The notes below the pieces were generated by a model, which was not told where the DNA came from, made no database searches, and worked only from the letters and a program-made list of their open reading frames with translations. Both the position numbers and the translations under genes were made by a program. Below, one piece after another: positions 1-43,151 of a DNA stretch of 43,151 nucleotides. The DNA lies in the IMG/VR virus record IMGVR_UViG_3300046683_000129, positions 1 through 43,151 of that record; one strand, given 5' to 3'. Every line of letters starts with the position of its first letter. Position 1 is the stretch's first letter. The stretch is from a virus.

Positions 1-11
1 GGGGTGGGGGG

Positions 12-137
12 GGGGGGGACACCCAAAGTTCGCCCGCCCGCCGTACCTTTGCTATTGGGTCGCGGGAAATCTCGCAGATTTAAACGGCCTGGTCTCGGGA
101 AATCTGAGTTGTGCAAATGCGCTCGAAGGGATGTAAG
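12..137. repeat. Left copy of 126-bp terminal direct repeat
   Basis: Bases 12-137 are identical to 43026-43151. Identity stops at the left at base 11 (G here, C at 43025), inside a run of G. The repeat holds two direct copies of CGGGAAATCT (63-72 and 96-105) and an inverted repeat AAATCT-CGC-AGATTT (67-81). It could be a true direct terminal repeat or the overlap left by assembling a circular or permuted genome. The length, close to the commonly used assembly k-mer of 127, favours the overlap reading. The poly-G tract beside it may contain sequencing errors. Confidence 0.95.
109..137 (+). promoter_or_regulatory. Possible promoter for a leaderless transcript
   Basis: TTGTGC at 109-114 and TGTAAG at 132-137 are 17 bp apart and resemble -35 and -10 boxes (TGTAAG matches TATAAT at 4 of 6). 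A start 7-10 bp downstream would fall at or just before the ATG at 148, i.e. a leaderless mRNA, which is common in Actinobacteria. Both boxes lie in the terminal repeat. The match is weak and this is an inference. Confidence 0.3.
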
Positions 138-147
138 TTGCGTCCCT

Positions 148-270
148 ATGCAAGTCTTGCTCGATCTCCTCTTCCTTGCGCTGTTCTACGTCTGCGCGGC
201 GATCGTGGAGTCGCGGTGGAGGTCGTGGGCGGCTGACCTTCGTGCGTGGTGGGCGCGCGCGAAGAGCTGA
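148..270 (+). CDS. Possible small membrane peptide (40 aa)
   Basis: ATG at 148 opens a 40-codon frame ending TGA at 270. Residues 3-18 are hydrophobic and could form one membrane segment, followed by a basic, Trp-rich tail. About 85% of third positions are G or C, as in the certain genes here, which supports coding. No Shine-Dalgarno sequence lies at the usual distance, so initiation would have to be leaderless. The frame is open upstream through the poly-G tract, but that part looks non-coding. It is the only rightward candidate left of the terminase gene. Function unknown. Confidence 0.4.
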   Translation: MQVLLDLLFLALFYVCAAIVESRWRSWAADLRAWWARAKS

Positions 271-283
271 AGGTCAACCCACA

Positions 284-302
284 GCGGGGACCCCATCCCC
301 GC
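284..302. terminator. Short hairpin after 148-270
   Basis: GCGGGG (284-289) can pair with CCCCGC (297-302) across a 7-base loop, 13 bases after the stop at 270. There is no T-run on either side, so termination is only possible, not shown. Confidence 0.3.
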
Positions 303-317
303 ACCCCTGCCGAACTA

Positions 318-342
318 GAGCCGCCTGAGAGAGCGGCGGCTC
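318..342. terminator. Hairpin with 8-bp GC-rich stem
   Basis: GAGCCGCC (318-325) pairs with GGCGGCTC (335-342) around a 9-base loop. It is placed where rightward transcription from the end region and leftward transcription of 583-1679 could both be stopped. It lacks a T-run, as many actinobacterial terminators do. Confidence 0.45.
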
Positions 343-370
343 GTTCGGGGGTGAGAGGGTCTTAGGAGCA

Positions 371-385
371 GAGGTCAAGGACCTC
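371..385. repeat. 6-bp inverted repeat
   Basis: GAGGTC (371-376) and GACCTC (380-385) are separated by 3 bases. This could be a small hairpin or a protein-binding palindrome in the untranscribed or terminator zone. Confidence 0.35.
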
Positions 386-582
386 GCTCCGCTTCGCTCT
401 CGCTCCGTAGGAGAAGAGCCTATTTCTTGCCCCCCCTACCCCCCCAGAGCGCGCCAGAACTATCCCTTTCGGGGCCGCTGCTCGCCGGTCATGGTCCCCC
501 GAGTGCTCGTTCTCGGCCTGACGCCGAACTAAGGGGTGGCTGTCTCCGGTTGCCCTGCCGTCGTACCTGGGCAGGAAGGGTC

Positions 583-798
583 TTACTTTCCTTGCTTGGC
601 TTTCCAACGCTCGTAGCTAGCGCCTTTGGGTGTCACCGAGTTTAGCGAGACTCGCTTGTACCCGGCAGGCGGTGAGGCCTGAGCGATGTGGGGCTTCGCG
701 CGGGGCGGAAGGTTGCTCTGCGTGTGAGCGACGGCCCACTTCTCGGGGCCGTCCTGGCGCTCCCGCTTCAGCTTCGCCTTCTCCCAGTCGAATCCCAT
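583..798 (-). CDS. Small basic hypothetical protein (71 aa)
   Basis: Leftward gene with ATG at 798 (13 codons inside a longer open frame whose extra N-terminus is Arg-only low complexity, so the later start is preferred). The product is rich in Lys/Arg and Pro, and its C-terminus ends in Trp-Lys-Ala-Lys-Gln-Gly-Lys. No family recognised. It is the last gene of a five-gene leftward cluster and lies 5 bp below the stop of the previous gene, so it is likely co-transcribed. Confidence 0.6.
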   Translation of the reverse strand: MGFDWEKAKLKRERQDGPEKWAVAHTQSNLPPRAKPHIAQASPPAGYKRVSLNSVTPKGASYERWKAKQGK

Positions 799-803
799 CG
801 CTC

Positions 804-995
804 TCAGTCTACCTCGTCTTCGTCCTCTGCGAGCCACGAGTCGTACATATGGTCGACGGCCTCGGCCAGACGCTCCATGAGGAGCCCCATCCTACCCGCT
901 GCCTCCTGCGCCGGAGCGGTGCCGTTCATCATGTCGGTGCGAATATCGACCAGCTCGCAGGCGAGGAACACGACCGCAGACTCGCTATCGGTCAT
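804..995 (-). CDS. Acidic hypothetical protein (63 aa)
   Basis: ATG at 995 follows a good ribosome site (GGAAGG) and overlaps the stop of the upstream gene as ATGA. The protein is helical and acidic, ending in a Glu/Asp run, with several Met residues. No family recognised. Overlapping start and stop indicate translational coupling with the gene at 992-1150. Confidence 0.7.
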   Translation of the reverse strand: MTDSESAVVFLACELVDIRTDMMNGTAPAQEAAGRMGLLMERLAEAVDHMYDSWLAEDEDEVD

Positions 996-1150
996 TCCTT
1001 CCACCTCTTCTCGATGGACTCCATCGCCTCCAGCCACTTCGGGTAGAGCTGCTTGAAGACCTCCCACGCTTCCTTGTCCATGCCGTCCATGACCGGCAGG
1101 TAGGAGATGTCGCCGTCGTCGGCCTGGTAGCAGATCGAAACCTTACCCAT
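992..1150 (-). CDS. Small hypothetical protein (52 aa)
   Basis: A short leftward frame from ATG 1150 to TGA 992. Its start overlaps the end of the upstream gene (stop at 1143-1145) and its stop overlaps the next start. The C-terminal half is helical and rich in Trp, Lys and Glu. Family unknown. The two-sided overlap with neighbours is the main support for coding. Confidence 0.7.
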   Translation of the reverse strand: MGKVSICYQADDGDISYLPVMDGMDKEAWEVFKQLYPKWLEAMESIEKRWKE

Positions 1151-1283
1151 CGAGCGAGTCCGCAAGGTGCTCGACCTGCTCTACGAGAAGGTCTAGCCGT
1201 AGAAGGACCGCCGCTAGGGCAGACTCGTCACGACTGATCTTTCTCTTGATCCTGCGAATCCTCCAACGTCTAAGCATCAGCAT
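1143..1283 (-). CDS. Small hypothetical protein (46 aa)
   Basis: ATG at 1283 lies inside the end of the upstream gene (overlap 1270-1283). A second in-frame ATG at 1277 is possible. The N-terminus is very basic (Arg/Lys over the first 18 residues), followed by an amphipathic Leu-rich helix. This could be a small DNA- or protein-binding helix, but nothing specific is recognised. It is part of the tightly overlapped leftward cluster. Confidence 0.6.
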   Translation of the reverse strand: MLMLRRWRIRRIKRKISRDESALAAVLLRLDLLVEQVEHLADSLDG

Positions 1284-1500
1284 CCTTCTCTCTCTGCTGT
1301 GCCGCTTCCCAGCGCCGGTAGCGCATGAGCGCAGCCCACTTGTGTTTGTCGATCGTCTTCCAAGACGGGGACACGATCTCGACCAGCTCATCTACCGTGT
1401 AGGCGGGCTGAATCTCGATGGTGCCGTCCGCACGCGTGATCTTAACAGGTCCCGCGCGCGTGAAGCCGTCTTCTGGGTCGGAGAACTCGTCTTTCTTCAC
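1270..1500 (-). CDS. Hypothetical protein (76 aa)
   Basis: GTG start at 1500 overlaps the stop of the upstream gene (GTGA). The product is charged and soluble, with a central Trp/Lys segment and a Glu/Asp/Lys tail. No family recognised. It belongs to the cluster of five short leftward genes that diverge from the terminase gene. Confidence 0.7.
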   Translation of the reverse strand: MKKDEFSDPEDGFTRAGPVKITRADGTIEIQPAYTVDELVEIVSPSWKTIDKHKWAALMRYRRWEAAQQREKDADA

Positions 1501-1679
1501 TCGCTCTCAGCCGCCCGATCCACCCTGATGAACGCTTCTCTCATGTGAATGAAGGCATCGAACCATTCTTGGGACGGAATGGCGATCCTTTCGCCGTGCT
1601 GACCGATCCCGAACGTCACCTTGGACTGGTAAAGAGCGTAAGCGGCTTCTAGCGCCTCAGCGGCGGCTTGAACATCCAT
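1497..1679 (-). CDS. Hypothetical helical protein (60 aa)
   Basis: First gene of the leftward cluster, ATG at 1679. The product looks like two helices rich in Ala and Glu with a short Gly/His-containing turn. Its start is only 14 bp from the ATG at 1694 of the divergent terminase gene, so promoters for one or both must lie inside the coding regions. The sequence CTAGGCG at 1703-1709, also found in the leftward-arm modules, is just upstream of it. Confidence 0.65.
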   Translation of the reverse strand: MDVQAAAEALEAAYALYQSKVTFGIGQHGERIAIPSQEWFDAFIHMREAFIRVDRAAESE

Positions 1680-1693
1680 TTCTCGACCGTAGC

Positions 1694-3217
1694 ATGTATT
1701 CTCTAGGCGGAATGGGAGCCGCTAAAGACGAAATCGCCATCACACGGCTCGAAACTGACTGGCGAGACGTTCTTTGGTCCCCAGCAGCGTTCGCAGAGGC
1801 CCTTTCGGGCGGCGAATGGAAGCGATACCGGCACCTCGAAGCCCTCGATTCGGCCGTGATGGGCATGATCGTGGGCGACACCTGCGATGTGCTGCTCGTA
1901 GAGATGCCCGTGAGGCACGGAAAGTCCCTCTACTGCTCGCAATGGCTCCCCGCCTGGTACCTGACCCGCTGGCCGAACCAGAAGGTCGGTCTGATGTCCT
2001 ATGCGGACGATTTCGCCGCCGAATGGGGCCGAAAGACCCGCGGAATCATGCAATGGCACGGCGCGAAGTTCGGTGTTACGATCGACAAATCGTCCTCTGC
2101 GGCCGACAGATGGGACATTCAGGGCACCTCGGGCGGAATGTGGACCGAAGGTGTCGGCGGGCAGATCATTGGAAAGGGATACAACCTTGCGATCTTGGAT
2201 GACCCGCTCAAGAACGACGAAGAGGCGCGTTCTCGCACGATTCGGGACAAGATTTGGAACTGGTGGCAGGGAACCTTCATCAGCCGAGGCGAGCCTGGCC
2301 GCAAGATTGTGGTGGTTATGTCTCGTTGGAATGTGGACGATCTTATCGGTCGACTTAAAGTTGAACATGCTGGTCTTCGGATACGGGTTCTTACTCTGCC
2401 TGCTCTGGCGGAAGAGGATGATCCACTCGGACGAGAGCCCGGCGAAGCCCTCTGCCCCGAGCGATACACCCGAGAAGACCTCCTAGACTTCCGCGAGGCC
2501 ACCGGCTCCTACATCTTCTCCGCCCAGTACCAGCAGTCGCCCATCCCTGACGGTGGGGCGATGCTCGACATGGCGAAGGCAGGTCGCTACGACCTCACCG
2601 CCAACGGCTACGAGCTGGGGAACCGCAAGCTGGCCTCCTCCGAGGCCCTGATCTTCACCTGCGTCGACCTTGCCGCCACTACGACCACGCGCGCGGACTA
2701 CACCGTCGCCGCCACGTTCGGCGTGACCCGTGAGAGTGACTTGATGGTCCTCGACGTGCATCGTGTGAAGGCTGAAGCCGCCGATCATCTCTCGGTCATA
2801 GATCAGGTATACCGGAAGCACAAACCGACGTGGATTGGCATTGAGAAGGCGACGTTCGGCATCTCATTGATCCAGGCTGGTATGCGTGCAGGCCTCCCAA
2901 TCCGGCCTTTGGAGCATGGCGGAAGAGACAAGATCACGCGCGCGGAGTCGGCTAGAGTGATGCTCGACGGAGGGCACGTTTGGCTTCCCAGAACGGCCTC
3001 TTGGCTGCATGAACTAGAGAAAGAGCTGGCCGAGTTCCCGAACGGTCGCCATGACGATCAGGTCGATGTTGTAGCATATGCTTGTGGAGAGGTTCTTCGT
3101 GGTCTGCGAGGGCGTAAACTGAAGGCTGTGCTACCTTCGGACAGGGCAGACGAACATCTGCGTGATTTCGGGCGCAAGAAGCGCCACAATCGACACCCGA
3201 TTCTAGGGAGATTCTAA
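1694..3217 (+). CDS. terL: Terminase large subunit (507 aa)
   Basis: DNA-packaging motor ATPase and nuclease. Visible motifs: Walker A PVRHGKS at residues 72-78, Walker B-like LAILDDP at 165-171, the SRWN coupling motif at 210-213, and an RNase H-type nuclease with Asp325, Glu384 and the HDDQVD acidic cluster at 453-458. Length is normal for the family. ATG 1712 is an alternative start (AGGCGG lies almost directly against it), and 1694 has no clear ribosome site. No small-terminase gene lies next to it, which is unusual. A helix-turn-helix gene at 25626 is the best candidate partner. Confidence 0.95.
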   Translation: MYSLGGMGAAKDEIAITRLETDWRDVLWSPAAFAEALSGGEWKRYRHLEALDSAVMGMIVGDTCDVLLVEMPVRHGKSLYCSQWLPAWYLTRWPNQKVGLMSYADDFAAEWGRKTRGIMQWHGAKFGVTIDKSSSAADRWDIQGTSGGMWTEGVGGQIIGKGYNLAILDDPLKNDEEARSRTIRDKIWNWWQGTFISRGEPGRKIVVVMSRWNVDDLIGRLKVEHAGLRIRVLTLPALAEEDDPLGREPGEALCPERYTREDLLDFREATGSYIFSAQYQQSPIPDGGAMLDMAKAGRYDLTANGYELGNRKLASSEALIFTCVDLAATTTTRADYTVAATFGVTRESDLMVLDVHRVKAEAADHLSVIDQVYRKHKPTWIGIEKATFGISLIQAGMRAGLPIRPLEHGGRDKITRAESARVMLDGGHVWLPRTASWLHELEKELAEFPNGRHDDQVDVVAYACGEVLRGLRGRKLKAVLPSDRADEHLRDFGRKKRHNRHPILGRF

Positions 3218-3622
3218 GTGGCGAACAACCCACAGGTGCAATGCGCCCATCCGCTCTATCCGCAGGCGTCTGCCACCCCGTTCTCAGTGGGTAACACCGC
3301 TGGCGCTGCCGCGATCAACACGATCACCCTCGCTGCGGTCGCCGGTAGGCGCTACTTCATCACCCGCGTCGTCTGCACTTCGGCTCAGGTCGCAGTCGTG
3401 AACGGCGACCTCACGATCACGAACATCCTGAACAACGCTGGTGCGGCCGGGACTCTCACCTATAAGTTCGTGGAAGGCACGACCACGGGTGGTCAGCTCA
3501 TCCTCGACTTCTCGTCTTTCCCGCTCGTCGGCGTGGACCTGAACACCGCCGTCGTGGTCTCGCTCGCCGCGATCGGTTCCGGTGCCGCCACCGCCCTCGA
3601 AGTCTCCGGTTTCCTCATCTGA
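3218..3622 (+). CDS. Putative virion decoration-type protein (134 aa)
   Basis: GTG at 3218 follows the terminase stop directly, with AGGGAG at 3205-3210. The product is small, Ala/Thr/Val-rich and predicted by eye to be all beta, without charged clusters, as in capsid decoration or fibre-head proteins. It lies between terminase and portal, as accessory structural genes often do. No family is recognised and the structural role is inferred from composition and position. Confidence 0.7.
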   Translation: MANNPQVQCAHPLYPQASATPFSVGNTAGAAAINTITLAAVAGRRYFITRVVCTSAQVAVVNGDLTITNILNNAGAAGTLTYKFVEGTTTGGQLILDFSSFPLVGVDLNTAVVVSLAAIGSGAATALEVSGFLI

Positions 3623-4137
3623 TGACCATGATCCAGGTCTTGCCTGAGTACCCGTTCACCGCCGAGAAGCAATGTCTCACCCCTGCGAACGGAGAACGGC
3701 TTGGACACTCACAGTTTGGTTGCTGCGCGGCAACTGGAGCATCACGACGAGAGAATGAGCGCGTTGTCGACACCGGCATGTCAGTGTTCGATGACACCCC
3801 CAACGGAGACATCTTCCTCTCAGAGACCTACGTGCGGGAGCTGGGCCACGCGATCGGCATGGTGCTCCCCGAGAAGATCGCGGAAGTCCAGAATGAGAAC
3901 GCAGCGTTGGAGCGGCGTGTCGCTAAGGCGGAGGAGCGTTGGGTTCAGTCGGCTGACGCGTTCCGGTCGCTCGTCACGATGATCGCCAATGATCCTGCGC
4001 AGGCGACCCTTCTCGCCAAGCAGATGCTTCCCAAGCTCGAAGGCGACGGTATGCTGCACGAGGCGGTCACCGCTGACACGTTCGCCACCGGGCCTGCCTA
4101 CGAGAAGCCGAAGGCCGCGCGACCGGCGAAGAAGTGA
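3622..4137 (+). CDS. Hypothetical protein with coiled coil (171 aa)
   Basis: ATG overlaps the preceding stop by one base (TGATGA). The N-terminal 50 residues contain three Cys and an N-terminal proline-rich stretch. The middle (about 85-110) is a heptad-like Glu/Ala/Val coiled coil, and the C-terminus is Lys/Ala/Pro-rich. The internal ATG at 3778 could also be used. A role in the head vertex or in packaging is possible from position only. Confidence 0.65.
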   Translation: MTMIQVLPEYPFTAEKQCLTPANGERLGHSQFGCCAATGASRRENERVVDTGMSVFDDTPNGDIFLSETYVRELGHAIGMVLPEKIAEVQNENAALERRVAKAEERWVQSADAFRSLVTMIANDPAQATLLAKQMLPKLEGDGMLHEAVTADTFATGPAYEKPKAARPAKK

Positions 4138-4364
4138 TCGAAGTCGTGGCGCCCTTTCTGGGCGCCTTCCTAGGCGTGTTCGCTGCGATGATGGTGGCCG
4201 GTACTCTCGGCCTGCTCTTTCAGCGCGACAAAGGTCTTCCCTCGGGGGAGCTTGGTCCCTCCTCTCCCGACTCCCCCGAGGGGCAACTCTCTCCTGAGCA
4301 GGTGGCAGCCAAGGTCAACAAAGGCCGTCACCCTGAGGACAACATCAGGGCTTACGGGCTGTGA
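4134..4364 (+). CDS. Small membrane-anchored protein (76 aa)
   Basis: GTG start overlaps the upstream stop (GTGA). Residues 3-28 form one hydrophobic membrane segment, followed by a Pro/Ser/Gly-rich linker and a short charged tail. Such single-span proteins between terminase and portal are seen in phages, but no function can be assigned. Its end overlaps the GTG of the portal gene. Confidence 0.7.
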   Translation: MIEVVAPFLGAFLGVFAAMMVAGTLGLLFQRDKGLPSGELGPSSPDSPEGQLSPEQVAAKVNKGRHPEDNIRAYGL

Positions 4365-6439
4365 GCGATACCTCCCTCACCCCGCAGGCGATGACCGCCG
4401 CCGAGCCCGGTCCCAACACCCCTCCCGGTGTCGACCAGGCTGGCGCCATCAGCGCGACCGAGGTCAAGAAGCGGTGGGAACAGGGCCAGCAGTCCGTCCG
4501 CCGACTCGTGCAGAACTACAAGTTGAACGCCGCGTTCGTGGCCGGAGACCAGTGGCTCTACATCGAGCGCGGAGGCCAGCAGGCCCTCAAAGAACTTCCC
4601 CGCGACGACGATCGGGTGCGCGCGACTCTCAACCGAGTGCTCGCCGCCACCCGCACCATCATGGCGAAGCTCCATCGCCGCCCGCTCATCTTCACCGTCA
4701 TCCCCACGTCTGCCGATGATGCCGCTGTGCAGGCTGCGCACCTGGCCGAATCGGTGCTCGATGACACCGCGCGGGAGCACGAGTGGGAGGACTTGCGCGC
4801 GGAGGCCGACTTTCTGGCCTGGCTGGGCGGCACCGCCGTCATCTCGACCGACTGGGACCCGATGGCGGGCACGCCGCTCGATGAGGGTGTCAGCGACGGC
4901 GATACGTGCGAGAAGGTGTCCTCGATCGCACAGGTCGCGTTCCCCTCGGGCACGCTGAACGCCGAGAAGGCCCCGTGGTGGATTCGCACCGTCGTCATGC
5001 CGGTGAAGGAAGCCCGCGACCTCTACAACCTGTCCGCCGACCCGCAGGCCGACGCGACGGTGATGATCACCAACGTCGATCCCAACCGGCGCTCGGTCGC
5101 CGGTGGCTCCCCCAACCCCGGCGACCGATGCGTCGTCTACACATACTACGAGCGCCCCGGCCCTCGCACACCCGGCCAGGTCGCCATCGTCATCGGGATG
5201 CAGGTCGTGCAGGCCCGCCCGTGGCCGTTCCCCTTCTCCGACCATCTGAACTGTGCTGTCATCCGAGAGTCCCCGATCCCCGAGCACTGGGCTGGGGATA
5301 CCGTGATGACCGCGGCAATCCCGATCCAGGTCGCTTTCAATGCCGCCTGGTCGAATCTGATCGAGCACCTGAAGCTCTGCGCCAACGCCCGTCTCCTCGT
5401 GCCCGAGCGTTCGCTCGACATCATGGAGCAGTTGACCGATACGGCAGGCGAAGTCGTCCCCTGGGATGACACCACGAAGCCGCCCGAATACCTCGCTCCT
5501 CCCGTGCTGCCTCAGTGGGTTGTCGAGTTGCCGACCATGCTGCGGAAAGAGCTTGATGACATCCTCGGTCACCAGGAGATCAGCCGTGGCGCATCCCCCT
5601 CGAACATTCAGTCCGGTCTGGGCCTGTCAATCCTGTCAGAGCAGGCCGACACGCCCCTTGCTGCTATGGCTGTCGCAGCAGGAAGGGCTTGGGGTCGTAT
5701 TGGTTCGATGGGACTGCAACTGTACGAGGCCAATGTCCAAGGGCAACGTCAAGCGCGTGTTGATGTGCCTGGAATGCGGTCACATTCAATGCCCTGGCGA
5801 GGAGACGACCTGCTCGGCCAGACAACTGCCCTCGTCCCTAACGACTCCGTAGTCCCCCGCTCGCGCGCTGCCCAGCAGGCCTTTGCCGTTCGCCTGTGGG
5901 AGCTGAAGCTGACGATGGACCCGAAGGTGGTCGCCAAGTTGGGCGACTTCCCCGACCAGTCCGATCTCCTCCAGGCTCTCGATCCTGACACCGCGAAGGC
6001 GGAGCGGGAGAATCACGACCTGACGCTCGGCCTCGTGTGCATCCCGGCTCCGTTCGATGATGATGCGAAGCACATCAAGGCTCACGACGATTTCCGCAAG
6101 TCGCAACGCTACGAGGATATGCCGCCCGACCAGCAGAAGGTCGTGGACGATCATGTGATGGCCCACGAGCAGCAGGCGGCGGAGAAAGCGCAGAGGAATG
6201 CTTCGGTCGCTGCTACTGGTAACGCTCAACTCATGGCACAGCCCATGTCTGGGCATCCTCCGATCGCCCCGCCCGGCCCTCCAGGCGCGCCTCCGCCGCT
6301 CGACACTGGCAACCCTGCTCCTTCTCCGCTTGACGTGCAGGGCACTCCCCCTTCGGAGCCCCTGTCCGCTCCCGGTCAGCAGATGATCGACCCTTCACAA
6401 CCCGCACCCACCCCCGCACCCCAAGGAATGATGCAATGA
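4361..6439 (+). CDS. Portal protein (692 aa)
   Basis: Forms the ring at the capsid vertex through which DNA enters and leaves. The N-terminal region (about 30-170) has the pattern of podovirus-type portals: a helix leading to Ala-Phe-Val-Ala-Gly-Asp-Gln-Trp, then Arg-x-Thr-x-Asn, a long helix, and a Gly-Thr-Ala followed by Trp-Asp-Pro segment. The last 75 residues are Pro/Gln/Gly-rich and probably disordered. Length and position between terminase and scaffold/capsid fit. GTG start at 4361 overlaps the previous stop. Confidence 0.85.
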   Translation: MSDTSLTPQAMTAAEPGPNTPPGVDQAGAISATEVKKRWEQGQQSVRRLVQNYKLNAAFVAGDQWLYIERGGQQALKELPRDDDRVRATLNRVLAATRTIMAKLHRRPLIFTVIPTSADDAAVQAAHLAESVLDDTAREHEWEDLRAEADFLAWLGGTAVISTDWDPMAGTPLDEGVSDGDTCEKVSSIAQVAFPSGTLNAEKAPWWIRTVVMPVKEARDLYNLSADPQADATVMITNVDPNRRSVAGGSPNPGDRCVVYTYYERPGPRTPGQVAIVIGMQVVQARPWPFPFSDHLNCAVIRESPIPEHWAGDTVMTAAIPIQVAFNAAWSNLIEHLKLCANARLLVPERSLDIMEQLTDTAGEVVPWDDTTKPPEYLAPPVLPQWVVELPTMLRKELDDILGHQEISRGASPSNIQSGLGLSILSEQADTPLAAMAVAAGRAWGRIGSMGLQLYEANVQGQRQARVDVPGMRSHSMPWRGDDLLGQTTALVPNDSVVPRSRAAQQAFAVRLWELKLTMDPKVVAKLGDFPDQSDLLQALDPDTAKAERENHDLTLGLVCIPAPFDDDAKHIKAHDDFRKSQRYEDMPPDQQKVVDDHVMAHEQQAAEKAQRNASVAATGNAQLMAQPMSGHPPIAPPGPPGAPPPLDTGNPAPSPLDVQGTPPSEPLSAPGQQMIDPSQPAPTPAPQGMMQ

Positions 6440-7185
6440 GCGATAGTGGTCCCACGACTCTCTCTGACGCGTCTGCCGGTTTCGCAGATTCGTTCGATGA
6501 CACCCCTGAGGCGGCGCCGGTAGAGTCGACCGTTCCCGACCCGGCAGTTGCCGGTGCCACTCAGGCGATCGAGCAGGCCGCAGCCCCGCAGGGTCTCACC
6601 CCTGGCGAGTTGAAGGCTCTCCGTGCCGAGGCGGCGAACTACCGGACGCAGCTCCGTGAGGAGCAGAACGTCTGGTCGGGTCTGCACCCCGATGATGCGA
6701 AGTTCATCCGTGAGACGATCGCGATGGCTGGCACCGATCCGCAGGGTGCGGCAGCTCGCTGGGCTCAGATCACGGCAGCGTTCGCCGCTCCCCAGCAGGC
6801 CCCTGAGGCTCCGCCTCCCCTGTCACGCTCCGACCTGGAGCAGTTCTTCGCCGAGCGCGAGCAGGCCGCAGCGGAGAAGCAAGCGGTCTCGGAAGTCGTC
6901 GCGGAGGCCCAGGCGCTCGGCTACCAGCCCCAGACCGCTGCCTACAACCAGTTCCTCAACTACGCGCTGAACGAGCATGACGGCGATCTCCAGGCCGCTC
7001 ATCAGGCGATCCAAGGTGCTGCGGCTGCGCTGAAGCAACAGGCTGTGGACGAGTACCTGGCTGGGAAGAAGACCTCGGCCGGGAGGACCCCGACCACGAC
7101 CGCTCAGGGTGGAGGCGCACCTTCGGGAGCACCGCCCGCACCGCAAACGCTCGCTGAAGCTTCAGAACTGCTGAGGAACCTGTGA
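6436..7185 (+). CDS. Putative scaffolding protein (249 aa)
   Basis: Acidic, Ala/Gln/Glu-rich, mostly helical protein with Pro-rich disordered ends, between portal and major capsid genes. That composition and position are typical of scaffolding proteins, which shape the procapsid and leave before DNA fills it. A long coiled-coil-prone section covers residues 120-160. No protease motif is seen here or nearby. ATG overlaps the portal stop (ATGA). Confidence 0.75.
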   Translation: MSDSGPTTLSDASAGFADSFDDTPEAAPVESTVPDPAVAGATQAIEQAAAPQGLTPGELKALRAEAANYRTQLREEQNVWSGLHPDDAKFIRETIAMAGTDPQGAAARWAQITAAFAAPQQAPEAPPPLSRSDLEQFFAEREQAAAEKQAVSEVVAEAQALGYQPQTAAYNQFLNYALNEHDGDLQAAHQAIQGAAAALKQQAVDEYLAGKKTSAGRTPTTTAQGGGAPSGAPPAPQTLAEASELLRNL

Positions 7186-7286
7186 TGCTCGCTGACTTCA
7201 TCACTGGCGCACCGACCGGCGTTTGGGGCTTCCTCCTCATCGTTCTGGTCATCGTCGCCATCATCTACTTCGTCAAGAGAATCTGA
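7185..7286 (+). CDS. Tiny membrane protein (33 aa)
   Basis: ATG at 7185 shares a base with the scaffold stop (TGATG). The product has a short polar start and a single strong membrane helix (residues 13-29), ending Lys-Arg-Ile. It lies directly before the capsid promoter. It may be a minor virion or membrane peptide; no family recognised. The start/stop overlap and a complete hydrophobic segment are the reasons for calling so short a frame. Confidence 0.6.
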   Translation: MLADFITGAPTGVWGFLLIVLVIVAIIYFVKRI

Positions 7287-7302
7287 GCCTGCTCTATAAT
7301 CT
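7272..7302 (+). promoter_or_regulatory. Promoter upstream of major capsid gene
   Basis: CTCTATAATCT at 7292-7302 contains a perfect -10 box, TATAAT (7295-7300). The -35 region 17 bp upstream (GTCAAG, 7272-7277) is poor. The same 11 bases recur at 20311-20321 before another virion gene. A transcript would begin near 7308, giving a leader of roughly 120 bases before the capsid ATG. Confidence 0.7.
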
Positions 7303-7314
7303 CGTCACGTCGTC

Positions 7315-7333
7315 TGCGGCCCCTGGTGGGCGG
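7315..7333 (+). repeat. Leader repeat, copy 1
   Basis: TGCGGCCCCTGGTGGGCGG, repeated with one mismatch at 7367-7385. Both copies lie in the expected 5' leader of the capsid mRNA, 52 bp apart. They could be RNA structural elements or binding sites for a regulator. Confidence 0.8.
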
Positions 7334-7366
7334 GAAGACATGATCTGAAGACACCCGTACTGACCG

Positions 7367-7385
7367 TGCGGCCCCAGGTGGGCGG
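7367..7385 (+). repeat. Leader repeat, copy 2
   Basis: TGCGGCCCCAGGTGGGCGG, one base different from 7315-7333. It lies 45 bp before the capsid start codon at 7431. Each copy carries a GGCCCC/GGTGGGC block that could fold locally. Confidence 0.8.
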
Positions 7386-7430
7386 CGGAAGCGTTGGGTT
7401 CCATTTCCATCGTCTCCGAAAGGCCCACAA

Positions 7431-8684
7431 ATGGCTCTTACCCTGACGACTGCGGATTCCGCTCTGAAGGAGTGGTACCTCCCCGCAGTCCGCTACCAGC
7501 TCAACAATGACACCCCGATGCTCAACATCGTCGGCAAGAAGCCGGTTGACATCGAGGGTCGCCGTGCCGTTCTCTCGCTGCAAGTCAGCCGGTCGTCTTC
7601 GATCGCTGCACGCGCCGAGGGTGGCACCCTTCCCACCGCAGGCAACCAGGCATACGCCGAAGAGCGTGTCTCGCTGAAGAACCTGTACGCGACCATTCAG
7701 GTCAGCGGCCAGACCATCAAGCAGATGGCTTCGGACAAGGGCGCTTTCGTTCGTGCAGTCGAGTCAGAAATGACCGGCGCGATGAACGACCTGAAGCGTG
7801 ACACGAACCGTCAGCTCTGGGGCACCTCGGACGGCATTCTCGCCACCTGTGCGGTGAACGGTCCCTCGACCACGATCCAGCTCAACACGAGCACCCCCGA
7901 CTCCACGATGCGTCAGTTCTTCGTGGGTATGGTCATCGACGTTGCGACGGTCGCCCAGGCGGTCGCCGGTTCAGGCGGCAAGGTCCACGGCGCCACCATC
8001 ACTGCCGTCGACACCACGCTGAAGACCCTCACCACGGCTTCCTCGATCACGACTGCGGTCACCGACTTCGTCTTCATCGCTGGCAACGGCGGTAACGCGA
8101 CCTCGACCCCGCAGAAGGAACTCACCGGACTCCAGACCATCGTCGGCAACGGCAACCTCTACAACATCACCGTCGCCACGAACCCGGTTTGGGCTTCGGT
8201 GCTGGACTCGAACTCGGGCACGCAGCGTTCGGTCTCTGAGAACCTGTTTGCCAAGAACGTCCAAGAGGTCCAGGTGCAGTCGGGCGAGTGGCCCACGCAC
8301 ATCATCACGAGCCTCGGTGTCCACCGTGCGTTCGCTGCGCTCCTCCAGAGCCAGAAGCGGTTTCCGAACACCATGCAACTTCCGGGTGGCTACTCGGGCC
8401 TGGAGTTCGCTTCGGCTGGCAAGACCATCCCCGTCATCTACGACCGTGACTGCCCCTCGGGCACGGCCAAGACGGGTGCTGCGGGCGGGTCTGCCTTCAT
8501 CATCAACTCCAACCACGTCTTCTTCGGCGCAGCCGATGACTGGGACTGGATGGACAAGGACGGTGCGGTGCTGAGCCGTATCGCCAACCAGGATGCCTAC
8601 GGTGCCGTGCTGTTCCGCTACTGCGAGCAGTTCGTGGACCAGCGCAACTGCCACGCAAAGATCACCGATCTGATCGAGGCCTAA
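7431..8684 (+). CDS. Major capsid protein (417 aa)
   Basis: Principal shell protein, probably of the HK97 fold. Supports: size, position after portal and scaffold, N-terminal pattern with Pro-Met-Leu then a spine-helix region (about 95-135), and a C-terminal beta region with the Trp-Asp-Trp and Gln-Asp-Ala-Tyr-Gly-Ala-Val-Leu segments usual for such proteins. It has its own promoter (TATAAT at 7295), a structured leader and a GAAAGG ribosome site, which fits high-level late expression. No exact subfamily can be named by eye. Confidence 0.85.
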   Translation: MALTLTTADSALKEWYLPAVRYQLNNDTPMLNIVGKKPVDIEGRRAVLSLQVSRSSSIAARAEGGTLPTAGNQAYAEERVSLKNLYATIQVSGQTIKQMASDKGAFVRAVESEMTGAMNDLKRDTNRQLWGTSDGILATCAVNGPSTTIQLNTSTPDSTMRQFFVGMVIDVATVAQAVAGSGGKVHGATITAVDTTLKTLTTASSITTAVTDFVFIAGNGGNATSTPQKELTGLQTIVGNGNLYNITVATNPVWASVLDSNSGTQRSVSENLFAKNVQEVQVQSGEWPTHIITSLGVHRAFAALLQSQKRFPNTMQLPGGYSGLEFASAGKTIPVIYDRDCPSGTAKTGAAGGSAFIINSNHVFFGAADDWDWMDKDGAVLSRIANQDAYGAVLFRYCEQFVDQRNCHAKITDLIEA

Positions 8685-8687
8685 CCC

Positions 8688-9008
8688 ATGGCAATCACCG
8701 TTGCAGACACTTCCCCGGTTTCGGAGAACGTGGCTGGGCGGCTCCACTTCAAGACCGTGCAGATCACGGGCGATACGTCATACCCGACAAACGGGTATGC
8801 GTTCGCTCCGTCTGCCGTGGGGCTCACCCAGTTCGTCTTCGTCGGCTTCTCGGACTCCTCGGCGCTCGGGATGCAAGCCACCTACGACTACGCTAACCAG
8901 AAGATCAAGCTGTTCTGGTGTGCAGGCGCGGGTGCTTCGATGACCGAAGTCACAAACGGCACGACTACGGCAACACTGGTGCTGCGGATGCTCCTCGTCG
9001 GAGCCTGA
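8688..9008 (+). CDS. Decoration-like virion protein A (106 aa)
   Basis: A small all-beta protein immediately after the capsid gene, the usual position of head decoration proteins. It is a paralogue of the next gene: both share V-x-ITGDTSYP-x-x-GYA, then VGLT, a Tyr-containing strand, a Lys-(I/L)-x-LF strand and (N/T)EVT, with about the same spacing. The copies have diverged strongly outside these motifs, so the duplication is old. Role inferred from position, size and composition. Confidence 0.75.
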   Translation: MAITVADTSPVSENVAGRLHFKTVQITGDTSYPTNGYAFAPSAVGLTQFVFVGFSDSSALGMQATYDYANQKIKLFWCAGAGASMTEVTNGTTTATLVLRMLLVGA

Positions 9009-9009
9009 C

Positions 9010-9327
9010 ATGGCAGCCTCAGTCGCCTTCATCACAGCAGTAGCAACCTCCGATCGCACTCCCAAACAGAGGACCGTGACGATCACGGGTGACACCTCAT
9101 ATCCGGGCGGCGGGTACGCACTCGTCGCTGCGGATGTGGGACTCACCACGCTCCACAACGTGCTCGTCTCGAACACCTCGACCGGGCTCGTGGCTGTCTA
9201 CAACTTCTCCACCGGCAAACTACAACTGTTCAGGACCGGAACTTCGGCTGACACCGCGCTCAATGAGGTGACCGCCGCTGTGAACGTCTCAACAGCAGTT
9301 GTTCGAGCCACGTTCATAGGTGACTGA
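9010..9327 (+). CDS. Decoration-like virion protein B (105 aa)
   Basis: Paralogue of the gene at 8688-9008, starting one base after its stop. It keeps TITGDTSYP at residues 23-31, GYA, VGLT, KLQLF and NEVT. The N-terminal 20 residues differ and include a basic Arg/Lys-Gln segment. Two related copies may occupy different sites on the capsid or form a heteromer. No named family. Confidence 0.75.
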   Translation: MAASVAFITAVATSDRTPKQRTVTITGDTSYPGGGYALVAADVGLTTLHNVLVSNTSTGLVAVYNFSTGKLQLFRTGTSADTALNEVTAAVNVSTAVVRATFIGD

Positions 9328-9785
9328 TGCCGCAGACAAATCTGATCCCCAGGGAGGTCGCTATTGGGCACATCGCCCATCCCGACCCCCTGCGGGGAGA
9401 AGACGGAGTTCTTCTCGAACTCATCGATGACCCCCTGGTCCGTCCCCTAGCCGCAGGTGATCTCATCTTCGGCTGGGAGGGCGATCCCAGACTCGCGCTG
9501 TACCTCAATCGTGTTTGTTTGCTGTGGGAGCTGTGGCGCTACGAGAACGATGGTGTGTACCGCAGGACAGCGGCATGGTCGATGTCACAGGTGCGGGGCG
9601 CGGACATCGTTCCCACGATCATCCGGTTCCTCGTCTCCCATGACGGTCGCCGGGGTTTCAACGCCCATGACGACGTGATCGCGACTTACAACGAGTATCG
9701 GAAAGGCGCTGAGCGGATCAAGCGCGAGCAGATTCGCGAGGCCGCAGAGCGGGTGGCACATGGATTGCGTAAGGACCTGAAGTGA
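9327..9785 (+). CDS. Hypothetical protein of the head-tail region (152 aa)
   Basis: ATG overlaps the upstream stop by one base. The product is mixed helix and strand with a Trp-Glu-Leu-Trp-Arg-Tyr segment near residue 68 and a basic helical C-terminus. It lies between decoration genes and the adaptor gene, so a virion or assembly role is likely. No family recognised. Confidence 0.7.
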   Translation: MPQTNLIPREVAIGHIAHPDPLRGEDGVLLELIDDPLVRPLAAGDLIFGWEGDPRLALYLNRVCLLWELWRYENDGVYRRTAAWSMSQVRGADIVPTIIRFLVSHDGRRGFNAHDDVIATYNEYRKGAERIKREQIREAAERVAHGLRKDLK

Positions 9786-10405
9786 ACGTCGCCGCCATGC
9801 GGGAGCAGATTCGGCTCCGGCTTGGTGTTTCCTCCACGGATGCGACGGTCAACAACTCGGTCCTGAACGCCTGGATCGACCAGGCCAACGCCTTCATCGC
9901 CTCGGAGACCGACTGGCCGTGGCGGGAAACGTCGACCACGTTCGTCACCGTCGCCGGGACCGGTACGTACACCGTACCCACAGACTGGCTGCGGACCAAG
10001 ATGCTGAAGGTCTCGACCGAGCCGCCCATGAAGCTCGTGTCGATCATCGACCTGGAGCAACGCTGGTACGACGGCACGGTCAGGGGCACGCCCCGTGAAT
10101 ACACGATCGAGGGCGATGCGATCCTGATTCGCCCGCTGCCCGATCAGGTTTACACCGTCACGCACCGCTACATCAAGGTCGAGCCCGTGTTGGACACGGA
10201 CGGCGACCTGCCGCTCATGCCCGCACAGTTCCACACCGCAATCGTGGAGATGGCGACCTACTACGGGCACCGCCGCCTCGGGAACGACTCTTCCGCTGCT
10301 GAGGCCATGAAGGCCTACGGCGAGTGGCGCAACCGGATGGTCATGGAGCATCGCCGCACGATGGCCCCGATGTCAGTGAGGGTGCGGCCAGGGTCGATGC
10401 TATGA
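9782..10405 (+). CDS. Head-tail adaptor protein (207 aa)
   Basis: Probable connector between portal ring and tail. The N-terminus has the pattern of podovirus adaptors: an Arg-Leu-Gly turn, then a Leu-Asn-x-Trp-Ile-Asp-Gln-Ala-Asn helix, Thr-Asp-Trp-Pro-Trp, and a beta region with Gly-Thr-x-x-Tyr-x-x-Pro. A second helical part ends in a Met/Arg-rich tail. GTG start overlaps the preceding stop. Its place right before a nozzle-like gene fits. Confidence 0.75.
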   Translation: MNVAAMREQIRLRLGVSSTDATVNNSVLNAWIDQANAFIASETDWPWRETSTTFVTVAGTGTYTVPTDWLRTKMLKVSTEPPMKLVSIIDLEQRWYDGTVRGTPREYTIEGDAILIRPLPDQVYTVTHRYIKVEPVLDTDGDLPLMPAQFHTAIVEMATYYGHRRLGNDSSAAEAMKAYGEWRNRMVMEHRRTMAPMSVRVRPGSML

Positions 10406-10959
10406 GGACTCCTCAGGGATTCGGGCAACCGCAGCCTAAGCCCTTGCAAGATGAGGAAGTGGCACGTCTCATCGGCAAGAACAAGGTCGCCCGTCAAGCG
10501 GTTGGTAGTGCTAGCACGGATGATGGCCGTGAAGACCAGGCTAACGCCCGTAAGCGGATCATTAACGATCAGATTCGCAGGTTTGACCAGAATCGTGGAG
10601 CAGTCGACCCGGAAACGGGAGAGTTTCTAGGGGTAAACCCTCCCCCCCGGCGTGGGTCGGCGGGATCGATCGGAAAGTCGCTGAAACGATGGGCAGACAT
10701 TCCTACCAGTCCTGACTACAACCCCGACAATGATCCTCAATGGCAACCTGCGTTTCCCCCCGAGAGTCCGATGTCAATAGAGCAGCAGATCGCCAATCGT
10801 CGTGGTCTCGATACCGCTAATCCTCTCGTCCAGGGGACGATGTACCCGCGAGGAAACCCCATTCATCTAAGTCCCGTTGCGATGAGGAGCGCCCTACTTG
10901 CTGCCGCTGCCGTCGCTGCCGCTGGAGGAAGGGCAGTCACCGGAAACCTGGGCGCATGA
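10402..10959 (+). CDS. Hypothetical virion-region protein (185 aa)
   Basis: The start is placed at ATG 10402, which overlaps the adaptor stop (ATGA). Earlier in-frame starts would lie inside the adaptor gene. The protein is hydrophilic and Arg/Asn/Pro-rich, probably largely disordered, but ends in an Ala-rich hydrophobic stretch (about 163-176). Possible minor head-tail or ejected protein. No family recognised. Third codon positions are less GC-rich than in the neighbours, suggesting different origin or weaker selection. Confidence 0.7.
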   Translation: MRTPQGFGQPQPKPLQDEEVARLIGKNKVARQAVGSASTDDGREDQANARKRIINDQIRRFDQNRGAVDPETGEFLGVNPPPRRGSAGSIGKSLKRWADIPTSPDYNPDNDPQWQPAFPPESPMSIEQQIANRRGLDTANPLVQGTMYPRGNPIHLSPVAMRSALLAAAAVAAAGGRAVTGNLGA

Positions 10960-12446
10960 CCGGCATCGCGGTCGACATCTTCGAGCGTTGGGACGGCGGC
11001 AACTACGGAGTGCTCCAAGGCTTCCGCGCGCCCAAAGCCACGTTCTCCGGCGATGACGTACAGGCCTACCTTGACGGCTCGGTCGGTCCCCGCTGCGGAG
11101 TCACCCCGATCGTCTCCACGGGGATGCCGGTGGGACGGGTGGCCGGGATGGGCTACTTCGGACGGGACGCCTCCTCGGCCACCTGGTATGTGATCGGCAC
11201 CGCCGTCTTCTCCAACCTCACCACGCCCGGAGCTGGACTGACGGGTGGCCTCGCTGTCACCCCGACTCGGGCTGTCCAGGGCGCAGCGGTGGGCTCGCTG
11301 GTCTACATCGCCAACTATGGGGACAAGATTTACTCCCTGTCCACAACTGCGATCACGGCCGTTGCGGGCACTCCAGGGGCCGGGACGATCATCAACTACG
11401 GCGACCGTCTCCTCGCTGCCAACAGCCCCGGCCTGGGGAACCGTGTCCGGTTCAGCGACGGCAACCTCTTCAACTCGTGGCCTGCGGGCAACTTCTTCGA
11501 TGTCGGCCAGGGTGGAGAGATTACGGGTATGTGGACCGTTCGGGAGAGCGTCTACATCGCCAAGAACGATGGAACCTGGTGGCTCTACTCGGGCGTCCCC
11601 GGCTCAGGGAACGACGTGCTGCGCCTCGCCTACACCGGCTTCTCCTACCCAGCCGACTTCCTCTCGGGAGCCGTGATCGGCGGCAACAACGTCTGGTATG
11701 TCGCGAATGGCGAGAACTTCCCGTCGTGGTTCAATGGCTCGAACGTGAACACGGTGGCAGAGCAGGACACCTTGCTGCGCACCTTCTCCACGGTCGCAAC
11801 CGACGTGCAATCGAAGGTGAACCTCGTCCCCATGTCCCGCCGAGGCGACATGATAATCCTCGCCGGGGATGGGCTGACCGACCCGAAAGACCTGCTCTAC
11901 CGTGACGGCAAATGGTCCCGCCACACCGTCCCCTACTCACTCGGAGCGACCGTCCCCGGAGCTACGGGACGGGTGCTGCTCTGTGATGGCGGAGACACCG
12001 GCACCCCGGCGACGTTCGCCTACTGGCAGGCCGCAGGGTTCGAGCGCCCCGGTCTGGGCGGAACCTATGACGCCGTGACCGATGCGAACCTCATGGCGAC
12101 GGTCGTGCTCCCCGAAGGGGTCGATGACAAGGGCCGCAGCCAGCAGGTCGTACAGGTCCGGGTCGACTTCCGGCGCTTCAACCCGTCGACTACGGCCGTG
12201 AATAGGCTCGACTGCCAGGTGACCGCTACCCGCCGTGAGGACGATGCGGACGATGCGGACATGCCGATCCAGACGTGGACTCAGCCTCCCTCCCACGGGT
12301 CTGCTGCCGGTGAACCGCTCCGCCACACGTTCCAGTTCGGCGCTCAGGCGGACGGTGTCGGCTATCTGGTCCAGTTCCCGACTGTGCGCGGCGTGGTCAT
12401 TGACCGGGTGACGGTGTTCAAATACATGAAGGAAGCCCGGCTATGA
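10956..12446 (+). CDS. Tail nozzle-like protein (496 aa)
   Basis: Likely tail-tube or nozzle component of the short tail, comparable in role to T7 gp12 or P22 gp10. It is beta-rich with propeller-like repeats: Val-Tyr-Ile-Ala segments, an Arg-Phe-Ser-Asp-Gly-Asn-x-x-Asn-Ser-Trp-Pro turn near residue 165, and later Val-Tyr-Ile-Ala-Lys-Asn-Asp-Gly-Thr-Trp. Such Phe-Ser-Asp...Trp motifs are usual for these proteins. Position after the adaptor agrees. The C-terminal 120 residues look like a separate beta domain. Confidence 0.7.
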   Translation: MTGIAVDIFERWDGGNYGVLQGFRAPKATFSGDDVQAYLDGSVGPRCGVTPIVSTGMPVGRVAGMGYFGRDASSATWYVIGTAVFSNLTTPGAGLTGGLAVTPTRAVQGAAVGSLVYIANYGDKIYSLSTTAITAVAGTPGAGTIINYGDRLLAANSPGLGNRVRFSDGNLFNSWPAGNFFDVGQGGEITGMWTVRESVYIAKNDGTWWLYSGVPGSGNDVLRLAYTGFSYPADFLSGAVIGGNNVWYVANGENFPSWFNGSNVNTVAEQDTLLRTFSTVATDVQSKVNLVPMSRRGDMIILAGDGLTDPKDLLYRDGKWSRHTVPYSLGATVPGATGRVLLCDGGDTGTPATFAYWQAAGFERPGLGGTYDAVTDANLMATVVLPEGVDDKGRSQQVVQVRVDFRRFNPSTTAVNRLDCQVTATRREDDADDADMPIQTWTQPPSHGSAAGEPLRHTFQFGAQADGVGYLVQFPTVRGVVIDRVTVFKYMKEARL

Positions 12447-12724
12447 CAGAGGCCTACTCTGTCCCGAACTCTCCTGCTGCGGTGGTGGAGCAGTTGGGTC
12501 TAAATCTGACAAAGGAACAAGAGCGTAAACTAGAGGATGCGATCGCTCTAGTCCAGCAGAACAACAACTCGCTGGAGGACTTTCTCGGCAATACCACCCA
12601 AAGAATCCAACTTCTCACCGCTGAACCGGCCCAGCCGCTCGACGGTGAGACTTGGGTGAACACAACCCTGAACGAGTTTCATATCCGTATGGCTGGCGTT
12701 ACCCGCGTCGTCCAAGTCGTCTAA
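12443..12724 (+). CDS. Hypothetical tail-associated protein (93 aa)
   Basis: ATG overlaps the preceding stop (ATGA). Residues 22-55 are a likely coiled coil with Asn/Gln-rich stretches. The C-terminal 25 residues have a Gly-Glu-Thr-Trp-Val-Asn turn and Phe-His-Ile-Arg strand like those that end fibre or chaperone-type tail proteins. Possibly a small trimeric tail component. Inference from composition and location. Confidence 0.65.
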   Translation: MTEAYSVPNSPAAVVEQLGLNLTKEQERKLEDAIALVQQNNNSLEDFLGNTTQRIQLLTAEPAQPLDGETWVNTTLNEFHIRMAGVTRVVQVV

Positions 12725-12732
12725 GGACCTCA

Positions 12733-13566
12733 ATGGCAATCTTGAACGAAGCAAAGAACCCTCAGCCTCGCGATGCGGCCCCGAAGCCCATTGCCCCGTT
12801 CGCCACGGGTGCTGCGATCGGCGTGGGCGCTGGTACTGCGCAGCCCGCAGGTGTCGCCCCTCGCGCGGGTGCGGCGATGGGTGTGGGTGGTGGGGTTGCC
12901 CAGGCCGCTCCGGCTGCTCCCTCTGGGGGTGGCGGAGGTGGTGCGGCTTCCGCCTCCCCCGATTACTCGGCTCTCTCCCAGCTCGCAGGTGCAGGGCTCA
13001 CTTCGGCGGACATCGTGGCCCTCGCCAACCGTGGCAGTGCTCCCAGCGTCAGCTCGCCCGTAGCGGCGCCCGCAGGAGTGGACGACTCCAATCCGTTCCC
13101 TGGAATGGTGGTCTCCCCCGCCGCTCAGTTCGGCGCTGCACCTGCCGTTGGCAGCCAGGACGCCGGGATCATGGACCCCGCTCTCCTGGCCCAGCTCGCC
13201 CTCTACGACCAGCAGCTCAATGACCAAATCTCCGGCTATCGCCGCCAGCAGGATGATGCTCAGACGAGCCTTGCCGATGCGATCCCCGAACTGGGTCGCC
13301 AGTTTGACATCAACCGCGAGGGCGTGAAGGACTCATTCGAGGGTCGTGGGCTCCTCAAGTCCGGTGAAACCGAGCAGGCGGTTGGCCGCACTTATGAGGA
13401 TCAGGGTCGCCGTGAGTCGCAGCTCCAGAAGCAAACGGCCGACTCGATTGCCAACTTGGAGCAGCAGATCGCTCAGGCTCGGATCGCAAATGCGATCGCT
13501 CGGAACAGTGCCCAGAATGCCGGAGCCGGTCAGCAGGTCGGCGGAATCGTCGGGAGTGTCGCATGA
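12733..13566 (+). CDS. Putative internal virion protein, coiled-coil (277 aa)
   Basis: Start at ATG 12733. The first 150 residues are a low-complexity Ala/Gly/Pro region with a run of Gly. Residues 155-265 are a long helical, Gln/Glu/Arg-rich part, probably coiled coil, with Gly-Arg-Gly-Leu-Leu-Lys-Ser-Gly in the middle. Such proteins next to the tail genes of podoviruses are usually internal proteins ejected into the host. It resembles 13883-15055 in design (helical Gln-rich core). The ejection role is an inference. Confidence 0.65.
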   Translation: MAILNEAKNPQPRDAAPKPIAPFATGAAIGVGAGTAQPAGVAPRAGAAMGVGGGVAQAAPAAPSGGGGGGAASASPDYSALSQLAGAGLTSADIVALANRGSAPSVSSPVAAPAGVDDSNPFPGMVVSPAAQFGAAPAVGSQDAGIMDPALLAQLALYDQQLNDQISGYRRQQDDAQTSLADAIPELGRQFDINREGVKDSFEGRGLLKSGETEQAVGRTYEDQGRRESQLQKQTADSIANLEQQIAQARIANAIARNSAQNAGAGQQVGGIVGSVA

Positions 13567-13712
13567 GCAAATCTGAAGAGTCCAATGAGAGCGGCCCGGA
13601 TGCGGACGATTCGCTCGAAGCGAAGGTCGCCAAGAAGCGCAATCTGAAGGAGGACTCGGGCGATGGTATGCCCACTCCTACGAAGCCCCGCATCACGGTG
13701 AACGTCTCCTAA
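13563..13712 (+). CDS. Small acidic protein (49 aa)
   Basis: ATG overlaps the previous stop (ATGA). The first half is rich in Ser, Glu and Asp; the second is basic with Pro, ending Ile-Thr-Val-Asn-Val-Ser. Probably disordered. It is followed with no gap by another short gene. Function unknown. Confidence 0.6.
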   Translation: MSKSEESNESGPDADDSLEAKVAKKRNLKEDSGDGMPTPTKPRITVNVS

Positions 13713-13883
13713 ATGGCAGCGCCCGTCCCTCCGGCAATGATCGCAGCAATGGGTACCGGCCGTCTCACGATGGCTCCTGCGCCCGCGCCCACGGAGGAGG
13801 CGGACGCCCCAATCACCCCGAATCCCGCAGCAAGGGCGAAAGCCATTCGTGGGGCGATGACCTCGCCCGGAGGGTTTGAGTAA
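13713..13883 (+). CDS. Small Ala/Pro-rich protein (56 aa)
   Basis: ATG follows the previous stop directly (TAAATG), and the TAA stop overlaps the next ATG by one base. It has a short hydrophobic Met/Ala-rich N-terminus and an Ala-Pro repeat stretch. No family recognised; supported by tight packing and GC-rich third positions. Confidence 0.55.
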   Translation: MAAPVPPAMIAAMGTGRLTMAPAPAPTEEADAPITPNPAARAKAIRGAMTSPGGFE

Positions 13884-15055
13884 TGGCCGACCCGGTCGAT
13901 CCCACAGCGCCATACACCCAGTTCCAGCAGGACCAGCAGGCGAACAAGCGTGCCGCCCTGTCTGCGATGGCGACGGGTGGAACCGCTGCGCGCCAGGACG
14001 TGGAGAACGCCCAGCAGCAGATTCAGGCCAACAAGGCCTCGGCTGTCCAGAGGGCTGCGCTGGAGTCACAGCAGTTCAATGCTCCCGTAGAGGCGCAACA
14101 GGTTGTCGGCTCTCAGATCGCCGCCCCTTACGACCAGGCGAACCAGTCACTTCTGTCCGGTCAGGCTGCACGAGCGCAGGACATGGGTACTCGCTCGCAG
14201 GGGAACGACGAGTATTTCGGCAAGCTCGACGCTCTGATCCCCGCCTATCAGGCGAAGGCGAAGACCGCCTACGACCAGCAGCGAGCCAAGATCGACGCAG
14301 CGAACGCCCTCCAGGCCCAGCAGCTTCAGGAGCAGGCGAATGAGGCGCAGCAGCGGTTGGAGTTCGAGAAGCAATCGCTGGCCTCACAGGCTGACGACCG
14401 GGCGTTCCAGCAGGCCCAGTCCGAGCGTGAGTTCCAATACAAGATGGCTTTCGACAAGCAGCAGTTCGATGAGGACGTGCGCCGGTTCGGCATTCAGGAG
14501 GCCGACAAGCTCGCCGCTCAGCGGGCCTCGGCATCGCGCGGGGGTGGGGGTGGCGGTGGCGGGTCCTCAGGCTATGGCGGTACTGGCATCTCCAAGACCG
14601 ATCTGAAGTCGCAGTTCGGGCCGCTCATCAATCAGTTGCGGACATCTCTCCCTGGCGGAACGAACAAGGTCTTGGGCTCGACAGTAGCCAAGGTCGTTGG
14701 AATCGACAAGTTGACGAACAACGTGATGGGGAACACGATCGGAAACCAACTCGGGCTCTCGTCGGCCCAGACTACTCCGCTCATGCCGAAGTATTCGTCA
14801 GGCCTGCACATCGGGACGCCTACGAATCAGTCGCCTGAGCATCTGCGCCAGACCGACATCTACACGACGTACAAGGACTTGGCAGCCCGTGCCCTGAACC
14901 GTGATCCCCAGGCGATCTCTGCGCTCGGCATTGATATCAAGCACAATCCCTATCCTTCGGGGCAAGATGTGAAGGCGGCGATCGTCAATGATGCGATGTA
15001 TGACACAGATCCGGCGATCCTTCAACTTGTCTTGAAGGACGTGGGTCTTGGCTAA
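13883..15055 (+). CDS. Putative internal virion (ejection) protein (390 aa)
   Basis: About 210 residues of Gln/Ala/Glu-rich helix, likely a long coiled coil, then a Gly/Ser linker (about 218-234) and a compact C-terminal domain of 150 residues containing Ile-Ser-Ala-Leu-Gly-Ile-Asp. Architecture and position before the 996-aa protein match the internal proteins that podoviruses eject with their DNA to span the cell envelope. No tape-measure protein is present, which agrees with a short tail. Confidence 0.65.
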   Translation: MADPVDPTAPYTQFQQDQQANKRAALSAMATGGTAARQDVENAQQQIQANKASAVQRAALESQQFNAPVEAQQVVGSQIAAPYDQANQSLLSGQAARAQDMGTRSQGNDEYFGKLDALIPAYQAKAKTAYDQQRAKIDAANALQAQQLQEQANEAQQRLEFEKQSLASQADDRAFQQAQSEREFQYKMAFDKQQFDEDVRRFGIQEADKLAAQRASASRGGGGGGGGSSGYGGTGISKTDLKSQFGPLINQLRTSLPGGTNKVLGSTVAKVVGIDKLTNNVMGNTIGNQLGLSSAQTTPLMPKYSSGLHIGTPTNQSPEHLRQTDIYTTYKDLAARALNRDPQAISALGIDIKHNPYPSGQDVKAAIVNDAMYDTDPAILQLVLKDVGLG

Positions 15056-18038
15056 CAACCCGCCCAAGCCGAAGAACAACGCGTTCAAGAACGCTCAGTC
15101 GCAGCAGCCGAAGGTCAAGAACGACGCTGCACAGACGAGCGTTCCGAAGAACAACGCTATGGCGAACGCTCAGAACGCCGCCGTAGTCGAGCCGCCCAAA
15201 CACAAGGCTCCGTCGCTGCTCGGCCAGCTCTCGAATGCTGTCACGGCGCTCCCCTCGGCCACAGTCCACCTCGCTGCTGAGACCGTGAAGTCGGTGCCTG
15301 GTGCGCTCAAGCAAACCGTGATGGCTCCAGTGAACGCCGTAACTGCCGGTCCTGAGGCGGCACAGCGCCGGTTCTTCAAGGACGTGCCAATCGCAGAGCA
15401 GTTCCGGGCCTCGGGCTCCCGCACGGGTGGACGGCTCACGGACCTTGCCTCGGTGCCGTTCGGGCAGCAGTCGATCGGGCGCTCGAAGTACGGGCAGGCT
15501 GTGAAGCAAGGCACGATTCTCCCGACTGTGCTGGAGGATGTCGGTAACGTCGGACTCGCTTCTGCCGGTGCCTCCAAGATCGCCGGTCTGGCTGGAGCTG
15601 CTGGTATCCCTGGCGCAGAGGCTCTGTCCTCGGGGCTTGGCAAGGTGTCCACTCTTGGCGCCGACGTGGCTGGTGGCCCGGCGAAGGTCTACACCGCCAT
15701 CCCGAATGCCATCCGCTCTGCCGCTCGCCTTGGCGGAGTCGAGATTCCCACGGTAAGTGAGGGCATCAGCGCGGCTGCGGAAGCCTTCGCCAGACGTAAT
15801 CCCGGCGTGCTCGAAAGGTTCCCGACCATCACTCCTCTCGGCCGTGAGGGCAGAGCAAGTCTCCAGAAGAACAGCTCTGAGGCTGGGTTCCTGAAGATGC
15901 AGCACGAGCGGGCCATGAAGCTCTCCGATCAGGTAGGAGCCGACGCTGACACGACCGCCGCATCTCTCCTCGTCCACTCAGGTCAGGGCGCTCGGCTTGC
16001 GAACGCTGAAGCCGCCTCGATCGGTGGGTTCACAGACGAGCAACTGGCTCATCAGGCAACGGGCGGCTACCAGGGCGACTTGGCTGCGTCTCCGGCAGCA
16101 GCCCGCATGGCAGCCGACTACGCATCAGGCCGTCTGGCACCGGAGAAGGTCGCGCAGATCGACCAGCTCAATGCTCTGAGAGACCCCCTTGCTGCACAGC
16201 GAGAAGCGGGTGTGGCCTCGCGCGGGAACCTGAAGGACGAGCAACTGGGCTACAAGCCCATGAGCGACCAGAACGCACTCCCGCACGAAGTCCCAGTGAG
16301 TGACCTTCCTGCTCGTCTGCGCATCGGTGAGACAACCGGACGGCGGGCTACGGCTGACCTGCGGGCACAGGCCGATGAGTTCGCCGGGTCGTTGCCGTTC
16401 GTGCGTGACGCTCTCCACGACGCCGCTGACGACGCCGAGACGTTCATCGCTCAGATGGAGGCCTCAGGCCAGGACGTGACCCACGTCATCTCCGGTGATC
16501 CTCTGGCCCGCAAGTCTGCCGCACAGGTCCAGACTCGCAAGTTCTCCCGTATGCCTGCACGGCTCTCCGAAACGATGCGCAAGGAGACGATGGGGCATCC
16601 CCTCACGAACGAGGGGTTCTATCAGAACGAGTGGAACCGGACGTTCGAGAACGTCAGGAACAAGGCTGCGCTCGACCTGGAGACCTCAGTCGGCTCGCTC
16701 CCCGCTGACCTGGGGGTCGACGCTACGAACCTGAGCGGTGCTGCTCTGGATCGCACGATGGCCGCTGAGGGCTACACACGGGTCAGGCCCGACAAGTTCG
16801 GTCCCTCCACGGCCGATTCCCGCTACGTCCCCGACTACCTGAAGAACGCCTACGACCACGAGTTCATGGGTGCAGGTCACAGGATGCCGATTCTGCCCGC
16901 CGTGAACCGGGCCTGGAAGACGGCCGTGCTGCCCCTGTCGCCCAAATGGCACATCGGCAACGTCGTCGGCAACCTCTTCATGGCGACCGTCTTCGGCGGC
17001 ACGACCCCGCTCCAGCTCATCGCTCAACTTGGCGATGCCCGCCAGATGGTGAAAGAGGGCATCCTGAACGACTCCTCTCAGGCCCGCCTCTACACCTCCA
17101 ACATGACCCGAGGCGAGTTGGGACGAGGGCTGGTCGGCCAGCACGGCGAGATCATCGGGCCGCACACGAACCCCTCGATGCTCACGCCCAAGGGCTTCAT
17201 TCAGGCCTCCTACCGTGCCAACTCATTCATTGACGACGTGACCCGCACCGCCGTCTACCTGTCGAAGATCGACAAGGGCCTCAGCCCCGAGATCGCCGTC
17301 CGTGAGTCGCTGAACGCTATGGGCGACTTCACCCGTATGACTCCGTTCGAGCGGAACACGATCCGAGAGATCATCCCCTTCTACGCCTGGATGCGCCATG
17401 TGACCCAGGCTGCGATCCGCCTGCCGATCGAGCACCCGATGAGGGCGGCATGGATGATCGCCCTGGCAAACGAGTACGGCGACCCGCAGGGCGATCTCCC
17501 GGCTTACTTCAGGTCCGGGCTCCATGTCGGCAACGTCAACATCCCGCTCGGCAACATGAGTCCACTGAACGACGTGGTCTCCAGGTCTCCGTTCAGCCTG
17601 CCAGGCCTCGCAGCCGCCGTGTCTCCGGCCATCAAGGTGCCTGCCGAGGTCGGCCTGGGCCTCGATATGTCGCACCTGGGGACGAAGCCGATCGCTACAC
17701 GCCCGCCTGAGGCTGGTGGCCGGGATGCCAAGGGTCAGCTCCAGTTCGGGAAGCCGATCCTGAACCCGGCCTCGATCGGCAACATCCTCGTTAATCAGGT
17801 CCCGCTCGCCCGTGGACTCCGAGACTTCATTCAGGGACCCGCAGGTCGGTATGGCGGCACAGGCCAGATCATCCGTGATGACAAGGGCAACCCTGTCTAC
17901 CCCGATAATAGTGGACGGGTGAACGCCCTCCTGAGAACTCTCGTCCCGTTCCCTCGCAAATACACCGAGGACACTGGTTCGATTACTCCACCGCCAGGAA
18001 AGAAGAACAACGCGATGGCGAACGTGCAGAATGGCTAA
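15048..18038 (+). CDS. Large internal virion / ejection protein (996 aa)
   Basis: The longest gene. TTG start at 15048 with AAGGA 8 bases upstream, overlapping the previous gene by 8 bases. The N-terminal 45 residues carry three variants of a Lys-Asn-Asn/Asp-Ala motif, and the last 12 residues repeat KNNAMAN, found also at residues 35-41. Hydrophobic Gly/Ala-rich segments occur near 165-205. The C-terminal half has conserved-looking blocks (Leu-Ser-Pro-Lys-Trp-His-Ile-Gly-Asn near 628; Ile-Pro-Phe-Tyr-Ala-Trp-Met-Arg near 780). Probably ejected into the cell; no enzyme motif seen. Confidence 0.7.
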   Translation: MANNPPKPKNNAFKNAQSQQPKVKNDAAQTSVPKNNAMANAQNAAVVEPPKHKAPSLLGQLSNAVTALPSATVHLAAETVKSVPGALKQTVMAPVNAVTAGPEAAQRRFFKDVPIAEQFRASGSRTGGRLTDLASVPFGQQSIGRSKYGQAVKQGTILPTVLEDVGNVGLASAGASKIAGLAGAAGIPGAEALSSGLGKVSTLGADVAGGPAKVYTAIPNAIRSAARLGGVEIPTVSEGISAAAEAFARRNPGVLERFPTITPLGREGRASLQKNSSEAGFLKMQHERAMKLSDQVGADADTTAASLLVHSGQGARLANAEAASIGGFTDEQLAHQATGGYQGDLAASPAAARMAADYASGRLAPEKVAQIDQLNALRDPLAAQREAGVASRGNLKDEQLGYKPMSDQNALPHEVPVSDLPARLRIGETTGRRATADLRAQADEFAGSLPFVRDALHDAADDAETFIAQMEASGQDVTHVISGDPLARKSAAQVQTRKFSRMPARLSETMRKETMGHPLTNEGFYQNEWNRTFENVRNKAALDLETSVGSLPADLGVDATNLSGAALDRTMAAEGYTRVRPDKFGPSTADSRYVPDYLKNAYDHEFMGAGHRMPILPAVNRAWKTAVLPLSPKWHIGNVVGNLFMATVFGGTTPLQLIAQLGDARQMVKEGILNDSSQARLYTSNMTRGELGRGLVGQHGEIIGPHTNPSMLTPKGFIQASYRANSFIDDVTRTAVYLSKIDKGLSPEIAVRESLNAMGDFTRMTPFERNTIREIIPFYAWMRHVTQAAIRLPIEHPMRAAWMIALANEYGDPQGDLPAYFRSGLHVGNVNIPLGNMSPLNDVVSRSPFSLPGLAAAVSPAIKVPAEVGLGLDMSHLGTKPIATRPPEAGGRDAKGQLQFGKPILNPASIGNILVNQVPLARGLRDFIQGPAGRYGGTGQIIRDDKGNPVYPDNSGRVNALLRTLVPFPRKYTEDTGSITPPPGKKNNAMANVQNG

Positions 18039-18231
18039 CTTCTCTCCCACTCAAAGAGCCGCACTCGCTAAGACCGGAGCGGCTATGCCTGGCGGTAGAT
18101 ACCCGATCCGCAATGCCTCTGACCTGGCAAATGCCGTGAAGGATTACAATAGAACAGGCCAGGACCCGTCTGTTCGGGCTCACATCCTCTCCCGCTCCAA
18201 AGCTCTCCATCTTCCGCCTCCCGGCATCTAA
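18031..18231 (+). CDS. Small protein with DUF6582-like motif (66 aa)
   Basis: The pattern Pro-Gly-Gly-Arg-Tyr-Pro-Ile-Arg-Asn-x-x-Asp-Leu-x-x-Ala (residues 20-35), then His-Ile-x-x-Arg-(S/A)-Lys-Ala-Leu, resembles a short helical domain common in phage structural and protease proteins (DUF6582-like). Here it stands alone. The start overlaps the previous stop by 8 bases. Role unknown; it may bind a virion protein. Family assignment is from memory of the motif. Confidence 0.65.
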   Translation: MANFSPTQRAALAKTGAAMPGGRYPIRNASDLANAVKDYNRTGQDPSVRAHILSRSKALHLPPPGI

Positions 18232-18239
18232 AGGAACCC

Positions 18240-19568
18240 ATGAACCGTCGTACTGTCGCCGTAATCGCCGCCGTAGGCCTCCTCGGAGTGGGTGCAGGCC
18301 TCACCGCCAACGCCCTTGACTCGAAGGCAGACCCACTGCCTGCGTTCAGTGCGAACTTCGAGCAGCCCGGCGACTTCGCCGCTCAGTTCGACTTCGGCTA
18401 TTCCGGTATCGGCCCGTTCAGCTCACAGGGCGGCATCACCTCGTTCCACGGCGACCATGCGGCGACGCCTGACGGCACGACGTGCGGCGGGCCGACCACC
18501 GACCGGACCGTCGCCTTCGGCGGCACACAGGACGCAGTCGACTTCTCGCAACTGTTCTGGCAGTGCGCGCCTGGTGGTACGGGCACCGGCCATCTGATGA
18601 CAGGGCTGACGACGCTCGGCTACAACCATCTTTGGTTCTCACCGAAGCCCGAGTTCACCGCCATCACAAAGGTCTGCTGGGACATCAATGAGACGACCGA
18701 GGGCGGCAAGTGGACCGAGGTGCAGTTCGTCGGTCACGCCGACGCTGTCCGCTATCCGACGGGTACGGTCACGATGGACGGCAACGCTCGTGCTCGTGGC
18801 ACTGGCGGTTTCGACCTCGGCTACACCGACCCTGAGTTTCAGGAGAACGGGCCGAACAACGGACTGTTCTCCGGTACGGGTGACATCGCCGGGTTGAAGA
18901 TCGGGTTCGGTTCCATCTTCGACTGGTGGCAGACCCCGCACGATTTCCTCGCTACGGGTGTGGGCTGGCCTGGTCTGCTGCCGGGCGCGTCGACTCCGCC
19001 GAACCCGGTCATCACCGACAAGGCGACCCGCTACCAGTCTTGTGTGGAGAACACGGGTACGTCTCAGCTGACGATCACGAACGCTCAGCCGAACGGTGTT
19101 CACGTGTATACCATCGACGGGCACATCCCGCAGGACGCCCGGCGAGTCGTGTTCCATGATGCGGAATACGACGGCCCGAAGCGTGACCTGTACGACCCGA
19201 ACGCGCTCACCTGGCATTGGGACAATATCCAAGTGTTCACGGCTGCTGGTGGGCCACCGCCCACGACAACCACGACGGTCGCGCCTACAACCACAACTAC
19301 GGCACCTACGACCACTGTGCCGCCAACCACGACCACGACGGCGCCTACGACTACGGTTCCTCCTACTACCACCACGGTCGCGCCTACCACCACTGTCCCG
19401 CCCACAACCACGACTGTCCCGCCGACCACGACGACTGTGCCGCCGACCACGACGACGACCATCGCCCCGGTCCCGGCGTGCCCGGCAGGGTTCACGACAG
19501 CGCAGCGAAACTGGTGTCTCGCCGTTAATGCGCACATCGCCGCGCTCGAAGCGAAGAACCCGCATTGA
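18240..19568 (+). CDS. Secreted Thr/Pro-linker protein (442 aa)
   Basis: Residues 1-25 form a classical signal peptide with cleavage expected after Ala-Asn-Ala. A 310-residue domain follows, beta-rich with four or five Cys and many Trp/Tyr, perhaps a lectin-like sandwich. Residues about 340-407 are a linker of TTTT-V-PP/AP units, then a 35-residue C-terminal part with Cys414 and Cys426. No such linker occurs elsewhere in the window, and the design matches secreted actinobacterial surface proteins, suggesting acquisition from a host. It lies among virion genes, so a virion-attached adhesin is the alternative. Confidence 0.75.
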   Translation: MNRRTVAVIAAVGLLGVGAGLTANALDSKADPLPAFSANFEQPGDFAAQFDFGYSGIGPFSSQGGITSFHGDHAATPDGTTCGGPTTDRTVAFGGTQDAVDFSQLFWQCAPGGTGTGHLMTGLTTLGYNHLWFSPKPEFTAITKVCWDINETTEGGKWTEVQFVGHADAVRYPTGTVTMDGNARARGTGGFDLGYTDPEFQENGPNNGLFSGTGDIAGLKIGFGSIFDWWQTPHDFLATGVGWPGLLPGASTPPNPVITDKATRYQSCVENTGTSQLTITNAQPNGVHVYTIDGHIPQDARRVVFHDAEYDGPKRDLYDPNALTWHWDNIQVFTAAGGPPPTTTTTVAPTTTTTAPTTTVPPTTTTTAPTTTVPPTTTTVAPTTTVPPTTTTVPPTTTTVPPTTTTTIAPVPACPAGFTTAQRNWCLAVNAHIAALEAKNPH

Positions 19569-20290
19569 CGATTACGAACACGGTACTGACCGGCGCCGAA
19601 TCTGCCGGGACGACCACGACCCCGGACTTCACATCCACTTCGGGTTCGCTGATCGTCGTCGTAGGCTCGTGGTTCGGGTCATCGACTGACCCGGTCGCCG
19701 GTACGGGTAGCAGTGGCAGCATCACCGACAACAAGACCAACCCATACACGCTGGCGGGATTCATCAGGAACGGATCAAACGAAGGCGTCGCGGTTTGGTA
19801 CAACCTCGCGGGGACGCGGGGAGCGTCCCATCACGTGATCATGCTAGTCGGGTCCGCAGGCTCGAACAACCTCGGCGTTGCCGAGTTCACGACGAACAAC
19901 ACATGGAACAGTCCCCCATTCGATTCGGGGACGTTCGCTACGGGGACAGATTCGACCGACCCCATCGGCATCACCGCCGCAGGGGCGATAAGTGGCACGG
20001 CTGTCGCTTTCTTCGGGTCGTGTATCGACAACGGCGCGAACGGTACATGGACCCCGTCGACCGGCTACTCAAACATCTTCAACTTCGGCAACGGCTCTAT
20101 CGGCCTTACGTCCGATTCCTCGTACAAGATCGGCGAGACGGGCACCCCAACTCTCAGCGTTGGCTACTCCGCAGCGATCAGTTCGGCCCGCAACCTGTTC
20201 GCGACGTTCTCTGAGGCTGGCGGCGGTGGTGCTTTCGATCCCCCCGACCTCCAAATGCCGATCCGCCAGCTCAACGTCTACCGGATGTAA
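19565..20290 (+). CDS. Putative fibre/virion protein (241 aa)
   Basis: TTG start overlapping the preceding stop (TTGA). All-beta, Gly/Ser/Thr/Asn-rich protein with few charged residues, typical of phage fibre or head-surface proteins. The C-terminal 25 residues have a Gly run then an Arg-containing tail ending Asn-Val-Tyr-Arg-Met. No family recognised. Its third codon positions are less GC-rich than its neighbours. Confidence 0.65.
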   Translation: MTITNTVLTGAESAGTTTTPDFTSTSGSLIVVVGSWFGSSTDPVAGTGSSGSITDNKTNPYTLAGFIRNGSNEGVAVWYNLAGTRGASHHVIMLVGSAGSNNLGVAEFTTNNTWNSPPFDSGTFATGTDSTDPIGITAAGAISGTAVAFFGSCIDNGANGTWTPSTGYSNIFNFGNGSIGLTSDSSYKIGETGTPTLSVGYSAAISSARNLFATFSEAGGGGAFDPPDLQMPIRQLNVYRM

Positions 20291-20321
20291 TAAGGCCCGT
20301 AGCCGTTCCACTCTATAATCT
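20291..20321 (+). promoter_or_regulatory. Second TATAAT promoter, upstream of the 155-aa gene
   Basis: CTCTATAATCT at 20311-20321 repeats exactly the 11 bases at 7292-7302 before the capsid gene. TATAAT lies at 20314-20319; no good -35 is visible 17 bp upstream. The distance to the ATG at 20369 is about 50 bp and includes AAGGAG. The shared motif suggests recognition by the same polymerase form. Confidence 0.7.
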
Positions 20322-20368
20322 GTGCAGCCCTGCCGCAAGACCCAAATCCACCCAAGGAGATACACCTA

Positions 20369-20836
20369 ATGGCCGCAGTTTCCGGCGTCTACAACCTGGT
20401 CCGGTCGTCGGTTACGACTTCCACGGCCATCACAATCCAGCAAGTCACCCAGGTTGCCGGTGCGGCTTCCGAGTTCACTCGTGCCTGGACGAACCAGTCG
20501 ACCATCACGGCGACTTCACAGACCCGTATCCAGCTCCTCCGCAAGTCGACCCCTGCGACGGTCACGTCACAGACCCCGGCTCTGCTCGGTGTCGGTATGC
20601 AGGCCTCGAAGGCTGTCGGCGGTACCGGCGCAACCGGCATCACCGCTTCGGCTGAAGGCTCTGACGGTGCGGTCTACATCGAAGAGGGCTTCAACATCGT
20701 GAACGGCTGGCTGTACCTCCCCGTTCCCGAGGAGCGCGTCTACATCATCAACACGACTGTCGGCCTGAAGTTCCCGACCACTCCCACCTCGGCGGGCTGG
20801 GTCTCGGGGCAGGAGTGGTTGGAATACGCGAGCTGA
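20369..20836 (+). CDS. Probable abundant virion protein (155 aa)
   Basis: Beta-rich, Thr/Val/Ser-rich protein with a strong ribosome site (AAGGAG, 8 bases before ATG) and its own promoter identical in core to that of the capsid gene. Those two features suggest a high copy number in the particle, for example a decoration, fibre-head or appendage subunit. No family recognised. The C-terminus ends Gln-Glu-Trp-Leu-Glu-Tyr-Ala-Ser. Confidence 0.75.
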   Translation: MAAVSGVYNLVRSSVTTSTAITIQQVTQVAGAASEFTRAWTNQSTITATSQTRIQLLRKSTPATVTSQTPALLGVGMQASKAVGGTGATGITASAEGSDGAVYIEEGFNIVNGWLYLPVPEERVYIINTTVGLKFPTTPTSAGWVSGQEWLEYAS

Positions 20837-20837
20837 C

Positions 20838-21164
20838 GTGGCTGTCCTTCTTGGGGAGGCGGGCATCGGTTCAGGTCTGGCGGGTACTTCCGCTACGACT
20901 GCCGGTGCTCGCCAGACCACGAAACTGATCCGTCAGGGTTTCAAGCTCGCCGTGCTCGGCTGCGAGGAACCGTCACCAGAACGGCCGAACACGCTGCGCT
21001 GGTGGCACATCGTCCGCCCCGGCTCGTACAACGTTCCTGCGCTCGGTGAGAGGCTGACCTACGGCCGGTCATTGTGCCGCAAGACAGTAGTTTCTAACGG
21101 CTATGCCGCCGACTGGAGACCACCTGAGGGACAACTGTGCCCAGCGTGTAACGAACAGCTCTAG
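20838..21164 (+). CDS. Small Cys-containing protein (108 aa)
   Basis: GTG start one base after the previous stop. Cys42, His57, Cys80, Cys101 and Cys104 (CPAC) could bind a zinc ion. The N-terminal 25 residues are Gly/Ala/Thr-rich. An Arg-Trp-Trp-His-Ile-Val-Arg segment sits in the middle. Similar small zinc proteins recur in this genome. Position among fibre genes suggests a virion or chaperone role, but nothing proves it. Confidence 0.65.
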   Translation: MAVLLGEAGIGSGLAGTSATTAGARQTTKLIRQGFKLAVLGCEEPSPERPNTLRWWHIVRPGSYNVPALGERLTYGRSLCRKTVVSNGYAADWRPPEGQLCPACNEQL

Positions 21165-21175
21165 GGAGTAACTGA

Positions 21176-22717
21176 ATGGCTGGCAACGCTGGCACCTTTC
21201 GAGTTGTCAGGCCATATCAGCCCCCTGTTCGCATCGACCAGTCCGATGCCTCGCAAGACTCCACGCTCAAATACCCGCTCGGGCTTGTGCCGTGGCAGCG
21301 CACACCGTCCTCCAACTTCTGGGCTGGGCAACGCCGCCCGGTTATCGACCAGTCGACTCAGACTGTCCCCGATCTTGAACTAGAGCTGACTCACGCCGTT
21401 CTCGGGAACCGGCCCTGGCGGCGGGACACGGTCGAGACGTACTGGGAGCAACGCCGGTACACGATCGACGAGTCGTCTCCCGACCTCGAAGCGGAGCTGA
21501 CTCACCGTCAACTGGTCCAGCCCCTCCCCGCACGGCTGTATGCCACCGAATACTGGGCGCAGCGCCGCGCCATCATCGACCAGTCTGCGCAGTTCCCGCC
21601 AGACCTGGAGACAGAGCTAACCCACCCGCCGCTTGGCCTGAAGCCGTGGCAGCGTCCGTTCCTGTCTGGCTACATCACTCCTCAGCGTCGCTACACGATT
21701 GACGAGAGTTCGCCCGATCTCGAAGCCGAGCTGACCCACCCGAACCTCGCCAAGCCGTTCTCCCCACGGGCACGAGACCTCCAGTATTGGCTCCAGAGGC
21801 CCATCAAGGCCGACCAGTCGGTTCCCCCCGACCTGGAACTGGAACTGACCCATGCGGTCCTCGGGCTGCGCCAGTGGCTCCGGGCGACATCGACTGCCGT
21901 CTGGAATCAGCGCAGGCCGGTCATCGACCAGTCGGATCAGAACCCGCCTGATCTGGAACTGGAACTGACGCACCAGCCGCTCGGGCAGCGCCAGTGGCAG
22001 CGAAAGCCGTCCTCGAACACCTGGTATCAGCTCCACCCCCGCGCTGACCAGTCTGTCGCTGACCTCGAACTGGAGCTGACGCATTCGCCGCTCGGGCAGC
22101 GAATGCACTGGCAGCAGCGCAAGTCGTTCGCCTATTGGCTCCAGCGTATTGCGAAGGCTGACCAGTCCACTCCCCCCGCATTTGTCGCCCAAGGCTCGGA
22201 AATCTATGCCTGGGGCCAGTTCATGTGGGGTGGGGCTATCCCCGCCGCAGCCTTTGTGCTCGTTCTGGTGCCTCCGGTGGGCATCTTGCTGGATAATGAT
22301 GGTAAGAGCACGGTCACTCTCGACAATGAGGGTGGCACGAGCATCAATCTCGATCACGACGGTATTGCCGGTCTTTGGAAGGGTGGCGTAAGGGTGACAG
22401 ATTTCTGGATCAAGAGGAATGACACCCTCTCTCCCATCTCGGGCCAACTCACGGACGCGCTCGGGAATCACCCCAGTCTGGCCGGGGCAACTGTGCTCAT
22501 CAAAGCAAAGGACATGGCTGGAAACATCCTGTTCTCGTCCACGGCTACGGTCACTGACGCCACGAACTCCCTCATCTCTTACACCTTCACCGCGCCTCAA
22601 ACCGCTGTGGCGGTCGAAGGCCTGCTGGAGTTCCAGGTGACGTTCGCTGGAGGCGCCATTCAGACGTTCCCGAATGACGGGTTCATCGCTCTCCACATCT
22701 TGGAGGACGTGAGTTGA
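21176..22717 (+). CDS. Tandem-repeat tail protein with BppU-like C-terminus (513 aa)
   Basis: Residues about 55-330 are seven repeats of 37-41 residues with the pattern (I/A)D(Q/E)S-x(1-5)-PDLE-x-ELTH-x-x-L, then a basic/aromatic part ending (W/Y)-x-x-QRR; a partial copy stands at each end. Two repeat classes occur: IDQS with longer spacers and IDESSPDLEAELTH. Residues 330-400 hold hydrophobic strands and a triplet-like LDNDG / LDNEG / LDHDG run. Residues 405-513 (Thr-Asp-Phe-Trp-Ile-Lys-Arg-Asn-Asp to Phe-Pro-Asn-Asp-Gly-Phe-Ile) resemble the BppU N-terminal domain of baseplate proteins. The repeats are not recognised. Confidence 0.75.
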   Translation: MAGNAGTFRVVRPYQPPVRIDQSDASQDSTLKYPLGLVPWQRTPSSNFWAGQRRPVIDQSTQTVPDLELELTHAVLGNRPWRRDTVETYWEQRRYTIDESSPDLEAELTHRQLVQPLPARLYATEYWAQRRAIIDQSAQFPPDLETELTHPPLGLKPWQRPFLSGYITPQRRYTIDESSPDLEAELTHPNLAKPFSPRARDLQYWLQRPIKADQSVPPDLELELTHAVLGLRQWLRATSTAVWNQRRPVIDQSDQNPPDLELELTHQPLGQRQWQRKPSSNTWYQLHPRADQSVADLELELTHSPLGQRMHWQQRKSFAYWLQRIAKADQSTPPAFVAQGSEIYAWGQFMWGGAIPAAAFVLVLVPPVGILLDNDGKSTVTLDNEGGTSINLDHDGIAGLWKGGVRVTDFWIKRNDTLSPISGQLTDALGNHPSLAGATVLIKAKDMAGNILFSSTATVTDATNSLISYTFTAPQTAVAVEGLLEFQVTFAGGAIQTFPNDGFIALHILEDVS

Positions 22718-23172
22718 CCCGCCTGAGGACCGATGTCAAGTTCGGTCTCATCACCGACAATCCGCTGAATGCGGGTGCGACGACCGTCAACTCGGCCGGG
22801 TTCGCCAACCTGCCCGCTGTCACCGGCACCGACGACCTGCTGTTCACGCTCGACCCTGCTGCGGTCTACGGCGACCCCGAGATCGTCAGGGTCACCGCCC
22901 ACACGGCCTCGGCCACGGTGGTCACGGTGGTCCGTGGACAGCTCAGCACCACCCAACGCTCCCATCAGCAAGGGGTGGCCTGGGTTCACGCCCCGTACAC
23001 CGTCGATGTCATCATGCAATGCACGTCCACGACCCGGCCGTCAGTAGGCCTGTATGACGGGTTGGACATCTACGAGACCGACACGAAACGTCTTGCCCGC
23101 TGGAATGGGTCGGCGTGGACGACGGTCGCTCCACCTTCCCTGCCCGTCGTTACCTGGCGCAACTTCTCCTAA
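22714..23172 (+). CDS. Tail fibre-type protein (152 aa)
   Basis: TTG start overlapping the previous stop, with GGAGGACG upstream. The first 95 residues follow a common phage tail pattern (Val-Thr-Val-Val-Arg-Gly-Gln...His-x-x-Gly-Val-Ala). Then Thr-Arg-Pro-Ser-Val-Gly-Leu-Tyr-Asp-Gly-Leu-Asp-Ile-Tyr-Glu-Thr-Asp-Thr and Trp-Asn-Gly-Ser-Ala-Trp, a motif usual at fibre head-binding or collar ends. Role: part of the host-binding apparatus. Confidence 0.75.
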   Translation: MTRLRTDVKFGLITDNPLNAGATTVNSAGFANLPAVTGTDDLLFTLDPAAVYGDPEIVRVTAHTASATVVTVVRGQLSTTQRSHQQGVAWVHAPYTVDVIMQCTSTTRPSVGLYDGLDIYETDTKRLARWNGSAWTTVAPPSLPVVTWRNFS

Positions 23173-23181
23173 AGGACCCTG

Positions 23182-23577
23182 ATGGCTACAGAAGCACAGT
23201 TCGCTGCAACTCCCAATCTCGGCACCGGCTCGATCACAGCCGCCAACACGGCCAGAGACGGCACCGGCTCGAACCTGGTGACCGCGTGGACTGCCGGAGC
23301 TTCAGGCGGGAAGGTGAACGAGATCAGGGTGAAGGCCACCGGCCAGTCGGCTGCGGGTCTCATCACGATCTTCTACCATGACGGCACGAACTTCCGCCTC
23401 CTCACCGAGATCGCCACGACGGCCATCACGCCTTCTACGACGGTGGCAGCATTCGAGTCGACCCCAATCCGGTTCGCTGACCTCGACATGCCCGTAGGGT
23501 CGACGATCCGTACGGGCTCTACCGTTGCCCCGGTGTCCGGTGCGTACAGCGTCTTCGTGGAGGGCGGGAACTTCTAA
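23182..23577 (+). CDS. Tail fibre-type beta protein (131 aa)
   Basis: All-beta, Thr/Ala/Gly-rich protein with Phe-Tyr-His-Asp-Gly-Thr-Asn-Phe-Arg-Leu-Leu near residue 63. This type is common as a fibre knob or decoration subunit next to lysis genes. Start ATG 23182 has AAAGGA upstream. It overlaps the next start by one base (TAATGG). Confidence 0.65.
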   Translation: MATEAQFAATPNLGTGSITAANTARDGTGSNLVTAWTAGASGGKVNEIRVKATGQSAAGLITIFYHDGTNFRLLTEIATTAITPSTTVAAFESTPIRFADLDMPVGSTIRTGSTVAPVSGAYSVFVEGGNF

Positions 23578-24281
23578 TGGCGAATCGTGGGACGTTCACG
23601 TTCCCTGGTAAGAGCCGGTCTCAGCCGTTCGACTCCCCGGTCGTGACTTCAGCGTTGTTCTCGCAACGTCCGCCCGCAGGGTTCCCAGGGCGCCAGTTCT
23701 ACGCGACCGATAACGCCATCATGTACCTGGACGATGGGCTCTCCTGGCAGGCCCTGAACCCCCGCATGGTCGCTCACTCCGAAGCGCAGACCACCGCCGT
23801 CAACACGGCGGCAGAGACGGCCCTGTTCATCGCCACGATCCCCGCTGGCACGCTCGCCGTGGGCGACGCCCTCAGGATCACCTCCTACGGTGACATGCTC
23901 AACAACTCGGGTGGAACGAAGTCCGTCACTTTCCGTCTCTACCAGAATGCCAGCCTCCCACTCGACACAGGTTCATTTGGATCGATCGCTGGGTCAGCGA
24001 ACCGTGGGTCGTGGCGGCTTGACTTCCTACTCTCTGCCACCTCGCTCACCACGCAACGCGGGAATGCCATGATCGAAGTATTCTCAGGAAACGCGAACAC
24101 ATGGAAGAGTTCCATTACGTCAACAGCTAATGCGATCAGCCGGGCGAACGGCACCTACACGGGTGGTGCCGAGAATCTGGCGAACTCGATGACCGTACAG
24201 TTGAACGTTGTCATGTCCGCCGCTGACCCCAACTACGACTTCCGCTGCCAGGGATACAACATCGAGAAGCTGACCGCGTGA
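23577..24281 (+). CDS. Tail fibre / receptor-binding candidate (234 aa)
   Basis: N-terminal 65 residues include Phe-Pro-Gly-Lys-Ser-Arg-Ser, a Gln-Arg-Pro-Pro-Ala-Gly-x-x-Gly-Arg-Gln-Phe-Tyr-Ala-Thr-Asp motif and Leu-Asp-Asp-Gly-x-x-Trp, common near the virion-proximal end of fibres. The rest is a beta domain of 160 residues ending Asn-Tyr-Asp-Phe-Arg-Cys-Gln-Gly-Tyr-Asn-Ile-Glu, like a jelly-roll tip domain. It is the last structural gene before the lysin, so it may bind the host receptor. Confidence 0.7.
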   Translation: MANRGTFTFPGKSRSQPFDSPVVTSALFSQRPPAGFPGRQFYATDNAIMYLDDGLSWQALNPRMVAHSEAQTTAVNTAAETALFIATIPAGTLAVGDALRITSYGDMLNNSGGTKSVTFRLYQNASLPLDTGSFGSIAGSANRGSWRLDFLLSATSLTTQRGNAMIEVFSGNANTWKSSITSTANAISRANGTYTGGAENLANSMTVQLNVVMSAADPNYDFRCQGYNIEKLTA

Positions 24282-25075
24282 CCGGCACGCTGAACGGTAT
24301 CGACACGAGCCACTTCCAAGACGGCGACGGGCCTCGGCATCCGCTGGTCGACTGGGATGAGGTGCTGTCCGATCAGCGCATCCGAGTCATCATGGTGAAG
24401 GCGACCCAAACGGCCGCTGACCCCGAGTTCGCCTACAACTGGGCGACTCTCCGCCACCTCGTGCCTGCACCCACGGGCCGTCCTGGCGCTCCGCTGCTCA
24501 TGGCCTACCACTTCCACACCATGCAGGACCCGCAGGTGCAGGCCAACACGTTCAAGAAGGTCGTGGGCGAGCTGCGCCCCGGCGAAGGGGTGATGATCGA
24601 CTTCGAGGTGGTGAAGGACAAGAACGGGAATGTCATCATCACAGCCGGTACCCCCGCGCAACAGGCAGCGTTGCTCGCTGAGGTGGAGAAGGCGTTTGGT
24701 AGGTTTCCGTTGCGTTACAGCGGCGACACTTCGCCCGATCCACTGACCGAGAGATGGCCTCGGCACATCGCTCGCTACCGACCTGAGCCTCCTGACCACG
24801 AGTGTTGCGTCTGGCAATGGGGTGGCTCGATCGTGCCAGGGATCGCAGGCCCAGTAGACTCGAATCAAGTGAACGATTGGCCTACACTGTTCAGATGCTG
24901 TGGATTGGCCCCGGAGGAAGACATGACCGCTGAAGAGAGCAAGATGCTGAAGGAAGTGTGGACCCTGATGACTCAGGGCTACCCCGCTTACGGCACGAAG
25001 CCAGTGGGAACCGAGGTGTCACGCATTGGCCGGATGGTCGACAAGATCGACCTTCAGACGAAGCCGAAGCCGTGA
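24278..25075 (+). CDS. Endolysin, GH25 lysozyme (265 aa)
   Basis: Muramidase of glycoside hydrolase family 25, cutting the MurNAc-GlcNAc bond of peptidoglycan at lysis. Motifs: Gly-Ile-Asp9-Thr-Ser-His at the first strand, the Val-Ile-Met-Val-Lys-Ala-Thr strand (37-43), Ala-Tyr-His-Phe-His (76-80) and the catalytic Asp108-Phe-Glu110. The last 60 residues (after Cys-Cys-Gly) form a separate helical part, perhaps for cell-wall binding or virion attachment. GTG start overlaps the fibre stop. The holin candidate lies just downstream. Confidence 0.9.
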   Translation: MTGTLNGIDTSHFQDGDGPRHPLVDWDEVLSDQRIRVIMVKATQTAADPEFAYNWATLRHLVPAPTGRPGAPLLMAYHFHTMQDPQVQANTFKKVVGELRPGEGVMIDFEVVKDKNGNVIITAGTPAQQAALLAEVEKAFGRFPLRYSGDTSPDPLTERWPRHIARYRPEPPDHECCVWQWGGSIVPGIAGPVDSNQVNDWPTLFRCCGLAPEEDMTAEESKMLKEVWTLMTQGYPAYGTKPVGTEVSRIGRMVDKIDLQTKPKP

Positions 25076-25227
25076 GCCGCAAGAAGACGATGAGGCGCTG
25101 CCGGTGGTGTACCGGACAGATGCTCAACCTGGGCGAAGTGATGACTTGCCCGTCCTGTGACATGACACCCTCCCATCCTTCGATTGCAGCACCGAAGGAG
25201 GAAGGCGATGCTGAGACTGTGGGCTGA
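25072..25227 (+). CDS. Zinc-ribbon peptide (51 aa)
   Basis: GTG start overlapping the lysin stop. Cys10-x-x-Cys13 and Cys26-x-x-Cys29 form a classic zinc ribbon; the N-terminus is basic. Its last 20 bases overlap the next gene and carry that gene's strong ribosome site. It could be a small regulator. One of several minimal zinc proteins in the window. Confidence 0.65.
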   Translation: MSRKKTMRRCRWCTGQMLNLGEVMTCPSCDMTPSHPSIAAPKEEGDAETVG

Positions 25228-25657
25228 CGCTACAGAAGTGATTGTCGGCCATACCTGGCAGGACGTTGTGTTTGGACTCATCATCACGATCCCCCCGACG
25301 CTAGCGGGCCTGGTGGCGTGGAAGAACTCGTCCAAGGCGAAGAAGAACACCCAGCCGAACGGGGGGTCATCCGCCTACGACCTCCAGAACGCTGCACTCA
25401 TAGGGAGGCTCGACGGGTGGGGTGGGGTGCTGGAGCGCCAGATCAAGGCTGCCGATGACAACGCCCGTGAAGCGGCAAGGGCGGCAGCTCTGGCAGCGGT
25501 GGAGGCGAAGAAGGCAGCGATCAAGCTGGACGAGCATCTGGTGGACTCCAAGAGCCGGGCTACCATCTACGAGACAGAGGCTCTGAAGGGCCTCGCACGC
25601 TTGACTGCATTGGAGAACGGTAAGGATGCCCAAGGGAATACCGTCAGCCCGGACTGA
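25208..25657 (+). CDS. Holin-like membrane protein (149 aa)
   Basis: ATG 25208 is preceded by AAGGAGGAAGG, the strongest ribosome site seen in the window. One membrane helix (about residues 17-38), then a basic Lys/Asn linker and a long Ala/Lys/Glu coiled coil (about 80-140). Adjacent to the endolysin gene, so a holin or lysis-timing protein is the likely role. A second holin candidate lies at 32638. Confidence 0.65.
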   Translation: MLRLWADATEVIVGHTWQDVVFGLIITIPPTLAGLVAWKNSSKAKKNTQPNGGSSAYDLQNAALIGRLDGWGGVLERQIKAADDNAREAARAAALAAVEAKKAAIKLDEHLVDSKSRATIYETEALKGLARLTALENGKDAQGNTVSPD

Positions 25658-26243
25658 GACCGCCCTGCTCATCGCTCAGGAGCGTGGGCTGAACGAGGCC
25701 AGCCGGGCCACGGGCATCTCTGTGAGCACGCTGGAGCGGGTGATAAGCGAGCGGGGCCTCTCCGAGCCCTTGAACCCCGAAGTCCTCCCTGTGCCCTTCA
25801 CGGGGTCCACCGTTGTCGAGCTGGACCCGAACGAGGTCATCGACGGGCTCCCCGAGCGGGGCACTCGGGCCTACATCGACCAGCACACCATCGCGCGCCG
25901 AGCCGCAGGTCAGGCAGCCTACGTTGCCGCGCGACGTGGGGAACTCCGGGTCAAGATGGTCGATACGGCCCATACCCTGATTGACAAGCTGAACGGCGCG
26001 GAGACCGGGAACGATGCGAAGTCGTGGGCGATCGCTGTCGGGATCGTCTTTGACAAGGTCAGATTGGACTCTGGGCAGGTCACAGACCTGAGGGGGGTCG
26101 CTATCATCCGGGGCGATTTGGATGAGGAGCAACGCAAGGAGTACGGTAACGTCACCGACTTGTCGAAGCCGGTCGGGGTGCTTGACGTGGCTAGCACAGA
26201 AATCTCAGAGGAATCGCTTGACGCCGAGGCAGCCGACGAGTAG
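25626..26243 (+). CDS. HTH protein, candidate small terminase (205 aa)
   Basis: Residues 12-42 form a homeodomain-like helix-turn-helix (Ala-Ser-Arg-Ala-Thr-Gly-Ile-Ser-Val-Ser-Thr-Leu-Glu-Arg-Val). Residues 85-125 are helical, and 131-151 (Ala-Lys-Ser-Trp-Ala-Ile-Ala-Val-Gly-Ile-Val-Phe-Asp-Lys) resemble a segment found in small terminase subunits of actinophages. The C-terminus is acidic. HTH plus oligomerising helix plus acidic tail is the TerS layout. If right, terS is 22 kb from terL. A transcription regulator is the alternative. It overlaps the holin gene by 32 bases. Confidence 0.55.
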   Translation: MPKGIPSARTETALLIAQERGLNEASRATGISVSTLERVISERGLSEPLNPEVLPVPFTGSTVVELDPNEVIDGLPERGTRAYIDQHTIARRAAGQAAYVAARRGELRVKMVDTAHTLIDKLNGAETGNDAKSWAIAVGIVFDKVRLDSGQVTDLRGVAIIRGDLDEEQRKEYGNVTDLSKPVGVLDVASTEISEESLDAEAADE

Positions 26244-26280
26244 GTTGACTGATAGACCAATCGACTCCAGAGGAGGAGCC

Positions 26281-26409
26281 ATGACTGATACCCACGACGA
26301 GTCTCTTGCCGAGACTCTTGCGATCCTGGCCGACGACGAGGCGATGGAATCCATCGCCAACGGTCTTGCTGACATCGCCAACGGCGACGTGGAAGAGGTG
26401 AAGGCATGA
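26281..26409 (+). CDS. Antitoxin-tail-like peptide (42 aa)
   Basis: ATG after AGAGGAGG. The sequence SLAETLAILADDEAMESI, then Ala-Asp-Ile-Ala-Asn-Gly-Asp-Val-Glu-Glu-Val, closely follows the C-terminal toxin-neutralising part of Phd/YefM-type antitoxins (ETL..L.D.E....I..G..DI..G.V). The DNA-binding N-terminus is missing and no RelE/YoeB-type toxin is adjacent. It may be a free neutralising peptide against host toxins, or chance resemblance in a short acidic helix. The stop overlaps the next gene. Confidence 0.6.
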   Translation: MTDTHDESLAETLAILADDEAMESIANGLADIANGDVEEVKA

Positions 26410-26774
26410 GCATCGCTCTGACCGTCAATGACATCCCCATCGGCATCGAAGTTCCCGAGGTCAAGCGCCAGGTGAACGTCGGCCCGCTCGCTGCCGCTCT
26501 CATCCGTGAGAAGGGCTGGTGGAACGGACAGTCCGACCCCAACGGCGACACGTACTGCGTGTGGCTCGCTGTGGACAAGGTGTGCATGGACATGACCGGC
26601 CACTCGGCCGTCATCATGCAGGTCGCTCAGGACCTCATCACGGCCCTCGGCGTCACCGACCCCACGTTCCCTACCTCGATCACGCCGATCTTCGACTGGA
26701 ACGACCATCAGACCGCCCAGACGGTCATCGACTTCCTCGACAACGCCGTCCTCATGGTGGACCTGGATGCCTAA
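26406..26774 (+). CDS. DUF6197-like protein (122 aa)
   Basis: Pattern of the DUF6197 family as I recall it: a helix ending Glu-Lys-Gly-Trp-Trp (35-39), a Cys-x-x-x-(A/L)-Val helix (51-60), and near the C-terminus Phe-Asp-Trp-Asn-Asp (96-100) followed by a Thr-x-x-x-Val-Ile-Asp-x-Leu-Asp-x-Ala helix. This family is frequent in actinobacteria and their phages and has no known function. It overlaps its neighbours on both sides. Confidence 0.65.
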   Translation: MSIALTVNDIPIGIEVPEVKRQVNVGPLAAALIREKGWWNGQSDPNGDTYCVWLAVDKVCMDMTGHSAVIMQVAQDLITALGVTDPTFPTSITPIFDWNDHQTAQTVIDFLDNAVLMVDLDA

Positions 26775-26994
26775 CACGGCCAAGTTCAATGCTCGCCCCG
26801 TGTGGAAGATGGCCGACAAGATGTGCGGCGGACAGCTCGCTGACATCATCCGCTTCGAGCGGGCACGAGGCCAGTCCTACGATTCCATCACCCGGTTCCT
26901 GGCGGCGAACTACGGGGTGGAGATCGTCAGACAGACGACGATGAAGTGGTGCCACGAGATTGCGAAGGCCGACAAAGAGGGGAGAAAGTTGTGA
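26767..26994 (+). CDS. Small HTH-like protein (75 aa)
   Basis: Basic helical protein. Residues 24-64 (Asp-Ile-Ile-Arg-Phe-Glu-Arg...Ser-Ile-Thr-Arg-Phe-Leu-Ala-Ala-Asn-Tyr-Gly-Val-Glu-Ile-Val-Arg-Gln-Thr-Thr-Met) read like a helix-turn-helix, such as small phage DNA-binding regulators. ATG overlaps the preceding stop by 8 bases. It starts a run of short coupled genes leading to the exonuclease. Confidence 0.65.
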   Translation: MPNTAKFNARPVWKMADKMCGGQLADIIRFERARGQSYDSITRFLAANYGVEIVRQTTMKWCHEIAKADKEGRKL

Positions 26995-27137
26995 TCCCGC
27001 AGGCTCGCAAGCTCACCCTCATCACCTCTGATGGCCCTCTGCCGATCCTGAGATGCCTCTTGTGCGACAAAGCGTTCCGTGATACAACAGAGTTCCTTAG
27101 CCACAGTTGCGCTAAGCCTGAGAGGAGAGCAGGATGA
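26991..27137 (+). CDS. Single zinc-finger peptide (48 aa)
   Basis: GTG start overlapping the previous stop. Cys22-x-x-Cys25-x12-His38-x-Cys40 fits a C2HC zinc finger with the Lys-Ala-Phe-Arg-Asp-Thr-Thr-Glu-Phe-Leu-Ser-His loop usual in C2H2-type fingers. Basic N- and C-termini flank it. Nucleic-acid binding is likely; target unknown. Confidence 0.65.
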   Translation: MIPQARKLTLITSDGPLPILRCLLCDKAFRDTTEFLSHSCAKPERRAG

Positions 27138-27265
27138 ACGACCAGGAACACTGGGACGAAGTCCACCGAGACATGAAGGACGAGGACTGGGAGCCTCCCT
27201 GGGAGCCCGATCCGATAGGTCAGCTTCAGAATGACACGATGGAAGAGTCGAGAGGAGAACGATGA
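27134..27265 (+). CDS. Small acidic Trp-rich protein (43 aa)
   Basis: ATG overlaps the previous stop, and the stop overlaps the exonuclease start (ATGA both times). Very acidic with three Trp and a Pro-Pro-Trp-Glu-Pro-Asp-Pro segment. It may be a small inhibitor or DNA mimic, but that is only a guess from charge. Supported chiefly by the perfect coupling on both sides. Confidence 0.55.
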   Translation: MNDQEHWDEVHRDMKDEDWEPPWEPDPIGQLQNDTMEESRGER

Positions 27266-28176
27266 GTGCCACCGAGACCGACAGAGACCAATGGCTGGAG
27301 CGCCGACGTTTGGGGATCGGCGGCAGTGACATCGCCGTCCTCATGGGCATCTCCACCTATGACACCCCCTACGGCCTGTGGCTCGACAAGACGGGCCGCA
27401 AGACGACCCAGAAGATCGACTACTCGGGGCGCATGGCGATGGGTCTCCGCATGGAGCCCACCATCGGCCGGTTCTTCATGGAGGACACCGGCTTCCTGAT
27501 CCGCGACGAGCAGGCCGAGGTAGTCCACATCACAAAGGACTTCATGCGGGCCACGCTCGATGGCTACGTCCACGACGCTGACGGCTACCGCATCGGGATC
27601 ATCGAGAAGAAATGCACCACGCAGGACCTTGTGAAGGTCATGCCGATGTATACCTGCCAGGTCCAGTGGCAGCTCGCCGTGACCGGCCATGACAAGGGCT
27701 GGCTGGCGATCCTGCGCAACGGCAACGACTTCTCCATCACCGTGATCGACGCTGACCCGTTGTTTCAGGGCGAGATGATGCGTGTGGCGGAGGACTTCTG
27801 GGTCAACAACGTGCTCGCTGACGTGCCTCCCGACGTGGACGGCGCTGAGCGCACCCGTGAGGCCCTGAACGCTACCCGGCCTACCCACGGTGTCTCCAAG
27901 GAGATTCCGAAGGCCCTGGTGGACGCTCTGAAGGAAGCGAAGGCGAAGAAGAAGGCGTGGGAGGAGAATCTGGCCTACGCAGAGAATGCGGTGAAGGCCT
28001 TGCTTCTGGACGCTGAGTACGGTACGGTCAGCAATAAGACGGTTGTCTCCTGGGTGCCGAGGGTCACGCATACGCTCGACTCGAAGGCCCTGAAGGCTGA
28101 GATGCCCGAGATCGCCGCCAAGTACGGGAAGACCACGGAGACCCGTGTGTTCTCTATCAAAGAGGAGAAGTCATGA
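27262..28176 (+). CDS. YqaJ/lambda-exo-type exonuclease (304 aa)
   Basis: 5'-3' recombination nuclease. Motifs: Gly-Ile-Gly-Gly-Ser-Asp-Ile-Ala (18-25) and Tyr-Asp-Thr-Pro-Tyr-x-Leu-Trp (33-40) at the N-terminus, Glu65 in the Met-Glu-Pro helix, Asp100 in the Leu-Asp-Gly strand, and Glu115-x-Lys117, i.e. the PD-(D/E)XK core. A Gln-rich helix (Cys-Gln-Val-Gln-Trp-Gln-Leu) follows as in this family. The next gene encodes the annealing partner, so the two form a Red/RecET-like recombination pair. Confidence 0.85.
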   Translation: MSATETDRDQWLERRRLGIGGSDIAVLMGISTYDTPYGLWLDKTGRKTTQKIDYSGRMAMGLRMEPTIGRFFMEDTGFLIRDEQAEVVHITKDFMRATLDGYVHDADGYRIGIIEKKCTTQDLVKVMPMYTCQVQWQLAVTGHDKGWLAILRNGNDFSITVIDADPLFQGEMMRVAEDFWVNNVLADVPPDVDGAERTREALNATRPTHGVSKEIPKALVDALKEAKAKKKAWEENLAYAENAVKALLLDAEYGTVSNKTVVSWVPRVTHTLDSKALKAEMPEIAAKYGKTTETRVFSIKEEKS

Positions 28177-29045
28177 CCGAGTACGATGACATCATCGCTG
28201 AGGACGCGAAGGCGCTCACGGCCCTGTACGAGAACTGGAATCAGCCGCCCGCCGAACTCGTCGGCAAGCTCCCGAAGGCCGGGATGCAACTCGACTACCT
28301 CGGGCACGCCGAAGTCACTCGTGCGCTGCTGGAGTCGGACCCGTTCTGGTTCTGGGAGCCGATGGGCGTGAACGAGGACGGTCTGCCCGCGCTCGATCCG
28401 ATCTCCGGTGGCCTCTGGATCAAACTGACGGTCCACGGTGTCACTCGTCCCGGCTACGGCGACTCCAATGCCGACCCGAAGCAAATGATCTCCGATGCGA
28501 TCCGTAACGCTGCGATGCGCTTCGGTGTCGCCCTGTCGCTCTGGTCCAAGCAAGAGTGGACCGATGTCGGTGCCCACTCCTCGCAGCCTGGCATCGTGCG
28601 GACGCCTAAGGCGAACGACCCTGCGCCCCGCACGACCCATCCTGGCGGCTCCTCGACACCTCGGCAGACTGCGAAGCCGACCGTGGAAGTGCTGCTCGAC
28701 GCATTCGAGGGCTCGACCATCGAGAACTTCGACGATCAATCGCCATTCGAGGACTCGGCCTCGACGGCGTCAAGCCCTACCGGGGGGACTGAACCTCCTC
28801 CTCAGCCCGCCCCGGTAGGCACCATCACTGAGCCACAGGTCAAGCTGGTCAGCACCATGCTGACGAATCTCGGCATCACAAACGCCGATGATCGCCATGT
28901 GCTGCTCGGCAACCTGCTCGGGCTGGACGAGCCGACCCACCTGAAGTCCCTGGAGAAGAAGCAAGCCTCCACGGTGATCGACTCCCTGAAGACCCTGACG
29001 GCCAACGACTTCGTTGAGGTCGGCGGCAGCATCAGGCTCGCATGA
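28173..29045 (+). CDS. Single-strand annealing protein, Rad52/ERF-like (290 aa)
   Basis: N-terminal domain (about 35-130) has Leu-Asp-Tyr-Leu-Gly-His-Ala-Glu-Val-Thr, a Trp-rich strand with Glu-Pro-Met, a Gly-Leu-Trp-Ile strand and Gln-Met-Ile-Ser-Asp-Ala-Ile-Arg-Asn-Ala-Ala-Met-Arg-Phe-Gly-Val-Ala-Leu, as in phage annealing proteins (Sak/ERF type). A Pro/Ser/Thr-rich linker (140-215) leads to a C-terminal helical domain of about 70 residues. It works with the exonuclease to pair single strands during replication or recombination. Confidence 0.75.
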   Translation: MTEYDDIIAEDAKALTALYENWNQPPAELVGKLPKAGMQLDYLGHAEVTRALLESDPFWFWEPMGVNEDGLPALDPISGGLWIKLTVHGVTRPGYGDSNADPKQMISDAIRNAAMRFGVALSLWSKQEWTDVGAHSSQPGIVRTPKANDPAPRTTHPGGSSTPRQTAKPTVEVLLDAFEGSTIENFDDQSPFEDSASTASSPTGGTEPPPQPAPVGTITEPQVKLVSTMLTNLGITNADDRHVLLGNLLGLDEPTHLKSLEKKQASTVIDSLKTLTANDFVEVGGSIRLA

Positions 29046-29404
29046 AGGAGCCGCAGCAGTATCAGCTCATCGAGAACCCCGAGGTCGTCTACTCGGCCAT
29101 GCAATACACCGGGGACAACCTGGTGCCCTTGAACAACTGGTGCCGTGGGATCATGGTGGACGACGGCGGAAGCATCTCGCTCGGGCGCACCATCCCTCTC
29201 AGTGAGGGCGACTGGATTCTGCTCGATGAGAGCAAGGGCTACTACTGGGTGTACGGCAAGGGCGCTGGCGGCGCCGGGTTCTTCAACGACTACGAGCCGT
29301 ATGCGGACCCTGAGGCGGTGGTCGTGAAGGCTGCCGAGCAGGCCGACCTTCAGGAACAGGCTGCCACGTTCACACGGACTGAGGCGCTGCGGGTTGACCT
29401 GTGA
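29042..29404 (+). CDS. Small phage protein of the MQYTGDN type (120 aa)
   Basis: Follows a pattern seen in many phage genomes: (A/V)-x-Gln-(Y/W)-Thr-Gly-Asp-Asn-x-x-x-(L/V)-x-x-Trp-Cys, a central variable part with Ser-Glu-Gly-Asp-Trp-Ile-Leu, and a Phe-Phe-Asn-Asp-Tyr-Glu-Pro-Tyr end, then here a Gln/Glu-rich helix. Function of the family is unknown to me. ATG overlaps the SSAP stop. Confidence 0.65.
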   Translation: MKEPQQYQLIENPEVVYSAMQYTGDNLVPLNNWCRGIMVDDGGSISLGRTIPLSEGDWILLDESKGYYWVYGKGAGGAGFFNDYEPYADPEAVVVKAAEQADLQEQAATFTRTEALRVDL

Positions 29405-29628
29405 CCCCGGACCCGTACAACATGAGCATGGACGATGATGGCATCTGTTCCCGATGCGGGAACCTGGTCACTTACAAGGGAGACTGGTTCTCGGTGAAGG
29501 GCGGGTGGAACCGCTACGGTCGGTGCAGTTGTGAGGGAACGTTCTGGGTTGAGGGGAAGTTCACAACCACTCAGCCTGGGCCGAAACCTACAACGGGAGC
29601 CCGCAAGCCTGGCTCGATAAGGGCGTGA
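29401..29628 (+). CDS. Zinc-ribbon protein (75 aa)
   Basis: GTG start overlapping the previous stop. Cys16-x-x-Cys19 and Cys42-x-Cys44 can bind zinc; a Lys/Pro/Thr-rich tail follows. It lies directly before the WhiB gene and overlaps its start, so the two are coupled. Confidence 0.65.
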   Translation: MTPDPYNMSMDDDGICSRCGNLVTYKGDWFSVKGGWNRYGRCSCEGTFWVEGKFTTTQPGPKPTTGARKPGSIRA

Positions 29629-29948
29629 TCCGCCCCGGAACGGTTGAGACTGCCCGGTTCCCTGAGCACGCCCCTACTGGCACCTGGGATGTCCTGGCTG
29701 CCTGCCGGGGCATGGACCCTGCCATCTTCTTCCCCGACGACCGGGACGGCGAGAAGCGAGCCATCGCTATCTGTATGAGCTGTCCTGTGCAGGATGAGTG
29801 CATGGAGCACGCCATCACTGCGAACGAGGATGACGGCGTGTGGGGCGGCACGACTCCGAAGCATCGTGATGAGATCGTGTGGGAGCGCGGGGAAGATGAA
29901 CGCCGGAAGGCTCGGAAGCGCAAGAGTCGAGAGAGGAAGCCGCTGTGA
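29625..29948 (+). CDS. WhiB-family transcription regulator (107 aa)
   Basis: Iron-sulfur regulator restricted to Actinobacteria and their phages. The four cluster Cys are present (27, 50, 53, 59; C-x22-C-x2-C-x5-C), followed by the Gly-Val-Trp-Gly-Gly turn (71-75) and a Lys/Arg-rich DNA-binding tail (about 90-105). All key residues are intact. In mycobacteriophage TM4 a WhiB protein represses host whiB2 and affects septation; a similar host-directed role is plausible. It acts with RNA polymerase sigma factor in known cases. Confidence 0.92.
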   Translation: MIRPGTVETARFPEHAPTGTWDVLAACRGMDPAIFFPDDRDGEKRAIAICMSCPVQDECMEHAITANEDDGVWGGTTPKHRDEIVWERGEDERRKARKRKSRERKPL

Positions 29949-30100
29949 AACAGGCAACCTACAGTTGCTACACGTTCTGTGAGAACTGCGGACACCGCGA
30001 CCGGCAGAATCTTCCATACGGTATTCCGATTACCTGGATCAACTGCGACAACTGCGGATGCGGGACGCTCCGCTCCGATCCTGAGAAGGACCCAGAATGA
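29945..30100 (+). CDS. Zinc-ribbon peptide (51 aa)
   Basis: GTG start overlapping the WhiB stop and ATGA overlap with the next gene. Six Cys: 8, 12, 15, 34, 37 and 39, arranged as two knuckles (C-x3-C-x2-C and C-x2-C-x-C). The two knuckles are each followed by Gly. A rubredoxin- or ribbon-like fold is likely. Function unknown; the GC of third positions is lower than in its neighbours. Confidence 0.65.
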   Translation: MKQATYSCYTFCENCGHRDRQNLPYGIPITWINCDNCGCGTLRSDPEKDPE

Positions 30101-30465
30101 AGCCTGGCACAGCGAAGGCAAAGGGCAGGGACACCGAGAACGACTGTGTCAACTTCCTGCTCCAGTGGTGGCCCGACGCTGAACGGAAGCGTCTGAAGGG
30201 TGAGAAGGATGAGGGCGATGTCACCGGCATCGGCTACCGGGTGATCGAAGTCAAGTCTGGTGGGGTGCTCGCTGTCCCCCAGTGGTTCCGTGAGCTGAAA
30301 GCGGAACGTGAGAACCTGAGGGAACGTGTGGCGCTGGTACCCGAACTGGTGCCGTTGCCTCCCGGCATGATCGCTGTGCGTCCGTCTGGGAAGCCGAACC
30401 CGGAGGACTGGTGGGCGATGCTGCCGTTGCGTGACCTGTGCGAACTGTGGGCAACCGATCTCTAG
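30097..30465 (+). CDS. Holliday-junction-resolvase-type nuclease (122 aa)
   Basis: PD-(D/E)XK nuclease of the Hjc/VRR-like type: basic N-terminus with Lys-Gly-Arg-Asp-Thr-Glu14, Asp41 in Gly-Asp-Val, and Glu51-Val-Lys53 on the next strand, then a Gln-Trp-Phe-Arg-Glu-Leu helix. Length is normal for the group. Near the exonuclease, annealing protein and helicase, it probably cuts branched DNA before packaging. Confidence 0.78.
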   Translation: MKPGTAKAKGRDTENDCVNFLLQWWPDAERKRLKGEKDEGDVTGIGYRVIEVKSGGVLAVPQWFRELKAERENLRERVALVPELVPLPPGMIAVRPSGKPNPEDWWAMLPLRDLCELWATDL

Positions 30466-30473
30466 GAGGGGAC

Positions 30474-30761
30474 ATGACCGAGGAGTTCCTGGCGTGGTAC
30501 GCGCTGTACCCGCGAAAGGAATCGAAGCCTGACGCGTGGAAGGCCTGGGGACAGATGCGCTGCGACCTTCCCACTGTGCGAGAGATGTGCATGACGAACA
30601 CCGCCGCTCATGCGGCAGCCTGGAAGGCCGAAGGGCGCAAGGTACAATACATGCCCTACCCGGCTACCTTCCTTCGCTCCGGCGCTTGGACTGATGCTCC
30701 CGAAACGGAAGCTGAGACCGGGTACGTGGAGAACGGAATCAGGCTTGAGGTGTCGGAATGA
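30474..30761 (+). CDS. Replisome-organiser-like protein (95 aa)
   Basis: Start at ATG 30474 after GGAGGGG. Motif Phe-Leu-Ala-Trp-Tyr-Ala-Leu-Tyr-Pro-Arg-Lys-Glu-Ser-Lys...Ala-Trp, and later Gln-Tyr-Met-Pro-Tyr-Pro-Ala-Thr-Phe-Leu-Arg-Ser-Gly-x-Trp-x-Asp, match the C-terminal part of phage replication-organiser and helicase-loader proteins (F.WYP.K..K / Y.P.P..FL..G.W.D). The usual DNA-binding N-terminus is missing. It may load the ATPase encoded two genes downstream. Confidence 0.65.
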   Translation: MTEEFLAWYALYPRKESKPDAWKAWGQMRCDLPTVREMCMTNTAAHAAAWKAEGRKVQYMPYPATFLRSGAWTDAPETEAETGYVENGIRLEVSE

Positions 30762-31078
30762 CGAAGAAGTATCACATCCCTCGACCCCGAGACGCGAAGA
30801 CCATAGAGGCTCCCGGGGACTGCACTTGCTTCTACGGCGAGGTACGCATCGGCAAGGACACCGGCAAGGGGAGGCTCGTCAAGTCACACGATGACTGGTG
30901 CCCTGCCTACAAGCGCCTCCTGACGATCAAGAGCATTGAGGCTGAGCGGGTAGCCGTGGAGTGCGAGCTGCAACTGCCTCTCCCTGACCCCGTGACCGAG
31001 CAGTACGCCGATGAGACACGGTCCAAGGCCCGCAAGAAGGCCGACCGCTATGCCAAGCGGCTTGCGAAGCTCGGGTGA
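30758..31078 (+). CDS. Hypothetical protein (106 aa)
   Basis: ATG overlaps the preceding stop. It has three Cys (Cys-Thr-Cys at 22-24 and Asp-Trp-Cys-Pro near 48) that could bind metal, a central strand region, and a Lys/Ala-rich helical C-terminus. Directly before the helicase gene, so a replication role is possible. No family recognised. Confidence 0.65.
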   Translation: MTKKYHIPRPRDAKTIEAPGDCTCFYGEVRIGKDTGKGRLVKSHDDWCPAYKRLLTIKSIEAERVAVECELQLPLPDPVTEQYADETRSKARKKADRYAKRLAKLG

Positions 31079-32247
31079 AGGCGGAGACTGCCGACCCTGC
31101 CGCCGAAGCCGAGATCATAGGGTTCATCTTCACCTGGCCGAACCAGGCGAGCGTGGCCCGTGACCATCTGGTCGCCGCAGACTTCACCGATCCGCGCTGG
31201 TCCGCTTGCTGGAGCGCGTGGAGACCGGGGGTCCACTACCGGGACGTGGCCGATCTGGCAGGCCTGGAGCCCGGCGCCATCGAACATGCCATCTCAGGGT
31301 CCCCCAGCCCTGGGATGGCAGCAGGACTCGTCAGGAGGCTCCTAAGCCTCTCAACCCGTAGACACGCCCGGACTTACGCAGCGGAGCTACACGCCGCCAC
31401 AGACGATCCTGGGCTTGCTCCTGAGGCTCTGGTGGACATGGCCCGCAAGGGAGCCGCTGACCTGTCGACACCCCTGGTGGTCGCTGACCCCGATCAGAAC
31501 GTGGACGAATACCTGGCCGGGTTCAATGACTCCTACGACTGGCTGGTCCCTGACCTGCTGGAGCGCAAGGACCGTATGCTCATCACGGGCGGAGAGGGCC
31601 AGGGGAAGTCCATGCTGCTCGCCCAGTTCGCTACCTGTGTCTCCGCTGGGGTACACCCGTGGACGTTCCAGCGAATCCAGCCCGCCTCGGTCCTCTACGT
31701 GGACCTGGAGAACGGCGAACGACTCATCAAGCGCAGACTTACCCAGCTCAGAGAGAAGGTGCCGGATGGATACAACCCCGCCAACCTCAGAGTCGTCTCC
31801 AGAACCGGAGGCATCGACATCACGAAACGTGGAGATGCCACATGGCTCGCTGAGCGCGTGGCTACTGACCAGCCCGATCTCCTCGTCATCGGACCTGCCT
31901 ACCGGCTCTATTCTGGTAGTGGAGAGAAGGGGGACATCGGAGGAGAGGACAAGGCCCGACAGGTCACAAGTAGTCTTGACTCGATACGAGAGCGATCCGG
32001 CTGTGCCCTACTCATGGAGACTCACGCTCCCCATGGTGTGTCGGGTGCCACTCGTGATCTGCGACCATTCGGTTCGAGCGTTTGGCTGAGATGGCCTGAG
32101 TTCGGCATCGGCATCCGCCGCAAGGATGAGGGGAAGTACGAGGTGATCCACTGGAGAGGCCCGCGCGACAAGCGGATATGGCCCCAGTTCCTCGACCACG
32201 GGAAACGGTGGCCCTGGGAAGGTCGCTACGCTACCGGGACTTTCTGA
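31075..32247 (+). CDS. DnaB/RecA-type replicative ATPase (390 aa)
   Basis: Likely replicative helicase. N-terminal helical region (1-130) of the DnaB type, then a RecA core: Walker A GGEGQGKS at 172-179, Leu-Tyr-Val-Asp-Leu-Glu-Asn-Gly strand at 207-214, Walker B Asp-Leu-Leu-Val-Ile-Gly-Pro near 268-274, and Met-Glu-Thr-His with a later Ser-Ser-Val-Trp-Leu-Arg. This layout is that of the AAA_25/RepA-like subgroup, shorter than DnaB. No primase or polymerase gene is seen, so host enzymes are presumably used. GTG start overlaps the previous stop. Confidence 0.8.
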   Translation: MKAETADPAAEAEIIGFIFTWPNQASVARDHLVAADFTDPRWSACWSAWRPGVHYRDVADLAGLEPGAIEHAISGSPSPGMAAGLVRRLLSLSTRRHARTYAAELHAATDDPGLAPEALVDMARKGAADLSTPLVVADPDQNVDEYLAGFNDSYDWLVPDLLERKDRMLITGGEGQGKSMLLAQFATCVSAGVHPWTFQRIQPASVLYVDLENGERLIKRRLTQLREKVPDGYNPANLRVVSRTGGIDITKRGDATWLAERVATDQPDLLVIGPAYRLYSGSGEKGDIGGEDKARQVTSSLDSIRERSGCALLMETHAPHGVSGATRDLRPFGSSVWLRWPEFGIGIRRKDEGKYEVIHWRGPRDKRIWPQFLDHGKRWPWEGRYATGTF

Positions 32248-32296
32248 TAGCCTATAGCTGGGTGACAACCCGCACCGACCCCTTGAAAGGAAACCC
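32248..32296 (+). promoter_or_regulatory. Possible promoter before the 114-aa gene
   Basis: A 49-bp gap in an otherwise packed operon. TATAGC at 32253-32258 could be a -10 box (4 of 6), without a convincing -35. A GAAAGGA ribosome site precedes ATG 32297. The gap hints at separate expression of the secreted protein and the holin-like gene. Confidence 0.3.
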
Positions 32297-32641
32297 ATGA
32301 AGCTCGCAAAGATTGCCCTCGCCGCAGGCCTCGGCCTCGGCACCATCGCCGGTACTGCTGGCATCGCTGGAGCGACGGAGCCAGGGCAACTTCCCTGCAC
32401 GCTCGGCCTCGAATCGGACGGCTCATCGCTCGTCACCTCCCCTGGTGCGAACGACTGCATCGTGCGCTACTCGACAGAAGACGCGGCCCTGACTGCCATC
32501 TATGACGCCCGCGCCCGCGGCCTCTACATCTGGCACCTGGAAGGCTTCATCGTGCCTGACAGTGGCGGGTTCGTTGTCCGCGCCTCGGTTGCCACCCCGG
32601 ACTTCGAGAAGCCGCTCGAAGCCATCATGTCCCCGGCGTGA
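32297..32641 (+). CDS. Secreted small protein (114 aa)
   Basis: Signal peptide of about 26 residues (Lys start, Ala/Gly/Leu core, cleavage expected after Ala-Gly-Ala). The mature part of about 88 residues has Cys34 and Cys54, which can form a disulfide, and mixed strands with Tyr/Trp. It is exported, so it acts in the envelope or outside: exclusion of other phages or lysis support are possible. No family recognised. Followed by a holin-like gene overlapping its stop. Confidence 0.7.
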   Translation: MKLAKIALAAGLGLGTIAGTAGIAGATEPGQLPCTLGLESDGSSLVTSPGANDCIVRYSTEDAALTAIYDARARGLYIWHLEGFIVPDSGGFVVRASVATPDFEKPLEAIMSPA

Positions 32642-32859
32642 TCGTCAGACTCCCAGCGTTGCCGAAGTTCTACCGTGACCTAGGCGAGCGTGTCTTCTGG
32701 ACCGCCGCCCAGGCCGGGCTCGCCGTAGTGAGCGTCCAGGCCCTCGGCATCCCGGTCGCCTACGTGCCCCTCGTCGCTCTCGTCCTGTCAGCGGCGAAGG
32801 GGTATGTAGCGCGCAAGGTCGGCAACCCAGATTCGGCCTCTACCGCCAAAGGCGTGTAA
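32638..32859 (+). CDS. Holin-like protein, r1t type (73 aa)
   Basis: GTG start overlapping the preceding stop. Asp-Leu-Gly-Glu-Arg-Val-Phe-Trp-Thr-Ala-Ala-Gln-Ala-Gly-Leu (14-28), then a Leu-Gly-Ile-Pro-Val-Ala-Tyr turn and a second hydrophobic helix (about 43-55), ending in Lys-Gly-Tyr-Val-Ala-Arg-Lys, matches small two-helix holins common in actinophages (R-DLGER...WT..Q...). It is 7 kb from the endolysin, so lysis functions are split between two places. Confidence 0.7.
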   Translation: MIVRLPALPKFYRDLGERVFWTAAQAGLAVVSVQALGIPVAYVPLVALVLSAAKGYVARKVGNPDSASTAKGV

Positions 32860-33140
32860 TGCCTGTGTCCTTCCACGAGGAGGAGCACCTGGAGGTCCTA
32901 GGGCCTCTGAAGCCTCCCCGCTACGTCATGCCCACAGACGAGCCGTACAGGCTCTTCCCGGTCGACGTGGCCCGCATCTCAGGCTTGACTATCCCCACGA
33001 TCCGCAAGTGGTCTGACGCCGGGCTCATCCCGCATATCCGCCTTCCGAACGGCTGGCGGAAGTATCGTATGTCGGACGCCTACAAGCTCGGAGGTCACAA
33101 GTTGCCGCCTGCGTACCCCTACCAGGAGGACAAACCCTGA
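32859..33140 (+). CDS. MerR/Xis-type HTH protein (93 aa)
   Basis: Residues 36-75 form a winged helix: Val-Ala-Arg-Ile-Ser-Gly-Leu-Thr-Ile-Pro-Thr-Ile-Arg-Lys-Trp then Ile-x-x-x-Arg-Leu-Pro-Asn-Gly-Trp-Arg-Lys-Tyr, typical of MerR/excisionase-like DNA binders. No integrase is present, so excision is unlikely; a regulator is more plausible. ATG shares one base with the preceding stop (TAATG). Confidence 0.7.
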   Translation: MPVSFHEEEHLEVLGPLKPPRYVMPTDEPYRLFPVDVARISGLTIPTIRKWSDAGLIPHIRLPNGWRKYRMSDAYKLGGHKLPPAYPYQEDKP

Positions 33141-33151
33141 AGTCGACGGGG

Positions 33152-33952
33152 TTGCCGGTCCATGTAGTCATCCCTGACTCACAAGTGAAGCCCGGTGTCC
33201 CGATCGACAACCTACGATGGATCGGCCAGTACGTGGTCGATCACTTCTCAGGCGTTCCGAACGTCAAGCTCATTCACTTGGGCGACTTCGCTGACATGCC
33301 CAGCCTCTCCTCCTACGACCGGGGCAAGAAGTCGATGGAAGGACGCCGCTATCGCTTCGATGTCGAAGCCGCCAACACGGGCTTTGCTCTCCTCAACGAG
33401 CCGTTCAAGCGCCGGAAGTGGCAGCCAGTACGACGAGTCATGCTCCTCGGCAATCACGAAGACAGGATCACCCGCGCGACTGAAGATGATGCCCAGATGG
33501 ACGGGGTGATCGGGCTCAGTGATCTGACGTATGAACGGCATGGCTGGGAAGTGTACCCGTTCCTTCAGCCCGTCACCATCGACGGGGTCGTGTACGCCCA
33601 CTACTTCGTCGCACCCATGACAGGCAGGCCCTACTCGGGCGCTGCGCTCAACCGACTGAAGACGCTCGGCCACTCCTTCACGATGGGCCACCAGCAGACA
33701 CTCGACGTGGCAGTCCGCTTCGTGAACGGCAAGCAACAGCGCGCGCTTATCTGCGGTGCCTCCTACCTACACGATGAGGACTACATGGGGCCCCAGGGCA
33801 ACGCTGCCCACTGGAGAGGCATCCTCGTCTGCCATCACGTCCGCGACGGTGCATACGATCTGATGGAAGTCTCGCTCGACTACTTGTGCCGCCGCTATGA
33901 GGGAGTAGGCTTGGCGGAGTTCATGCGGAAACGAAAGTTCACACTTGCCTGA
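33152..33952 (+). CDS. Metallophosphoesterase (266 aa)
   Basis: Calcineurin-like phosphoesterase. Metal motifs: Pro-Asp9-Ser-Gln in place of the usual D-x-H, Gly-Asp-Phe-Ala-Asp (44-48), Gly-Asn-His-Glu-Asp (100-104), and Gly-His-Gln (near 178) with a later Cys-His-His. The loss of His in the first motif is the main oddity. TTG start at 33152 is the best available. It could be a phosphodiesterase or DNA nuclease; substrate unknown. Confidence 0.8.
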   Translation: MPVHVVIPDSQVKPGVPIDNLRWIGQYVVDHFSGVPNVKLIHLGDFADMPSLSSYDRGKKSMEGRRYRFDVEAANTGFALLNEPFKRRKWQPVRRVMLLGNHEDRITRATEDDAQMDGVIGLSDLTYERHGWEVYPFLQPVTIDGVVYAHYFVAPMTGRPYSGAALNRLKTLGHSFTMGHQQTLDVAVRFVNGKQQRALICGASYLHDEDYMGPQGNAAHWRGILVCHHVRDGAYDLMEVSLDYLCRRYEGVGLAEFMRKRKFTLA

Positions 33953-33960
33953 GGAGACAG

Positions 33961-34344
33961 ATGCTAGAGGAGAAGAAGTGGCACCGTTGTCAGAAGTGCG
34001 ACGTGGAGGGTTGGGAGACGAGCTGCTGGAACTGCGGCGCTCGACTACCCTCGGCATGGACTCCGCTGTATCGGAAGTCACAATCACCGGAGCGGACGAT
34101 CGAGAGCTTGACCTGGGCGGATCACGTGGAGGAATCCCGCCTCTACTTCCGACATCACTGGGATACAGCGAAGAAGGCCCTGACTTACAAGCCCAGCGCG
34201 GCCGTGTTCTCCGTATGGCAAAGATCGTGGAAGATCGTCTGGACCTTGGCTGGCTCGATGTCAGACACTTCTTCTCGGAAGCCGAGCCGAAGGACGCAAT
34301 GGCTGAGACAGCTTCTCAGTGGAAGTACCGATACGCAGAGGTGA
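33961..34344 (+). CDS. Zinc-ribbon protein, frame possibly interrupted (127 aa)
   Basis: ATG follows GGAGACAG. Cys10-x-x-Cys13 and Cys22-x-x-Cys25 make a zinc ribbon. Codon use fits coding up to about 34210; after that the frame becomes Arg/Ser/Trp-rich and looks non-coding, while the -1 frame becomes clearly coding (see 34215-34526). The true product may end in a -1 shift that joins both parts, or there may be an error in the sequence. Confidence 0.6.
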   Translation: MLEEKKWHRCQKCDVEGWETSCWNCGARLPSAWTPLYRKSQSPERTIESLTWADHVEESRLYFRHHWDTAKKALTYKPSAAVFSVWQRSWKIVWTLAGSMSDTSSRKPSRRTQWLRQLLSGSTDTQR

Positions 34345-34526
34345 CGTGGTATCTCTACGCGGTGCTCCGAGCCTCTGATCGCTCCCTCTTCGCTACGGTC
34401 GTTCATGAGTACGTACACGTTCTCATCGCTCCGATCGAGCACTTTCTCCCTCCAAAGGCTAGCGACCTCGATGAGTTCGCAGTAGAGTCGGTAACGCGGG
34501 CGCTCATGTCCGCTATGGGTTTCTGA
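34215..34526 (+). CDS. HEXXH metallopeptidase-like protein (103 aa)
   Basis: His64-Glu65-Tyr-Val-His68 is an HEXXH zinc motif in a hydrophobic helix, followed by a Pro-rich turn and Asp-Glu-Phe-Ala-Val-Glu-Ser-Val, which may give a third ligand (Glu87 or Glu91). Only a minimal domain is present. ATG 34215 has no ribosome site, and the open frame continues upstream to 33945 with poor codon statistics. Hence either an unusual internal start or the second half of the gene at 33961. Confidence 0.6.
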   Translation: MAKIVEDRLDLGWLDVRHFFSEAEPKDAMAETASQWKYRYAEVTWYLYAVLRASDRSLFATVVHEYVHVLIAPIEHFLPPKASDLDEFAVESVTRALMSAMGF

Positions 34527-34535
34527 GGAGGAGCT

Positions 34536-34718
34536 ATGACCGACCCGGTGTACGTGCGGCCACGACGCCCGATGGAGGCGACACTCGACCCGAAGAAGGG
34601 CCGTATCCCCGCACGGTGGGAAGTGTGCGTGATCGACCCGGAATGGGACGAGGCGGTCGGAGTGATGGTGCTGACGCCGGACCAGTTCGCCGAGCATTTC
34701 GAGGTGGTCGATGAGTGA
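34536..34718 (+). CDS. DPVYVRPR protein, short copy (60 aa)
   Basis: ATG after GAGGAGG. Starts TDPVYVRPR-R-P-M, then a Trp-containing strand, Val-Cys-Val-Ile-Asp and Asp-Gln-Phe-Ala-Glu-His-Phe. The next gene repeats this pattern (DPVYVRPR-K-A-M...Trp...AEFAAHF), so the two are tandem paralogues. The second copy has an extra C-terminal half. No known function. Confidence 0.7.
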   Translation: MTDPVYVRPRRPMEATLDPKKGRIPARWEVCVIDPEWDEAVGVMVLTPDQFAEHFEVVDE

Positions 34719-35016
34719 CCCGGTGTATGTGCGACCACGGAAAGCGATGACGGCGGAACGGATCAGGGACAACAACAACCTGTGGCGGTACTACGTCGAA
34801 TGGGAGGCACCGCAGGGCGCCATGTGGACCCTATGCACCGACGCCGAGTTCGCCGCCCATTTCGTGGCTGACGACGTGTGGCAGCGACTCATAGACGCCT
34901 GCGAAGTGTTCGAGTTCTCGTTCTGCGGTGACGGCAATGTGCCGGTGCCCGATGCCGCTCAGAACTTGTGCGCGGCGTTTCGTGACTTCCAACAGCAGAA
35001 CGAGACGACGCCATGA
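34711..35016 (+). CDS. DPVYVRPR protein, long copy (101 aa)
   Basis: Paralogue of 34536-34718 over the first 50 residues, joined to a Phe/Cys-containing C-terminal 50 residues (Val-Phe-Glu-Phe-Ser-Phe-Cys-Gly-Asp-Gly-Asn-Val-Pro-Val-Pro). It overlaps the previous gene by 8 bases. The extra part may be a fused domain. Confidence 0.7.
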   Translation: MSDPVYVRPRKAMTAERIRDNNNLWRYYVEWEAPQGAMWTLCTDAEFAAHFVADDVWQRLIDACEVFEFSFCGDGNVPVPDAAQNLCAAFRDFQQQNETTP

Positions 35017-35360
35017 CCCCCGCCGAGCAGATCGCCTACCTGCGCGGGTGTCGACCGCAAACCGGCGACAGAACAGACCAGGCCATCACGGTCGTCTGCG
35101 ACCTGGCCGAGCGTGCGCAACGTCTGGAATCTCTCTACGAGGCAGCATTAGTGGAGTTGGCCGAGCACGTCCGGCAGTTAGAGCGGTTCACGCTCCCCGA
35201 CGTGCCCGTACCGAAACAGGAACACCGGCTGACAAGCGTGCCCTGGGAATGCGGCGAGCGCATGGCGCAATGCTTGTGCAACGCGACGTTCCTGGGCGAC
35301 TCGCTCGATGCTGCTGTCCGCGCGTGGGTTGCTCATGCTCAAGAGAACGGCGCGCTGTGA
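35013..35360 (+). CDS. Hypothetical helical protein (115 aa)
   Basis: ATG overlaps the preceding stop. N-terminal helix and a Leu/Glu/Ala-rich coiled-coil-like middle (30-60), then a Pro/Val linker and a C-terminal part with three Cys (Glu-Cys-Gly-Glu-Arg and Gln-Cys-Leu-Cys). No family recognised. Coupled to the nucleotidase gene by GTGA. Confidence 0.6.
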   Translation: MTPAEQIAYLRGCRPQTGDRTDQAITVVCDLAERAQRLESLYEAALVELAEHVRQLERFTLPDVPVPKQEHRLTSVPWECGERMAQCLCNATFLGDSLDAAVRAWVAHAQENGAL

Positions 35361-35923
35361 GGCTCGCCGTAGACCTCGATGGGGTCGTGCTCGACTTCAC
35401 CGGAGCTATGAACCGCTGGGCGTTGGAGCATTACCAGCAGAAGCTCGTAGAGCCGACCCACTGGGACTGGTTCAAGTCGTGGCGGGAGCCCTATGACTTC
35501 ACGAGGACGATGGACGATCGGGAGTTCTGGGCGACCATCGAGCCCTACCCTGACGCTATCGACGGGCTCCTGCGGCTTCACAAGGCGGGCCATGACATCA
35601 CGTTCATCACTCACCGCCCGATGGTGGCCGACGCTGCTACAGAGATGGCCCTCTCCTACTGGGAGCTGTGGCACCCCCTCGTGATGACCAGTGGCAACAA
35701 GTCGAAGGAAGCCCTGGAGCACGGCATCAACTGGGCGATAGACGATCTGCCCTCTACGGTGCGGCTGTACCGGGGAGCAGGGATCACCGCCTACCTGATG
35801 GATCGCCCGTGGAATCAGGAGGCTACCGACCTGCCCCGGCTGTACGGCTGGGATGACATCATCCGACAAGTAGAGGAGGACTCCAAATGCTCCGCTGCTA
35901 CCTCCCTGAAGACGGGAAGTTAA
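35357..35923 (+). CDS. HAD-type 5'-nucleotidase (188 aa)
   Basis: Haloacid-dehalogenase fold phosphatase, probably for deoxynucleoside monophosphates. Motif I Val-Asp6-Leu-Asp8-Gly-Val-Val, motif II Phe-Ile-Thr85-His-Arg-Pro, a Lys in Gly-Asn-Lys-Ser-Lys (115/117), motif IV Ala-Ile-Asp129-Asp130-Leu-Pro. GTG start overlaps the preceding stop. Length matches NT5C-like enzymes. It would trim the nucleotide pool together with the next gene. Confidence 0.8.
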   Translation: MRLAVDLDGVVLDFTGAMNRWALEHYQQKLVEPTHWDWFKSWREPYDFTRTMDDREFWATIEPYPDAIDGLLRLHKAGHDITFITHRPMVADAATEMALSYWELWHPLVMTSGNKSKEALEHGINWAIDDLPSTVRLYRGAGITAYLMDRPWNQEATDLPRLYGWDDIIRQVEEDSKCSAATSLKTGS

Positions 35924-36321
35924 TGGACTACGTGACGAAAGATTCGGGTGTAAGGCAGGAGTACGACTCGGGAATGAGGAGAGATACGCAGGACGGGAAA
36001 CCGGACTTTAGTCTCTGTCTTGCCGATGACGTTCCGTTTGAGGACCAAATGCTGACCCGATGGGCCGCTCTAATGACTCGTGGTGCCGCCAAGTACGGAC
36101 GCCGCAATCACGAGCTGGCCTCCTCTGACGAAGAGATGGAGCGGTTCAGAGCCTCAGCATTGCGTCACATGATTCAATGGCTCACGGGTGACACTCCTGA
36201 GGAGGACCATGCGGCTGCCGTTTACTTCAACATCTTTACGTGTGAAGGCTTGAAGAGCCGAAGGAAGAACGTTGGTCGTGAGTGGGGATGGGCACCGGAC
36301 ATAGACGATACTGGCGCATGA
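35887..36321 (+). CDS. dATP/dGTP pyrophosphohydrolase-like protein (144 aa)
   Basis: ATG 35887 is preceded by GAGGAGGAC, inside the end of the nucleotidase gene. Sequence pattern Gly-Met-Arg-Arg-Asp-Thr-Gln-Asp-Gly-Lys-Pro-Asp, then Arg-Gly-Ala-Ala-Lys-Tyr-Gly-x-Arg-Asn and Glu-Arg-Phe-Arg-Ala-Ser-Ala-Leu-Arg-His, then Glu-Glu-Asp-His-Ala-Ala-Ala-Val-Tyr-Phe-Asn-Ile, matches the N-terminal domain of the dATP/dGTP diphosphohydrolase (MazZ-like) family as I recall it. No PurZ gene is seen, so a 2-aminoadenine genome is not indicated. Confidence 0.7.
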   Translation: MLRCYLPEDGKLMDYVTKDSGVRQEYDSGMRRDTQDGKPDFSLCLADDVPFEDQMLTRWAALMTRGAAKYGRRNHELASSDEEMERFRASALRHMIQWLTGDTPEEDHAAAVYFNIFTCEGLKSRRKNVGREWGWAPDIDDTGA

Positions 36322-36488
36322 CCCCTACCGCTACCGTGACGGGGCTCTCGGCGGAAAGTCTGAGGTTGCTCCGCTCCGGGCTCGACCTTCTCGTGCCAGT
36401 CGATGAGGAAGAGTCGTTCCGCATCGCCTTCCTAGCCGACAAGCTCGCTAACGTCCGTCCGCGCAACAGCACCGGACACTCCGGGTGA
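36318..36488 (+). CDS. Hypothetical small protein (56 aa)
   Basis: ATG 36318 overlaps the preceding stop (ATGA). Helical with an acidic turn (Val-Asp-Glu-Glu-Glu-Ser) and a Leu-Ala-Asp-Lys-Leu-Ala helix, as in a small protein-binding module. No family recognised. Coupled to the last rightward gene (GTGA). Confidence 0.6.
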   Translation: MTPTATVTGLSAESLRLLRSGLDLLVPVDEEESFRIAFLADKLANVRPRNSTGHSG

Positions 36489-36670
36489 AGTGGGCCGGTG
36501 CTGCTGTCTGTCTGGTCGTGGCACCCGTGGTCTGGTGGGTGCGGATGGCTCAGATGGGTAAGCGGATGGCGGGTGAGTGGCCTGACGTGGAGGCTGCCCT
36601 GTTCGGGCTACCGATGGAAGTCGACAGCGGTGATGAGAGCGTTGCGGTCCACACCGTGGAGATGCTGTAG
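36485..36670 (+). CDS. Small membrane protein, last rightward gene (61 aa)
   Basis: GTG start overlapping the preceding stop. N-terminal membrane helix (about 4-20) with a Trp-Trp, then an acidic soluble tail. Its last 63 bases overlap the end of the leftward gene 36608-37084 on the other strand; no terminator is visible between the converging operons. Confidence 0.6.
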   Translation: MKWAGAAVCLVVAPVVWWVRMAQMGKRMAGEWPDVEAALFGLPMEVDSGDESVAVHTVEML

Positions 36671-37084
36671 CCACGAGCACCGCCAGGCCTCCAGGTCAGC
36701 CTGGTACCTGTCACCATCGAAGTCGCTGGTCTCGTAGTTGTAGTAGTTCTCCTGGTGCCAGCCGATCCACTCGCCATCGATGAGGAGAGCGAAGGGTGCC
36801 CAGGGCAGAGAGTCGTTCTGCTTCTCAGGCGTCCATGGTGACGGGGGTGCAGTGGCCTGGCGGTAGGTCAGTCGCTCCAGGTCGATGAACGACCTCGGGC
36901 ACGCTGACACCTCCTCACCTTCGGTAGTGAGGAGAGCTGCCACCTCCTGCCAGTAGTCCCACTTGGCCTGGGGGTTGTAGGGGTAGCCCTCCTCGTCCTT
37001 CTCGTCCAGGTAGGCGTTCTCATCGAACGGGGCCATCGCCTTCTCGACATCATCGCCCACCACGAGCACGAGCGCGTGAGTCAT
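36608..37084 (-). CDS. Hypothetical acidic protein, last leftward gene (158 aa)
   Basis: ATG 37084 overlaps the previous stop (ATGA). Acidic with Pro-Phe-Asp-Glu-Asn-Ala-Tyr and a Tyr-Asn-Pro-Gln-Ala-Lys-Trp-Asp-Tyr-Trp-Gln segment (about 38-50), a pattern I recognise from actinophage hypothetical proteins, and a Trp/Tyr-rich C-terminus. Function unknown. It ends 63 bases inside the converging rightward gene. Confidence 0.7.
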   Translation of the reverse strand: MTHALVLVVGDDVEKAMAPFDENAYLDEKDEEGYPYNPQAKWDYWQEVAALLTTEGEEVSACPRSFIDLERLTYRQATAPPSPWTPEKQNDSLPWAPFALLIDGEWIGWHQENYYNYETSDFDGDRYQADLEAWRCSWLQHLHGVDRNALITAVDFHR

Positions 37085-37263
37085 GCCGTCACCTCTGACA
37101 CAGCTCCGGGGTTGTGGACCATCGTGGGGAAGTGCGGATCGGTGCCGCAATGCCATGATGCACTGTCCTTCGGGTTAGTCGGATCGGCAAGCCACTTGAA
37201 ATGCAATCCGCAAGCGGCGAAATAGACCTGCCTCCCGCAGCGCTCACAAGTTCCTGTCTTCAT
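37081..37263 (-). CDS. Zinc-binding peptide (60 aa)
   Basis: Cys6-x-x-Cys9, Cys18, and a His38-Cys39...His44 group point to a zinc site. The start overlaps the previous gene's stop by four bases (ATGA), and the end overlaps the next start. The arrangement is not one of the standard ribbons. Confidence 0.65.
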   Translation of the reverse strand: MKTGTCERCGRQVYFAACGLHFKWLADPTNPKDSASWHCGTDPHFPTMVHNPGAVSEVTA

Positions 37264-37538
37264 GCCGTCACCTCCGAACCGAACGGAGCGAGCGTAGCGG
37301 CGAGCAGGGCATCGAAGTTCTCGCGGGGCAAGCGGCGAGCCTTGTCACTGTTCGGGAGCTGATTCAGATGCTTCCCGGTTATGGGACCCCACAGGTTCTC
37401 TGAGATGTACCAGCGGCCACAGTCGGCAAAGCCGACGATGGTGCGATAGGAGAATGCCAGGTCCACCTCACCGATGGTGACGATGGAGAAGTTTGCCTGA
37501 CCTGTCGGATGGTCAATCGTGACTTTCATGTTTCTCAT
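37260..37538 (-). CDS. Hypothetical protein (92 aa)
   Basis: ATG 37538 (ATGA overlap with the upstream gene) with AAGGACGAGG upstream; ATG 37529 is an alternative. Beta-rich N-terminus, a Cys-Gly-Arg-Trp-Tyr-Ile turn, and an Ala/Leu-rich C-terminal helix. No family recognised. Confidence 0.65.
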   Translation of the reverse strand: MRNMKVTIDHPTGQANFSIVTIGEVDLAFSYRTIVGFADCGRWYISENLWGPITGKHLNQLPNSDKARRLPRENFDALLAATLAPFGSEVTA

Positions 37539-37753
37539 GCCTCGTCCTTTCCGTCAGCGATCGCGAGCAGTTGCTCGGCCAACAGGCGGGCTCCTCGTGG
37601 TGAGAGGGTTATCTCACTGGAGCTGAACGCTTCTCCCTCGTCGTCTGCCTCAGTGACGCACAGAACGACCTTGCCGTTTGCCTCAGGAAGCAAGGCCTCT
37701 CGGACGGCTACAACGTAGCCCTCGCTGTCAGCGGCCATGAACTTGTCAGCCAT
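37535..37753 (-). CDS. Hypothetical acidic protein (72 aa)
   Basis: ATG 37753 with GAGAGGAGAGAG upstream. Short beta-meander (Val-Val-Ala-Val, Val-Val-Leu-Cys-Val, Glu-Ile-Thr-Leu-Ser) followed by an amphipathic helix (Ala-Arg-Leu-Leu-Ala-Glu-Gln-Leu-Leu). First gene of a four-gene group that begins at module A. Confidence 0.65.
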   Translation of the reverse strand: MADKFMAADSEGYVVAVREALLPEANGKVVLCVTEADDEGEAFSSSEITLSPRGARLLAEQLLAIADGKDEA

Positions 37754-37829
37754 GTCTCTCTCCTCTCGGTTGTCTAGGCGTACTGTGCGCTCTTCCGACT
37801 TTCCCCTGCCGGAAGAGCGACTACTGCTG
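37754..37829 (-). promoter_or_regulatory. Leftward-arm intergenic module A
   Basis: Contains GTTGTCTAGGCGTACTGTGC (37769-37788), identical over all 20 bases to 38081-38100, a 10-bp hairpin (37788-37819), and the ribosome site for 37753. The upstream gene's stop (37830-37832) is itself part of a CTAGGCG copy. No TTGACA box is seen here, so it may only contain the terminator and a downstream element. Confidence 0.7.
37788..37819 (-). terminator. 10-bp hairpin in module A
   Basis: CGCTCTTCCG (37788-37797) pairs perfectly with CGGAAGAGCG (37810-37819) around a 12-base loop. It follows the stop of 37830-38069 by about 10 bases on the minus strand. There is no T-run. Confidence 0.65.
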
Positions 37830-38069
37830 CTAGGCGTTCACTCTCGGCTCACCCTTCGGGCTCGTCTTTGCGTAGCTCAGCATCTTCACGATTCGTTGCT
37901 CTTGGCTCCGCGCATTGTCGGCCATGCCCCATCGGATCGAGTGGTCGATGCCAGGGTCGTTCATCTTTGCGGACTCTGTGATCCACTCCCTGAGAATGCA
38001 CCGGTAGATGCGAACCTCTCGGATTAGCTCTCGCTCCTCTTCGGTAATCTCTTCCTCGTCTGTGTCCAC
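37830..38069 (-). CDS. Hypothetical helical protein (79 aa)
   Basis: GTG start at 38069 after GAGGAGGAAG. Very acidic first 20 residues, then a helical, Arg/Met-rich region with two Trp. The stop TAG at 37832 overlaps the CTAGGCG element of module A. Single-gene unit between modules A and B. No family recognised. Confidence 0.65.
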   Translation of the reverse strand: MDTDEEEITEEERELIREVRIYRCILREWITESAKMNDPGIDHSIRWGMADNARSQEQRIVKMLSYAKTSPKGEPRVNA

Positions 38070-38099
38070 GCTTCCTCCTCGTTGTCTAGGCGTACTGTG

Positions 38100-38159
38100 C
38101 TCTCCACCGGCCCACTTGTCAATGTGACATACGTCACACGGGCTCGAGCCGGTGGAGAG
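38100..38159 (-). terminator. 12-bp hairpin with long loop in module B
   Basis: CTCTCCACCGGC (38100-38111) is perfectly complementary to GCCGGTGGAGAG (38148-38159). The 36-base loop holds the TTGACA box and the CRP-like palindrome. Termination of the upstream gene or a folded leader are both possible. Confidence 0.6.
38123..38138. promoter_or_regulatory. Perfect CRP/GlxR-type palindrome
   Basis: TGTGACATACGTCACA: both half sites TGTGA and TCACA match the CRP-family consensus TGTGA-N6-TCACA exactly, and the arms extend to six bases (TGTGAC/GTCACA). It abuts the TTGACA box of the leftward promoter. GlxR and actinobacterial Crp proteins use this consensus. Confidence 0.75.
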
Positions 38160-38169
38160 ACCAACCCGT

Positions 38170-38457
38170 CTAGGCGTTGTGTCCGTTACCGTTTCCGTTG
38201 GTGCTGTGATGCTCGTCCACCATGAAAGGCTCGAAACGGAAGATGAGACCATCCCCCGTCTTTGTCGCATGGGTGAGAGCCTTGCCCTTTCGCTTTGCTG
38301 CCTGGATGTAGCACTCAGACCGCATCGAGCTAACAGGGACAGTGAAGTCAACGCCCTTCACGACCTTCCAGGTTGAGCCATCGAGCCAGTCGTCCCAGGG
38401 GTAGTCGTGCTTATTCCTGGTACTCGTGAGCAGTGAGCTATCCACACGTTCAGCCAT
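38170..38457 (-). CDS. Hypothetical protein (95 aa)
   Basis: ATG 38457 overlaps the stop of the upstream gene. Sequence with Asp-Asp-Trp-Leu-Asp-Gly-Ser-Thr-Trp-Lys-Val, a basic helix (Ala-Ala-Lys-Arg-Lys-Gly-Lys-Ala) and a Gly-Asn-Gly-Asn-Gly tail. It could be a small nucleic-acid-binding protein from its basic middle. Stop overlaps the CTAGGCG element of module B. Confidence 0.65.
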   Translation of the reverse strand: MAERVDSSLLTSTRNKHDYPWDDWLDGSTWKVVKGVDFTVPVSSMRSECYIQAAKRKGKALTHATKTGDGLIFRFEPFMVDEHHSTNGNGNGHNA

Positions 38458-38680
38458 CTGTCTTGGCCTCTCTCTCTTGTCTTGTCTTGTGCATGTCTGA
38501 CGCCCTCAGCAGCCGCTCGGGAAGTACCGACCGGTAGCCTCGGCGCCCTCGCGGGTCCTTGTCGCCTCCGTAGAGGGTGATGGACCCGTCGTGCTCGCTG
38601 GGCTCGGCCCGCATGACCCGGTACCGCCCAGCCTCTCCCTTGATCCTTACCCACTCTCCCTCTTCTAAGACGAGGGTCAT
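38450..38680 (-). CDS. Hypothetical basic protein (76 aa)
   Basis: ATG 38680 overlaps the stop of the upstream gene (ATGA). First 35 residues look like a beta barrel (Glu-Gly-Glu-Trp-Val-Arg-Ile-Lys-Gly-Glu-Ala-Gly-Arg-Tyr-Arg-Val), similar in style to KOW/SH3-like domains; the rest is Arg-rich. Nucleic-acid or protein binding is possible. Not recognised as a named family. Confidence 0.65.
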   Translation of the reverse strand: MTLVLEEGEWVRIKGEAGRYRVMRAEPSEHDGSITLYGGDKDPRGRRGYRSVLPERLLRASDMHKTRQEREAKTDG

Positions 38681-38883
38681 GGCTTGATCGTTCCATGTAT
38701 CACGTTACCCGCCAGATCGGTGCCGCACACACCATTTCCCATCGCGTGACAATCCCAGCACTCGTCGTCCTCCTGGCAGGTCACCGGAGCCTTCTCGTGA
38801 TGCTGTGCGCCGGACACAAGGCCACTGACGGCCCCGGCGAGAATCGCCAGGGCTGCCAGGATGGCACGAAGTAGGGCGATCAT
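38677..38883 (-). CDS. Small secreted or membrane protein, Cys-rich (68 aa)
   Basis: Hydrophobic first 25 residues with a possible cleavage after Ser-Gly-Ala, then a 40-residue part with Cys36, Cys42, Cys45 and Cys53, enough for two disulfides or a metal site. Exported early proteins may modify the cell surface. No lipobox. The start overlaps the stop of the large upstream gene. Confidence 0.65.
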   Translation of the reverse strand: MIALLRAILAALAILAGAVSGLVSGAQHHEKAPVTCQEDDECWDCHAMGNGVCGTDLAGNVIHGTIKP

Positions 38884-39662
38884 CGGTCGATCCGATAGTC
38901 AGACTCGTTGCCGTACAGGCCGCCGCAGACCCAGTCAGAGAACGATCCCTGTCCCTGGTCGATGGTGACGTGCTCGGGGTCGTAGGGCACCGTGACAGTC
39001 GAGCCCAGCTCGGCACTCATGCCGCTACCGCTCCAACGGTCGAACACGAGCACGCTGGGATTCTCCACGGTGATCGTGGCGGGTCCCTGCCCCTGGAACC
39101 GATCATTGATCATCGCTTCCATGTCGGCCAGGAAGTAGAGGTAGACACCGCCACCGGTCTCGTGATTGAGTAGCACTGTCTCTAGGGATGCCTCGTCTCC
39201 CTCGTCGCCAAGGTTGAGCAAGGCACGGATCGACGCCTTAGCGTCAAGCACCTCGTCCTCGTCGGCAAACTCGATGCTCTCCACGTCGCCAAGGTAGAGC
39301 CTGACCCAGCGGGCCGGGGTCTGGCGGAGAAGCTGACCGAACGGGTCACTCTGGTCATTCTCTTGGAGAGCGTCGCGGATAGCGTCATAATCGTCAGGCG
39401 TCAGCCACTCAGCGTCGGCCTTCTCCACGTTGTATTCAATCCAGTAACCGATACTTTCCCATTGTGCCTCAGCTTGCCAGGTCCACAAGTCGTCAGGCTC
39501 GTCGCCAGTGTCCAGAGTGTGCTGCAACTGGTCGTCCCTCAACCGATCATCGTATTGAGCATCGACCAGCGTGACCGGATGCTTACGGATGTCTTCGATG
39601 TAGCGGGCCGCGATGTCTGCCGAAGTGAAAGGCAGGTCCAGGGCTCCGTCCGTCTCGTGCAT
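38880..39662 (-). CDS. Large acidic hypothetical protein (260 aa)
   Basis: ATG 39662 after GAGAGAGGAG. Strongly acidic with many Asp/Glu, several Trp and Tyr, and few basic residues. Its net charge is far below that of the structural proteins. Acidic early phage proteins include DNA mimics and anti-host inhibitors; no motif shows which. First gene of a four-gene group expressed from module D. Confidence 0.7.
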   Translation of the reverse strand: MHETDGALDLPFTSADIAARYIEDIRKHPVTLVDAQYDDRLRDDQLQHTLDTGDEPDDLWTWQAEAQWESIGYWIEYNVEKADAEWLTPDDYDAIRDALQENDQSDPFGQLLRQTPARWVRLYLGDVESIEFADEDEVLDAKASIRALLNLGDEGDEASLETVLLNHETGGGVYLYFLADMEAMINDRFQGQGPATITVENPSVLVFDRWSGSGMSAELGSTVTVPYDPEHVTIDQGQGSFSDWVCGGLYGNESDYRIDR

Positions 39663-39745
39663 GTGCTTTCTCCTCTCTCGGTAGTGTCTAGTCGTACTGT
39701 GCGCCCTTCTAGTCAGGATGTCAACTAGAAAGGCGACCAGTACCG
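39663..39745 (-). promoter_or_regulatory. Leftward-arm module D: TTGACA promoter
   Basis: TTGACA (39719-39724), 17 bp, CACAGT (39696-39701): the same pair at the same spacing as in module B, followed by a shared TCTAG-x-CGTACTGTGC block (39687-39702 on the plus strand). A hairpin at 39702-39735 covers the box. This probably drives 39662-36608 or its first part. Confidence 0.65.
39702..39735 (-). terminator. Hairpin in module D
   Basis: CGCCCTTCTAGT (39702-39713) and ACTAGAAAGGCG (39724-39735) pair with one C-A mismatch across a 10-base loop. It sits just downstream of the stop of 39746-39907 on the minus strand. Confidence 0.55.
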
Positions 39746-39907
39746 CTAGGCGTAGTGCCCGGTCTCCAGGTAGCGGGCCAGCTTGGCCGATTCCTTCCTC
39801 CGTTCGCTATGGGTGCCAGTGAGCGCTACCCCTTCCTTTGTGAAGCATGCCTCTCCTCGGGCCGCTTCACAACGCGGGCAGGATGCCAAGGTTTCGTAAG
39901 GGTCCAC
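39746..39907 (-). CDS. Zinc-finger DNA-binding peptide (53 aa)
   Basis: GTG start overlapping the previous stop by one base. Cys10-x2-Cys13-x7-Cys21-x11-His33-x2-Arg36 matches a small zinc domain seen in actinobacterial and actinophage proteins (C-P-x-C-x-A-x-x-G-x-x-C...H-x-x-R). A helix of Lys/Arg/Leu follows (Glu-Arg-Arg-Lys-Glu-Ser-Ala-Lys-Leu-Ala-Arg-Tyr). DNA binding is likely. Stop overlaps a CTAGGCG element. Confidence 0.7.
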   Translation of the reverse strand: MDPYETLASCPRCEAARGEACFTKEGVALTGTHSERRKESAKLARYLETGHYA

Positions 39908-40359
39908 TAGTCCTCCGTCTCGTCGTCGTCGTCGCTCAGGTTCTCGATGGCCTCTTCGAGCAGGGCCGTCGCCAGACGTTCGGCGATTCGGTACAGGCAG
40001 AGCACCGCCATTTGCTCCATGCCCTGGTAGTTGCCGCCGCCGCCTTGCATGCCTTCCAGGCCGTAGTCGTCCACTAGCTCGTCATATTCCTGGTAAGCGG
40101 CCAGGTCTAGGAACGTCTCCCAGATTCGCCGCGTATAGATCAGGTCGGCCGCGCTGTCCGCTATCTCGTGCGTCATGTCATAGACACGATCGGCACGCGT
40201 GCCAGAGAAGTCGTCGCCCATGTAGGAGATTGACTCTCTCACGCCGTCTTGCACGCGCTCTAGGAACGTCGCGCCAGGGCTCGTCAGACTGTCAGGGCTC
40301 GCACAGTCTGCCATGTTGGCAAGCTGGTAAGCGTTGTAGGTCTCGGTCTCGGTGTCCAT
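39907..40359 (-). CDS. Acidic helical hypothetical protein (150 aa)
   Basis: ATG 40359 with GAGAGGAG upstream. Mostly helical with a Gly-rich turn (Gly-Met-Gln-Gly-Gly-Gly-Gly-Asn) and a run of Asp/Glu at the end (Asp-Asp-Asp-Asp-Glu-Thr-Glu-Asp). Many Tyr. No family recognised. Expressed as a pair with the zinc peptide from module E. Confidence 0.65.
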   Translation of the reverse strand: MDTETETYNAYQLANMADCASPDSLTSPGATFLERVQDGVRESISYMGDDFSGTRADRVYDMTHEIADSAADLIYTRRIWETFLDLAAYQEYDELVDDYGLEGMQGGGGNYQGMEQMAVLCLYRIAERLATALLEEAIENLSDDDDETED

Positions 40360-40439
40360 TGTGTCTGTCTCCTCTCAGTGTCCTAGGTAGACACTAGGGG
40401 CACCCTCACCCTTCTAGTGAGGGTGCCCTAACTACCGGC
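40360..40439 (-). promoter_or_regulatory. Leftward-arm module E with operator-like repeat
   Basis: Holds a 12-bp hairpin (40398-40428) and, next to the ribosome site, an inverted repeat AGTGTC-N7-GACACT (40377-40395) with CCTAGGTA in its centre. No TTGACA box here. The gene upstream ends inside the CTAGGCG element at 40440-40446. Confidence 0.65.
40398..40428 (-). terminator. 12-bp perfect hairpin in module E
   Basis: GGGCACCCTCAC (40398-40409) and GTGAGGGTGCCC (40417-40428) pair fully around a 7-base loop. It is the strongest hairpin in the window, 12 bases after the stop of 40440-40595 on the minus strand. No T-run. Confidence 0.75.
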
Positions 40440-40595
40440 CTAGGCGTCCTGAATGTCACTGAATGAGATTTGCACCCATCCGATATTGCGAGCGAACACT
40501 AGCCCGCCATCGCGTGCCAGAATGAAGCGGGCCGATTTGGCATCTAGCGGCCAGTAGGTCCGATCCCTAGTCTCCACCTTGTACGGTCCTCGCAT
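40440..40595 (-). CDS. Hypothetical small protein (51 aa)
   Basis: ATG 40595 after GAGGAGGAGC, stop TAG inside the CTAGGCG element of module E. Beta-rich: Tyr-Lys-Val-Glu-Thr, Arg-Phe-Ile-Leu-Ala-Arg-Asp-Gly-Gly-Leu-Val-Phe-Ala-Arg, Trp-Val-Gln-Ile-Ser-Phe. Could be a small barrel. No family recognised; the ribosome site and module context support it. Confidence 0.65.
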   Translation of the reverse strand: MRGPYKVETRDRTYWPLDAKSARFILARDGGLVFARNIGWVQISFSDIQDA

Positions 40596-40654
40596 CGTGC
40601 TCCTCCTCGTTTCCTTCTAGTGATAGTCCTAAGCCTTCTCGTGCCACTTGTCAA
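40596..40654 (-). promoter_or_regulatory. Leftward-arm module F: TTGACA promoter
   Basis: TTGACA (40649-40654) overlaps the stop of 40651-40833. It is followed by AGTGG, as in module B (TTGACAAGTGG shared, 11 bases), and 17 bp later TAGGAC (40626-40631) as a weak -10. The segment CTTAGGACTA is shared with module H. No strong hairpin. Confidence 0.55.
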
Positions 40655-40833
40655 GCGTTATTTCTACGCTTCAGGAAGGTTTCTTGGTCTCGGTTGTCGG
40701 TCGTCTCGTCGTACTGGGCTATCCGAAGCTGACTTTCTCCGGTCTCCCAGTGCCACGGGTGAGACTCGCCGCGTACCCTTCTCAGTCTCCACTCGTCGTG
40801 CAGTCGTTCCTTCTCGTCTCTGTCGTCAGTCAT
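40651..40833 (-). CDS. Hypothetical charged protein (60 aa)
   Basis: ATG 40833 overlaps the stop of the upstream gene (ATGA). Highly charged: Asp/Glu/Arg/Lys make up about half of the residues, with Trp-Arg-Leu-Arg-Arg-Val and His-Pro-Trp-His-Trp. Helical. Stop TGA lies in the TTGACA box of module F. No family recognised. Confidence 0.6.
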   Translation of the reverse strand: MTDDRDEKERLHDEWRLRRVRGESHPWHWETGESQLRIAQYDETTDNRDQETFLKRRNNA

Positions 40834-41003
40834 CGGTTTAGCTCATTCCACACGAGAGCGACAGCGAACACTGTCAAGAGCACCATTAGCAGAATGCCGA
40901 AGAGTGCTGAAGCTGGGGCCGTCACGCGTCCGACCGATGGGCCGACGAGCACGATCGCTACCACGAGAGCAGCTAGGCGCCCCGGTGTCGCTAGGGGTCT
41001 CAT
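40830..41003 (-). CDS. Two-helix membrane protein (57 aa)
   Basis: ATG 41003 overlaps the stop of the upstream gene (ATGA). Two membrane helices (about 9-23 and 31-52) separated by a short Pro/Arg turn. It looks like a small holin or membrane antagonist, but it is in the early leftward arm, so an envelope-directed role is more likely. No charge-rich tail. Confidence 0.65.
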   Translation of the reverse strand: MRPLATPGRLAALVVAIVLVGPSVGRVTAPASALFGILLMVLLTVFAVALVWNELNR

Positions 41004-41419
41004 GCGGTCACCTTGCCTTCCAGTCGCTCAAGCATCCTGAACAGAACCTCAAGCACGCGAGACTCGGAAGGATCGCCATAGAGCGCCAGAAGATCGGCCA
41101 CAACGTCAACGTGCAGCCAGCAGCACCGCTCGCGACCCGTTCGGTAGTCCATGGTCGAATACTCAGAGTCGTCGTGGTAGTCCCATACCGGCGCGTCAGC
41201 GTGGTGCAAGTAGCGTGCAGCTTCTCGCAATGGCAGGACTTCCACACGGTAAGGCCAGTCCGTCTCCTCGGTATCTGGCACGTCTTGCCAGATCAGGGAC
41301 CCGTAGGGATTGTGAGGCTGTACCCATCCTGAATCGGTCTCGACTAGTTCGGCGTCGTCTCCATCTCCGATCCATTCCATCTCCGACGCCGTAGCGCGGA
41401 TTCTCACCTTAGGCTCCAT
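41000..41419 (-). CDS. Acidic hypothetical protein (139 aa)
   Basis: ATG 41419 after GGGAGGAGAAG. Starts MEPKVRIRAT, resembling MTEPTVHITAT of the next upstream gene, and both are preceded by the same operator-type repeat. Trp/Tyr/His-rich middle (Tyr-Leu-His-His-Ala-Asp-Ala-Pro-Val-Trp-Asp-Tyr) and a Leu-rich C-terminal helix. Function unknown. Confidence 0.65.
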   Translation of the reverse strand: MEPKVRIRATASEMEWIGDGDDAELVETDSGWVQPHNPYGSLIWQDVPDTEETDWPYRVEVLPLREAARYLHHADAPVWDYHDDSEYSTMDYRTGRERCCWLHVDVVADLLALYGDPSESRVLEVLFRMLERLEGKVTA

Positions 41420-41437
41420 TGTCTCTTCTCCTCCCAG

Positions 41438-41455
41438 GTTCCTAGGACTAGGAAC
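41438..41455. promoter_or_regulatory. Operator-like inverted repeat GTTCCTAG-N2-CTAGGAAC
   Basis: Two perfect 8-base arms with 2 bases between, ending 19 bases from the ATG of 41419. The same arms recur before the ATG of 42343 (42362-42379). Probably bound by a dimeric regulator that would block transcription or translation start. Confidence 0.7.
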
Positions 41456-41461
41456 ACAATC

Positions 41462-41488
41462 GGACCCTAGGAGCTAGCCCTAGGGTCC
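41462..41488 (-). terminator. 10-bp hairpin in module G
   Basis: GGACCCTAGG (41462-41471) and CCTAGGGTCC (41479-41488) pair perfectly around a 7-base loop, 9 bases after the stop of 41498-42343 on the minus strand. Confidence 0.65.
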
Positions 41489-41497
41489 TCAGTGCCA

Positions 41498-42343
41498 CTA
41501 GGCCAACGGTCCGCCAGTGATGCGAGTGATCACGTAGCCGTCTTCCCAGTAGACCGACACGCCGCTAGGGAGCATCCCTTCAATGTCGCGCACCGCATCG
41601 GCGAGATACTGGCACATGTCCTCGTCTTCGGCCCATCCGCCAGAGGGATTCGCTTCCCAGTATTCGCGTGCCGTGTCCAGTGCAGCAACGTAGTTGCGCT
41701 GCTCCCACGGTTGCATATCCCGCACCGTCTCGGCATCGATCAGGCTAGAAGCGTCATCGATGAACACTGCGCACAACTCGTCAGCAGTGCGGATCGCTGC
41801 ACCTTCACGCTGTACGAGCACTTCGGAATGGTCCTCACACGGACCATACTCTTCGGAGCACTCGCACTCTTCCAGGTCGTAGGCGTGGACTTCCAACTCT
41901 TCGGAATGCTCCAAGACCCATCGGCCCATCTCTCCGCTGAACAGGTCAGCATTCTCGCTCTTGCCGTAGGTCGGGACACCGTAGGTGATCGCGTCGACGT
42001 AGGCGCCCATGAATCCGAGAAGCGAGCGAGTGCCCTCGTCGGCGTCGGCGTCGGCGTAGCATCCCGATCGCAGGTCTGAAGCTTGACCGATGACGTACCC
42101 ATCGGACGCCGTAACGGTGTAGGTGAAGATGACGCGCCCGTCATCGGTGCGCACATCGCCAATCTCGCGGCCGTCCGCGTCTCTCAGCGTTCCAGTCGCT
42201 ACCGAAACGGTAGACCCGTCCTCGAACTCAAGCACTCTCACACTTGCCATGTCCTCGTCTCCTCCACGCGTGAAGGTCCACGCGTCATGATCTGGATTAC
42301 TGTCACGCGGCGTGGCAGTGATATGAACAGTAGGTTCTGTCAT
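41498..42343 (-). CDS. Acidic hypothetical protein (281 aa)
   Basis: ATG 42343 with GAGGGGAGA upstream. Very acidic, with a Glu-Cys-Glu-Cys-Ser-Glu-Glu-Tyr-Gly-Pro-Cys-Glu-Asp-His cluster (about 162-176) that may bind metal. N-terminus resembles that of 41000-41419. Second half carries a Trp-Glu-Gln-Arg-Asn-Tyr helix and ends Gly-Pro-Leu-Ala. The stop lies in a CTAG element. No family recognised. Confidence 0.7.
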   Translation of the reverse strand: MTEPTVHITATPRDSNPDHDAWTFTRGGDEDMASVRVLEFEDGSTVSVATGTLRDADGREIGDVRTDDGRVIFTYTVTASDGYVIGQASDLRSGCYADADADEGTRSLLGFMGAYVDAITYGVPTYGKSENADLFSGEMGRWVLEHSEELEVHAYDLEECECSEEYGPCEDHSEVLVQREGAAIRTADELCAVFIDDASSLIDAETVRDMQPWEQRNYVAALDTAREYWEANPSGGWAEDEDMCQYLADAVRDIEGMLPSGVSVYWEDGYVITRITGGPLA

Positions 42344-42426
42344 TGCGTTGTCTCCCCTCAGGTTCCTAGGGCTAGGAACACTGTGCAGCCTAGGACCGTA
42401 GTCCTAAGCTGACCAGTGCCACTAGA
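42344..42426 (-). promoter_or_regulatory. Leftward-arm module H with operator
   Basis: Holds the inverted repeat 42362-42379, an ACTGTGC block (as in modules A, B and D) and a short hairpin TAGGAC-CGTA-GTCCTA (42391-42406). The upstream stop is at 42427. Its order on the minus strand is stop, CTAGTGGCACTGG, hairpin, block, operator, ribosome site, ATG. Confidence 0.65.
42362..42379. promoter_or_regulatory. Operator-like inverted repeat, second copy
   Basis: GTTCCTAGGGCTAGGAAC. Arms are identical to those at 41438-41455, with a different 2-base centre (GG instead of GA). It lies 19 bases from the ATG of 42343, the same distance as in module G. Confidence 0.7.
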
Positions 42427-42735
42427 TCAATCGTTGAAGAATCGCCCGGAAGGTTCAGGGCTGGCACCCATCGCCCAGTCGTCAGCGAACTGGATACCGT
42501 GCCGCTCAGCCCGAAGCAGCCATGACTCACTGGCGAACTTGATAGCTGAGTCATTGAGCCACTTGGCCGCGGACTCAAGAGCCGACATGGCGGGCCGCGT
42601 CTCGTCATGGACGACGTAGTCGTATTGAGCATCGACGCAGCCAAGCGTCTCGGCTTCAAGAATCAAGCTCTGCGCCGCGAGAACGTGCTGTGCCGCTTCA
42701 GTGAGAAGGCTAGAAGTGGTGCTCTGATCGCTCAT
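42427..42735 (-). CDS. Hypothetical protein, first leftward gene (102 aa)
   Basis: ATG 42735 after CCGGAGGAGAT; longer in-frame starts upstream lie in the promoter and are not used. Helical N-terminal half (Ser-Leu-Leu-Thr-Glu-Ala-Ala-Gln-His-Val-Leu-Ala-Ala), a Cys and Tyr in the middle, then Trp-rich C-terminal part. It is first behind the promoter at the right end, so probably among the first proteins made. No family recognised. Confidence 0.7.
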   Translation of the reverse strand: MSDQSTTSSLLTEAAQHVLAAQSLILEAETLGCVDAQYDYVVHDETRPAMSALESAAKWLNDSAIKFASESWLLRAERHGIQFADDWAMGASPEPSGRFFND

Positions 42736-43025
42736 GGTATCTCCTCCGGTCGGATCGATGGTGCGATCATCCGCCAAGCCGACCGATCTGTCAATGGGTC
42801 CTGAGCAGCCAATACGCAGATTATTACTCACAGTCCTCGCTTGCTTAATCCAGTCGAGAGGGTGAGACCACCCTGCCACGCTCCAAGGTCGAGAGCACCC
42901 ATCTCCGCCGTAGCTCGTGGACCTTAGAGTCACCCTAAGTTTCTGTTGAAAGTGGGCTGTGAGCTGGCCGTTTCGTGGTGGCCGACGCCCTCGGATGGCA
43001 CCCCCCGGGGGGAGGGGGAGGGGGC
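42736..43025. other. Right-end regulatory stretch without a gene
   Basis: Between the first leftward gene and the terminal repeat no gene is supported. It contains the promoter at 42766-42794, an AT-richer patch near 42819-42832, a GAGGGTGAGACCACCCT imperfect hairpin near 42858-42874 (AGGGTG/CACCCT), and a block of C6 then G runs (43001-43032). Confidence 0.6.
42766..42794 (-). promoter_or_regulatory. Leftward promoter at the right end
   Basis: TTGACA (minus strand, 42789-42794) and GATGAT (42766-42771) are 17 bp apart. GATGAT matches TATAAT at 4 of 6. The start would lie near 42759, 24 bases before the ATG at 42735. This is the best -35/-10 pair in the window and likely opens the leftward arm. 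Confidence 0.7.
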
Positions 43026-43032
43026 GGGGGGG
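43001..43032. other. C6-G6 palindrome and four G runs
   Basis: CCCCCC-GGGGGG at 43001-43012, then runs of 5, 5 and 7 G separated by single bases. Four G runs with one-base loops are an ideal quadruplex motif. The same place at the left end reads as a longer G run with one T, so this tract may be misread by sequencing. Confidence 0.6.
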
Positions 43033-43151
43033 ACACCCAAAGTTCGCCCGCCCGCCGTACCTTTGCTATTGGGTCGCGGGAAATCTCGCAGATTTAAACG
43101 GCCTGGTCTCGGGAAATCTGAGTTGTGCAAATGCGCTCGAAGGGATGTAAG
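43026..43151. repeat. Right copy of 126-bp terminal direct repeat
   Basis: Identical to bases 12-137. It closes the contig on itself, so the leftward genes at 583-1679 and those at 36608-42735 point the same way around a circle, separated only by this end region. The internal iterons lie at 43077-43086 and 43110-43119, and the inverted repeat at 43081-43095. Confidence 0.95.

Follow-up and report, generated by a model that had tools for sequence, protein, structure and literature searches.

In the early region of bacteriophage T7, RNase III sites (R0.3, R0.5, R1, R1.1, and R1.3) lie between small genes that include the gene for Ocr. One of these sites, R1.1, has been described as an RNA of 60 nt whose internal loop is asymmetric (PMC6121014). 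Among actinophages, the cluster M phages Rey and Estes carry the conserved repeats CR3 and CR4 with stem-loops upstream of them (PMC7953290). The cluster K phages TM4 and Adephagia carry SAS and ESAS elements (PMC3203893, PMC11373665), and the ESAS repeats do not support RNA pairing (PMC3203893). Terminators without poly-U are reported in the early region of phiC31, going by the title of a reference in PMC8355165. For more than 10 years, the repeats between early-arm genes of actinophages have gone by the names start-associated sequences or "conserved repeats," without a known function.

The DNA analyzed here, referred to as the window, is a virus record of 43,151 bases with 62% G+C. Its ends share a repeat of ~137 bp (positions 1 to 137 match 43015 to 43151 at 99%), so the record is probably circular or circularly permuted. 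The capsid protein shares ~30% identity with its counterparts in Arthrobacter, Microbacterium, and Cellulosimicrobium phages, and the nearest relative by capsid (contig G001, 47%) has neither an OCR-like gene nor a hairpin series. Close relatives were found neither in IMG/VR, by terminase or by the 281-aa acidic protein, nor among phages or plasmids by DNA.

On the minus strand, the leftward arm (36608 to 42735) has about 17 small genes, and many of their products are very acidic (net charge −9 to −42). Seven intergenic modules, A, B, and D to H, separate genes within it (Table 1). The OCR-like protein is homologous to OCR-like proteins of Rhodococcus and Streptomyces phages. In its AlphaFold model (mean pLDDT, 74), the top four structural matches were all Ocr (Z, 8.1 to 8.9; next match, 6.0). 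Taken alone these Z scores are weak because the model is helical, but homology and acidity agree with Ocr. A search of genome contigs for the Ocr family gave no matches. A set of small acidic genes with a predicted Ocr-fold protein thus resembles the gene context of the T7 early region. Rey gene 172, the partial homologue of the 281-aa protein, sits within Rey's own hairpin-rich arm.

Table 1. Features of the leftward arm of the window
Feature	Coordinates	Strand	Description
Module A hairpin, CTAG to CTAG, 60 nt	37774..37833	−	Poorest lower stem of the set
Module B hairpin, CTAG to CTAG, 88 nt	38086..38173	−	15-bp helix, large loop containing TGTGACGTATGTCACA
Very acidic protein, no assigned family	38880..39662	−	260 aa, net charge −40
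Module D hairpin, CTAG to CTAG, 62 nt	39688..39749	−	4 bp, 2x2, 6 bp, 2x2 (GU/CA), 13 bp
OCR-like antirestriction protein	39907..40359	−	150 aa, net charge −27; phrog_4239
Module E hairpin, CTAG to CTAG, 61 nt	40383..40443	−	13-bp upper stem; just upstream of OCR-like gene
Module F, no hairpin	40596..40665	−	Promoter-like TTGACA-N17-TAGGAC; strong Shine-Dalgarno
Module G hairpin, CTAG to CTAG, 54 nt	41448..41501	−	4 bp, 1x1, 5 bp, 3x4, 11 bp
281-aa acidic protein	41498..42343	−	Net charge −42; partly homologous to Mycobacterium phage Rey gene 172
Module H hairpin, CTAG to CTAG, 54 nt	42372..42425	−	4 bp, 1x1, 7 bp, 2x2 (GU/CA), 11 bp
Candidate early leftward promoter	42766..42794	−	TTGACA, 17 nt, GATGAT; upstream of first arm gene

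Architecture of the intergenic modules

A preliminary description of this DNA had delimited the seven modules and the sequence blocks that they share, and our analysis confirmed both. The modules are genuine and recur along the leftward arm but nowhere else, each placed after one stop codon and before the following start. Strong hairpins had been assigned to five of them; there are in fact six, since B also has a long helix and only F has none. Also missed was a feature common to all six (A, B, D, E, G, and H), which form minus-strand RNA hairpins closed by CTAG...CTAG.

These hairpins measure 54 to 62 nt, or 88 nt in B. The TAG stop of the upstream gene lies inside the 5′ CTAG in five of the six (in module A it is the stop of gene 37830 to 38069); the exception is H, where the upstream gene ends in TGA 1 nt ahead of the 5′ CTAG. 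The second CTAG lies 16 to 28 nt ahead of the next start codon in all six. Between the two, the geometry is nearly constant: a base of 4 to 5 bp, a small mismatch, a lower stem, an internal loop of 2x2 to 3x4, and an upper stem of 11 to 15 bp. The internal loop reads GU/CA in A, B, D, and H.

Several measures set the six apart from the rest of the genome. Their minimum free energy z scores ran from −2.4 to −5.0, against +1.6 for F, and when the minus strand was scored genome-wide in 60-nt windows, E, H, B, and D were the four lowest-scoring structured stretches and G the sixth. Other same-strand gaps of 40 to 260 nt in the genome held no such hairpin. CTAG is clustered in the modules, with 23 of its 64 copies in 1.4% of the sequence, and TAG stops end five of the six genes that immediately precede hairpin modules, compared with 3 of 57 genes read rightward (Fisher P = 5e-5). 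One Rfam microRNA match, to module D, scored far below the gathering threshold and was set aside as mere hairpin resemblance.

Because unequal loop lengths made a MAFFT alignment of the six modules poor, we scored pairing with a swap matrix, written in Python, in which each upper-stem strand was combined with its own partner and with those of the other modules. Every upper stem paired at 10 of 10 positions with its own partner and mostly at 3 to 6 of 10 with the others, rising to as much as 9 of 10 among the related modules A, B, and D. The upper stems thus covary between paralogous modules. In addition, the sense strand folded more stably than the antisense strand in all six. Stems that vary in sequence, stay paired, and fold better on the transcribed strand argue for elements acting as RNA rather than as DNA operators.

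The term operator used in the preliminary description therefore does not fit the upper stems. A DNA operator would retain its sequence and show no strand preference. That the modules are binding sites for a repressor, in the manner of stoperators, is accordingly very unlikely, even though shared blocks exist and the palindrome GTTCCTAGYCCTAGGAAC is alike in G and H, its two copies being identical except at the center. This palindrome is present in two modules only and once across all IMG/VR contigs, and that single match, in an unrelated contig, is likely to be due to chance. The stoperator of L5 (cluster A) is a 13-bp asymmetric repressor site with the consensus GATGAGTGTCAAG, which had no site in the window at up to 2 mismatches. 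The unrelated contig that holds the palindrome also has a long frame resembling a T7-type RNA polymerase.

The shared blocks themselves are well beyond chance. The longest word common to two modules is 20 nt, whereas in 300 shuffled sets the maximum averaged 8.5 and never exceeded 14. Read on the minus strand, A and B have identical copies of GCACAGTACGCCTAGACAAC. Exact copies of CACAGTACGMCTAGACA lie in A, B, and D, and one further site has 3 mismatches (0.11 sites expected from shuffles); TTGACAAGTGG is present in B and F, and AGTGGCAC is present in F, G, and H. The 3′ lower strand of module A (CACAGTAC...) is conserved despite poor pairing, at 7 of 12 positions, which suggests that this block has some sequence-specific role beyond folding. 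The exact blocks had no match in any other phage searched, and a search of IMG/VR with the conserved block recovered no close relative of the phage. Read literally, this goes against the preliminary description, which had made its proposal depend on conservation of the blocks in related phages; what does recur elsewhere is the architecture, as described below.

Promoter and terminator signals

The candidate promoter upstream of the first arm gene is the sole full match to sigma70 in the leftward direction and agrees with the consensus at 10 of 12 positions; since shuffles are expected to yield 1.4 such matches in the region, it is no evidence of function by itself. Within the modules, TTGACA stands exactly 17 nt before CACAGT in both B and D (in D, in the apical part of the hairpin) and at the same distance from TAGGAC in F, so that 3 of the strand's 9 genome-wide copies fall within ~600 nt of module sequence. 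The −10 matches in B, D, and F are weak (3 of 6 positions). The repetition of TTGACA-17-CACAGT in B and D is nevertheless unlikely by chance and points to promoters there, and B, D, and F may, judging from these motifs, contain weak promoters besides the hairpins. A, E, G, and H had no sigma70-type −35-like hexamer or other promoter-like sequence. The earlier proposal that each module is a separately controlled cassette, which would require a promoter in every one, is thus borne out in part for B, D, and F and doubtful for the set.

No intrinsic terminator with a U-tract was found; only G is weakly terminator-like. Poly-U was absent after the hairpins of A, B, D, E, and H, and the T counts after the upper stems were 1 to 4 of 8. 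G and H, being the first modules past the sole sigma70 match and having no promoter-like sequence, can hardly be full terminators.

These signals bear on the main rival to RNA processing, namely, that the hairpins are Rho-independent terminators lacking poly-U and that a phage-type promoter restarts transcription in each module. It owes this place to the promoter-like sites of B, D, and F, to the conservation of CACAGTACGMCTAGACA beyond the needs of pairing, even in A, and to the precedent of phiC31, where intergenic hairpins without poly-U likewise occur in an actinophage early region, a likeness drawn from a title (reference in PMC8355165) and not from sequence. The clustering of TTGACA and the character of G are also as expected under it. 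We nonetheless regard it as doubtful. It is weakened by the four modules without a −35-like hexamer and by the poor −10 matches and low T counts. Moreover, TTGACA falls inside the hairpin in B and D, and a terminator would have no need of a lower stem that is interrupted and anchored at the stop codon, or of an internal loop of fixed form.

Comparison with T7 RNase III sites

The layout of the modules is closest to that of the T7 early sites. We folded the T7 R sites at the positions that we take them to occupy. R1 has the layout 4-(1x1)-5-(2x3)-9, compared with 4-(1x1)-7-(2x2)-11 in H, 4-(1x1)-5-(3x4)-11 in G, and 4-(2x2)-6-(2x2)-13 in D. The R0.5 hairpin likewise starts at a stop codon (TGA pairs with TCA). 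The sense strand was also the more stable one at each of the six T7 sites folded from short segments, and poly-U plays no role in either set. An interrupted intergenic hairpin of the T7 type, with an upper stem of ~9 to 13 bp, an internal loop, and a lower stem on the transcript strand, is seen clearly in D, G, and H and less well in A and E; B is larger. The two sets differ in that they have no sequence in common, the shared T7 upper stem AAGGTC...GGCCTT being absent from the modules, and in that the loops of the window are mostly 2x2 and symmetric and its stems longer than those of T7 and closed by CTAG. Cutting at the modules is putative.

In the window, a strict layout descriptor matched H and G alone, and in a 20-kb stretch of T7 it matched R1 alone. 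It also matched the hairpin after the OCR-like gene in Rhodococcus phage ChewyVIII and in contig G033, and once in Estes outside the gaps examined, with no match in 10 shuffled genomes; having been written after the modules were seen, it is independent for T7 and ChewyVIII only.

On the strength of this layout and these matches, we favor the reading that the modules are T7-type RNase III processing sites that cut one leftward early transcript, and we put its probability at about one-half. A single transcript, RNase III as the cutter, cleavage, and an effect on mRNA stability are the most likely interpretation of the features described above. One leftward early transcript, probably starting near 42766 to 42794, would carry the six hairpin modules as RNA. 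Each would fold into an interrupted hairpin whose base includes or adjoins the stop codon of the upstream gene, and host RNase III would cut at or near the internal loop to give mRNAs of single genes or small groups. As at the T7 early sites, a stem would be left to protect the 3′ end of each piece, and the message of the next gene would begin with a short leader carrying that gene's Shine-Dalgarno. In Streptomyces, the targets of RNase III include stem-loops in the transcript of its own gene, rnc, and the read-through transcript of rpsO-pnp, according to work cited in PMC12096830.

The conserved GU/CA loop and CACAGTAC strand of A, B, D, and H would also suit a phage or host protein that binds the internal loop and the conserved 3′ strand and regulates individual genes at translation or decay, with no cutting involved. 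Alternative dyads that overlap a hairpin arm in E, G, and H are in keeping with this; in G, the dyad GTTCCTAGTCCTAGGAAC follows the hairpin and overlaps its 3′ arm. Such control is unlikely, as the hairpin alters Shine-Dalgarno accessibility little and the families scanned included no candidate RNA-binding gene. Self-cleavage by a ribozyme of a new class is the most improbable of the readings: type II hammerheads do fill gaps of the corresponding arm in the Streptomyces phages Loofah and Paedore, but the modules had no Rfam covariance-model match at the gathering score and no conserved unpaired core beyond the 2x2 loops.

Gap elements in other phages

The preliminary description had likened the modules to start-associated sequences and stoperators. 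In position the likeness to SAS holds, since these too are blocks next to start codons that include the Shine-Dalgarno, follow inverted repeats, and belong to a non-structural arm. In sequence it does not: the SAS consensus GGGATAGGAGCCC, which lies within a few nucleotides of start codons, had no window site at up to 2 mismatches, as was the case for the stoperator consensus. The window modules also support RNA pairing, unlike the cluster K ESAS.

The closest published parallel is instead CR3/CR4 of cluster M with its upstream stem-loops (PMC7953290). Cluster M phages likewise have a rightmost leftward arm with a stem-loop in each gap, often starting from the stop codon, followed by a conserved start-associated block, and the window modules show this same order between genes. 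CTAG...CTAG hairpins are also found in three Rey gaps and two Estes gaps, the transcribed strand was the more stable in 19 of 21 cluster M gaps (mean gain, 8.7 kcal/mol), and one homologous gene is common to cluster M and the window. Upper stems in cluster M are 14 to 16 bp with A/G mismatches, unlike those of the window. The Rey start block CACACGGAGAAGGGA, taken as the block shared by cluster M, had no window site at up to 3 mismatches, against 11 sites at up to 2 mismatches in the 8.9-kb Rey arm.

CTAG-closed stop-codon hairpins also occur in ChewyVIII, after the OCR-like gene, and once in podovirus ctEqG8. Over all loci tested, a stop-anchored hairpin was found in 30 of 673 gaps, of which the two cluster M arms contributed 11 and the window 4. 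Because some loci overlap the same genome, the counts should not be read as independent. A plain analysis of the outermost domain was confounded by upstream coding sequence, and we used this stricter test in its place.

Other elements fill the corresponding gaps in Streptomyces phages. Loofah and Paedore each have 11 type II hammerheads in gaps of this arm, and the gaps of Yosif, Joe, and Aaronocolus hold 26 tRNA-like acceptor/T-arm minihelices of 40 nt, all on the coding strand; the phages with either element have the same OCR-like gene. As the gap elements in these phages all are, or resemble, RNA-cutting elements, cutting is the function that they would most readily share. We tentatively suggest that the stop-anchored CTAG hairpins could be one solution to a general actinophage strategy of placing an RNA-cutting element in nearly every early-arm gap, with a different cutter in each lineage. 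In the window, cluster M, and ChewyVIII this would be an RNase III-type hairpin, in Loofah and Paedore a type II hammerhead, and in Yosif, Joe, and Aaronocolus a minihelix that RNase P may cut. The occurrence of unrelated cutting elements in corresponding Streptomyces phage gaps would suggest convergent evolution of one gene expression strategy. For the window, covarying hairpins anchored at stop codons, stronger on the transcribed strand and similar to T7 sites, make mRNA segmentation a directly testable claim. Hammerheads flanking the antirestriction gene ardA were already noted by Perreault et al. (PMC3088659).

Hammerhead ribozymes and minihelices in Streptomyces phages

The early-arm gaps of two Streptomyces phages carrying an OCR-like (Ocr-type antirestriction) gene, Loofah (L004) and Paedore (L093, a 52,743-bp record), contain type II hammerhead ribozymes, 11 in each phage. 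In most cases there is one hammerhead per gap, and one also lies directly upstream of the OCR-like gene. A literature search found no publication on these Loofah and Paedore type II hammerheads.

A tRNA-like minihelix of 40 nt occurs 26 times in all in the early-arm gaps of three further Streptomyces phages with the gene, Yosif (L160), Joe (L161), and Aaronocolus (L162). Each copy consists of a 5-bp acceptor-like stem, an 11-nt linker (for example, ACCGGCAGACA), and a 6-bp T-stem with the loop TTCGAGT, followed by AC. The stems covary among the 26 copies, all of which lie on the coding strand. Neither ARAGORN nor Rfam detected these minihelices.

Module edges in the leftward arm

In modules E, G, and H, intergenic modules of the leftward arm, a second dyad adjoins the Shine-Dalgarno sequence. 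It shares bases with the 3′ arm of the module's main structure, the CTAG-closed RNA hairpin at or next to the upstream stop codon; the two structures are therefore mutually exclusive. Cutting in these three modules could make a new 5′ hairpin possible. The TTGACA of module F is overlapped by the TGA stop codon of the upstream gene.

The true start of the acidic 281-aa protein gene may be at 42250, where GGAGGAG precedes an ATG. The stretch ahead of this alternative ATG (42250-42343) contains a 12-bp inverted repeat.

Features located in the window and in contig L117
Feature	Position	Remarks
Module F	40596-40665	No hairpin; TTGACA-N17-TAGGAC
Second-dyad site	Downstream edge of 41448-41501	
Second-dyad site	Downstream edge of 42372-42425	
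12-bp inverted repeat	42296-42322	
Left-end hairpin	~340-385	Strong, interrupted, with CTAG; non-coding
43-nt repeats	21369-22101	Seven, spaced 111-120 nt; within long frame 21176-22717
Inverted repeat array	L117:286-352	Rich in CTAGGA; upstream of long frame

Other repeats and hairpins

The left-end hairpin is possibly a terminator for the leftward genes there, and the seven 43-nt repeats are probably protein repeats in a structural gene. The array in L117, an unrelated contig, also lies upstream of a gene that probably encodes a T7-type RNA polymerase. Several capsid relatives (L013, L028, L039, and L077) have long hairpins directly after the capsid gene, beginning at its stop codon or no more than 2 bases from it.
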